DNA from: Chloracidobacterium sp. CP2_5A
Lineage (GTDB): Bacteria > Acidobacteriota > Blastocatellia > Chloracidobacteriales > Chloracidobacteriaceae
NCBI GenBank assembly: GCA_002254845.1
Contig: NKPT01000030.1
Span: 1-41,424, forward strand
DNA: 41,424 nucleotides
Direction: 5' to 3'
In this document: positions 1 to 41,424 of the stretch, piece after piece
Position numbering within the stretch: the stretch's first letter is position 1
Layout of the letters: each line of letters opens with the position of its first letter
Translations under genes and position numbers: made by a program
The notes under the pieces: generated by a model
What the model saw: the letters and a program-made list of their open reading frames with translations, nothing else
Database searches by the model: none
What the model was told of the DNA's origin: nothing

Positions 1-1
1 G

Positions 2-27
2 CCCTCCATCTAGCCCCTCCATCTAGC
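2..27. repeat. 13-bp tandem duplication, two copies
   Basis: The 13-base unit CCCTCCATCTAGC occurs twice head to tail with no mismatch. It lies upstream of the acyltransferase gene and encodes nothing recognisable. It is one of several short tandem duplications in the gaps of this window. The left copy sits at the window edge, so more copies may lie outside. Confidence 0.75.
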
Positions 28-148
28 GCGGTCAGCCGCGGCAGGCGATAAAAAGGTTGTTCTCGGTTGAGTTGCAGCGTATGCTCGCGGCCTAGCGGAA
101 GTTCGCGCAACTTGAGGCGCGCCTTGGCGCGCGGCGAGGGAAAAGGTT

Positions 149-1240
149 ATGGCACGTAAACGCCCCGCTCCGCCATCGTTAGCGGTCGTTCCGCCCCCGG
201 TCGCCGCCGAGGCCCAGCCCAAGCGCGCGCTACGGCGGAAAGTTCTTGAGATTCAGCGTGTCGAAGGCGAGCCGCCCCTTCGACTGCTGCCTTCTCCAAA
301 GCCGCCCGCGGCGCGTCGGTCAGAGCTGCCACGCGGCGCGACAAAGTCGCGGCGGCGCGCCGGCCGGCGGAACCTTTTGCCGACTGTGACATCAAGCGGG
401 TGGCTGTCAGCGCTTGCCGATCAGCTCGTGGACGCCGAGGTGGATGCCAAAATGCGGCAAATCCCCACAGCCGTCAACGAGTATGGCTATGACTCCTGGG
501 GGTTGCATCCTGGAACGGCTCGGTACGGCTATTCGCTTTTCGCGCGACTCTACCGGCATTATTGGCGCGTGCAAACGTATGGCATTGAGCGCGTCCCGCC
601 CGGGCGCGTCCTGCTGATCGGCAATCACAGCGGACAGCTCCCGATTGACGGCGCCATGGTCGCCGTGGCGATGCTGCTTGAAGCCAATCCGCCGCGCCTA
701 TGCCGCGCCATGGTCGAGCGGTGGTTCACCACAATGCCGCTGATTGGCCAGTTCATTCAGCGCAGCGGCGCGATCGTGGGCGATCCGCTCAACTGCGAGC
801 GGCTGCTCCAGAAGGGCGAAGCGATTTTAGTGTTTCCCGAAGGCGCGCGGGGCTCAGGCAAGGTCTGGAAGGATCGCTACAAGCTGGTCCGGTTTGGGCT
901 GGGCTTTATGCGGCTGGCGCTGGCGACGAACACGCCTATCGTGCCCTTTGGCGTGATTGGCGGCGAGGAGCAAGCGCCGAGCTTCGCGGACTTCAAGCCC
1001 CTAGCTAAGCTGCTCGGCATGCCCTACTTCCCGATTACGCCAACCTTCCCGTGGCTTGGCGTTCTGGGGATGATACCTTTCCCGACCAAGTACCGTATCT
1101 ATTTTGGCGAGCCGCTGGTTTTTCGCGGCGATCCCGACGGCCGCGATGAAGCCATCCAACGCAAGGTCGACCGGGTCAAGCTCGAGATCCGCCGCCTGAT
1201 TGACCGCGGACTCGAAGAGCGCGAAGGCGTTTTCTTCTGA
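149..1240 (+). CDS. Lysophospholipid acyltransferase (PlsC/LPLAT family)
   Basis: Probable membrane-associated acyltransferase that moves a fatty acyl chain onto a lysophospholipid or related acceptor. The catalytic block is NHSGQLPID at residues 159-167 (His160, Asp167), with FPEG at 229-232 as the acceptor/phosphate-binding motif, both in the order expected for the LPLAT superfamily. The His-x6-Asp spacing fits the diacylglycerol-acyltransferase-like branch better than classic PlsC HX4D, so the acceptor is not certain. The first 75 or so residues are rich in Pro, Arg and Ala and look disordered; they are not part of the fold. The ATG is preceded by a GAGGG ribosome site about 8 bases upstream. 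A response regulator follows 42 bases downstream on the same strand. The family is secure; the substrate is not. Confidence 0.85.
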   Translation: MARKRPAPPSLAVVPPPVAAEAQPKRALRRKVLEIQRVEGEPPLRLLPSPKPPAARRSELPRGATKSRRRAGRRNLLPTVTSSGWLSALADQLVDAEVDAKMRQIPTAVNEYGYDSWGLHPGTARYGYSLFARLYRHYWRVQTYGIERVPPGRVLLIGNHSGQLPIDGAMVAVAMLLEANPPRLCRAMVERWFTTMPLIGQFIQRSGAIVGDPLNCERLLQKGEAILVFPEGARGSGKVWKDRYKLVRFGLGFMRLALATNTPIVPFGVIGGEEQAPSFADFKPLAKLLGMPYFPITPTFPWLGVLGMIPFPTKYRIYFGEPLVFRGDPDGRDEAIQRKVDRVKLEIRRLIDRGLEEREGVFF

Positions 1241-1282
1241 GAAGCGTTTTGTCTTGATCAAAGCGCCCGCCCATCCCCCTCA

Positions 1283-1702
1283 ATGCTGAGCAAGCCGATG
1301 ACAGAAGCCAAGAAAAGTATCCTTGTCGTGGATGACAACGCCGATATCCGCGAGCTGCTGATGGAGGTGCTGACGCAAGCGGGCTATGAAGTCGCCGTCG
1401 CGGATGACGGCATCGGCGCGATGACAGCCCTTAAGAAGCGCGTTCCTGACCTCATCATTCTCGATATTGTGATGCCTGTGATTGACGGCCCGCATTTGAT
1501 ACATGTGATCCGGGCCGCCGACAATCCGGAAATGTGGCAAGTGCCAATTTTGATTTGTTCCGCGTCGGAAAAGATAGACGAGCTTCTCGCGGCGTCGGAA
1601 TTCGATATTGCGCCCGAAGACTGCCTGCGCAAGCCTTTCGAGGTCGCCACTCTGCTGCGCCGCGTGGCAGAGCGGCTGGAGCGCGCCGACACGGCGCGCT
1701 GA
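1283..1702 (+). CDS. Single-domain response regulator (receiver domain only)
   Basis: A stand-alone CheY-like receiver of 139 residues. It shows the acidic pair Asp17/Asp18, the phospho-acceptor Asp61 in the segment LIILDIVMP, the switch Ser93 and the invariant Lys117 before Pro. No DNA-binding or enzymatic output domain follows, so it would act by protein contact or as a phosphorelay shuttle. No histidine kinase gene lies nearby, so its partner is unknown. An in-frame ATG five codons downstream is an equally possible start. The DUF4178-like gene begins 27 bases after its stop, suggesting co-transcription. Confidence 0.9.
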   Translation: MLSKPMTEAKKSILVVDDNADIRELLMEVLTQAGYEVAVADDGIGAMTALKKRVPDLIILDIVMPVIDGPHLIHVIRAADNPEMWQVPILICSASEKIDELLAASEFDIAPEDCLRKPFEVATLLRRVAERLERADTAR

Positions 1703-1729
1703 CCCCGACGACTTCGGGAGGGCTCGCGG

Positions 1730-2281
1730 GTGGGTTGGCTTTCTTTTTTATGGAGAAAGGGCGAAGCGCCCAAGCGCCGTACCCGCAAGCTGGCGGACTT
1801 GAGCGCCGGGGACGCCCTCTTTCTGGCTGAAGCCAGCCCGCTGCCGGGCAAATGGACGATCGATAAAGCGCATCGCTTTGTGGATATCGAGCGACAAACG
1901 CTTGTGTTTTGGCAATTTGAAGTGACGGACGGCGAGCGGCGGCACTTTGTGGAAGTTCATCTGCCGGACGCCCCAGCGACGGACGGACGCGCCGTCGTCT
2001 CATTTCCGCTTGACCCGACGGAGTATGGCGAAGTTGAGGCCCTGGAGCTTGACCCGGATGAGCCGCCGCGGCAAATCGCGTGGCGGGGACGGGATTATCA
2101 GCTCGCGGCCGCTCGCAACCTGCGATTTTACCGCAACACGGGCGAGCATCCGCGCGACATGCTGCACCTCGAATACGCCGCCGAGGACGGCCGGCGAACG
2201 CTCACGTTCGAGTTCTGGTCGAGCGCCGGAATGCCGGTGACATCCGAGGGCCTATGCCTCGCGCCTGAGGAAATACAATAG
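1730..2281 (+). CDS. DUF4178-like protein
   Basis: A 183-residue protein of unknown function, cytoplasmic by appearance (no signal peptide or membrane segment). The pattern of alternating beta-rich stretches, the aromatic-rich FWQFEV segment near residue 64 and the late FEFWSSAG segment resemble the DUF4178 fold, but this is recognition by eye. The start is taken as GTG because a GGGAGG ribosome site lies about nine bases upstream. The N-terminus has a short basic stretch, WRKGEAPKRRTRK. It follows the response regulator on the same strand and may share its transcript. No function is assigned. Confidence 0.6.
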   Translation: MGWLSFLWRKGEAPKRRTRKLADLSAGDALFLAEASPLPGKWTIDKAHRFVDIERQTLVFWQFEVTDGERRHFVEVHLPDAPATDGRAVVSFPLDPTEYGEVEALELDPDEPPRQIAWRGRDYQLAAARNLRFYRNTGEHPRDMLHLEYAAEDGRRTLTFEFWSSAGMPVTSEGLCLAPEEIQ

Positions 2282-2400
2282 GCGTAAAGCCTTCGCGCAA
2301 AGTCGGCGAAAAGCCGCGAGGCGCGGTTCCTTGCTTCGCTGGGGGCAAGGTAGTACTCTCCAGGCCCGCATTCCTGTCCCGCCCCGACTAGGAGGTATCC

Positions 2401-3168
2401 GTGAGTCAGGATTTGGCATTGCTCGTCGCCCTGCAAGAAACCGACCGTCAACTTGCCGAATGTCAGACCAAAACGCGCCAGTTTGCCGTCGAGCGCGAAC
2501 GCATTGAGGCTGATTTTCAAAGCCGCATCGCCGCTTTCGTGGCCGCCCAAGCCAATCTTGATGCCGTTCGCCATCGCCTCCGCGACCTCGAAATCGAGCT
2601 TGCTCAATTCCAAGCCCAATTTAACAAGTACACGGCGGACCTCCAGCGCGTTCGCAACCAGCGCGAGTATGAAACGGCTATTCGGGAAATTGACATGGCC
2701 AAAAAGTCCGCCACGCAGTGCGAAGCCAAAATTGCTGAAGCTCAGGCTGTAATCGCCAAGCTTGAGGCGGAGGTCGCCTCCTACGCCCCGGATATTGAAA
2801 AGCGGCGGGCCGAGATGGATGCGGCGCTGGCGGAGAATATGCGCGCCGAAGCGGCGTATCTCGCGGAAGTCGAAATCATTCGGCATCAGCGGCGGGAAAT
2901 GGAGGCCAAGCTTTCCAAGACTTGGCTGACCAACTACGCCAGGGTGTCTAAGCTACGGGGCGGGCAGGTCATGTCGCAGGTCATCAATGGCGCCTGCTCG
3001 GCCTGCCGGATGCGGCTGCGACCGCAAGTTCACAGCTTGGTTCGGCAGGGCATTGGCATTCATACCTGTGATAACTGCGGTCGCATTCTCTTTTACCGCC
3101 CGGATGCCGAAGCGCCGCCTGCCGAAAGAGCGTCGCTTGAAAAAGCGGCGGCGGCGGCCGATTCATAA
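2401..3168 (+). CDS. Coiled-coil C4-type zinc-ribbon protein (COG1579 family)
   Basis: A 255-residue protein with a long helical coiled coil over residues 5-185, rich in Glu, Ala, Gln and Arg, followed by a four-cysteine zinc ribbon (Cys199, Cys202, Cys223, Cys226). This is the layout of the COG1579/DUF164 family, thought to bind nucleic acid or protein but without an established reaction. The GTG start is well supported by an AGGAGG ribosome site seven bases upstream. Length and domain order are normal for the family, and the last 25 residues after the ribbon look disordered. The membrane/coiled-coil gene begins 57 bases downstream on the same strand. Confidence 0.88.
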   Translation: MSQDLALLVALQETDRQLAECQTKTRQFAVERERIEADFQSRIAAFVAAQANLDAVRHRLRDLEIELAQFQAQFNKYTADLQRVRNQREYETAIREIDMAKKSATQCEAKIAEAQAVIAKLEAEVASYAPDIEKRRAEMDAALAENMRAEAAYLAEVEIIRHQRREMEAKLSKTWLTNYARVSKLRGGQVMSQVINGACSACRMRLRPQVHSLVRQGIGIHTCDNCGRILFYRPDAEAPPAERASLEKAAAAADS

Positions 3169-3225
3169 AGACCGGGCGGCAAGCTTGCGGATTGAAGAAC
3201 GCTTGGCGAGCGAAGGGGTCGCGCG

Positions 3226-4017
3226 ATGTTTCAGCGGTTCTTTGGCGCGTTGTCCGTTACGGTCGCGATTGGCCTCATCCTGCTGATTGTCTTCGCGCTG
3301 ACATCCTGGCTGACCGGCTGGCGAGCTCCTGCGCTCACGCCAAGCTTGGCGCTCGATATCGGGATGGGCGCGGTCTGCTTCATCTGGCTTTTGCTCATCC
3401 TCACCGTGCCCTGGGATATTCATTTTCAAGCCAGGTCCGTGCAATTTGAGCTGGAGCGATCGCTTGAAGCCGGCATCGCTATCAACCCGGAGCGACTGGC
3501 CTACGTGCAGCGGACGCAGCGGACAACGCTGTGGGTCGCGCTTGGGCTGCATGTGTTTTCCGCGGCCGTCATCAGCGGGCTGTCCTACTTCACCCGCGGC
3601 AGCGTGGGCTACTGGTTTGCCGGTTTTTACCTCGCCACGATGGCGTTTCGCCCAGTTGGCGCAGCCTATAACTACTTGCATCGAAAGCTGATGGATATTG
3701 GCGAGGAAGCGCGATTTCCCCGTGACGACACGCTGAAGCTCAAGACCGACCTAGAGCAAGCCAGAGCCCATCTGGAAAAGATTCAGCGCCAGCTTGAGCA
3801 GATCAACGAGCAGCTTGTCGCGCTGGAAGCCGCGGACGCGAAGTCGCATCAAGACATCCTCGCGTTACGGCAGTCCGTCGAGCGGGCCGAGCAATCATTC
3901 AAGAGCCGTATTGCTCAGATGAGCGACGAAATCGAGCGGTCGCTTACCCGAACGTTTGACCAGCAGGACATCGTCAACGGACTGCGAGCCTTCGCCCGGC
4001 TGGTCAAATCGGCCTGA
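3226..4017 (+). CDS. Membrane protein with C-terminal coiled coil, unknown function
   Basis: I do not recognise a named family. The 263-residue product shows four hydrophobic segments at about residues 8-28, 41-63, 101-121 and 125-146. A charged region follows, with heptad-like Leu/Ile spacing (about 168-240) that should form a coiled coil. The coiled coil would lie on the cytoplasmic side if the N-terminus is inside and four segments span. This layout suggests a membrane-anchored scaffold rather than an enzyme. It is codirectional with the zinc-ribbon gene upstream and converges on the Roadblock gene, with only ten bases between their stops. Confidence 0.75.
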   Translation: MFQRFFGALSVTVAIGLILLIVFALTSWLTGWRAPALTPSLALDIGMGAVCFIWLLLILTVPWDIHFQARSVQFELERSLEAGIAINPERLAYVQRTQRTTLWVALGLHVFSAAVISGLSYFTRGSVGYWFAGFYLATMAFRPVGAAYNYLHRKLMDIGEEARFPRDDTLKLKTDLEQARAHLEKIQRQLEQINEQLVALEAADAKSHQDILALRQSVERAEQSFKSRIAQMSDEIERSLTRTFDQQDIVNGLRAFARLVKSA

Positions 4018-4027
4018 GCGCGCGCCC

Positions 4028-4387
4028 TCATTCGATTTCCCTGAGGAGCGCCGGCGTGGCTTCGTCCAGCAGCCACAGCGCGTAGCCGACGTTTGCCTCG
4101 CGCGTCAGGACAAAAACCAAAAAGTAGTCCTCTGGAAACAGTTTCAGAATGCAAATCGCCTCGTCGTAAGTGCACACGATGGCGCGAATGCCGCCCAGCA
4201 AGCTCCGCAGGCCGAACCGGCGATAGTTGCCTACCGTGATGCCATGGTAGGCCGCTAGCAGCGGCAGCGTCTCAAAATCGCCCACCGTCTGACGAAAGAC
4301 AATTTCTCCATCATCAGCCAGAAAAGCCCAGCCGCGCGCTCCGTCAACTCGGTTGAGCACGCCGCGCATAATGGTCTCGAAGGACAT
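4028..4387 (-). CDS. Roadblock/LC7 domain protein
   Basis: A 119-residue single-domain protein. The arrangement of a helix, a central GDFETLPLLAAYHG stretch, a hydrophobic FLVFVLTREANVGYALW strand pair and a final helix matches the Roadblock/LC7 (MglB-like) fold. Bacterial members often regulate small Ras-like GTPases such as MglA. No GTPase gene is adjacent here, so the partner must be elsewhere if this role holds. It is transcribed alone on the minus strand, opposite to its neighbours. The ATG start follows from the length of the fold. Confidence 0.72.
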   Translation of the reverse strand: MSFETIMRGVLNRVDGARGWAFLADDGEIVFRQTVGDFETLPLLAAYHGITVGNYRRFGLRSLLGGIRAIVCTYDEAICILKLFPEDYFLVFVLTREANVGYALWLLDEATPALLREIE

Positions 4388-4441
4388 ATGGGTTACGGGG
4401 ATTGGTCATCCCAAAGCTGGTTTTTGTGACCGCAAGCTATC

Positions 4442-4522
4442 CCTGCCGACGGAATTCGTCAAACAGCTTGGATATCAATTCAGGGATTCGCCCCTGCCTG
4501 CCGACGAAATTTGTCTTACAGC
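4442..4522. repeat. Imperfect direct repeat, 26 bases, two copies 55 bases apart
   Basis: Copy one (4442-4467) and copy two (4497-4522) both begin CCTGCCGACG and end ACAGC. They differ at about four internal positions. Each copy contains a near-palindrome of the form GACG-AATT-GTC. Four mismatches mean the copies have diverged for some time or are under loose constraint. Confidence 0.6.
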
Positions 4523-4541
4523 GCACCGAATGCGCTGGTTG

Positions 4542-4564
4542 GCGCGTCCACGATAGGGACGCGC
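4542..4564. repeat. Inverted repeat, 8-bp perfect stem
   Basis: GCGCGTCC pairs with GGACGCGC across a seven-base loop. The right arm is followed by AAAAC rather than a T run, so it is a poor terminator for the plus strand. It belongs to the repeat-rich gap upstream of the ferredoxin gene. Confidence 0.6.
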
Positions 4565-4599
4565 AAAACAGGGCAAGCGGGGTCGCGGCGCGGAGCTGG

Positions 4600-4631
4600 A
4601 AGTTTTTTCAATAGAACTATTGAAAAAACTT
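4600..4631. repeat. Perfect 15-bp AT-rich inverted repeat with two-base spacer
   Basis: AAGTTTTTTCAATAG is followed by AA and its exact reverse complement. The arms contain runs of six T and six A, striking in DNA this GC-rich. GCGGCG a few bases to the left and CGCCGC to the right extend the symmetry. It could act as a bidirectional terminator, an operator or a cruciform-forming site. The symmetry is directly visible; the role is inferred. Confidence 0.8.
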
Positions 4632-4757
4632 CGCCGCTTGCACTAACTTCGCCGTGTCGGCAGTATCCGGCGGTCGAAGAGTCGAGCGTCGGGTGACTCA
4701 AGTCGCCAGAGCGCGCGACTTCTGGCAGTTCAAATTCCTTGAGCGAGGTAACAAGCG

Positions 4758-4994
4758 ATGGCATCGGTTGACGATAAGTATCCAGACAACGTGCCTGGGA
4801 TGTATTATGTCGATACCCAGTGCATTGACTGCGACGTGTGCCGTGATACGGCGCCCAATAACTTCACCCGCAATGACGACGGTGGCTACTCCTATGTTTT
4901 CAAGCAACCGGAAACGGATGAAGAAATGGAGCAGTGCCAGGAAGCGATGGATGCCTGCCCTGTGGAGGCTATTGGCAACGACGGCGGCGAATAG
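4758..4994 (+). CDS. 4Fe-4S single-cluster ferredoxin
   Basis: A 78-residue acidic electron carrier. Cys22, Cys25 and Cys28 (CIDCDVC) plus Cys67 before Pro ligate one 4Fe-4S cluster. Cys60, seven residues earlier, is in the place where similar single-cluster ferredoxins hold a second, often disulfide-bonded, cysteine. The length is typical for the soluble single-cluster type. The ATG has a GAGGT ribosome site about nine bases upstream. It is cytoplasmic (no signal). It stands upstream of bioA on the same strand, but nothing in BioA chemistry needs a ferredoxin, so the link is probably only positional. The redox partner is unknown. Confidence 0.92.
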   Translation: MASVDDKYPDNVPGMYYVDTQCIDCDVCRDTAPNNFTRNDDGGYSYVFKQPETDEEMEQCQEAMDACPVEAIGNDGGE

Positions 4995-5003
4995 CCCGGC
5001 GCC

Positions 5004-5029
5004 GATTCGCTGATTCGATTCGCTGATTC
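5004..5029. repeat. 13-bp tandem duplication, two copies
   Basis: GATTCGCTGATTC occurs twice in perfect tandem ten bases after the ferredoxin stop codon. The unit itself is built from GATTC half-repeats. It is intergenic and of the same size class as the duplications near the window start and upstream of the M28 peptidase. Confidence 0.8.
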
Positions 5030-5121
5030 GGAGGCCGTTGCACGGATGCGGGCGGCGGCCTTTACTTTTGCCCGGGTGTCGCCCGGCGGACAGCCGGGGG
5101 AAGCTGGCGGCGAAGTCTTGC

Positions 5122-6528
5122 ATGGAGACTTCTCATTGTGGCTTCGACGCGGAATGGGCGCGCTTAGAAGCCCTTGACAAAGCGCATGTCTGGCATCCCT
5201 TCACCCAGATGCAGGGGTGGCGCGCCGAGCGACCGCTCATTATCGAGCGCGCCGAGGGCTGCTACCTTTATGACCTTGAGGGACGCCGCTACCTGGATGG
5301 CGTTTCCAGCCTGTGGGTGACAACCCATGGTCATCGGACGCCGGAACTCGACGCGGCCCTTCGCGCCCAGCTCGACAAAGTCGCCCACACGACGCTCCTT
5401 GGTCTCACTCACGCGCCGGCCATCGAGCTGGCAGCCAAGCTGGTTGAGCTTGCGCCGCCGGGTCTGACCAAAGTGTTTTATTCTGACGCCGGCTCGACAG
5501 CGGTCGAAGTGGCGCTCAAGATGGCCTTCCAATACTGGCGGCAGCGGACTGACCCGCGCCCGCGCAAAACAAAGTTCATCCACCTCCGCGAGTCGTACCA
5601 CGGCGATACCGTGGGGGCCGTTTCCGTTGGCGGCATTTCGCTGTTTCATAGCCTCTATCGACCCTTGCTATTCGAGGCGCTGGCGGCCCCAGAGCCGCAT
5701 TGTTACCGCTGCCCGCTCAGGCTTGAGCGGGCGACCTGCGGGATGGCTTGCGCCGACGAGCTGGAGCGCCTCTTGGAAGCCAACGCAGACGAGATTGCCG
5801 CCGTTATTATCGAGCCTGTCATGATGGGGGCCGCCGGCATGCTCGCGCAGCCGGAAGGCTACGCGCGGCGCGTGAGGGAGCTTTGCACGCAATACGAAGC
5901 GCTGCTTATCTGCGATGAGGTTGCCACGGGGTTTGGTCGGACTGGCTGGATGTTCGCCTGCGAAGCCGAGGGGATTGCGCCTGACCTGCTCTGCGTCGCC
6001 AAAGGGCTGACCGGCGGCTACCTGCCGCTGGCGGCGACCCTGGCGACAGACGCTATCTACGAGGCCTTTCTGGGCGAGACCGGCGAGTTCAAGACGTTCT
6101 TCCATGGGCATACCTACACCGGCAATCCGCTAGCCTGCGCGGTCGCGCTGGCGAACTTGGCGCTGTTTGAGCAAAACAACACGCTGGAGCGCGTCCGCGC
6201 TGTGGCGAGCCATCTGGCCGAACGCCTGGAAACGCTGCGGGCGCTGCCGCTGGTCGGCGACATTCGGCAGCGCGGCTTGATGGCGGGCATTGAGCTGGTG
6301 GCCGACCGCCACGCCCGGACGCCATTGCCGCCGGAATGGCTTGCAGGCTATCGCGTGACCAATCGCTGTCGGGATTACGGCGTCATTTTGCGACCGCTTG
6401 GGAATGTCGTCGTATTGATGCCGCCGTTGGCGATTTCGACTGCGCAAGCGGACGAGCTGACGAACGTTCTCCGCGTCGTCATCGCCGAAGTCGGGCGCGA
6501 GCTGCTGGCGGGCGGCGAGCCAGGCTGA
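5122..6528 (+). CDS. bioA: Adenosylmethionine-8-amino-7-oxononanoate aminotransferase (DAPA synthase)
   Basis: PLP-dependent aminotransferase of biotin synthesis. It converts 8-amino-7-oxononanoate to 7,8-diaminononanoate using S-adenosylmethionine as amino donor, in the cytoplasm. With the chosen ATG the protein has 468 residues. It opens with the BioA signature HVWHPFTQM (22-30) and contains the PLP Asp265 in CDEVATGFGRTG and the Schiff-base Lys294 in VAKGLTGGYLP. The cysteine-rich stretch near residues 194-210 (CYRC, CGMAC) is typical of one BioA branch. A frame extension upstream through a TTG is possible, but the 28 extra residues look non-native. No other bio gene is in the window. Confidence 0.93.
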   Translation: METSHCGFDAEWARLEALDKAHVWHPFTQMQGWRAERPLIIERAEGCYLYDLEGRRYLDGVSSLWVTTHGHRTPELDAALRAQLDKVAHTTLLGLTHAPAIELAAKLVELAPPGLTKVFYSDAGSTAVEVALKMAFQYWRQRTDPRPRKTKFIHLRESYHGDTVGAVSVGGISLFHSLYRPLLFEALAAPEPHCYRCPLRLERATCGMACADELERLLEANADEIAAVIIEPVMMGAAGMLAQPEGYARRVRELCTQYEALLICDEVATGFGRTGWMFACEAEGIAPDLLCVAKGLTGGYLPLAATLATDAIYEAFLGETGEFKTFFHGHTYTGNPLACAVALANLALFEQNNTLERVRAVASHLAERLETLRALPLVGDIRQRGLMAGIELVADRHARTPLPPEWLAGYRVTNRCRDYGVILRPLGNVVVLMPPLAISTAQADELTNVLRVVIAEVGRELLAGGEPG

Positions 6529-6651
6529 TTCGCCTCTGTGTAACGATCTCGCTGAAGCCCGCCCTTGCGCCCCCTGGCGCGTCAACCGCTGCCCGACGCG
6601 CCTTAGCGACGCCGTCCCCGACGCCGTCCAGGCTCGCGCCGCCGCGCGCGA

Positions 6652-6669
6652 TGAGTAGGGTGAGTAGGG
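6652..6669. repeat. 9-bp tandem duplication in a convergent gap
   Basis: TGAGTAGGG is perfectly duplicated between the convergent bioA and deaminase genes. Just to its left CGACGCCGTCC is also repeated with a period of 12 bases (6607-6629). The gap (6529-6683) holds no gene. Confidence 0.65.
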
Positions 6670-6683
6670 GAAGCCGTTCCAGC

Positions 6684-8006
6684 TCAAGCGATGCCGGCGC
6701 GAGCGGCAAGGGCGGCGAACTCGCGGCGCGCATCCGCCCGAATGACGTCCTCCTCCAGCGTCACAAGCTCGCCATCGCGAACCACCGCCCGGCCGGCTAT
6801 GACCGTATGGCGCGTGTCGGCCGCGGTCGCGGCATACGCCAGCGCCGAAAGCGGATCGGGATGCGGCGCGGCGTGCAGCGTGTCCAGGTTGACCACGGCG
6901 ATGTCGGCCGCTTTGCCAACTTCGAGGCTGCCAATTTCCTGTTCCAGCCCGAGCGCGCAGGCGCCCTGCCAGGTCGCCATCTGAAAGGCTTCCAGCGCCG
7001 TCAGGGTTCGCGCGCCGCGGCGCATTTTCTGAAGCAGCGCCGCTGTCCGCATTTCCGTGAAGGCGTCCAGCCGGTTGTTGCAGGGCGCGCCGTCCGCTCC
7101 AAGCGAAACCGAGATGCCGCGCTCTAGCATCTCGGCCACCGGCGCGACGCCGGAGCCTAGCTTCAGATTGGAAGATGGACAGTGCAAAACATGCGTCCCT
7201 GTCTCAGCCAGGAGGCTTAGTTCCGCTTCGTCAAGCCAGATACAGTGCGCCACGCCGACCTGCGGCCCGGTCAGCCCCAGCTCATGCAGATAGGTCACGT
7301 TGCGCCGTCCAGTCAGGCGCTCGACAAGCGCCACTTCGTCGCGGTTCTCCGACGCATGCGTATGAACTCGGACGCCCTTCTCGCGCGACAGCGCCGCGAT
7401 GTCGCGTAATAAAGTCTCCGTACACGACAGGACAAAGCGCGGCGCAAAGGCGACGCCGATGCGGCCGTCCGCTTGGCCGTGCCAGTTTTCAAGCAGGCGC
7501 AGCGACTCGGCGCGGGCATGGGTCGTTGTTTCGCGCAGTCCGGCCGGAACGTCGTCCCCAGCGTCCATCAAGCACTTGCCCACGACAGCTCGAAAGCCGC
7601 TTTCCGCCACGACTTCAAGCGCGGCGTCGGCGTGATACACGCTTTCCATCGTCATGGCGCAGGTCGTGCCGCCGCGCATCATTTCAGCCACCGCCAACTG
7701 CGCCGAAACGCGGAGGCTTTCCGGCGTGTGGGCGGCCTCAAGCTTCCAGATGCGCCTTTTCAGCCAGTCGAGCAGCTCCAGATCGTCGGCCGCGCCGCGA
7801 AACAGGGTCTGGCACAGGTGAATGTGCGATTGAACAAAGCCCGGTATGACCACGCAGCCGCGCGCGTCAAGGGTTTCGTCCGCTGTGTCCGGCGCCGCGC
7901 CGACATGCGTGATGCGCCCATCCCGGACATAGAGATCGCCTTTCACGACCCGGTGGCTTGGGCCGCCAGTCAGGAGCGTTCCGTTGGCAATCCGAAGCGT
8001 CGGCAT
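6684..8006 (-). CDS. Amidohydrolase, 5'-deoxyadenosine / S-adenosylhomocysteine deaminase type
   Basis: Zinc-dependent deaminase of the ATZ/TRZ-like amidohydrolase superfamily, 440 residues. The metal site is clear: His61 and His63 (SHIHLCQTLFRG), His217 (HTHASE), His254 and Asp305 (GADGAPCNN). The LFRGAADDLELLDWL segment is the pattern shared by MtaD/DadD enzymes that deaminate 5'-methylthioadenosine, S-adenosylhomocysteine or 5'-deoxyadenosine. Which of these it prefers cannot be read from sequence. It lies seven bases downstream of the Rsm22-like gene, so the two are probably co-transcribed, and both may deal with SAM by-products. A GGAG ribosome site sits ten bases before its ATG. It converges on bioA. 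Confidence 0.85.
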   Translation of the reverse strand: MPTLRIANGTLLTGGPSHRVVKGDLYVRDGRITHVGAAPDTADETLDARGCVVIPGFVQSHIHLCQTLFRGAADDLELLDWLKRRIWKLEAAHTPESLRVSAQLAVAEMMRGGTTCAMTMESVYHADAALEVVAESGFRAVVGKCLMDAGDDVPAGLRETTTHARAESLRLLENWHGQADGRIGVAFAPRFVLSCTETLLRDIAALSREKGVRVHTHASENRDEVALVERLTGRRNVTYLHELGLTGPQVGVAHCIWLDEAELSLLAETGTHVLHCPSSNLKLGSGVAPVAEMLERGISVSLGADGAPCNNRLDAFTEMRTAALLQKMRRGARTLTALEAFQMATWQGACALGLEQEIGSLEVGKAADIAVVNLDTLHAAPHPDPLSALAYAATAADTRHTVIAGRAVVRDGELVTLEEDVIRADARREFAALAARAGIA

Positions 8007-8013
8007 GAAGGCG

Positions 8014-9279
8014 TCACTCCATCAGGCGCTCGATCGGGGATTGGCGCTCGACGCGCGCGCCTGGCGAAAGCCGCAGCTCATCCGCCAGGGGCGCGGGCGA
8101 TTCTGAAAGCCAAAGTATATCGCCACGCTCGGCCTTGCTAAAAGGCGCGTTTTCCGGGCGGCGATCGCGCTTGAAGCGCGTTAGCAGGGCGCAGCGGTCG
8201 GGGCCGCACGCCAGTCGCTTCTCGCGCCCTTTCTCGCGTTGCAAATCGCCGATGACGCGCCAGGCCGACCAGCCCTGACGCGGCTCGGCGGCGCGTTTCC
8301 CATCCCGGCGCAGGACGAAGTAAAAAAACTTTTGGGCTTGACTGCGCAGTCCGGTCAGGCTGTCGAGCTGCGCGACCAGGGGCGGCGGCTGCCAGGTCAG
8401 CGACACGTGGCACCAGTCGCGGGCCGGGCGCTGGGCCAGCAGGCGGCAGGGTCCGTCGGCGGTACAGGGCGCGAAAACCTGCAGCGTCGAGTCGCTGGCA
8501 AGGAGCGCGTCGCGGAGCTTCATCGCGGCGCGCGCGGTTTCGCGCAGCGCTGGCTCAATGACGTACAATCCGCCGTCCGGCGCCAGCCCCTCCCGCGCTA
8601 GCGTCGTCACCCAGTCCGGCGCGGCGACCGAGGCGGCGGGGCTCTCAAGGAGCGTCTCGTTCAAGACGTTCGAGAGCCAAATGAAGTCAGCCCCATCGCT
8701 CGGAAGATACGACTGAGCCTGCGCGGCGTCGCCCACCTGTGGCGCGATATGTATGGTTATGGCTTCGCGGCGCTCGGCATTGAGCCAGGCGACGGCTTGG
8801 CGCAGCAATTCGGCGGCTTCCTGCGCCGCCGTCGGCGAGGCTTCGACCAGCGCGACACTGACGCCGAAAGCCGTCGGGCGCAGCGCCGCCAGAAAGTTAA
8901 GCGTCGCTAAGCTGGCGGTTCCCGGACCGCAGCCAATATCGAGAATGGCGAACCGCGATTTCGCGGCGAGCTCCTGGGCCAACCGCGCATGACGCCCAGT
9001 TTCGGCCAGCACCCAGGCCGCCTTGACATAGTTTCGCGGCAGAAAGTGAAACAGGTAGGCTAGCCGGCGCGCGTCGCGCCAGTAATCGCCGGAAGCGGCT
9101 TCGGTCAGCGCCTGGCGCGCCCGAGTAAAGTCGTTCGACAGACGCGCCAAAGCGTCGGCGATCGGAGCGAGAAAGGCTTTCCCAACCGGGCCCCGGTCAT
9201 ACTGCGCCAAGGCGGTCGAGCCAAGCCGTCGGGCCGTCAGATAGCGTTCAAGTTGGAGCAAAAAGTCGTCGCTTGTCAC
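8014..9279 (-). CDS. Rsm22-like SAM-dependent methyltransferase
   Basis: Class I methyltransferase resembling Rsm22 (METTL17), a protein of small ribosomal subunit assembly in mitochondria and some bacteria. Motif I for SAM binding is ILDIGCGPG (112-120). Later cysteines (Cys272, Cys278, and Cys290 in DWCH) and a C-terminal CGPDRC pair fit the cysteine-containing region of the family, which carries an Fe-S cluster in eukaryotic members. I take the GTG start that keeps a GAGG-like site upstream. An in-frame TTG 29 codons earlier would overlap the divergent promoter region and is less likely. The stop is seven bases from the start of the deaminase gene. The target RNA is not known from sequence. 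Confidence 0.75.
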   Translation of the reverse strand: MTSDDFLLQLERYLTARRLGSTALAQYDRGPVGKAFLAPIADALARLSNDFTRARQALTEAASGDYWRDARRLAYLFHFLPRNYVKAAWVLAETGRHARLAQELAAKSRFAILDIGCGPGTASLATLNFLAALRPTAFGVSVALVEASPTAAQEAAELLRQAVAWLNAERREAITIHIAPQVGDAAQAQSYLPSDGADFIWLSNVLNETLLESPAASVAAPDWVTTLAREGLAPDGGLYVIEPALRETARAAMKLRDALLASDSTLQVFAPCTADGPCRLLAQRPARDWCHVSLTWQPPPLVAQLDSLTGLRSQAQKFFYFVLRRDGKRAAEPRQGWSAWRVIGDLQREKGREKRLACGPDRCALLTRFKRDRRPENAPFSKAERGDILWLSESPAPLADELRLSPGARVERQSPIERLME

Positions 9280-9389
9280 GGGCGCAGCCGTCGCCTCTGT
9301 ATGGGACCGCGAAAGCGGTTGTCTTGACCGGGCGGCGCATCTTATCGTTGCAAGCCAAGATTTCAATGCGTAGGGAGCGCGCGCGGCCC

Positions 9390-10268
9390 ATGATCGAAGC
9401 CTACTTCGCGGAGAAAGTTCCCGAAGTCAACCGCTGGCTTGACCGGCTGATGCCGGCGGCGGCGACGCCGCCGGCGCGCATCCATGAAGCCATGCGGTAT
9501 AGCCTTATGGCCGGCGGAAAGCGCCTGCGCCCGGTGCTCGTTCTGGCTGCGGGCGAAGCCTTCGGCGGCGCGCCGGAGCGGCTTTACCCGGTCGCCTGCG
9601 CCTTTGAAATGGTTCACACCTACTCGCTCATTCACGACGATCTGCCGGCCATGGACAACGACGACCTGCGCCGCGGGATGCCAACCTGCCACAAGCAATT
9701 TGACGAAGCGACGGCCATTTTGGCCGGCGACGGCCTCATGACGCATGCCTTTCGGGTGGTGGCCGAGATGAATGCCCCGGCGGAGCAGAGGGTGCGCGTC
9801 ATTCGGGAGCTAGCCGTCGGCTCCGGGACGGTCGAGGGCATGATCGCCGGCCAGGTAGTTGACCTTGAAGCCGAGGGCGAGCCGATTGACGCCGATCGCT
9901 TGAACTTCATCCATCGCGCCAAAACCGGGGCGCTGATTCGCGGGGCGCTGGTTTGCGGCGGCATTGTCGCCGGCGCGTCCGAGGCTGACCTCGCCTTGCT
10001 TTCCGCGTATGGCGACCGGGTTGGGCTGGCCTTTCAGATTGCCGACGACATCCTTGACGAAACGGCGACCGCCGAGCAGCTTGGCAAAACGCCGGGCAAG
10101 GATGCCGCAGTTGGCAAGGCGACCTATCCGGCGCTCTACGGCCTTGAAGCCTCGCGCCGCCAAGCCGAGGCGCTGGCTGAAGAAGCCATCGGCCTGCTGT
10201 CGCCGCTCGGTCAACGAGCGGAACTTCTGGCGGAGGTGGCGCGTTTTGTCGTCCATCGCGCATCCTAA
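9390..10268 (+). CDS. ispA: Short-chain polyprenyl diphosphate synthase (farnesyl/geranylgeranyl type)
   Basis: Trans-prenyltransferase that condenses isopentenyl diphosphate with allylic diphosphates, making C15 or C20 precursors for quinones, undecaprenol or carotenoids. Both aspartate-rich magnesium motifs are present: DDLPAMDNDD at 83-92 and DDILDE at 219-224. The DDx4D form of the first motif is typical of bacterial type II FPP/GGPP synthases. The size, 292 residues, is normal. The ATG chosen follows a GGGAG site. Upstream in-frame starts would add about 40 unusual residues. It heads a plus-strand run with tlpA and an M28 peptidase gene. Product chain length is not certain, so ispA is a family-level name. 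Confidence 0.88.
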   Translation: MIEAYFAEKVPEVNRWLDRLMPAAATPPARIHEAMRYSLMAGGKRLRPVLVLAAGEAFGGAPERLYPVACAFEMVHTYSLIHDDLPAMDNDDLRRGMPTCHKQFDEATAILAGDGLMTHAFRVVAEMNAPAEQRVRVIRELAVGSGTVEGMIAGQVVDLEAEGEPIDADRLNFIHRAKTGALIRGALVCGGIVAGASEADLALLSAYGDRVGLAFQIADDILDETATAEQLGKTPGKDAAVGKATYPALYGLEASRRQAEALAEEAIGLLSPLGQRAELLAEVARFVVHRAS

Positions 10269-10301
10269 TCGGCGCTACCTTCCCTTGGGAGAAGCTTTTG
10301 T

Positions 10302-10832
10302 ATGTTTTCTATGAAAGCGCCAACCCGCTGGCTTTTGACGCTGACGCTCGCGCTGGCCGGCTTTTCGACGCTCGCTTCGCCCGCGCCCCAGTCGGGCGCG
10401 CAGAGCGCGGCGCCGGATTTCACCGCGCCAAGCTTGACGGACGAAACCGATGTGCGCCTCTCGTCTCTGCGGGGCAAAGTGGTGGCGCTCAACTTCTGGG
10501 CCAGTTGGTGTCCGCCTTGCCGCGCGGAGTTTCCCCTGCTGGCCAAGCTCCACAACGCCTACAAGGAGCGGGGCTTTGTCCTTCTGTCGCTCAACTTGGG
10601 GGAGGACGCCGCGGCGGCGCGGCGGTTCATCCAGCGCGAGACGCCGCCGTTTCAGGTCTATGTCGGCGCTAGCGCCGCCGCGAAGTATGACGCCTCGCGG
10701 CTGCCAATGACCTACTTTATTGATCGCGCCGGACGCATTCGGCGGCAGGTCGCGGGCTTCCACCCGAAACGGTCCGAGGCGGAGTTCACGGCGCTGATTG
10801 ACGCCCTCCTGGCCGAGCCAGCTCCCCAATGA
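10302..10832 (+). CDS. TlpA-like periplasmic thiol-disulfide oxidoreductase
   Basis: Secreted or lipid-facing thioredoxin-fold protein of 176 residues. A Sec-type signal (residues 1-26, basic start then Leu/Ala core) precedes the mature domain. The active site is WCPPC (Cys70, Cys73) in the segment NFWASWCPPC. A cis-proline loop is visible at LPMTYFID. TlpA/ResA proteins reduce disulfides, for example in cytochrome c maturation. No cytochrome genes are adjacent. The GGGAGAAG ribosome site before the ATG fixes the start. It is 33 bases behind the prenyl synthase gene and is probably in the same transcript. Confidence 0.88.
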   Translation: MFSMKAPTRWLLTLTLALAGFSTLASPAPQSGAQSAAPDFTAPSLTDETDVRLSSLRGKVVALNFWASWCPPCRAEFPLLAKLHNAYKERGFVLLSLNLGEDAAAARRFIQRETPPFQVYVGASAAAKYDASRLPMTYFIDRAGRIRRQVAGFHPKRSEAEFTALIDALLAEPAPQ

Positions 10833-10839
10833 AGCGCGG

Positions 10840-10881
10840 CAAGCTGTCGGTAACAAGCTGCCGGTAATAAGATGGCGGTAA
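10840..10881. repeat. 14-bp tandem repeat, three imperfect copies
   Basis: Three adjacent 14-base units (CAAGCTGTCGGTAA, CAAGCTGCCGGTAA, TAAGATGGCGGTAA) lie between tlpA and the peptidase gene. Units one and two differ at one position; unit three has drifted further. The third unit contains the first possible ATG of the M28 gene, so the repeat expansion may have created or moved that start. Confidence 0.75.
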
Positions 10882-12503
10882 GACGTATGCTCACTCCATC
10901 CCTGGCGTCGCGCCGCCTGTCGGCGGTTTTAGCGCTGCTTGTCCTGACCGGCTTCGGCGGCTCCTCGCCGCTCCCGGCCAACCTGGATGCCGTCAGCGGA
11001 ACCCAGCTCAAGCGGCACCTCTCTTTTCTCGCTTCCGCCGAGCTGGGCGGGCGCTACACGCTCAGCGCCGGCAATCGCATCGCGGCTCGTTACCTGGCCT
11101 CCCAGCTAGAGGCCTTTGGCTATCGCGGGGCCGCTGCGGACGGCTCGTTCTTCCAGAAAATTCCCTTCGTGACCCGAACCGGCGGGCAGGACTCGACCGT
11201 GACGCTCGATGGCGCCCCTGAGCCGTTTGTGCATGGCGAGGATTTCATTCTGCGCGATCCGGCGGCGACGCTCCCCAAGCTTTCGCTGAAAGCCGAGCTC
11301 GTCTTCGTTGGCTATGGCGTCGCCCATCCGAGGACGAACGCCTACGCTAACGTGAACGTCGAGGGGCGCATCGTCGTGTGTCTGGCAAGCGGAACGCCCA
11401 GCGCTTTGGCGGGCGAAGCCCTTCCCGAAAACTGGCGCGAGCAGGCGGCGATCGAGCATGGGGCGCGGGCCATGCTGCTGCTTCCCGACGAAAAGCTGGC
11501 GGAAGGCTGGACGCAAGCCGCCGCGTACGCGCGTCGTCAGTCGCGGCCCCGCGTGCGCCCCAAGACGGCGACGCCGACGAATGCGCCTGCATTACCAACG
11601 TTTCTACTGAGCCCGGCCGCGGCGGAAGCGACGCTCAGCGGTTTTGGGATGACCCTGAAGCAGATTCACGAAGCGGCCAAAACCGGCGCCGAGCTGCCGT
11701 CCGTCGCCAGCTCGCGGCAAGCCGCCATCCACGCAGTTGAGAACGAAAAAGTTGAATACAGCCAGAATGTCGTCGGCATTCTCGACGGCGGCGACGCTGA
11801 GCTCAAGCGGGAGTATGTCGTTCTCAGCGCGCACTACGACCACTTGCCGGCACAGGGCGAGACGATTTTTCCCGGCGCGGACGACGATGGCTCCGGCACG
11901 GCGGCGACGCTTGAGCTGGCGCGGGTCTTCGCCGAGGGGCCGCGCCCGAAACGCTCGATTCTCATCCTGTTCAACACGGGCGAGGAAATGGGGCTGCTTG
12001 GCTCCGGCTACTTCGCCGACCAGGAGCCGCTTGTTCCGCTCGAAGCCATTGTCGCCAATTTCAACATTGACATGATTGGCCGCTCGCGCGCCGCCGATGA
12101 CGCCCAGCGCGAAAACGCGGCGCTGGCCGACCGCAATGGCGTTTTCCTCATCGGGCCTGATAAGCACAGCAGCCAGCTCTTTGAGCTAAGCAAGCAGACA
12201 AACGACGAAACCGTCCAGCTTCGTCTGGACTATACCTACAACGACGAAAGCCATCCCCTGCGGCTTTTCTACCGCAGCGACCATTGGAATTTCGCCAAGC
12301 ATGGCATTCCCATCATCTTTTACTTCACGGGCTTGCATGCCGACTACCATCGCCCGACCGACACCGTGGATAAAATTGACTTCGAGAAAATGACCCGTAT
12401 CACGAAGCTCATCTACGCCACGGCCTGGCGAACGGCCAACCGCGAGCGGCGTTTCGAGCTAGATGTCTGGAAGCGCCCCAAGCCCGCTTCTTCAAGTCGG
12501 TAG
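10872..12503 (+). CDS. M28-family zinc aminopeptidase, secreted, with PA domain
   Basis: Extracytoplasmic aminopeptidase of 543 residues. A signal peptide covers about residues 1-30. A PA-like insert (about 135-255) follows the first small domain, and the M28 catalytic domain runs from about 290. Metal and catalytic residues are visible: His321 and Asp323 (SAHYDH), Asp337 in the GADDDGSGT loop, Glu371/Glu372 (NTGEEMG), Asp400 (NIDMIGR) and His493 (ADYHRPTD). It releases N-terminal residues from peptides, probably for nutrition. A second ATG five codons downstream is equally possible because the first lies in a tandem repeat. It ends inside a hairpin shared with a convergent gene. Confidence 0.9.
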   Translation: MAVRRMLTPSLASRRLSAVLALLVLTGFGGSSPLPANLDAVSGTQLKRHLSFLASAELGGRYTLSAGNRIAARYLASQLEAFGYRGAAADGSFFQKIPFVTRTGGQDSTVTLDGAPEPFVHGEDFILRDPAATLPKLSLKAELVFVGYGVAHPRTNAYANVNVEGRIVVCLASGTPSALAGEALPENWREQAAIEHGARAMLLLPDEKLAEGWTQAAAYARRQSRPRVRPKTATPTNAPALPTFLLSPAAAEATLSGFGMTLKQIHEAAKTGAELPSVASSRQAAIHAVENEKVEYSQNVVGILDGGDAELKREYVVLSAHYDHLPAQGETIFPGADDDGSGTAATLELARVFAEGPRPKRSILILFNTGEEMGLLGSGYFADQEPLVPLEAIVANFNIDMIGRSRAADDAQRENAALADRNGVFLIGPDKHSSQLFELSKQTNDETVQLRLDYTYNDESHPLRLFYRSDHWNFAKHGIPIIFYFTGLHADYHRPTDTVDKIDFEKMTRITKLIYATAWRTANRERRFELDVWKRPKPASSSR

Positions 12504-12568
12504 GCGATCGGGACGGCCAAAAGACGCCGGCGAGCAGGCGCGTCCGCCCGCTCGCCGGCATCGCCTAC
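12500..12568. terminator. Bipartite hairpin between convergent genes, probable bidirectional terminator
   Basis: An inner perfect 10-bp stem (GCCGGCGAGC at 12526-12535 with 12550-12559) sits inside an outer 9-bp stem (GTAGGCGAT at 12500-12508 with 12560-12568). The stop codons of both convergent genes fall in the two arms of the outer stem. There is no T run, so termination would not be of the classic intrinsic type. Confidence 0.65.
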
Positions 12569-12903
12569 CGCTCGACCTGGAGCGCTATCTTCCCGCCCTT
12601 CATCTCGATCCGAGCTATTTTGCGGACGCCGTCCTTGTTGGTGAACACAACGGTGTCCGTCGCCGCTGGCTTGGGCAGCTCGACCATCGTGTAGCTTGTT
12701 CGAGCGACTTCTCGCCCGCCGCTCCGAATCACCAGCTCGCCTGGCTCGGCGTCGTCATACTCGACGGTGTAGCTTCCCGTCTTGACTTCCTGCCCCTGCA
12801 CTTGGCAATCGCGGGGAATGACCATGTCGCGTTTCCGCTTGGCAGCCCAGGCGGGGGCCGCCATCAAAGCGAGGGCCACAAGGGCTGGCACAACCTGTCG
12901 CAT
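12565..12903 (-). CDS. Small secreted protein, unknown function
   Basis: A 112-residue product with a clear Sec signal peptide ending at AWA (residues 18-20). A basic stretch (AKRKRD) and a beta-rich mature domain of about 90 residues follow. I know no function for it. The start is decided by the ribosome site: AGGAGG lies eight bases before this ATG, whereas a GTG three codons earlier falls within that site. The stop codon is inside the hairpin shared with the peptidase gene. A possible promoter lies about 110 bases upstream. Confidence 0.78.
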   Translation of the reverse strand: MRQVVPALVALALMAAPAWAAKRKRDMVIPRDCQVQGQEVKTGSYTVEYDDAEPGELVIRSGGREVARTSYTMVELPKPAATDTVVFTNKDGVRKIARIEMKGGKIALQVER

Positions 12904-13353
12904 CGCTGTCACCTCCTGCTGCGAGAAACCGCAGTCCTGAAAACGAAAAAGTGGCTTGGGTATGCACCCCTGATAAAAACGAACCTGAACTTTGGTTCAT
13001 TTTTGCGCGCCGCCAGAATACGAGCTTGGGTTCATGTTTTACAACGCCGATTTCCGAGTCTCGCTCGGTCCCGGCGCGGACGGAGGGGAAGCGCCGCCTG
13101 GTCAACCCGCGCGGTCAGCCTCAGCGATTATGATGAATAGAAACGATGATGACGGAATAAAGCCGCTTTTTCAGCTTCTCTGCGCGCCTGCGCCGCGCTG
13201 AAGTCGCCGCGCCGGGCTGACCCGGGGCTTCGCCGCGACCGCCCCGGGGCGATCCCGGCCTCGCAATTCGCCAGCGCGCGTCGCGCGGTACTCCCAAAGC
13301 TTTTGCCCGGAGTATCGCGTCCATGACTGGTCCGCCTGGGCTTGTGAAGCGCG
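12904..13353. other. 450-base gap without a convincing gene
   Basis: Two minus-strand genes flank this gap. It contains a candidate minus-strand promoter, an imperfect repeat around GGTTCAT (12994 and 13029) and a 12-base palindrome CGCCCCGGGGCG (13240-13251). Short open frames exist on both strands but have no ribosome site or protein-like pattern. I see no RNA gene. Confidence 0.5.
13015..13044 (-). promoter_or_regulatory. Candidate sigma-70-type promoter for the small secreted protein gene
   Basis: Read on the minus strand, TTGTAA (13044-13039) and TATTCT (13020-13015) are separated by 18 bases. Each matches the consensus at four of six positions. Transcription would start about 100 bases before the gene. 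Hexamer matches of this quality occur by chance. Confidence 0.3.
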
Positions 13354-14022
13354 CTAAAAATCAAGGCGCGGCAGGCGACCCGTGGTTGAGCGAGCGGCTT
13401 CCTGCCGACCGCGCTCGACTTCAAGCATGAACGTCTGCAACTTGATGCGGTCCTTGCGCCCTGGCGTGGATTCAACGCCTTCGCGGACGTTGACAGCATA
13501 GGGCTTGACAGCGCGAATGGCCGCGGCGACGTTTTCGCTCGTCAGCCCGCCAGACAAAATCACCCGCGCATACTGCTTGGCCGCCGCCGCGAAACGCCAA
13601 TCAAAGAGCCGCCCGACTTGGCCATCCGACGACTCGCCTTCGAGAAGCACCGCCGACGCTGGGTAAGCCTGCGCCCGCGTCACATCAAAGTCATCGCCGA
13701 CGCGCAGCTTTTTGACCAATCGCCACGCGCCAAGCTGGCGACAGTAATCCGCGCTCTCGTTGCCGTCGAGTTGAATCACTGACACCTTGGCGGCTTCCAC
13801 CATCGAGCGGAGGGCTTCAAAGTTGAACTCGTTGTGAAACACGCCCACGACCGGCACGAATGGCGGCAGGCGGTCGGCAATTTCGCGCACCGCTGCCGGC
13901 ACGATGTGGTACTCGCTGCGCGGATTGAGGTCGAAAGCTAAGGCGTCAGCCCCGGCGTCCAGGGCGAGCGCCGCATCCTGATAAGTCATAATCCCGCTTA
14001 TCTGTGTCTTAACCATAAGCAT
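13354..14022 (-). CDS. TrpF-like (phosphoribosylanthranilate isomerase family) protein with altered active site
   Basis: A 222-residue TIM-barrel protein matching TrpF along its whole length: an opening VKTQISGI strand, GADALAFDLNPRS, VVGVFHNE, QLDGNES, VILSGGL (154-160) and a closing GVESTPGRKD. TrpF isomerises N-(5'-phosphoribosyl)anthranilate in tryptophan synthesis. Here, however, the usual catalytic Cys of KICG appears as Ser (Ser9) and the usual Asp of the LLD strand as Glu (Glu128). QLHG reads QLDG, and the Asp and Ser of the final DVSSGVE strand read Asn178 and Arg180. It is probably a diverged paralogue whose reaction may differ. No other trp gene is adjacent. A GGGAGG site precedes the first ATG. 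Fold likely, activity doubtful. Confidence 0.75.
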   Translation of the reverse strand: MLMVKTQISGIMTYQDAALALDAGADALAFDLNPRSEYHIVPAAVREIADRLPPFVPVVGVFHNEFNFEALRSMVEAAKVSVIQLDGNESADYCRQLGAWRLVKKLRVGDDFDVTRAQAYPASAVLLEGESSDGQVGRLFDWRFAAAAKQYARVILSGGLTSENVAAAIRAVKPYAVNVREGVESTPGRKDRIKLQTFMLEVERGRQEAARSTTGRLPRLDF

Positions 14023-14303
14023 AAGCGCCTCCCGCTTGAAGCGGCTCTGCCGCGGACCCTGCGCGATATGCCGCCAGGTATGGCATCAGGGCGGCTTTCT
14101 AGGGCGAAGTGAAGTCTTTGATGATTCTCCGGCGAGCAATGCCGACCAGTCGCCGCCTGTGGCTATTATCCAACCTGCATCGCCGGCGCGCAACGCGCGT
14201 AACGCCGGCCCCATTGCGTCCGGCGGTCAACTTGCGCCACCATCGGCGACCGCGGAAGCCCCGCCGTGACCGCGCCAGCCCGCGAATTGAAGCTGCCGTA
14301 CCC

Positions 14304-15632
14304 ATGCCAACCCGTTATGACATCGTTGGAGGTCGCCCCCTGCGCGGGACGCTCCGCGTCTCCGGCGCGAAAAACGCCGCGCTCAAAATGATCGTCGCGG
14401 CGCTGATCGCCGACGGCGTCACTGCGCTGCGCAACGTGCCGCGCATTACGGATGTTGAAATCACCCTCAAGCTCTGCGAGGAGCTCGGCGCGCGTTACGC
14501 TTGGCGCGACGAGACCACGGTTGAAATTGACGCCCGCCGGGTCAATAACCCAGTCATCCCGCTCAAGTACAGCGGCTCCACGCGCACGCCCATTCTCTTT
14601 GTATCGCCGCTCCTGCACCGGCTCGGCAGAGCGGAACTCACGACCATTGGCGGCTGCTCGATTGGCCCGCGCCCGATCAATTACCACATCGCCGGGCTGC
14701 GTCAGCTTGGCGTCGTGGTCGAGGAAGTCTCCCGCGCCGCCTATCGGTTTCACGCCGATCAGTTACAGGGCAACATCATCACGCTTGAATACCCAAGCGT
14801 CGGCGCGACTGAAAATCTGCTGATGGCGGCTGTCGGCGCGCGCGGGCGCACCGTCATCCGCAACGCGGCGATTGAGCCGGAAATTTTGAATCTGGCCGGC
14901 ATGCTCCAGGCCATGGGCGCGGTCGTGTATCAGGATGTCAACCGCGCGTGGATTGTCGAAGGCGCGTCGCGCTTCCGGGCGGTCGAATATGACGTGATGG
15001 ACGACCGCATCGAGGCAGCGTCCTTTGCGGCCTGCGCCGTGGCGACTGGCGGCGAGGTTTTTGTCCAGGGCGCGATCCAGCGCGATATGGTGACGTTTCT
15101 CGACTGGCTACGCAAAGTGGGCGGCGAGTTTGACATCCGTCCCGACGGCATCCGCTTTTACCGTCACGGCAAGCTGCGCCCGGTCAACCTCGAAACTGAC
15201 GTGCATCCGGGCTTTATGACTGACTGGCAGCCGCCCTTCGTGGCGCTTCTCACGCAAGCCGAAGGCATTTCGGTCGTTCACGAGACGGTCTATGAAAGTC
15301 GCTTTGGCTACGTTGAAGCCCTGGTTTCGATGGGCGCGCGCATTCAGCTCACCAACGACTGCCTCGGCAGTCGGGAATGTCGGTTCACCAACAAGAACTA
15401 CCTCCACAGCGCGCTGATTTCAGGACCGACGCCGTTGCAGGGCGGGGAGCTGCATATTCCAGACTTGCGCGCCGGCTTCGCCTACGTGATGGCGGCGCTG
15501 CTGGCGACCGGCGAGAGCCGAATTTATGGCACGGAGTTTGTGCAGCGCGGCTACGCCGACTTGATCGGCAAGCTGCGCGCCATTGGGGCGGAGATTATCG
15601 AGACGCCGGCGGAGACGGTTGAACCGCAGTGA
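14304..15632 (+). CDS. murA: UDP-N-acetylglucosamine 1-carboxyvinyltransferase
   Basis: First committed enzyme of peptidoglycan synthesis. It transfers enolpyruvate from PEP to UDP-GlcNAc in the cytoplasm. The protein (442 residues from the selected ATG) carries Lys23-Asn24 in SGAKNAALK and the catalytic Cys118 in GGCSIGPRPINYH, so it should be fosfomycin-sensitive by known MurA rules. DDRIEAASF and the late GGELHIPDLRAGFAY are also typical. The frame is open 65 codons further upstream, but that stretch is Arg/Pro-rich and not part of MurA. The SurA-like gene starts across its stop codon, indicating translational coupling. Confidence 0.95.
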   Translation: MPTRYDIVGGRPLRGTLRVSGAKNAALKMIVAALIADGVTALRNVPRITDVEITLKLCEELGARYAWRDETTVEIDARRVNNPVIPLKYSGSTRTPILFVSPLLHRLGRAELTTIGGCSIGPRPINYHIAGLRQLGVVVEEVSRAAYRFHADQLQGNIITLEYPSVGATENLLMAAVGARGRTVIRNAAIEPEILNLAGMLQAMGAVVYQDVNRAWIVEGASRFRAVEYDVMDDRIEAASFAACAVATGGEVFVQGAIQRDMVTFLDWLRKVGGEFDIRPDGIRFYRHGKLRPVNLETDVHPGFMTDWQPPFVALLTQAEGISVVHETVYESRFGYVEALVSMGARIQLTNDCLGSRECRFTNKNYLHSALISGPTPLQGGELHIPDLRAGFAYVMAALLATGESRIYGTEFVQRGYADLIGKLRAIGAEIIETPAETVEPQ

Positions 15633-16399
15633 GGATGACGACAAACACTTGTAGTCCAGCCGCAGCGCGGCTCCGGCGTTGGCTTGGCGCCCCACTCTTC
15701 GGCGGACTCCTCGGCGGCTCGGTTGGCTTCGCGGCGCTCTTTGCGCCGCCGGTCGTCAGCGGAAAAGCTCAGGCGCCGGCGCGGCGGGAGTTTGTCGCTG
15801 ACCGCTTGGTGGCGATCGTCAACAGCGACGTGATCACGCAGAGCGACTTAGTGTGGCTTCTCGCCTTCGATCCAAGCGTCAGTCTCGTCTCGATTTCCGA
15901 CGCCGACTTGCAGCGCGCGCTGGCGGCGAAAATTGATCTGTTGCTGCTTTCGCAAGAAGCCGCCCGCTTTCCACTGGCCAGCCTGACGAGCGAGGAAGTC
16001 GCCGCTGCCAAGCAGCGGTTGATTAAGCGATTTTCATCGGAGGCCGTGTTCCGAGCGCGGCTGGAGCTGGTCGGGCTGGACGCCGAGACCTTCGACCGGC
16101 TCGTCCGCGAGCGGCTGCAGGTTGAGAAATACATCGGTTTCCGGTTTCAGACCTTCGCGCTCGTGACGGATGAGGATGTGCTCGACTACTACGAAACCAA
16201 GGTTCGCCCAGCCCTGGCGGCAGCGGGAACAGTGGCGCCGGAAATGCCGAATGAGGAGCAACGGGCGCTCATTGTCGAGATTTTGTCGCGGGAGCGGGCC
16301 GAGCGCGAGCAACAGCAGTGGCTTGAAGCGGCGCGGCGGCGGGCTGACATCGTTCCGCTGGCGCCCTATGCCAAGGCCGCCGCGCCGGAGCGTCCCTGA
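15629..16399 (+). CDS. SurA N-terminal-domain-like periplasmic chaperone
   Basis: A 256-residue protein with an N-terminal hydrophobic segment (about 17-40) that should be a signal peptide or anchor. A SurA-type helical chaperone domain follows: VADRLVAIVNSDVITQSDL is the standard SurA opening, with long helices to about residue 190. No parvulin PPIase domain follows, so it would act as a holdase for outer-membrane or periplasmic proteins without proline isomerase activity. The GTG start overlaps the murA stop; an ATG two codons later is an alternative. Coupling with murA suggests an envelope-biogenesis transcript. Confidence 0.8.
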   Translation: MRMTTNTCSPAAARLRRWLGAPLFGGLLGGSVGFAALFAPPVVSGKAQAPARREFVADRLVAIVNSDVITQSDLVWLLAFDPSVSLVSISDADLQRALAAKIDLLLLSQEAARFPLASLTSEEVAAAKQRLIKRFSSEAVFRARLELVGLDAETFDRLVRERLQVEKYIGFRFQTFALVTDEDVLDYYETKVRPALAAAGTVAPEMPNEEQRALIVEILSRERAEREQQQWLEAARRRADIVPLAPYAKAAAPERP

Positions 16400-16417
16400 G
16401 CGCGGCTCGCCCAAACG

Positions 16418-19084
16418 CTACTTAACCTCAAGCCAGTTTACGCCGATGCGCGCTTCCGCAACCAGCGGAACATTCAGCGTCGCCACGCCTTCCATCGCCG
16501 CCTTGACCAGCGCCGCCACGCCCGGCGCGTCCGTCGCCGGCGCTTCCAGTAACAGCTCGTCATGCACTTGCAACGCCAGTCGCGCCTGCGGAAACGCGCG
16601 CGGCAGCCGGTCGGCGACCGCGATCATGGCAAGCTTCATCAAGTCCGCGGCCGTTCCCTGAATCGGCGCGTTGATGGCTTCCCGCTCGGCGCGGGAGCGC
16701 GCCGTGAAGTTCCGACTTTGCAAATCCGGCATCCGGCGCAAGCGCCCGTAGAGCGTCCTGACGACGCCCGTCCGCCGCGCCTGTTCCGGCGTCTCGTCCA
16801 TGTAGCGCTTGATGCCCGGATAGGCGGCAAAGTAGGCGTCAATGGCCTTTTTGGCTTCCTTGCGCCCAATGCCGACGTTGCGCGCCAGCCCGTATGCCCC
16901 GACGCCGTACGCGATCCCAAAGTTGGTCGCTTTGGCGAGCCGCCGGGCCGCTCGCAGTTCCTCTGGCGTTTGCGCGCCGAAAACATCGCGCGCTGTTCGC
17001 TCGTGAATGTCCTCGCCAGCCCGAAACGCGGCCGTCATTCGCTCATCGCCGGTGATATGCGCCAGCAAGCGCAACTCAATCTGCGAGTAGTCGGCTGAAA
17101 TGAGCCGATGACCCTCCGCGGCGACAAAGGCCCGGCGCGCTCGGCGGCCCATCTCCGTTCGCACCGGAATGTTTTGCAAGTTCGGCCGCGCCGACGATAG
17201 TCGCCCAGTCGCCGTCACGGTCTGGGTGAATGTGGTGTGCAGGCGGCCGGTCTGCGGATTGACCAAGCGGGGCAGAACGGCGACGTAGGTGTTGAGCAGC
17301 TTCTCATGTTCCCGGTACTCGAGAATGAGCTTTGGCAAGTCATACTTTTCCGCCAGCTCCTCCAGCACATCCGCGCTGGTCGAGACTCGCCCGGTCGCCG
17401 TCTTCTTGGAGGTTTCGTAGTTGAGCCTTTCAAAAACCTCGGCCACCTGCTGCGGCGAGTTGATATTGAATTCCCCGCCCGCCAGCTCGTGAATCTCGGC
17501 CGTCAGGCGCTCCAGCTCGGCCCGCAGCTCGGCTTCAAGCTCCGCCAGCGCGGCCGGCTCGATGCGGACGCCCGCGCTCTCCATCTCGTAAAGCGTTGGA
17601 GCCAGCGGCAGCTCCATCGTTTCGTAAACGCTCAGCAGCCCCTCGTCGGTCAACTTCGCCCGCAGCGCCGTCCGCAGCCGCGACACGACATCCGCCGGGT
17701 CGAGTTGCGCATACGCGGCAGCGTCCAAGGCGAGATGCGCTTCAGCCAGCGCCTCCAGGGTCAGGCGCTCGGCTCTGACGCCCGGATCAAGCAGATAGCC
17801 GGCCAACAACGCGTCGTCAGTCAAGCTTTCAAAGCGGAAGGCGCGCGTCGGATCGAGCGCGCGCTCCGGCGGCGCTGCGCCATGGGGCGGACAGTTGATG
17901 AGATAGAGCGCCCGCTTGGCGTCGTAACAGGCTTTCTCGACCAGCCCGTTGGCGAGCGCGTCGAGCAGCGCCGCCGTCGTTTCCGCATCCAATAGGCTGC
18001 GTTCGAAACGCAGGGCGTGGCCGGGGCCAAACGACAGGCTGCCGCGCGTCATGACGCCCGCTTCGTCCTCAAAGTGAAACGCGAAGCGGTCGCGCGCATA
18101 GACGCTGTCAACGGCGCGGCGCAGCGCGTCCAAGCTTGAAAGCGATTCATAGCTTGTCGCAACTTCCGCCGCCGGCATCGGCGGCGGCGCTTTCGCCGGG
18201 CTCGCCAGCTGTTTGGCGAATTCGGCGGTCAGCGCCTTGAACTCCAGCCGGGAAAACAGGGCATGGCAGGCGGCCGCGTCTGGAGGTCGGCTGCGAAAGG
18301 CTTCGAGGTCGAGCGCGACGGGGGCTTCGCGGCAAATGGTCACGAGCCGCTTGGCCAGTCGAATCGTCGCCTGGTGATCGCGCAACGCCTCGCGGTAGGC
18401 TTTGCGCGACACTTCGGCGTACCGCTCCAGCGCCGCGTCCAGCGAGCCAAATTGACGAATGATTTGTACCGCGCCTTTTTCGCCAATGCCCGGCGCGCCG
18501 GGGATGTTGTCAGAGCTATCGCCCCACAGCGCCAAGACATCCGCGACCTGCTCCGGCGGGACGCCCATCCACGCCTCGACGCCGGCCGGGTCGCATAGGA
18601 CAAACTCGCCGGATTTGTTGTCCGAGCGCAGGATGCTGACCGCCTCGCCGACAAGCTGCGTCATGTCCTTGTCGTTGCTGACGATGACGGCTTCCAAGCC
18701 CTGCTCGACGGCTAGCCGCGCCAGCGTGCCAATGAGGTCGTCCGCCTCGTAGCCATCCGCCTTGACGCGCGAAATCCGCAGGGCGTCGCAGACTTCCTCG
18801 ATGACCGGAATCTGTTCCTGCAAGTCCTCTGGCATCTCGGCCCGGTGGGCTTTATACGTCTCGAGCCAATTCTTCCGAAACGAGGGCGCGGCCGAATCCA
18901 TGGCCACGACGATGTATTCCGGCGCATAGGCTTTCTGGAGCTTGCGGAGAATCGAAGTAAAGCCAAACACCGCGTTGGTGGGCTGGCCCGCCTGGGTCGC
19001 CAGCCCGCGCGCGGCGTAGTAGGCGCGATAGATATGCGCCATGGCATCCACTAAAAAAATGCGGCGGCGCGGCGCGGTGGTCAT
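16418..19084 (-). CDS. polA: DNA polymerase I
   Basis: Repair and Okazaki-fragment polymerase of 888 residues. The 5' nuclease domain opens with IFLVDAMAHIYRAYYA. The polymerase domain has motif A DYSQIELR (665-672), motif B with Lys718 in KATNFGIAYG, and motif C VHDEL (about 840). The central 3'-5' exonuclease-like domain (about 305-480) lacks the FDTET acidic motif; FHFED stands in its place. Proofreading is therefore probably absent, as in Taq and Bst polymerases. The start is the ATG before TTAPRRRIF; the frame is open 48 codons further but that stretch is not polymerase-like. A long 309-base gap separates it from purL upstream. Confidence 0.95.
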   Translation of the reverse strand: MTTAPRRRIFLVDAMAHIYRAYYAARGLATQAGQPTNAVFGFTSILRKLQKAYAPEYIVVAMDSAAPSFRKNWLETYKAHRAEMPEDLQEQIPVIEEVCDALRISRVKADGYEADDLIGTLARLAVEQGLEAVIVSNDKDMTQLVGEAVSILRSDNKSGEFVLCDPAGVEAWMGVPPEQVADVLALWGDSSDNIPGAPGIGEKGAVQIIRQFGSLDAALERYAEVSRKAYREALRDHQATIRLAKRLVTICREAPVALDLEAFRSRPPDAAACHALFSRLEFKALTAEFAKQLASPAKAPPPMPAAEVATSYESLSSLDALRRAVDSVYARDRFAFHFEDEAGVMTRGSLSFGPGHALRFERSLLDAETTAALLDALANGLVEKACYDAKRALYLINCPPHGAAPPERALDPTRAFRFESLTDDALLAGYLLDPGVRAERLTLEALAEAHLALDAAAYAQLDPADVVSRLRTALRAKLTDEGLLSVYETMELPLAPTLYEMESAGVRIEPAALAELEAELRAELERLTAEIHELAGGEFNINSPQQVAEVFERLNYETSKKTATGRVSTSADVLEELAEKYDLPKLILEYREHEKLLNTYVAVLPRLVNPQTGRLHTTFTQTVTATGRLSSARPNLQNIPVRTEMGRRARRAFVAAEGHRLISADYSQIELRLLAHITGDERMTAAFRAGEDIHERTARDVFGAQTPEELRAARRLAKATNFGIAYGVGAYGLARNVGIGRKEAKKAIDAYFAAYPGIKRYMDETPEQARRTGVVRTLYGRLRRMPDLQSRNFTARSRAEREAINAPIQGTAADLMKLAMIAVADRLPRAFPQARLALQVHDELLLEAPATDAPGVAALVKAAMEGVATLNVPLVAEARIGVNWLEVK

Positions 19085-19393
19085 AAGCGGTCGTCCTGTT
19101 TCGGAAGCGTTTGCGCGCCCGGCGCGCGCCTTCCGCCTTACTTGCGCGGACTGGCTTGCGCGGCTGAGCCGCCTTCCCCGCGCCTCGAAAGGCGGGGGCG
19201 CCCGCCATCCCGATTCTCTTCTCGTCATCAGGCGGGGACGCCGGGCCCTTGATAGCGGGTCGTCATCGGGGACGCCTCCTCAAGGCGGGGCGGCAAACAG
19301 GCGAGAGAAGGCGTTAGCGCGGCCGCGCTCCGCCGCTTCGCGTTGGCGCGGGCGCCATTGTTCCACGGTTGATACTCGCTTGTCAGCAAACAT
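19085..19393. other. 309-base gap between polA and purL, no gene seen
   Basis: The gap lies upstream of polA and should hold its promoter, but no convincing hexamer pair was found. It has a broken repeat: CGTCATC followed by GGGGACGCC occurs at 19223-19242 (with four extra bases between the parts) and at 19261-19276. Open frames here lack ribosome sites and protein-like patterns. Confidence 0.5.
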
Positions 19394-21688
19394 TCACAGA
19401 CTGAGCGCCGTTCGCCAGATGCGCTCCAGCTCGGCAATTGGCTCGTCCAGCGCGGCTTCTCCATCGATTTGCACCGTCAGCCGCTCTCCGCGGACGACGC
19501 CCAGCGCTTGGCACGGCACCCCATGGTCGCTGCACAGCAACTCGACTTCGTCGGCGCGCTGCGGCGCGACCACCACGAGCATGCGCCCCGGCGTCTCGCC
19601 AAATAGCAACCCCGCGCGCGAGAGTCCGGGCTTCGCGGACGACAAGCTGAGGTCCATGCCGGACGACGATTTGCCGTGAGCTGAAAAGCAAAGCTCGGCC
19701 AGCGCGATGAGCAACCCGCCATCCGCGCAGTCATGAGCCGCCGAAAACAGTCGCCGCCGCGCGCCTTCCAGAACGCACCGCTGAAGTCGGCGCTCGGCGA
19801 CAAGGTCGAGCGCCGACAGCGGCCCGACAATAGCCCCAAAGCGTCGCTTGACGTATTCCGTCCCGCCTAAATCCTCGCCGGCCGCGCCCAAAAGATAAAC
19901 GCTATCGCCCTCGGTCAGCGCGCGCGGCGCGATGACCGCCCGGACATCCTCGACCAGACCCACCGCGCCGATGACGGGCGTCGGGAAAATGCCGCGTCCT
20001 TCCGTTTCGTTGTAGAGGCTGACGTTGCCGCTCACGATGGGCGTTTCAAAGGCGCGCGCCGCCTCGCCCATCCCGGCGATGGCTTCGCGGAGCTGCCACA
20101 TGACTTCCGGCCGTTCCGGCGAGGCGAAGTTCAGGCAATTGGTCAAGCCAATCGGCTCCGCGCCAACGGCGACCAAGTTTCGGCAGGCTTCGGCGACGGC
20201 GAGCGCCGCGCCGCGCCGCGGCTCGATGAATACGTAGCGACCGTTGCCGTCCAGCGTCATGGCAATGGCCTTGCGGGTTTCCTTGATGCGGATGACAGCC
20301 GCATCCGCGCCCGGCAAGACGATCGTGTTGGTGCGCACCATGTGGTCGTACTGACGGTAAATCCACTGCCGCGACGCGAGGTTTGGCGCGCTAAGCAGCC
20401 GCCGCAGGTCGTCCCGGATTTCCGTTGGCGATAGCGCTCGCGCCGCCATCGGGAAAACCGTCGCCAGCTCGTCCTCGCGCGCCTGGCGTCGCTTGTCATC
20501 GTCGGCAAGCCACTCCGCCGGCGGCGCGGCCGGACGCTCATAACGCGGCGCGTCATCCGTTAGATAAGCGTTGGGAATGTCGGCGACCAGTCGGCCATGG
20601 TGATGAACGCGCAGCCGTTTGGTATCTGTCACGCGACCGACGACGACGGCGGCGAGGCCCCACTTGGCGAAGATTTCCTGCACCTCGCGCTCGCGTCCGC
20701 TGTCGGCGACGAGAAGCATGCGCTCCTGCGACTCGGACAGCATAATCTCGTAGGGCGTCATGCCCGTTTCACGTTGCGGTACTAGCGAGAGTTCAAGGTC
20801 AATGCCTGTCCCGGCGCGCGCGCCCATCTCGCAGCTGGATGACGTCAGCCCGGCCGCGCCCATGTCCTGAATGCCGACAATGCACCCGGCGCGCATGGCT
20901 TCCAGGCACGCTTCGAGAAGCAGCTTCTCGCAAAATGGATCGCCGACTTGGACGGTTGGGCGCTTGGCGAGAGCGTCGTCGTCGAATTCGGCCGAAGCCA
21001 TCGTTGCGCCGTGGATGCCGTCGCGTCCGGTTTTCGCCCCAACGTACACCACCGGGTTGCCAACGCCTGTCGCCGTGCCCAGGAAAATTTGATCGCGCCG
21101 AACAAGGCCCAGCGCGAACGCGTTGACGAGCGGATTGAGCGTGTAACAGTCCTCGAAATACACCTCGCCGCCAATGGTAGGGCAGCCAAAGGCGTTGCCG
21201 TAGTGAGCGATGCCCCGCGCGACGCCATCGAGCAGCGCCCGATTCCGCGCGCCTCGCTGCGGATCGTCGAGCGGCCCAAAGCGCAGGGAATTGAGCAGCG
21301 CGACGGGACGCGCGCCCATGGTGAAGACATCCCGCAGGATGCCGCCAACGCCGGTCGCCGCGCCCTGAAACGGCTCGATGAACGACGGGTGATTGTGCGA
21401 CTCGATCTTGAAGGCGACGCACCAGCCGTCGCCAATGTCAAGGATGCCGGCGTTTTCCCCGGGACCTTGCACGACGCGCGGGCCGGTCGTCGGAAGGGTT
21501 TTCAGGTACGCCCGCGAGGACTTGTAGGAGCAATGCTCCGACCACATGACGGAGAAAATGCCCAGCTCGACGAGCGTCGGCGTCCGCCCCAGAAGCTTGC
21601 GCAAGCGGGCGTATTCTTCAGTGGTTAGGCGGTGAAGCGCGAGAAGTTCGGGGGTGACGACAAGCTCAGTCGTGGAGTCAGGTGCCAT
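19394..21688 (-). CDS. purL: Phosphoribosylformylglycinamidine synthase subunit II
   Basis: ATP-dependent enzyme of purine synthesis that converts FGAR to FGAM with ammonia delivered by the separate PurQ glutaminase and PurS. The 764-residue length is that of the small, multi-subunit PurL type. Diagnostic segments are [11 protein letters not shown] (catalytic His52), the nucleotide loop [13 protein letters not shown] and [14 protein letters not shown]. purS and purQ are not in the window. A GGGAGA site lies about eleven bases upstream of the ATG. The gene is followed by polA on the same strand and preceded by parB with a parS site in the gap. Confidence 0.95.
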
Positions 21689-21792
21689 GCGCCGGCAATC
21701 TCCCAGGCGTAAACGTTCGCGGCATCAAAGCTGGCGATTCTAGCGACTTTGCGCGGATTGAGCGAGCGGCCGTCTCCGCTGGCTGCGCCGGC

Positions 21793-21806
21793 GTTTCACG
21801 TGAAAC
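21793..21806. promoter_or_regulatory. parS centromere-like site (perfect core)
   Basis: GTTTCACGTGAAAC is the palindromic core of the bacterial parS consensus bound by ParB. It lies in the gap between parB and purL. A second perfect copy is about 2 kb away. ParB loaded here would spread on neighbouring DNA and drive origin segregation with ParA. Confidence 0.92.
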
Positions 21807-21837
21807 GCGATGACCGCTGTCCGCGGCGACCGCGCGG

Positions 21838-22695
<858 letters not shown>

Positions 22696-23475
22696 GCGAA
22701 ATGACCTCCTTGGCCAGTTGCAGGTAGGCGTTCGCCCCCCGCGACTTGATATCGTAAAGAATGATGGGCTTGCCATGGCTGGGCGCTTCGGCGAGTCGAA
22801 CGTTGCGGGTGATAACCGTCTCAAAGACCTGCTTGCCGTAGAAGTCTCGCAAATCCGCCATGACCTGATTGGAAAGGTTGGTGCGCTCGTCAAACATCGT
22901 CAGCAAGAAGCCCTCGACCGCGAGCGTCGGATTGAAGCTCCGGCGGATGCGCGCCAGCGTGTCGAGCAGCTCCGAAACGCCTTCCAGCGCGAAGTATTCG
23001 CACTGAATTGGGACGAGCGCCGAGTCGGCGGCGCTAAGGGCGTTGATGGTCAGCAGCCCCAGGCTTGGCGGGCAGTCAATGATGATGTAGTCGTATTGCT
23101 TGCGACACCCCTCCAGAACGCGGCGCAGCGCAAACTCGCGCTCATCCAATCCAACCAGCTCGACCTCCGCGCCTGACAGATTCCGGTCGGCCGGAGCGAC
23201 GTGGAGCGCCGGCAGTTCCGTGGCTTGGATGACGTTGGCGAGCGGCTCGTCCAGGATGAGAGCGTGGTAGAGCGTGCGCCGCAGCGCCCCGCGCCGGATG
23301 CCCACGCCGCTGCTGGCGTTGGCCTGCGGATCGGCGTCCACCAGCAGCGTCCGCTGGTCATTGACGGCCAGGCTTGCCGCCAGATTAATGGCGGTGGTGG
23401 TCTTGCCAACGCCGCCCTTCTGGTTGGCAACGGCGATGATCTTTCCCATGCCGCCCCCCCTTGTTCGCGCTGAAA

Positions 23476-23491
23476 TGTGAAACGTGAAACA
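23476..23491. promoter_or_regulatory. Degenerate parS-like site
   Basis: TGTGAAACGTGAAACA differs from the 16-base parS consensus at three adjacent positions in one arm. It can also be read as GTGAAAC repeated twice in tandem. It lies between rsmG and the parA start, where ParB binding could autoregulate parAB. It may simply be a decayed site. Confidence 0.4.
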
Positions 23492-23574
23492 TTCGGCGGC
23501 GATTCAAGCGCGCAGTCGCGCCCGGTCTCGCCGGAGCGGCATTGTAGCGCAGGCTTTGAAGTCGCGTAAAAGGT

Positions 23575-24309
23575 TTAGTTCGCTCGCCGCGTCAGCATCG
23601 CCACGACTCGCCGCTCGCCGGTCGGCAGCGGATGCAGCCGCTCGACCACCCAGCCTTGCGGCGGGCGCCGCGCCAGCGCCGCCGCATCCGACGCGCCGAG
23701 CCAGAGCGCGGCGCTCGTCAGCGACGACAACTTCTTGAGGAGGCGCGGCAGGCGGCGCGGGCCGTCCTCGACGGCCCGCGCCACGACGCCGAGCGTTTCA
23801 CGTGAAACATCCGCCCCGCAACTCGCCAGCGCCCGCGGCGCCGTCCCCGGCTCAAACTCGCCGGCATAAACTTGCACGCGCGCGGTCAGTCCCAGCGCCG
23901 CGACGCAGTCCGCGAGAAACGCCGCCTTTTTGGCGCGGCGCTCCGTCAGGATAAAGCGCCAGTCCGGGCGGGCGATGGCAAGCGCCAGTCCCGGAAACCC
24001 GCCGCCGGAGCCGACATCCGCCCACAGGCTCGGCTGATTGCCCGCGAAGCCTGGCAGCGCCGCCAAAACATCAAGGTAGTGCCACCGAGCGGCCTCCGCG
24101 GGAGCAATGAGGCGCGTGAGGTTGAGCTGGGCGTTGGCCTCTCCCAGCAGGCGATAGTGCGTGACCAGCGCCGCGATTTGGGCGTCGTCAAGCGCGATGG
24201 CATGCGCGGTCAGCAGCGCCGCGAGCTGTGCGCGAAACATCGGAACCGCTTCCCCGGCCACAAAGACTCGCCGCGCCGCGGGCGTTTTCAAGGGCGATTC
24301 ATCCGCCAT
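23575..24309 (-). CDS. rsmG: 16S rRNA m7G methyltransferase RsmG (GidB)
   Basis: Methylates N7 of a guanosine in the 530 loop of 16S rRNA; loss of function in other bacteria gives low-level streptomycin resistance. The 244-residue protein has the SAM loop VGSGGGFPG at 99-107 and the RsmG segment NLTR near residue 63. Its coding sequence contains a perfect parS site. The ATG overlaps the fcl stop by 11 bases, so it is probably translated from the gmd-fcl transcript. An upstream in-frame extension runs inside fcl and was not used. Confidence 0.92.
23795..23808. promoter_or_regulatory. parS centromere-like site inside rsmG (perfect core)
   Basis: GTTTCACGTGAAAC, with flanking C and A, lies within the rsmG coding frame and encodes part of VSRET. 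parS sites inside rsmG or parAB are common in bacteria. Together with the site at 21793 it brackets parAB. Confidence 0.92.
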
Positions 24310-25231
24310 GGTTAGCGCAGTACCAGGCGTAGGTTGCCGCGACGCCTTCGCGGAGCGAAATTCGCGCCCGCCAGCCAAGCGCCTGAAGCCGGGACACGTC
24401 CAGCAGCTTGCGCGGCGTCCCGTCCGGCTTGGAAGCGTCGTAGACAATGTCGCCCGTATAACCCACGACCTCGCGAATCAAAGCCGCCAGATCGCGGATG
24501 GCGATGTCCTCGCCGACGCCGACGTTAATTAGCTCGCCGCTTTCATAGCGTTCCATGAGAAACACGGCGGCGTCGGCCAAATCATCCACATGCAGAAACT
24601 CGCGCCGGGGCGCGCCCGTTCCCCACACGGAGACGGTTGGCGCATTCGTCGCCTTGGCTTCGTGGAACTTCCGCAGGAGCGCCGCCAGAACATGGGACGA
24701 CGCCAGGTCAAAATTGTCGCCAGGACCGTATAAATTTGTCGGCATCAATGAGATAGCATTGAAACCATACTGTTTTCTATAAGCTTTGGCCATCGTTAGC
24801 CCGGCGATTTTAGCGACGGCGTATGGCTCGTTAGTCGGCTCAAGCGGTCCGGTCAGCAGGCAATCCTCCGCCATCGGCTGCGGCGCCAGCTTGGGATAAA
24901 TGCACGACGAGCCAAGAAAGAGCAGCTTTTTGACGCCCGACTGTCGCGCCGCCTCAATGACATGGGTCTGAATCAACAGGTTGTCTCGGATGAAGTCGCC
25001 GGGGCGCGTGTCGTTCGCCAGAATGCCGCCGACCTTGGCCGCCGCCAGAAAGACGTACGCCGGACGCTCTTCCGCGAAAAAGGCTTCCGCTTCAGCTTGG
25101 CGCGTCAAATCCAGCTCGGCGCGCGTCCGTAAAACCAGGTTGGCGAAGCCCTCGGCCTGAAGCTTGCGAACGATCGCCGAGCCAACCAGCCCGCGATGAC
25201 CGGCGACATAGATTTTGGCGTCTTTTTCCAT
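24299..25231 (-). CDS. fcl: GDP-L-fucose synthase
   Basis: Epimerase-reductase of the short-chain dehydrogenase superfamily (310 residues). It turns GDP-4-keto-6-deoxymannose into GDP-L-fucose with NADPH. The nucleotide-binding loop is GHRGLVGSA at 11-19, and the catalytic Tyr/Lys pair is in [19 protein letters not shown] is a GDP-fucose synthase signature. It follows gmd by 26 bases, and the two encode consecutive steps, supplying fucose for surface polysaccharide. An AAGGAC site precedes the ATG. Confidence 0.95.
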
Positions 25232-25257
25232 GGGTCCTTTTCTTCTTCCGCCTGGCT

Positions 25258-26277
25258 CTACGGCGTGGCAGCGCGCACAATGGCCTCGCGTCGCGCCAGC
25301 TCAAGGTCATGGTCAACCATCCGCGCCACCAGCGCCGCAAACGAGACGCGCGGCTGCCAGCCAAGGCGCTCCCGCGCCTTGCTCGCGTCCCCCAGCAGGT
25401 GGTCAACCTCCGCCGGACGAAAGTAACGCGGGTCTATTTCGACGTAATCCCGCCAGTCAAGCGCGACGCGGGCGAAGGCGGCTTCGAGAAACTCGCGCAC
25501 CGAGTGCGCTTCGCCCGTCGCAATTACATAGTCGTCTGGCGACTCCTGCTGAAGCATCAGCCACATGGCTTCAACGTAATCGCCGGCAAAGCCCCAATCG
25601 CGCCGGGCGTCGAGGTTGCCAAGGTAGAGCTTGTTCTGAAGCCCGTGCTTGATGCGCCCGACCGCGCGCGTAATCTTGCGCGTCACAAAGGTTTCGCCGC
25701 GCCGCTCGCTTTCGTGGTTGAACAGAATGCCGTTGCAGGCGAAGAGCCCGTAGGCCTCGCGGTAGTTGACGGCGTACCAGTGCGCCGCCACTTTCGCCAC
25801 CGCGTAGGGGCTGCGCGGATAAAATGGCGTCGTTTCGCCTTGCGGCGGCGGCGCGGCGCCAAACATTTCCGACGAGCCGGCCTGGTAGTAGCGGACAGGC
25901 TTGCTAGTTCGCATCGTGTAATCGCGCAGCGACTCTAGCAGCCGAAGCGCGCCGGTGGCGACCACATCGCCGGTGTATTCAGCTTGCTCAAACGAGACTT
26001 TGACGTGCGACTGGGCGGCGAGATTATAGACTTCGTCCGGCTGGACGGCCTCGAGAATGCGCCGCAAGCTGGTGCTGTCAGCTAGATCGCCGTAATGGAG
26101 CGTCAACTGACGCAGCGGGTCATGCGGGTCGCGGTACAGATGGTCAATGCGCCCGGTGGAAAAGGAGCTGCTGCGCCGGACGACGCCATGCACGGCATAG
26201 CCCTTCGCCATCAAAAACTCCGTCAGATAGGAGCCATCCTGTCCGGTGATGCCGGTAACGAGTGCGACTTTCGTCAT
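25258..26277 (-). CDS. gmd: GDP-mannose 4,6-dehydratase
   Basis: First step from GDP-mannose toward GDP-fucose or GDP-rhamnose, NADP-dependent, cytoplasmic. The 339-residue protein begins [18 protein letters not shown], the exact Gmd type of Rossmann loop (GxxGxxG at 9-15). [14 protein letters not shown] and the Tyr/Lys pair in [10 protein letters not shown] are also typical. The frame is open another 38 codons upstream, but those residues do not resemble Gmd. It heads the gmd-fcl-rsmG-parAB run, behind a promoter-like sequence about 75-100 bases upstream. Confidence 0.95.
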
Positions 26278-26350
26278 TCTTCGAAGCCTCAAAATCGCGC
26301 CAGCCGGCGCGGGGAGCGTCATCCGGCGGAGCCGCCGCGGCGAAAGGCCG

Positions 26351-26379
26351 AATGTGGCGACATTAATGCCCTTTGTCAA
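26351..26379 (-). promoter_or_regulatory. Candidate promoter of the gmd-fcl operon
   Basis: On the minus strand a perfect TTGACA (26379-26374) is followed after 17 bases by CACATT (26356-26351). The -10 is weak (three of six). The position, about 75 bases before gmd, is sensible. Confidence 0.45.
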
Positions 26380-26410
26380 AGCGACAGTCACGCCAAGTTA
26401 ATGCCTTGGG

Positions 26411-26439
26411 TTGACTTTTGAGCCTTTTTTCCTCAGCAT
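26411..26439 (+). promoter_or_regulatory. Candidate tRNA-Gln promoter
   Basis: TTGACT lies 17 bases before CAGCAT. The -35 matches five of six positions, the -10 three. The mature tRNA starts 30 bases after the -10, which leaves a short 5' leader for RNase P. Confidence 0.35.
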
Positions 26440-26468
26440 GGCAGCCACTGGCCGCGGTCAGTCCTTCT

Positions 26469-26542
26469 TGGGAGATCGTTCAATGGTAGGACATCTGGCT
26501 CTGAACCAGAGTATCGGGGTTCGAATCCCTGTCTCCCAGCCA
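26469..26542 (+). tRNA. tRNA-Gln (anticodon CTG)
   Basis: A 74-base tRNA folds completely. The 7-bp acceptor stem is TGGGAGA/TCTCCCA, the D stem GTTC/GGAC, the anticodon stem TCTGG/CCAGA with loop CTCTGAA, and the T arm CGGGG-TTCGAAT-CCCTG. The discriminator base is G. The anticodon CTG reads CAG. The 3' CCA is encoded. It lies between gmd and lpdA, and an intrinsic terminator follows within 20 bases. Confidence 0.97.
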
Positions 26543-26556
26543 ACTTCACGCGCTCA

Positions 26557-26586
26557 GAACGGATGCCAACCGGCATCCGTTCTTTT
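26557..26586 (+). terminator. Intrinsic terminator after tRNA-Gln
   Basis: A perfect 11-bp stem (GAACGGATGCC with its complement) closes a four-base AACC loop and is followed by TTTTGTT. This is a strong rho-independent terminator for the plus strand. Confidence 0.93.
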
Positions 26587-26708
26587 GTTGCGCGACAGAG
26601 GCGACTTGCGCCGCCGGCCTTTGGCGGCGGACGCGCCAACCTTCAGGGATGGCTTGCGCCTGGCGCCCCCCGCGCCCAGCGGCCATCCCGCGACATGAGG
26701 CGTTCACT

Positions 26709-28118
26709 GTGACTTCTCCCAGCCATTCCTTTGATCTGGTGATTATTGGCGCCGGGCCAGGCGGCTATGTCGCCGCCATTCGGGCGGCCCAGCTTGGGTT
26801 AACCGTGGCTCTGGTCGAGAAAGACAGCCGCCTAGGCGGCACCTGTCTGCTGCGCGGCTGCATTCCCACCAAGGCCCTGCTCGAAAGCGCCGCCGTCTAC
26901 GAGCAAGCCAAGCACGCCGCCGATTACGGCGTCGTCGTCTCCGATGTGAAGCTCGATTACGAGGGGGTGCGAAAGTACAAGCACAAAATCGTGCTCAAGT
27001 CAGCCAAGGGTGTCGAATACCTGATGAACAAGAATAAAGTCAAAGTCTTCCACGGCTTCGGCTTGATTGAGGATCCCCATACGGTGAGCGTGGCGAGCGG
27101 CGACGCGAGGGAGCGCCTGCAGGCCAAGTTTATTTTGGTGGCGACGGGCTCTGCCCCGCGCGACATCCCGCTCTTTCCAACGGACGGCGTTCGCATTATC
27201 AACAGCGACCATGCGCTGGAGCTGACCGAGCTGCCGGCTTCGATCGTCATTCTTGGCGCGGGCGCGGTCGGCGTCGAGTTCGCTTCCGTCATGGCGCGAT
27301 TCGGCGTTGAAACGACGCTGGTGGAAATGCTGCCGCGCGCGCTGCCGATTGAGGACGCCGCCATCAGCGCCGAGCTTGAGCGCGCGCTGCGGGCGCAGAA
27401 AATCACGGTCAAGACCAACACGAAGTGCGAGAGCGCGACGGTCAACGAGCGGGGCGTTGAGGTGACGCTCGCGGACGGCAACGGCGACCGCTCGACGCTC
27501 CAGGCTGAGAAGCTGCTGGTCGCTGTCGGTCGCCGCCCCATGAGCGCCGGCATTGGTCTGGAAAACACCAAAGCCGTGACGGACAAGGGCGGCTATATCG
27601 AGGTCAATGGCTTTCTTCAAACGGCTGAGCCAAGCGTTTATGCCATTGGGGATGTCATCAACACGCCGTGGCTGGCGCATGTGGCCTCGGCCGAAGGCAT
27701 CCTCGCCGTCGAACACATGGCCGGGCAGGCGACCGAGCCCATCAACTACGATCGGGTGCCAAGTTGCACCTACTGCGAGCCGGAAGTCGCCAGCGTCGGG
27801 CTGACGGAAGCCAAGGCCCGCGAGCGCGGCTATGAAGTCAAGGTTGGCTCATTTCCTTTCGCCGCCAGCGGCAAAGCGCGCATTCTTGGTCAGACGGAAG
27901 GCATGGTGAAAATCGTCAGCGACGCCAAATATGACGAGCTGCTTGGCGTGCACATCATCGGACCGCGCGCGACGGAGCTGATCGCTGAAGCCTGCGTGGC
28001 GCTGCGCGGCGAGCTAACGACCGAAGAGCTGATGCGCACGATTCACGCGCACCCGACCCTTTCCGAATCCGTCATGGAAGCCGCCCACGGCGTTTTCGGC
28101 AGTCCGATTCACATCTGA
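26709..28118 (+). CDS. lpdA: Dihydrolipoyl dehydrogenase
   Basis: FAD-dependent E3 component of 2-oxoacid dehydrogenase or glycine cleavage complexes; it reoxidises dihydrolipoamide with NAD+. The protein (469 residues from the GTG start) has the FAD loop GAGPGG near residue 14, the redox pair Cys46/Cys51 in GGTCLLRGCIPTK, a second Rossmann loop GAGAVG and the C-terminal HAHPTLSE catalytic histidine segment. The GTG follows an AGGCG-like site; the frame extends 20 codons upstream but without family likeness. E1 and E2 genes are not nearby, so its complex is not identified. Confidence 0.94.
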   Translation: MTSPSHSFDLVIIGAGPGGYVAAIRAAQLGLTVALVEKDSRLGGTCLLRGCIPTKALLESAAVYEQAKHAADYGVVVSDVKLDYEGVRKYKHKIVLKSAKGVEYLMNKNKVKVFHGFGLIEDPHTVSVASGDARERLQAKFILVATGSAPRDIPLFPTDGVRIINSDHALELTELPASIVILGAGAVGVEFASVMARFGVETTLVEMLPRALPIEDAAISAELERALRAQKITVKTNTKCESATVNERGVEVTLADGNGDRSTLQAEKLLVAVGRRPMSAGIGLENTKAVTDKGGYIEVNGFLQTAEPSVYAIGDVINTPWLAHVASAEGILAVEHMAGQATEPINYDRVPSCTYCEPEVASVGLTEAKARERGYEVKVGSFPFAASGKARILGQTEGMVKIVSDAKYDELLGVHIIGPRATELIAEACVALRGELTTEELMRTIHAHPTLSESVMEAAHGVFGSPIHI

Positions 28119-28194
28119 GCCCCCTTGCCGGCGGCGCTCCGGCGGTTGCGAGCGCTTGGCGCGCGCCGCCGGTCAAGTCGCCTCGGGACTGCCC

Positions 28195-29799
<1,605 letters not shown>

Positions 29800-29807
29800 C
29801 GCTTCTC

Positions 29808-29835
29808 GTGACGCGCTCAAGGTGACGCGCTCAAG
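29808..29835. repeat. 14-bp tandem duplication, two perfect copies
   Basis: GTGACGCGCTCAAG is exactly doubled in the 40-base gap between the convergent GH57 and lepA genes. It belongs to the same class of short tandem duplications seen in other gaps of this window. Confidence 0.85.
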
Positions 29836-29839
29836 CTGA

Positions 29840-31645
29840 CTACTTCGCGTCGCCGACGCGCAGGACGGCCAAAAACGCTTCCTGGGGAATATCCACGCGC
29901 CCGACCTTCTTCATGCGCTTCTTGCCCTCTTTCTGCTTTTCAAGCAGCTTTTTCTTGCGCGTGATGTCGCCGCCGTAGCACTTGGCGAGAACGTTCTTTC
30001 CCAGGGCCTTGACGGTCTCGCGGGCGATGACGCGATTGCCGATCGCGGCCTGGATAGGCACCTCGAAAAGCTGGCGCGGGATTAGCTCCTTCATTTTCTC
30101 GACCAGCGCCCGCCCGCGCGCATAGGCGTTGTCGCGGTGAATGATGAGCGATAGCGCGTCCACCGGCTCGCCGGAAACGAGCACGTCGAGCTTGATCAAA
30201 TCCGCCGGCTCGTAGCCCTTGATGTGATAGTCGAGCGAGGCGTAGCCGCGGGAAACCGATTTCAGGCGGTCAAAGAAATCCAGCACGACTTCCAGGAGCG
30301 GCACATCGTAGGTCAGCATGACGCGCTTGTCGCCGATGTAGTCGAAGCCGCGCTGCACGCCGCGCTTCTCATTGAGCAGCGCAAGAATCGGGCCGAGATA
30401 GTCATCCTGCGTCATGATGGTGGCGCGAATGATAGGTTCCTCGATGCGCTCGACTTTGGCTGGATCGGGCAGCTTTGACGGGCTGTCAATCGTCACCCGT
30501 TCGCCGTTGGCGAGATAGACGTCAAAGCGCACGCTGGGGGCGGTGGTAATAAGGTCGAGCCCGAACTCGCGCTCCAGCCGCTCCTGGACGATCTCCATGT
30601 GGAGCAGCCCAAGGAAGCCGCAGCGAAAGCCGAAGCCTAGCGCCGCCGAGTGTTCCGGCTCGTAGAGGAACGACGAGTCGTTCAGGCGCAGCTTATCGAG
30701 CGCGTCGCGGAGCGCCTCGTACTGGTCGCTTTCAACCGGGTAAAGCCCGGCGAAAACCATGGGCTTGACTTCCTGGAAGCCGGGCAGCGGCTCGGCGGCG
30801 GGACGGGTGGCTTCCGTCACTGTATCGCCGATGCGTACGTCGGCGACGGTTTTGATGTTCGAGAAGAAGAAGCCGACTTCGCCCGCGCCGAGCTCGGCAA
30901 TCTCCCGCATTTTGGGGGTCATGACGCCGACGCCTTCGATTTCGTAGTCGCGCCCGGTCGCCATGAAGCGAATTTTCATGCCTGGACGCAAAACGCCATC
31001 CACCACGCGCGCCAGCACAATCACGCCCTTGTAGCTATCGAACCACGAATCAAAAATGAGCGCCTTGAGCGGCCGGCTGCGCTCGCCCTGGGGCGGCGGG
31101 ATGACCTCGACGATACGCTCCAATAGCTCGTCTGTGCCAATGCCGGTTTTGGCGCTGGCGAGCACGGCGCGGCTTGGATCAAGGCCGATGACTTGCTCGA
31201 TTTGGGACAGGACGCGCTCCGGCTCGGCCGATGGCAAGTCAATCTTGTTGATGACCGGGAACATTTCGAGGTTGTTTTCGAGCGCGAGGTAAGCGTTGGC
31301 AAGCGTCTGGGCTTCGACGCCCTGGGTGGCGTCCACGACGACCAGCGCGCCCTCGCAGGCGGCTAGCGAGCGCGAGACTTCATAGGAGAAGTCCACGTGT
31401 CCGGGCGTGTCAATCAAGTTGAGCACGTAGTCCTCGCCGTTTGGGGCGCGGTAGTTGAGGCGTACGGCGTGGGCTTTGATGGTGATGCCGCGCTCGCGCT
31501 CAAGGTCCATGGCGTCGAGCACCTGGTCGGCCATTTCGCGCTCGGTAAGCGCGCCGGTGCGCTCCAGCAAGCGGTCGGCCAGGGTGGATTTGCCGTGGTC
31601 AATATGGGCGATGATGGAAAAATTACGAATGTGCTGGGTATCCAT
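29840..31645 (-). CDS. lepA: Elongation factor 4 (LepA), translational GTPase
   Basis: Ribosome-associated GTPase thought to aid 30S assembly or back-translocation. The 601-residue protein opens [20 protein letters not shown] (G1 loop about 13-21), with DTPGHVDF (G3), NKIDLPSA (G4) and the LepA-specific C-terminal lysine-rich [19 protein letters not shown]. Length and domains are normal. A start 15 codons upstream is possible; neither has a strong ribosome site. It is transcribed away from ssrA. Confidence 0.96.
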
Positions 31646-31853
31646 GAAGCGCGGGCCGATAACACAGGATCGGGAGCTGTTTTCAACCATAGCACGCTCG
31701 CGCGCCGCCTTTCATGGGTTCGCGCCAGCCCAAGCGCCCTAGCCCGCGCGCGTCTTGCGCTGATGGCGCCAGTTTGCCAGCGCGAAGCTTGAATGCTGTG
31801 GTAAGCTGCCTTGCCGCCGTCGCTCTTTGATCGGCGCGGCTCTTTGACAATGT

Positions 31854-32220
31854 GGGGATGTCACGGTTTCGACGTGGACATTGTGAGGCGCGCGCGAGGC
31901 GCGCCGGGCGCCCATGCCGCTCGTTAGAAAGCGTGGAAACAATCACCTGCCGAAACGCAGGAACTCGCTCTCGCAGCCTAATAACTGCTGAGCCGTCCGC
32001 TCATTCGGTCGCCTGTGCCGGAGAAGCGGGCGTGACGTTCACAGGCTGGCGGCCACGCTGCGCCTAGGGCGCGGCCGCGAGACCTTGCTGGGCTGGCGCT
32101 TGCGCCGCTCAAGGTCGCTGCTCCGGCAGCGCAAGCGCGAGAACAAGGGAAGCGACTACGCGCGTAGTCTCCGGCGCCAAAGGTCTGCGGACGAGGGTTC
32201 GACTCCCTCCATCTCCACCA
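31854..32220 (+). ncRNA. ssrA: Transfer-messenger RNA (tmRNA), one-piece
   Basis: Rescues stalled ribosomes by acting as tRNA-Ala and then as a short mRNA. The 5' end GGGGATG pairs with CATCTCC before ACCA at the 3' end, with one G-U pair, making the alanyl acceptor stem. The T arm is GGGTTCGACTCCC. The tag frame starts at GCG (31931) and reads AWKQSPAETQELALAA followed by two TAA codons (31979-31984), ending with the protease-recognised ALAA. At 16 residues the tag is longer than the common ten. CCA is encoded. Upstream TTAGAAA fits the resume-codon context. A terminator follows at once. Confidence 0.96.
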
Positions 32221-32225
32221 ATACC

Positions 32226-32257
32226 AAAAACCCAACCGCTCTCGGTTGGGTTTTTTT
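32226..32257. terminator. Intrinsic terminator of ssrA, likely bidirectional
   Basis: An 8-bp stem CCCAACCG/CGGTTGGG with a CTCT loop is flanked by five A on the left and seven T on the right. It terminates ssrA on the plus strand. On the minus strand the same hairpin ends in five T, so it can also stop transcription arriving from the defence operon. Confidence 0.92.
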
Positions 32258-32323
32258 CTGGCTGGAACGCCAGTTTTGGCGCGGTGTCGGGCCTTGCTGC
32301 AACGGACGCCACCGCCCCGGACA

Positions 32324-32344
32324 GCCCGGTTGCGGGCGTTTTTT
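32324..32344 (+). terminator. Second weaker plus-strand terminator
   Basis: GCCCG-GTTG-CGGGC forms a 5-bp stem followed by G and six T. It lies about 75 bases behind the ssrA terminator and may back it up. The gap to the next gene (32258-32477) is otherwise empty. Confidence 0.6.
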
Positions 32345-32477
32345 CTCTCTCTGCTCCCGCCCATTCTCTGTTTCTGCGAAGGTGGACTTCGCGCCTGACC
32401 CTGTAACTGCGCGGGTTTCCGGCTGCTTGTTCGTCGCGGAAGCCGCCTTCACGCAGGCGACCCGGCACTGAAATGAG

Positions 32478-33737
32478 CTACTTCACCTCGGCGTATTTGG
32501 CGAGGAATTGCCCCACGTTCTCCAGCGAGATCACTTGGTTGGCCCGCTCCAAGTAGGATGCGGACATGATGTTGTCGTCGTCCTTGTTCCGGCTCTGGGT
32601 GAACACGTCCGTCTTGTAATGCTCAATCGGATCGTACTGGTCGGCCTTGGCCGCGATGAGCGCAAAACGCCGGTCGATGCATTGCGAGCATAGGCCGCAG
32701 TGGGTGTGCTGATTCGTCATCTCCCACGTGTGGGTGCAGGTCATCGAGTGCTTGATGAGGTCGGCGCAGCCCAGCTTGACGATCTGCTCGACGACTTCGG
32801 CCTTGGTCTTCCAGATATACGGGTTCTCGACCGTGAATGGCGCTTCAGCCACCAGTGTGATGATGTCCTGGAAACCCTTCATCACCTTGGGGTGTGTCGT
32901 CCGGGCGGCGCGGCCGCCGACCACTTGAGCGCACACCGGCAGATTCAGGCTGATCACGCCGTTTTCGTAGAAGCGCACGCTGCTCAGGCCGAGCAGCTTG
33001 GCGATGGTCGCGCCAATCGAGACGAACAGGAACGAGCGGCTGCGCTGCGTGTATTCCCGGTTCAGCGGCTTCTTCTTGTGAACGCGCGCGCTGATCTGAT
33101 GCGGCGCGTTGTCTCCCGCTTTCTGCGCCAGCAGATCTTGGAGCGTCTTGTGCCGGGTGTTGAGCTTGGGCGTGGCCTTGTGCGTGACCAGCGCCACACG
33201 CCGCCTCTGGCCCAACGCTTCGTCCAGCGCGCCGGCCAGTGAGTCCAAACCACCGGAAAACATCGCCACCCGCTCCGGTTTGCCATCCATGGTCTGTGCG
33301 TCGTTGAACTCCAGGTAGTCCTGGAACGAATGATCCTGTTCCAGCTTGACGAAGCTGAACGCGTAGTTGTCGTCCGAGAGGAAGCCCAGCGTCGAGGTGA
33401 GCGCGTTCTTCACCTCCTCGCCGTTCCAGAAATCCGGGTTGCGCACCGGCACGACGAAATGCAGATCGCGCCGCCATCCATCGCCGAAGCTATCGACATC
33501 GTCCGCACCGCGCAGAATCACCTGATCGGCGCTGTAGACGTAGGTGGCGATTTCTAGCAGGTCATGGAACTTGGTCGGCACCGTGCCGAACATCTTGCTG
33601 TGGATGTCCTCGATACGCAGCGTGACGTTGCCTTCTCCGTTCACGCCAGAGAGCCGAAGACGAATATCGTTTTTCGGATCGTCGCTGATCCCCTTGGCCG
33701 AGGCGTTTCCGCAAATGACGAATTTCTTAGTTTGCAC
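32478..33737 (-). CDS. QueC-like PP-loop ATPase (QatC-type), last gene of the defence operon
   Basis: A 419-residue enzyme related to QueC, the ATP-dependent enzyme that turns 7-carboxy-7-deazaguanine into a nitrile. The PP-loop is SGGLDS at 161-166. Zinc ligands are Cys334, Cys347, Cys350 and Cys353 (HCGLCSQC), the QueC arrangement. About 155 residues precede the QueC core, unlike the 230-residue housekeeping enzyme; this resembles defence-associated QueC homologues such as QatC of the Qat system. No queD, queE or folE is present here. The GTG start has GGGAG upstream and overlaps the small gene before it by 11 bases. Function in this operon is inferred: nucleobase or protein modification. 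Confidence 0.82.
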   Translation of the reverse strand: MQTKKFVICGNASAKGISDDPKNDIRLRLSGVNGEGNVTLRIEDIHSKMFGTVPTKFHDLLEIATYVYSADQVILRGADDVDSFGDGWRRDLHFVVPVRNPDFWNGEEVKNALTSTLGFLSDDNYAFSFVKLEQDHSFQDYLEFNDAQTMDGKPERVAMFSGGLDSLAGALDEALGQRRRVALVTHKATPKLNTRHKTLQDLLAQKAGDNAPHQISARVHKKKPLNREYTQRSRSFLFVSIGATIAKLLGLSSVRFYENGVISLNLPVCAQVVGGRAARTTHPKVMKGFQDIITLVAEAPFTVENPYIWKTKAEVVEQIVKLGCADLIKHSMTCTHTWEMTNQHTHCGLCSQCIDRRFALIAAKADQYDPIEHYKTDVFTQSRNKDDDNIMSASYLERANQVISLENVGQFLAKYAEVK

Positions 33738-34224
33738 TGGTGCGCGCTCCCAACTTCAATTCATCCTTCATCTTCTTCAGCGCGAAACCAGCAAAGCCAT
33801 CGGACGACTTTCTTGAAATGTCTCCGCCTTCCTCGTAGCGGTGTTTGGAAAACCATTCAGACGAGAAGTCTCGAACGATCACCGATGCTTCCCACGTATG
33901 CGTGCTCAGCGCGTGATCGAAAATCGCTTTCTGATTCATCGTCGCAAAGCGCATTCCTGCACCCACATGGGTCGCCAGCGTCTTGGACAGGAAATATTGG
34001 AGGCTCTGGTTGGCCAGCCGGTCGAAGAACGAACGCGACAGATCGCCGAATTCCTTTTGCGTTCCGAGTTTGGAAAGCGCCGCGCGCGAGCTGCGGCGGT
34101 GGGTGTACGGTGGCGGGAGGGTGCTGCCGGGGTTGGTGGCCCGGCGTGCTGCTGAGGCAGTGATGCTCGTTTCGTGAGGTCGCGTTTCGCGCCAATCTGA
34201 GCCATCGCAAGTCTTCCAATGCAC
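33727..34224 (-). CDS. Small protein of unknown function between SIR2 and QueC-like genes
   Basis: No family is recognised. From the GTG start the product is 165 residues. The first 45 are Thr/Pro/Arg/Ala-rich and look disordered. From about residue 46 on it is a compact helical domain with segments DLSRSFFDRLANQSLQYFLS, HVGAGMRF and WEASVIVRDFSSEWFS. AAGGTG lies eight bases before the GTG. An alternative ATG in another frame at 34205, with GGAAGA eight bases upstream, reads MAQIGAKRDLTKRASL; the domain could belong to that frame if there is a frameshift near 34090. Its end overlaps the QueC-like start, so the two proteins probably work together. Confidence 0.65.
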   Translation of the reverse strand: MHWKTCDGSDWRETRPHETSITASAARRATNPGSTLPPPYTHRRSSRAALSKLGTQKEFGDLSRSFFDRLANQSLQYFLSKTLATHVGAGMRFATMNQKAIFDHALSTHTWEASVIVRDFSSEWFSKHRYEEGGDISRKSSDGFAGFALKKMKDELKLGARTSAN

Positions 34225-34241
34225 GAAGCGATCACCTTGCT

Positions 34242-37200
34242 CTAGCCCAGGCGCGCCAGCGCTTCATCAAGGTTGCGCCGCAGGGCGGGCGCAAGCGCTG
34301 GAAGACGTGCGGCCACCGTTCTCAAGTCAGCAGCGTGGTAGCCGACGACGCAGTTGCAGAGGTAGATGAGCAGCTCAGCCGTTTCAGCGGGATAGCGAGT
34401 GACCAAGTCGCTGTCCCGCAGCTCGATCAGCAGATGGCTGTGCTCGATCTGGATCGTCGGAGCGCGGGCAGCTAACGAGGAGGCTACTGGGAATGCCTCG
34501 CCTAGATGCGGCAGCCACTCCAGCATCTTCCGGATCTCCGCCTCATCGAGAGCGGCGAGCGCACCTTGCAGTCGGCCCAGCCAATACCGATGCAGCCAGG
34601 TGTCCCACATCTGCTTCTTGGTAGCCGGCTGCATCTGGCGCAGGAAGTATCCAAGGTGAGAAGCGAAGCCGATCCGGTCCTCCATTGACCCGTGTTGAAA
34701 GAGTGCCGGCAGCAACTGTTGCGTCGGGTCGGCAACATGGAACACCGCAAGCGCGGTGAAAAACTCGATGAAACGCCGCCGACGGTCGGGCAGGTTCGCG
34801 CTGAGCCGCTGTAGCGCCCCAAGAAAGGCGGGCATCAATGCTTCAACCAGTGTTGGGTAGAGCCGCCCCCGCACCAGGAATCCGTCCCACGCCTGAGCGA
34901 ACTTGGGCCGATCCGCCTCACTGAACAACGGAATGAGATGCTGCCGCGTCCAAGGCTCGTCGAGGCCAAACAGGAACGCCGTCTGACTGGCTAGCAGGCT
35001 GCGACCGAGCCCGCCCTTCGACGTCGCATCTCGCACCACCATCGTGAACCACTGCCGGTAGTTGTCAGGCAGAGCGCGCTCCGCGCCTTTCTTGCCGCGC
35101 ATGAGCAACGACAGTCCGTTGACCCAGAACTCGACGATCACGCCCGCCGGTCGGTTGATGGCCCGCGACAGCCAGTCGTCAATGTCGTCATCCTGCAGAT
35201 TGGGTTGCAAGGCGTGCCACAGAGGCAACGCAATGGCGTTGGCCTGTTCCAGGAGTTCGAGGGCGAAAGGTTTTCCGCCATCTCTGACGAGTGCGTAAAG
35301 CAGGTTCGCAACATCGTGCGCGTGGGCGGCTAGTAGCTCGGTCTTCGCACTGATGGCTAGCAAGGCACGCCAGCCATCCAGCGGCAGTTCAGCTTCCTGC
35401 AATCCTCGAAATGCAGCGGGCCATAGATCAGACGTCCACAGCGACCTTTCGGCCAAAACCTCTGCCAGGTCAAATGCCCACGGTGTTTGCTGCTTGCACG
35501 CTTCTCTGATGGTTGCGATCAGGCCGTCCCGGTCTGGGCCGTTGAATCGCTTGCCTTGGAAGTTCAGCAAGTCGTCGAGTTGCTCCCGCGGTGTGCGAGT
35601 CAGAAGTTGTTCGATAGACCAGGGGCTTTGAGACCCAACCCAATCCGCTGAACCAAACCAATGAGTGAGGTCTGGATGCTCGGAAAGCCGCCAATCAGGA
35701 TAGGTAGCCCTGATCGGCGCCAGTGCAGCCTCGGCGGCAGCACAGTCGGGCTTCGCGCGAAGTAGCCATGACAACCAGTCGAAATGCGAGCGGGCAGTTC
35801 GCTGCTCGGCCGTCCAGTCGTCGCTCGCCGGTAGTTCGTGCGCGAGGACCGCATCTACCACAGCCTGGCGCGCCGCGTCACCTGCAACCGCATAGCTGAG
35901 TGCCACCGCGCGATGAACTTCGTGATGTTCCGAGAGATCGTGCAGGCCAACGCGAGCCAGCAACCAGTTCAAGCGATCGTCCGCAGATTTACCCGGGTGC
36001 ACAGTGAGCGCATGGATGGCAAGCCGCCGTAACAACGGTACATCCGATGTGGCGAGCCTCTCCACCCAGGCATCGAGTAACACAGGTGCATTGGTCGCGA
36101 GCCACTCCAGCGCGTCACGCGCCGCATCAATCAGAACATCCACCGCCTCGGGATATCGGTCTTGCTCGCGCGGTTCAATGGCCGAGCGACCGTAACTGAC
36201 CGGGTCCCACTCCCGCGACGCCTTTTCCCACGCCGCGAGTTCGCCGTGAATGTCTTCCAGCCGGCGCGTGATACCGGACAGCAGCGGCTGAGCGACTAAC
36301 GCCAAATGCGGCTTAATGTGCTTGGTCCAGACGTCATTTAACGACCAATGATCAGCACGTAGCGGGCAGTCGGCATCCAGGCGTCGGCCGCGCGCGTGAC
36401 CTTCCTCGTCGTGCCACCTGAATCCAGGCTTGATGCTGAGGCGGTGTTCGCTCATGGTGAGGAACACTTTCAGTGTAAGCGGCACAGCATTGTGGCTGGC
36501 GCAGCGCTCAGCCAACCACATCAGCACATGATGGTCAGCTTGGTCCGGCGCGCTGGCCAACAGAATCGTGACCCAGCGTTTGAGGGCAGGTTCCTCCAGC
36601 GGCTTGTCCTTATTGACCCCCAGTTCGCGGCCGATCGCCCCCCAGAACAGCGGATTCAGCCGCAGCCCATGAGAAGCGATCAACTCGAATACGGTGTCTG
36701 CATGCGTGATGGCGAAGTGTTCTGCCAGCCACCAAGCCAGCAGCTTGTCCCGCTCGCTGAGGTCGGCGGTGCCAAAGAGCGCATCGAGGTGCTTGCGCGC
36801 ATTCAGCCATCTGGGCCACTCGGCATCCCGCGCAACATTGGTTAGAAACCGCGTCGTGTGCACTTCGCGAAGCGCCTGCTCGACTTCGCTGATGGCCTCT
36901 TCGTCCGCTGGGGGAAGGCGCGCGCCGATCTCCGCCATTCGGTTCTGCCAGTCCAATGCACCGCGCGTGGCCCGTTCGGCGAGCCGTTGCACGCCGTCAT
37001 AAAGTTCGTGGTAGGCGTTGGCACCAGTTCCCTTGTTAAAGCGGATAGGTTTGATGCCGAGCAGGTCCCAGTTCCCGTCTTCCTCCGTTAGTGCAAAGCG
37101 CCCGGCAACGCCATCGGCCGGAAGTGCGCGCGCCAGGTAATTCATGACCACGTCGTTATGGCTGTAACCGACGAATAGCACGGTGAATTGACGGAAAACG

Positions 37201-37745
37201 TCCACTAAGAATCGCCGCGCCCAACCTTCCGTCAGGTACGCGCGCCCGAAATCCGCATCCGTGAGCACCAGATCCCGTGCGCGGGGAAGCGCTCCATGAA
37301 CGTGCACGATGCCGGTGAAGTCGTAGCCCAGCGGCAGGGCCGGAGCTCGGTAGACCTCGGGTGTTGAACCGAACAGCATGCTTGCGGCCGTCTCAAAGTG
37401 CAGGTCGAAGTTGGTGGTCACCAGCCTTACGCGCTCCGCAGTGCGGAATATCCGCAGCAGGTCATTATGGAGAGTGTTCGGTGCGCTGCCTGCGGGTGAC
37501 AGGAGCTGGGCAGCACGTTCGTGGACCGCGACCTTGCGATGATGCAGTTGACCCAGAAAACGATCCAGCGGCTCCGTGGGTTCAAGCCCCGTGCCTTGAG
37601 CGATATCGCTGGTCAGCTTCCAGAAACTGGCGAGATTCGACGGCGGTCCCATCGAAACGCCAGCGCCGGCGAAGACCACCAGCTTGTCGTCGCGCAGAGC
37701 GTCGAGAATGCGGTCGTCGAACTCGATTGCACCGAGCTTGGTCAT
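34242..37745 (-). CDS. SIR2-domain protein with long helical C-terminal region (defence NADase candidate)
   Basis: An 1167-residue protein. The N-terminal ~280 residues are a SIR2 fold: the NAD loop VVFAGAGVSMG (GAG at 27-29), TTNFD (Asn112, Asp114), the catalytic His150 in HVHG, and FVGYSHND (191-198). Bacterial immune SIR2 proteins hydrolyse NAD+ on phage infection. The remaining ~880 residues are alpha-helical and Leu/Trp-rich, in the style of DUF4020-type regions and HEAT-like scaffolds. They have no recognised motif and may sense the trigger. It follows the DUF499 gene by 52 bases and precedes the small gene by 17. NADase activity is inferred from the retained residues. Confidence 0.85.
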   Translation of the reverse strand: MTKLGAIEFDDRILDALRDDKLVVFAGAGVSMGPPSNLASFWKLTSDIAQGTGLEPTEPLDRFLGQLHHRKVAVHERAAQLLSPAGSAPNTLHNDLLRIFRTAERVRLVTTNFDLHFETAASMLFGSTPEVYRAPALPLGYDFTGIVHVHGALPRARDLVLTDADFGRAYLTEGWARRFLVDVFRQFTVLFVGYSHNDVVMNYLARALPADGVAGRFALTEEDGNWDLLGIKPIRFNKGTGANAYHELYDGVQRLAERATRGALDWQNRMAEIGARLPPADEEAISEVEQALREVHTTRFLTNVARDAEWPRWLNARKHLDALFGTADLSERDKLLAWWLAEHFAITHADTVFELIASHGLRLNPLFWGAIGRELGVNKDKPLEEPALKRWVTILLASAPDQADHHVLMWLAERCASHNAVPLTLKVFLTMSEHRLSIKPGFRWHDEEGHARGRRLDADCPLRADHWSLNDVWTKHIKPHLALVAQPLLSGITRRLEDIHGELAAWEKASREWDPVSYGRSAIEPREQDRYPEAVDVLIDAARDALEWLATNAPVLLDAWVERLATSDVPLLRRLAIHALTVHPGKSADDRLNWLLARVGLHDLSEHHEVHRAVALSYAVAGDAARQAVVDAVLAHELPASDDWTAEQRTARSHFDWLSWLLRAKPDCAAAEAALAPIRATYPDWRLSEHPDLTHWFGSADWVGSQSPWSIEQLLTRTPREQLDDLLNFQGKRFNGPDRDGLIATIREACKQQTPWAFDLAEVLAERSLWTSDLWPAAFRGLQEAELPLDGWRALLAISAKTELLAAHAHDVANLLYALVRDGGKPFALELLEQANAIALPLWHALQPNLQDDDIDDWLSRAINRPAGVIVEFWVNGLSLLMRGKKGAERALPDNYRQWFTMVVRDATSKGGLGRSLLASQTAFLFGLDEPWTRQHLIPLFSEADRPKFAQAWDGFLVRGRLYPTLVEALMPAFLGALQRLSANLPDRRRRFIEFFTALAVFHVADPTQQLLPALFQHGSMEDRIGFASHLGYFLRQMQPATKKQMWDTWLHRYWLGRLQGALAALDEAEIRKMLEWLPHLGEAFPVASSLAARAPTIQIEHSHLLIELRDSDLVTRYPAETAELLIYLCNCVVGYHAADLRTVAARLPALAPALRRNLDEALARLG

Positions 37746-37797
37746 GAGCGCGGCTTACCCATCGCAGTAATGCGAATGACGAAGACCTTTGGGGCAC

Positions 37798-40644
37798 TCA
37801 TTCGCCAGCCTCGAATTCCGCGCTCTTGAATTTCAGCGCGTTGCAATTCTCCTTCACTGCGCGCTGAAGTCCGTCGTCGAATCCGGTAGGAGACTCGGCC
37901 TGGATCTCGACGGCGATCTTCACCTTCACCCCCGGCCGCAGCGTGAACGGCTGGACGACCTCGTCGACCAGATCGGCGAACTGTTTCTTGGCGAGAATCG
38001 GGTCGAGGTCGATGCTGCCGTAGAACCGCTTCTTGGCGCTCTGGCCGGCAGCCTGGCCACCGGCTTGGTAGCCGCCCTTGGCTGAGTCTTCGGCGCGCGA
38101 GGCGTCGCCATTGCCAGTCATCGCCTCGGTGGCGTCGCTTGATCCGACATCGGGAGCCTTGGCACGCGACGCTTCCTCGGCGGCACGCAGCGCCTCCATG
38201 TAGGCCGCCGCGGCGAACGGCTCGATCAGCAGCAGCGATGCGTCCATGATCGGCGACGCGCGCTTGCCGTAGCTGAAGCCCACGTAGCGGCCATCCTCCT
38301 TGCCCTGCGCGAAGCCGAAGAAGTCGCGGCTCTCGGCGCCTGCGGCCAGCGTCATCTGGAAGACGGTTTCGTCCTTCAGGCGCGGCAGGTAGAGCTGCTG
38401 ACAGCTCTGCTGCCAGACGGTGAGGGCAGAAACCTCCTTGACGTCATCTTTCCAGAACCAGTCTTTGAGCACCTTGGAGAGGTGGATCGGCGCCCATTCG
38501 GTGATGAGCAGCTCGTTTTCCTTGAGCGTGCGCTCGATCTCCTGCGACCAGTTCTGCGCGCTGGGGTTGAGTTGGAAGTGCTCCCAGCGCAGCTCAGACA
38601 GTCCTTTGCCTGGTCGCGCCTCCTGCATGGGCGCCAGCAGCCACTTGTAGGTCTCGCGAATCATCCGCCGCACGGTCTCCTCGGCCTGCGAGAGGCTCTC
38701 TTGCGCCTGCTTGGCCATCAGGTTGTCGAGGACGATGCGGTTGTCGCGATAATCCGCGACGATGCTGCGCCAGGCGAGATACGAGCGCACATGGTCCTTC
38801 AGACGGCTGACGCTGTCGTAGTCCGCCGCTACGAAGATCAGGCGGTTCTGCTTGAAGCGGGGCTGTTCGCCGCGCTTCTTCAGGATCTCGGTGGCTCGCT
38901 CGATGGCAAGACTTTGACCGCTCTTGCTGAAGGCTGCATCGGGTGGCAGCGCCACGAGGCGCAACTGCCAGTCATCGGGAACATCGTTGCTGGCGGTGAA
39001 GATGTGGATGCCGCCGAAGACGCCGCTGGCAAAGCTGCGCTGCACGCGCTCTCGGAGCGTGGGGAACACGTCCTCCTTGTCCTGGAAGCGGCGCTTGCGC
39101 TCTTCCATCTCGCGTCGCAGGTTGGGCCGCGTGTCGAGCCAGAAACGGTTGTTGGCGTGGTTGAGGTAGTGCAGCCGGTCGGAAAGGCGCCTGAGCGCAT
39201 CTTTGAACACCCCGATCTGCTGGCCTGGCTGCACCGCGCCCAGGAGGATGCGTTCCTGTTCAATGCCGCGCGCCATCTGGTTGGTGGCACCGGGTGCGCT
39301 ACCGAGGAAGATCGTGCGCGCTGCGCGACGACAGGCTTGCACGCTGCCAAAGCGGGTATCGCGGTTTTCGATCTCGGTGGTCTCGGCGCGCTCGCCGTCC
39401 ACGTCACGCTCGATCACCGGGTCCCAGCCCTGGGGCAGGTAGTAGATGACCTCGTTGCGCACGTCGGCGTCGTACAGCGGCAGGCTACCGGGCAGGATCA
39501 AAAGGTCGTTGTTGCCGTCCTTCCACAGACGGTGGATCACCTTGGCCATCAGTTTGAGCACGCCGCGGGTGCGCTGGAAGTTGTCCAGCGACGACCAATC
39601 TTCGTAGAGCCGGTCGAACACTTCGGGGTGGATCGGATAGGCGCGCACCAGCCGCTCGAAGTAGCGGCTCTCCTGCGTCTCCTGCGGGAAGTCGCCTCGG
39701 TTGGCGGTGTAGAAGTCGGCGAAAGCGCGGCATACCGATTCCATCGCCAACTTGTCGCTGATGCTGGAAAACAGTCGGCGACGGACGATCTCGAACGCCT
39801 CCTCGGTGGCCACCGGCTTCCACAGCGCCTGCACGCGACCGAAGTAGTGCGCCAGCGCCTCCAGCGCTTTCACGCCGCGCTGGCTGCCGGCCTCCTTGTC
39901 GGATTCGGGCAGCGATGCCAGCAGCACGGCGGTCGGCACGGCCTTCAAGGCCTCGGTGAGCGCCTGCACGAACGAGAGGTTGGAATCGAAGGTGCCACCA
40001 GACAGCGCCTTGCCTTCCTCGAACTGGCGCACATAGGCCACCAGCTCGTCGATCAGGATCACGCACGGCGCGTAGCGTGCCAGCAGCGTCTCCAGCACTG
40101 CCTTGCCGGGCGAGGTGCCGGAGGCGTCGGCGTCGGCCACCAGGGCGTAACCTTCTGCGCCCCCGAGTTGCCACGCCAGATCGCCCCACAGGGTACGGAT
40201 CGCTTGACCCTCGCGCACCAGTGGCTGATTGGGCGAAGCTTTGATGCCGTCGAGCACAGCGATGCGCGCGGGCGGCAGCTCGGTGACTCCAGCGGCATCC
40301 AGAATGGTAGGAATCCCCGGCAGATCGCTGGTCGCCGCCTCTCCCTTGGCCAGGTGATACACGGCGAGCATGGTGTGCGTCTTGCCGCCGCCGAACGCCG
40401 TCTGCAACTGGATGACCGGATCGCCGCCCTTGCCCGCCAGGCGCTTGACCACCGAGTCAAGCAACAAGCGCATGCCCTCGGTGATGAAGGTGCGCTGGAA
40501 AAACAGCGCCGGGTTCTGATACTCGGCCGTGGCCGTGCCGGCGTGCACGCGCGACAGGTCGGCGGCGAACTCGGCTTGCTGGAAGGTACCCCTGAGGACA
40601 TCTTCATGCGGGACGGCAACTTCACGCCATGGCTTCAGGCTCAT
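37798..40644 (-). CDS. DUF499 AAA-type ATPase
   Basis: A 948-residue P-loop ATPase. Walker A is TAFGGGKTH (GGGKT 85-89) and Walker [10 protein letters not shown] (196-204). DUF499 proteins accompany DUF1156 DNA methylases in anti-phage clusters; I recall this pairing from family names and cannot search it here. A low-complexity Ala/Gly/Asp-rich linker at about 835-880 separates the core from a C-terminal domain of about 70 residues. A GGGGAGAG site precedes the ATG. It starts 12 bases after the DUF1156 stop, so translation is probably coupled. A long open frame on the opposite strand is a composition artefact. Its role may be a motor or sensor for the methylase complex. Confidence 0.88.
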
Positions 40645-40656
40645 TGATCTCTCCCC

Positions 40657-41424
<768 letters not shown>

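Follow-up and report, generated by a model that had tools for sequence, protein, structure and literature searches.

What does a TrpF barrel do once it has lost the residues with which TrpF works? The 41,424-nt stretch of Chloracidobacterium DNA analysed here (the window) raises this question with a trpF-like gene on the reverse strand (13354..14022), whose product we call paralogue A, or simply A. Our analysis shows that A is a TrpF barrel with a replaced and strongly conserved active site that exists beside a canonical TrpF, and that it is a variant of the known phosphoribosylanthranilate isomerase (PRAI) family. Since A is nearly unchanged across Chloracidobacterium and a normal copy is available for tryptophan, it very likely does a job other than the tryptophan step.

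Paralogue A has the scaffold of TrpF

The open reading frame of A spans 222 aa, and its second ATG (MVKT, window position 14016) is the conserved start, at which the orthologues begin. The protein scores 100.5 bits against PF00697 (PRAI; curated cut-off 22.7), which places it within the PRAI/TrpF family. In a sequence search its best solved relative was the TrpF of T. maritima (E 1.8e-34), and the solved relatives, eight distinct sequences, were TrpF enzymes. An AlphaFold2 model made from 43 aligned sequences (mean pLDDT 92.8, pTM 0.89, with lower confidence in about the last ten residues) matches T. maritima TrpF (1nsj) on superposition, at Z 28.2, an rmsd of 1.6 Å over 200 residues and 36% identity. 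The first entries without a TrpF domain were ribulose-phosphate 3-epimerases, at Z 18.5; the match to 1nsj lies far above these, and the scaffold of A is therefore that of TrpF. The Pfam score and the superposition thus bear out the preliminary description of this DNA, which had A following the TrpF scaffold. It had also seen no trp gene close by, and indeed a Pfam scan of 24 further ORFs, all but a few of those in the window (19394-21688 and 22646-23449 being among the exceptions), turned up no trp enzyme. In the window's genome (3.41 Mb, 385 contigs), trpC, trpA and a canonical trpF lie on contigs other than that of A.

Six invariant active-site residues are replaced

We aligned ten A proteins with 61 canonical TrpFs, namely nine copies of the second paralogue (TrpF-B, or B; see below), the T. 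maritima enzyme and 51 further sequences of the phylum. In 16 columns all 61 canonical sequences agree. Six of these columns are replaced in every one of eight A proteins, seven from Chloracidobacterium and one from a sister genus (G300), and all six residues are retained by the 61 canonical TrpFs, the nine B proteins included. The replacements are Lys5 to Gln, Cys7 to Ser, Arg36 to Tyr, His83 to Asp, Asp126 to Glu and Asp178 to Asn (Asn in seven proteins, Ser in that of G300). Nine further invariant columns are kept in 8/8, while Gly27 is kept in two of the eight and is Ala in six.

On the window's reverse strand, and as placed by the alignment, the replaced residues are Gln7 (14002..14004, for Lys5), Ser9 (13996..13998, for the catalytic Cys7), Tyr38 (13909..13911, for the carboxylate-shielding Arg36), Asp86 of the QLDG motif (13765..13767, for His83), Glu128 (13639..13641, for the catalytic Asp126, and Glu in all ten A proteins of the family) and Asn178, the first residue of an Asn178-Val-Arg180-Glu181 stretch in strand 8 and the following loop (13480..13491; Asp-Val-Ser-Ser in T. 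maritima). Also fixed in the same eight proteins are Arg180, Glu181 (equivalent to Ser181), Asp31 at the end of strand 2 (13930..13932, reverse strand; non-Asp in the 15 other rows listed) and Lys105 (13708..13710, reverse strand), which replaces an Ala103 conserved in 57 of the 61. Ser9, Glu128, Asp86, Asn178 and Arg180 had been called correctly in the preliminary description; Gln7, Tyr38, Glu181, Asp31 and Lys105 come in addition, each fixed in the eight proteins.

T. maritima TrpF uses the Cys together with Asp126 for acid-base catalysis; its Arg36 forms a pair with Glu184 and screens the carboxylate of anthranilate against negative side chains (PMC9088769). In place of the catalytic residues that mark a TrpF enzyme (EC 5.3.1.24), A has Ser9 and Glu128 in 8/8 proteins, and the arginine of the anthranilate end is Tyr38 in 8/8 and Ser in two intermediate forms described below. 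Because A lacks Arg36 yet has Glu184, binding of phosphoribosylanthranilate (PRA) should be disfavoured. The strand-8 loop, site of the changes at Asn178, Arg180 and Glu181, binds phosphate in TrpF. Judged from the alignment, then, the changes fall on catalysis, the anthranilate end and the strand-8 loop together, and we infer that A has lost PRA isomerase activity.

A canonical TrpF is available for tryptophan synthesis

A second canonical trpF in the genome, for which the preliminary description advised looking, does exist: contig C117 encodes another full-length PF00697 protein, TrpF-B (143.8 bits), with the canonical catalytic residues. A occurs in all ten family genomes compared, and B in all seven of Chloracidobacterium and two of the three others. 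B was not found in G300, an assembly of about 90% completeness in 1090 contigs in which trpA begins at a contig end; as that genome is fragmented and incomplete, the absence of B from it is unsure. In G051, B sits in the run trpE, trpG, trpD, trpC, trpF-B, trpB, trpA (by Pfam families), and in G063 in the same run (by similarity), with A on another contig in both. TrpA is present in 10/10 family genomes, and the window's genome also encodes TrpC. Branched-chain amino acids and lysine are reported to be needed by C. validum and C. thermophilum, which grow when supplied with them, and tryptophan is unnamed among the requirements in the cited parts of these reports (PMC12816986, PMC4376005). The cell thus probably makes its own tryptophan, with TrpF-B presumably doing the isomerase step. 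We found no account of a second TrpF in Chloracidobacterium among the top-ranked open-licence PMC papers.

At the same time, neither paralogue reaches the cut-off of 215 bits of the NCBIfam trpF equivalog model (NF002298). Scores against this model run from 241.3 for the operon TrpF of G312 through 206 for the A of G063 to 155.5 for the window's A (its best), but B is also short at 181.8, so that the score alone proves nothing.

We considered whether A might replace HisA and rejected this, as a pair of strong PF00977 matches is present in all seven Chloracidobacterium genomes (in G299, contig ends divide the second); those of the window's genome, at 268.1 and 270.7 bits, are taken together as HisA and HisF. 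In G051 (99% complete) there is no strong HisA/HisF match, the best (27.6 bits) lying inside TrpA.

Paralogue A is under stronger constraint than TrpF-B

Substitution rates were compared by the Nei-Gojobori method among the seven Chloracidobacterium genomes (21 pairs for each paralogue, of which 20 remained when the near-identical G123/G165 were set aside). Within the genus, dN is 0.036-0.075 for A versus 0.150-0.331 for B (20 pairs each), and in the pairs that were divided A has changed roughly 3.4-5.5 times less than B at the protein level. Omega is 0.02-0.08 for A (19 pairs, one dS not being computable) versus 0.14-0.27 for B; as many dS values are near saturation, dN compared over the same species pairs is the firmer measure.

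The window's genome (G000) also holds a truncated copy of A, on contig C383 (28.6 bits to PF00697), which over 97 codons differs from the intact gene by 28.5 non-synonymous changes at dS 0.35. Over the same codons, the intact genes of G000 and G299 differ by 6.5 such changes at dS 0.47. Although the catalytic residues are gone and a truncated copy lies in the same genome, it is scarcely credible that A is decaying or an assembly artefact, given identical substitutions in eight genomes (in three of them in two contigs each), an omega as low as that above and a pattern in the truncated copy quite different from that of intact A. The preliminary description had argued against random decay, and the fixed substitutions, the purifying selection stronger than that on B and the contrasting truncated copy strongly support it.

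The truncated copy (locus L062, 8228-8710 of C383) is a decayed 3' part of A beside a tRNA-Arg/tRNA-Leu pair, the same pair that flanks A in the six other Chloracidobacterium genomes, and directly behind the remnant are an aminotransferase-like gene and the genes next to it. It appears that A moved to its place in the window (13354-19228) as one block together with a murA-like gene, a gene that matched nothing in Pfam, and polA. Operon formation of A with downstream genes was rejected, the small ORFs found there in four relatives overlapping the tRNA pair and not being taken as genes.

Paralogue A probably descends from the native operon TrpF

In our tree all ten A proteins form one clade (100/99) inside a set of 13 (100/100) that includes G312, G325 and G219, and all nine B proteins form a separate clade (100/100) on a long branch (1.47). 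A thus probably descends from the native, vertically inherited trp-operon TrpF, and B is distantly related. The root of the tree is for drawing only; it is the canonical state of the other 61 rows that gives the direction of change, in which the residues of A would have moved away from that state.

At 56% identity to the window's A, the operon TrpFs of G312 and G325, two genomes of the same order, are canonical at all six positions. The A proteins of G051 and G063 are 63-64% identical to the window's A; in them Asp126 has become Glu and Arg36 has become Ser, with Lys5, Cys7, His83 and Asp178 kept. Orthologues with both Cys and Asp, which the preliminary description named as evidence against a changed reaction, were found only as operon TrpFs outside the family; within it, the sister genera G051 and G063 do have the Cys, but already together with Glu. 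On sequence grounds this is read as an ordered series rather than as a refutation of a changed A.

At 51 distinct trpF loci outside the family (about 1.5 kb of flank), trpC-like and trpB-like genes are both present in 43 and at least one of them in 50, and no aldolase or BMC-H gene is present at any. A third, very diverged PRAI-like protein (type C; L061 6900-7544 and L060 7374-8099) occurs in G051 and G063, with KICC at strand 1, Cys for His83 and a branch of 3.45; its gene follows an mntP-like gene in G063 and a similar gene in G051. Many other Blastocatellia also have a second PF00697 match that scores about as high (72-88 bits), and G267, of the same order and 97% complete, has no PRAI match.

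A microcompartment locus may be where paralogue A arose

The neighbours of A in Chloracidobacterium suggest no pathway partner. They are a murA-like gene (14304..15632, forward strand, start inferred from the onset of similarity; EPSP_synthase, 233.5 bits), which lies divergent to A in 7/7 genomes, a gene for a SurA-like protein without a Pfam match, and polA. Farther along the window, a tmRNA gene (31854-32220) is followed by an apparent defence island (32478-41422) with QatC-like (191 bits), Dsr1-like SIR2/DUF4020 (219 bits) and HmaC (1595 bits) proteins and an HmaB end running off the window.

In G051, G063 and G300, a class II aldolase gene (PF00596) and a BMC-H gene (PF00936) directly precede A on its own strand, both assigned by Pfam for the G051 proteins and by similarity for the other two genomes; the BMC-H gene exceeds the EutM cut-off, and the gaps in the locus are of about 85-215 bases. 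Elsewhere in G051 and G063, an aldehyde dehydrogenase accompanies one BMC gene and an RnfC-like protein accompanies another, which has two domains; PF03319 shell genes are found in all three genomes. These genes resemble the ACI type described from Acidobacteria, in which shell genes go together with a class II aldolase and unknown proteins (PMC8217296). The aldolase/BMC-H pair is present in 10/10 other Blastocatellia that we picked, with no TrpF-like gene within about 1.4 kb beyond the pair, and PF00936 and PF03319 genes are absent from 7/7 Chloracidobacterium genomes, though A is kept. As for shell genes in general, 10/10 of the picked Blastocatellia have PF00936 and 3/3 sister-genus genomes both families; the phototrophic genus has none.

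Could A, then, be an isomerase or similar enzyme of an ACI-type aldolase pathway, acting on the aldolase's substrate or product? Its place behind the aldolase and BMC-H in 3/3 family genomes with shell genes, when the pair is without an adjoining TrpF-like gene in 10/10 other Blastocatellia, speaks for such a role. Against it, all seven Chloracidobacterium genomes are without BMC and EutN_CcmL genes and still keep A under constraint, the gaps leave an operon only putative, and operon TrpFs of the same order end in a C-terminal tail closely similar to that of A; we consider this role unlikely. Because the shell genes are missing where A is kept, the association with aldolase and BMC-H is suggestive of A's origin, not of its present role. 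A microcompartment origin, which we think unlikely, would overlap with the view of A as an enzyme. It is a minor possibility that a new activity arose on the TrpF barrel in the microcompartment locus, passed through the ordered changes that sister genera still show, and persisted as a strongly constrained enzyme standing on its own once the phototroph had lost the compartment.

An encapsulation peptide at the C-terminal tail was considered and rejected, since operon TrpFs of G312 and G325 have a similar tail and the model is of lower confidence at this end. A link to the aldolase within Chloracidobacterium also found no support: each of the seven genomes has one PF00596 protein, and that of the window's genome is PRK07044 (321.8 bits), of another subfamily than the G051 aldolase tested. 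Regulatory signals were not clearly enriched, with 0 promoters (0.2 in shuffled controls) and 1 terminator (1.6) in the window around A, and 3 promoters, two of them overlapping (1.2), and 5 terminators (4.0) in the flank of the G063 BMC-H gene (L052). A search of open-licence PMC text returned no paper joining a bacterial microcompartment with phosphoribosylanthranilate isomerase.

What paralogue A may do

It is highly probable that A no longer serves as a PRA isomerase, taking together the possibilities that it is another enzyme and that it is a pseudoenzyme. Of these we lean towards the former, with A as a neofunctionalised barrel enzyme of a related acid-base type. B would have taken over the tryptophan step and A would have left the trp operon; in the family ancestor A would have lost the anthranilate-shielding arginine and exchanged the catalytic Asp for Glu, and its remaining catalytic residues would have been replaced before Chloracidobacterium and the G300 genus split. 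The resulting pocket would be formed by Gln7, Ser9, Asp31, Tyr38, Asp86, Lys105, Glu128, Asn178, Arg180 and Glu181. As a guess at catalysis and the kind of substrate, Glu128, at the end of strand 6, may be the base, partnered by Asp86, Ser9 or Lys105, and the acidic cluster of Asp31, Asp86 and Glu128 may bind a metal. Given that the aryl-carboxylate site is gone, that Ser-Ser has become Arg-Glu and that Gly-Gly is kept, A would probably act on a small compound that is phosphorylated or acidic, perhaps sugar-phosphate-like, and free of an aryl carboxylate. Some points tell against A as a new enzyme: the exchanges to Ser and Glu are conservative, which makes a measure of PRA isomerase activity possible; its neighbours in Chloracidobacterium hint at no pathway partner; and strong conservation fits a pseudoenzyme equally well.

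Next in probability, if distinctly lower, is a pseudoenzyme: a TrpF that has lost catalysis and is retained because it binds or regulates another protein, e.g. TrpF-B, a different Trp enzyme or a protein that senses a ligand. All six invariant polar residues are gone while the whole protein is very strongly conserved, and the plant TSB-like protein offers a precedent for a non-catalytic activator from the Trp pathway (PMC12727527). On the other hand, the new pocket residues are fixed, mostly as charged or polar residues, in 8/8 proteins, and a dead pocket might drift.

We think it improbable that A has remained a PRA isomerase in which Ser and Glu do the work of Cys and Asp, and which duplicates or tunes TrpF-B. 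The family match is clear, both of those exchanges are conservative, the A proteins of G051 and G063 may still be active, having Lys5, Cys7, His83 and Asp178, and no B was found in G300. But Arg36, His83, Lys5 and Asp178 are also gone in 8/8 proteins, all six residues being kept in 61/61 canonical ones, and G300 is incomplete (1090 contigs, trpA beginning at a contig end).

A family search names A as TrpF, and as a label of function this name is very probably wrong. One and the same barrel exists in this lineage in an ancestor-like form (operon TrpF of the same order), an intermediate one (G051, G063) and a fully remodelled one (G300, Chloracidobacterium), and these three stages make a natural change of enzyme function testable residue by residue. 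A also points to an unrecognised function in a chlorophototroph, one that is kept more strictly than its tryptophan enzyme.

Comparison with known systems

A shares with T. maritima TrpF (1nsj/1lbm) its fold and Gly158-Gly159, Gln81, Glu86, Glu184 and Lys190, and its clade lies beside operon TrpFs; it differs in the replacement of Lys5, Cys7, Arg36, His83, Asp126 and Asp178, in lying outside the trp operon and in the presence of a canonical TrpF as well. The A proteins of G051 and G063 belong to the same clade (100/99) as the window's and likewise have Glu for Asp126 and no Arg36, but they keep Cys7, Lys5, His83, Asp178 and Ser181, and aldolase and BMC-H genes adjoin them. PriA and subHisA of Actinomycetota are similar in being isomerase barrels that shift substrate where trpF is lacking (PMC4462073); unlike A, they belong to the HisA family rather than to PF00697, and PriA keeps the catalytic aspartate (PMC9088769). 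Finally, the plant TSB-like protein resembles A as a paralogue from the Trp pathway that has changed essential residues and a new role (PMC12727527), although it derives from TrpB (TSB) and not from TrpF.
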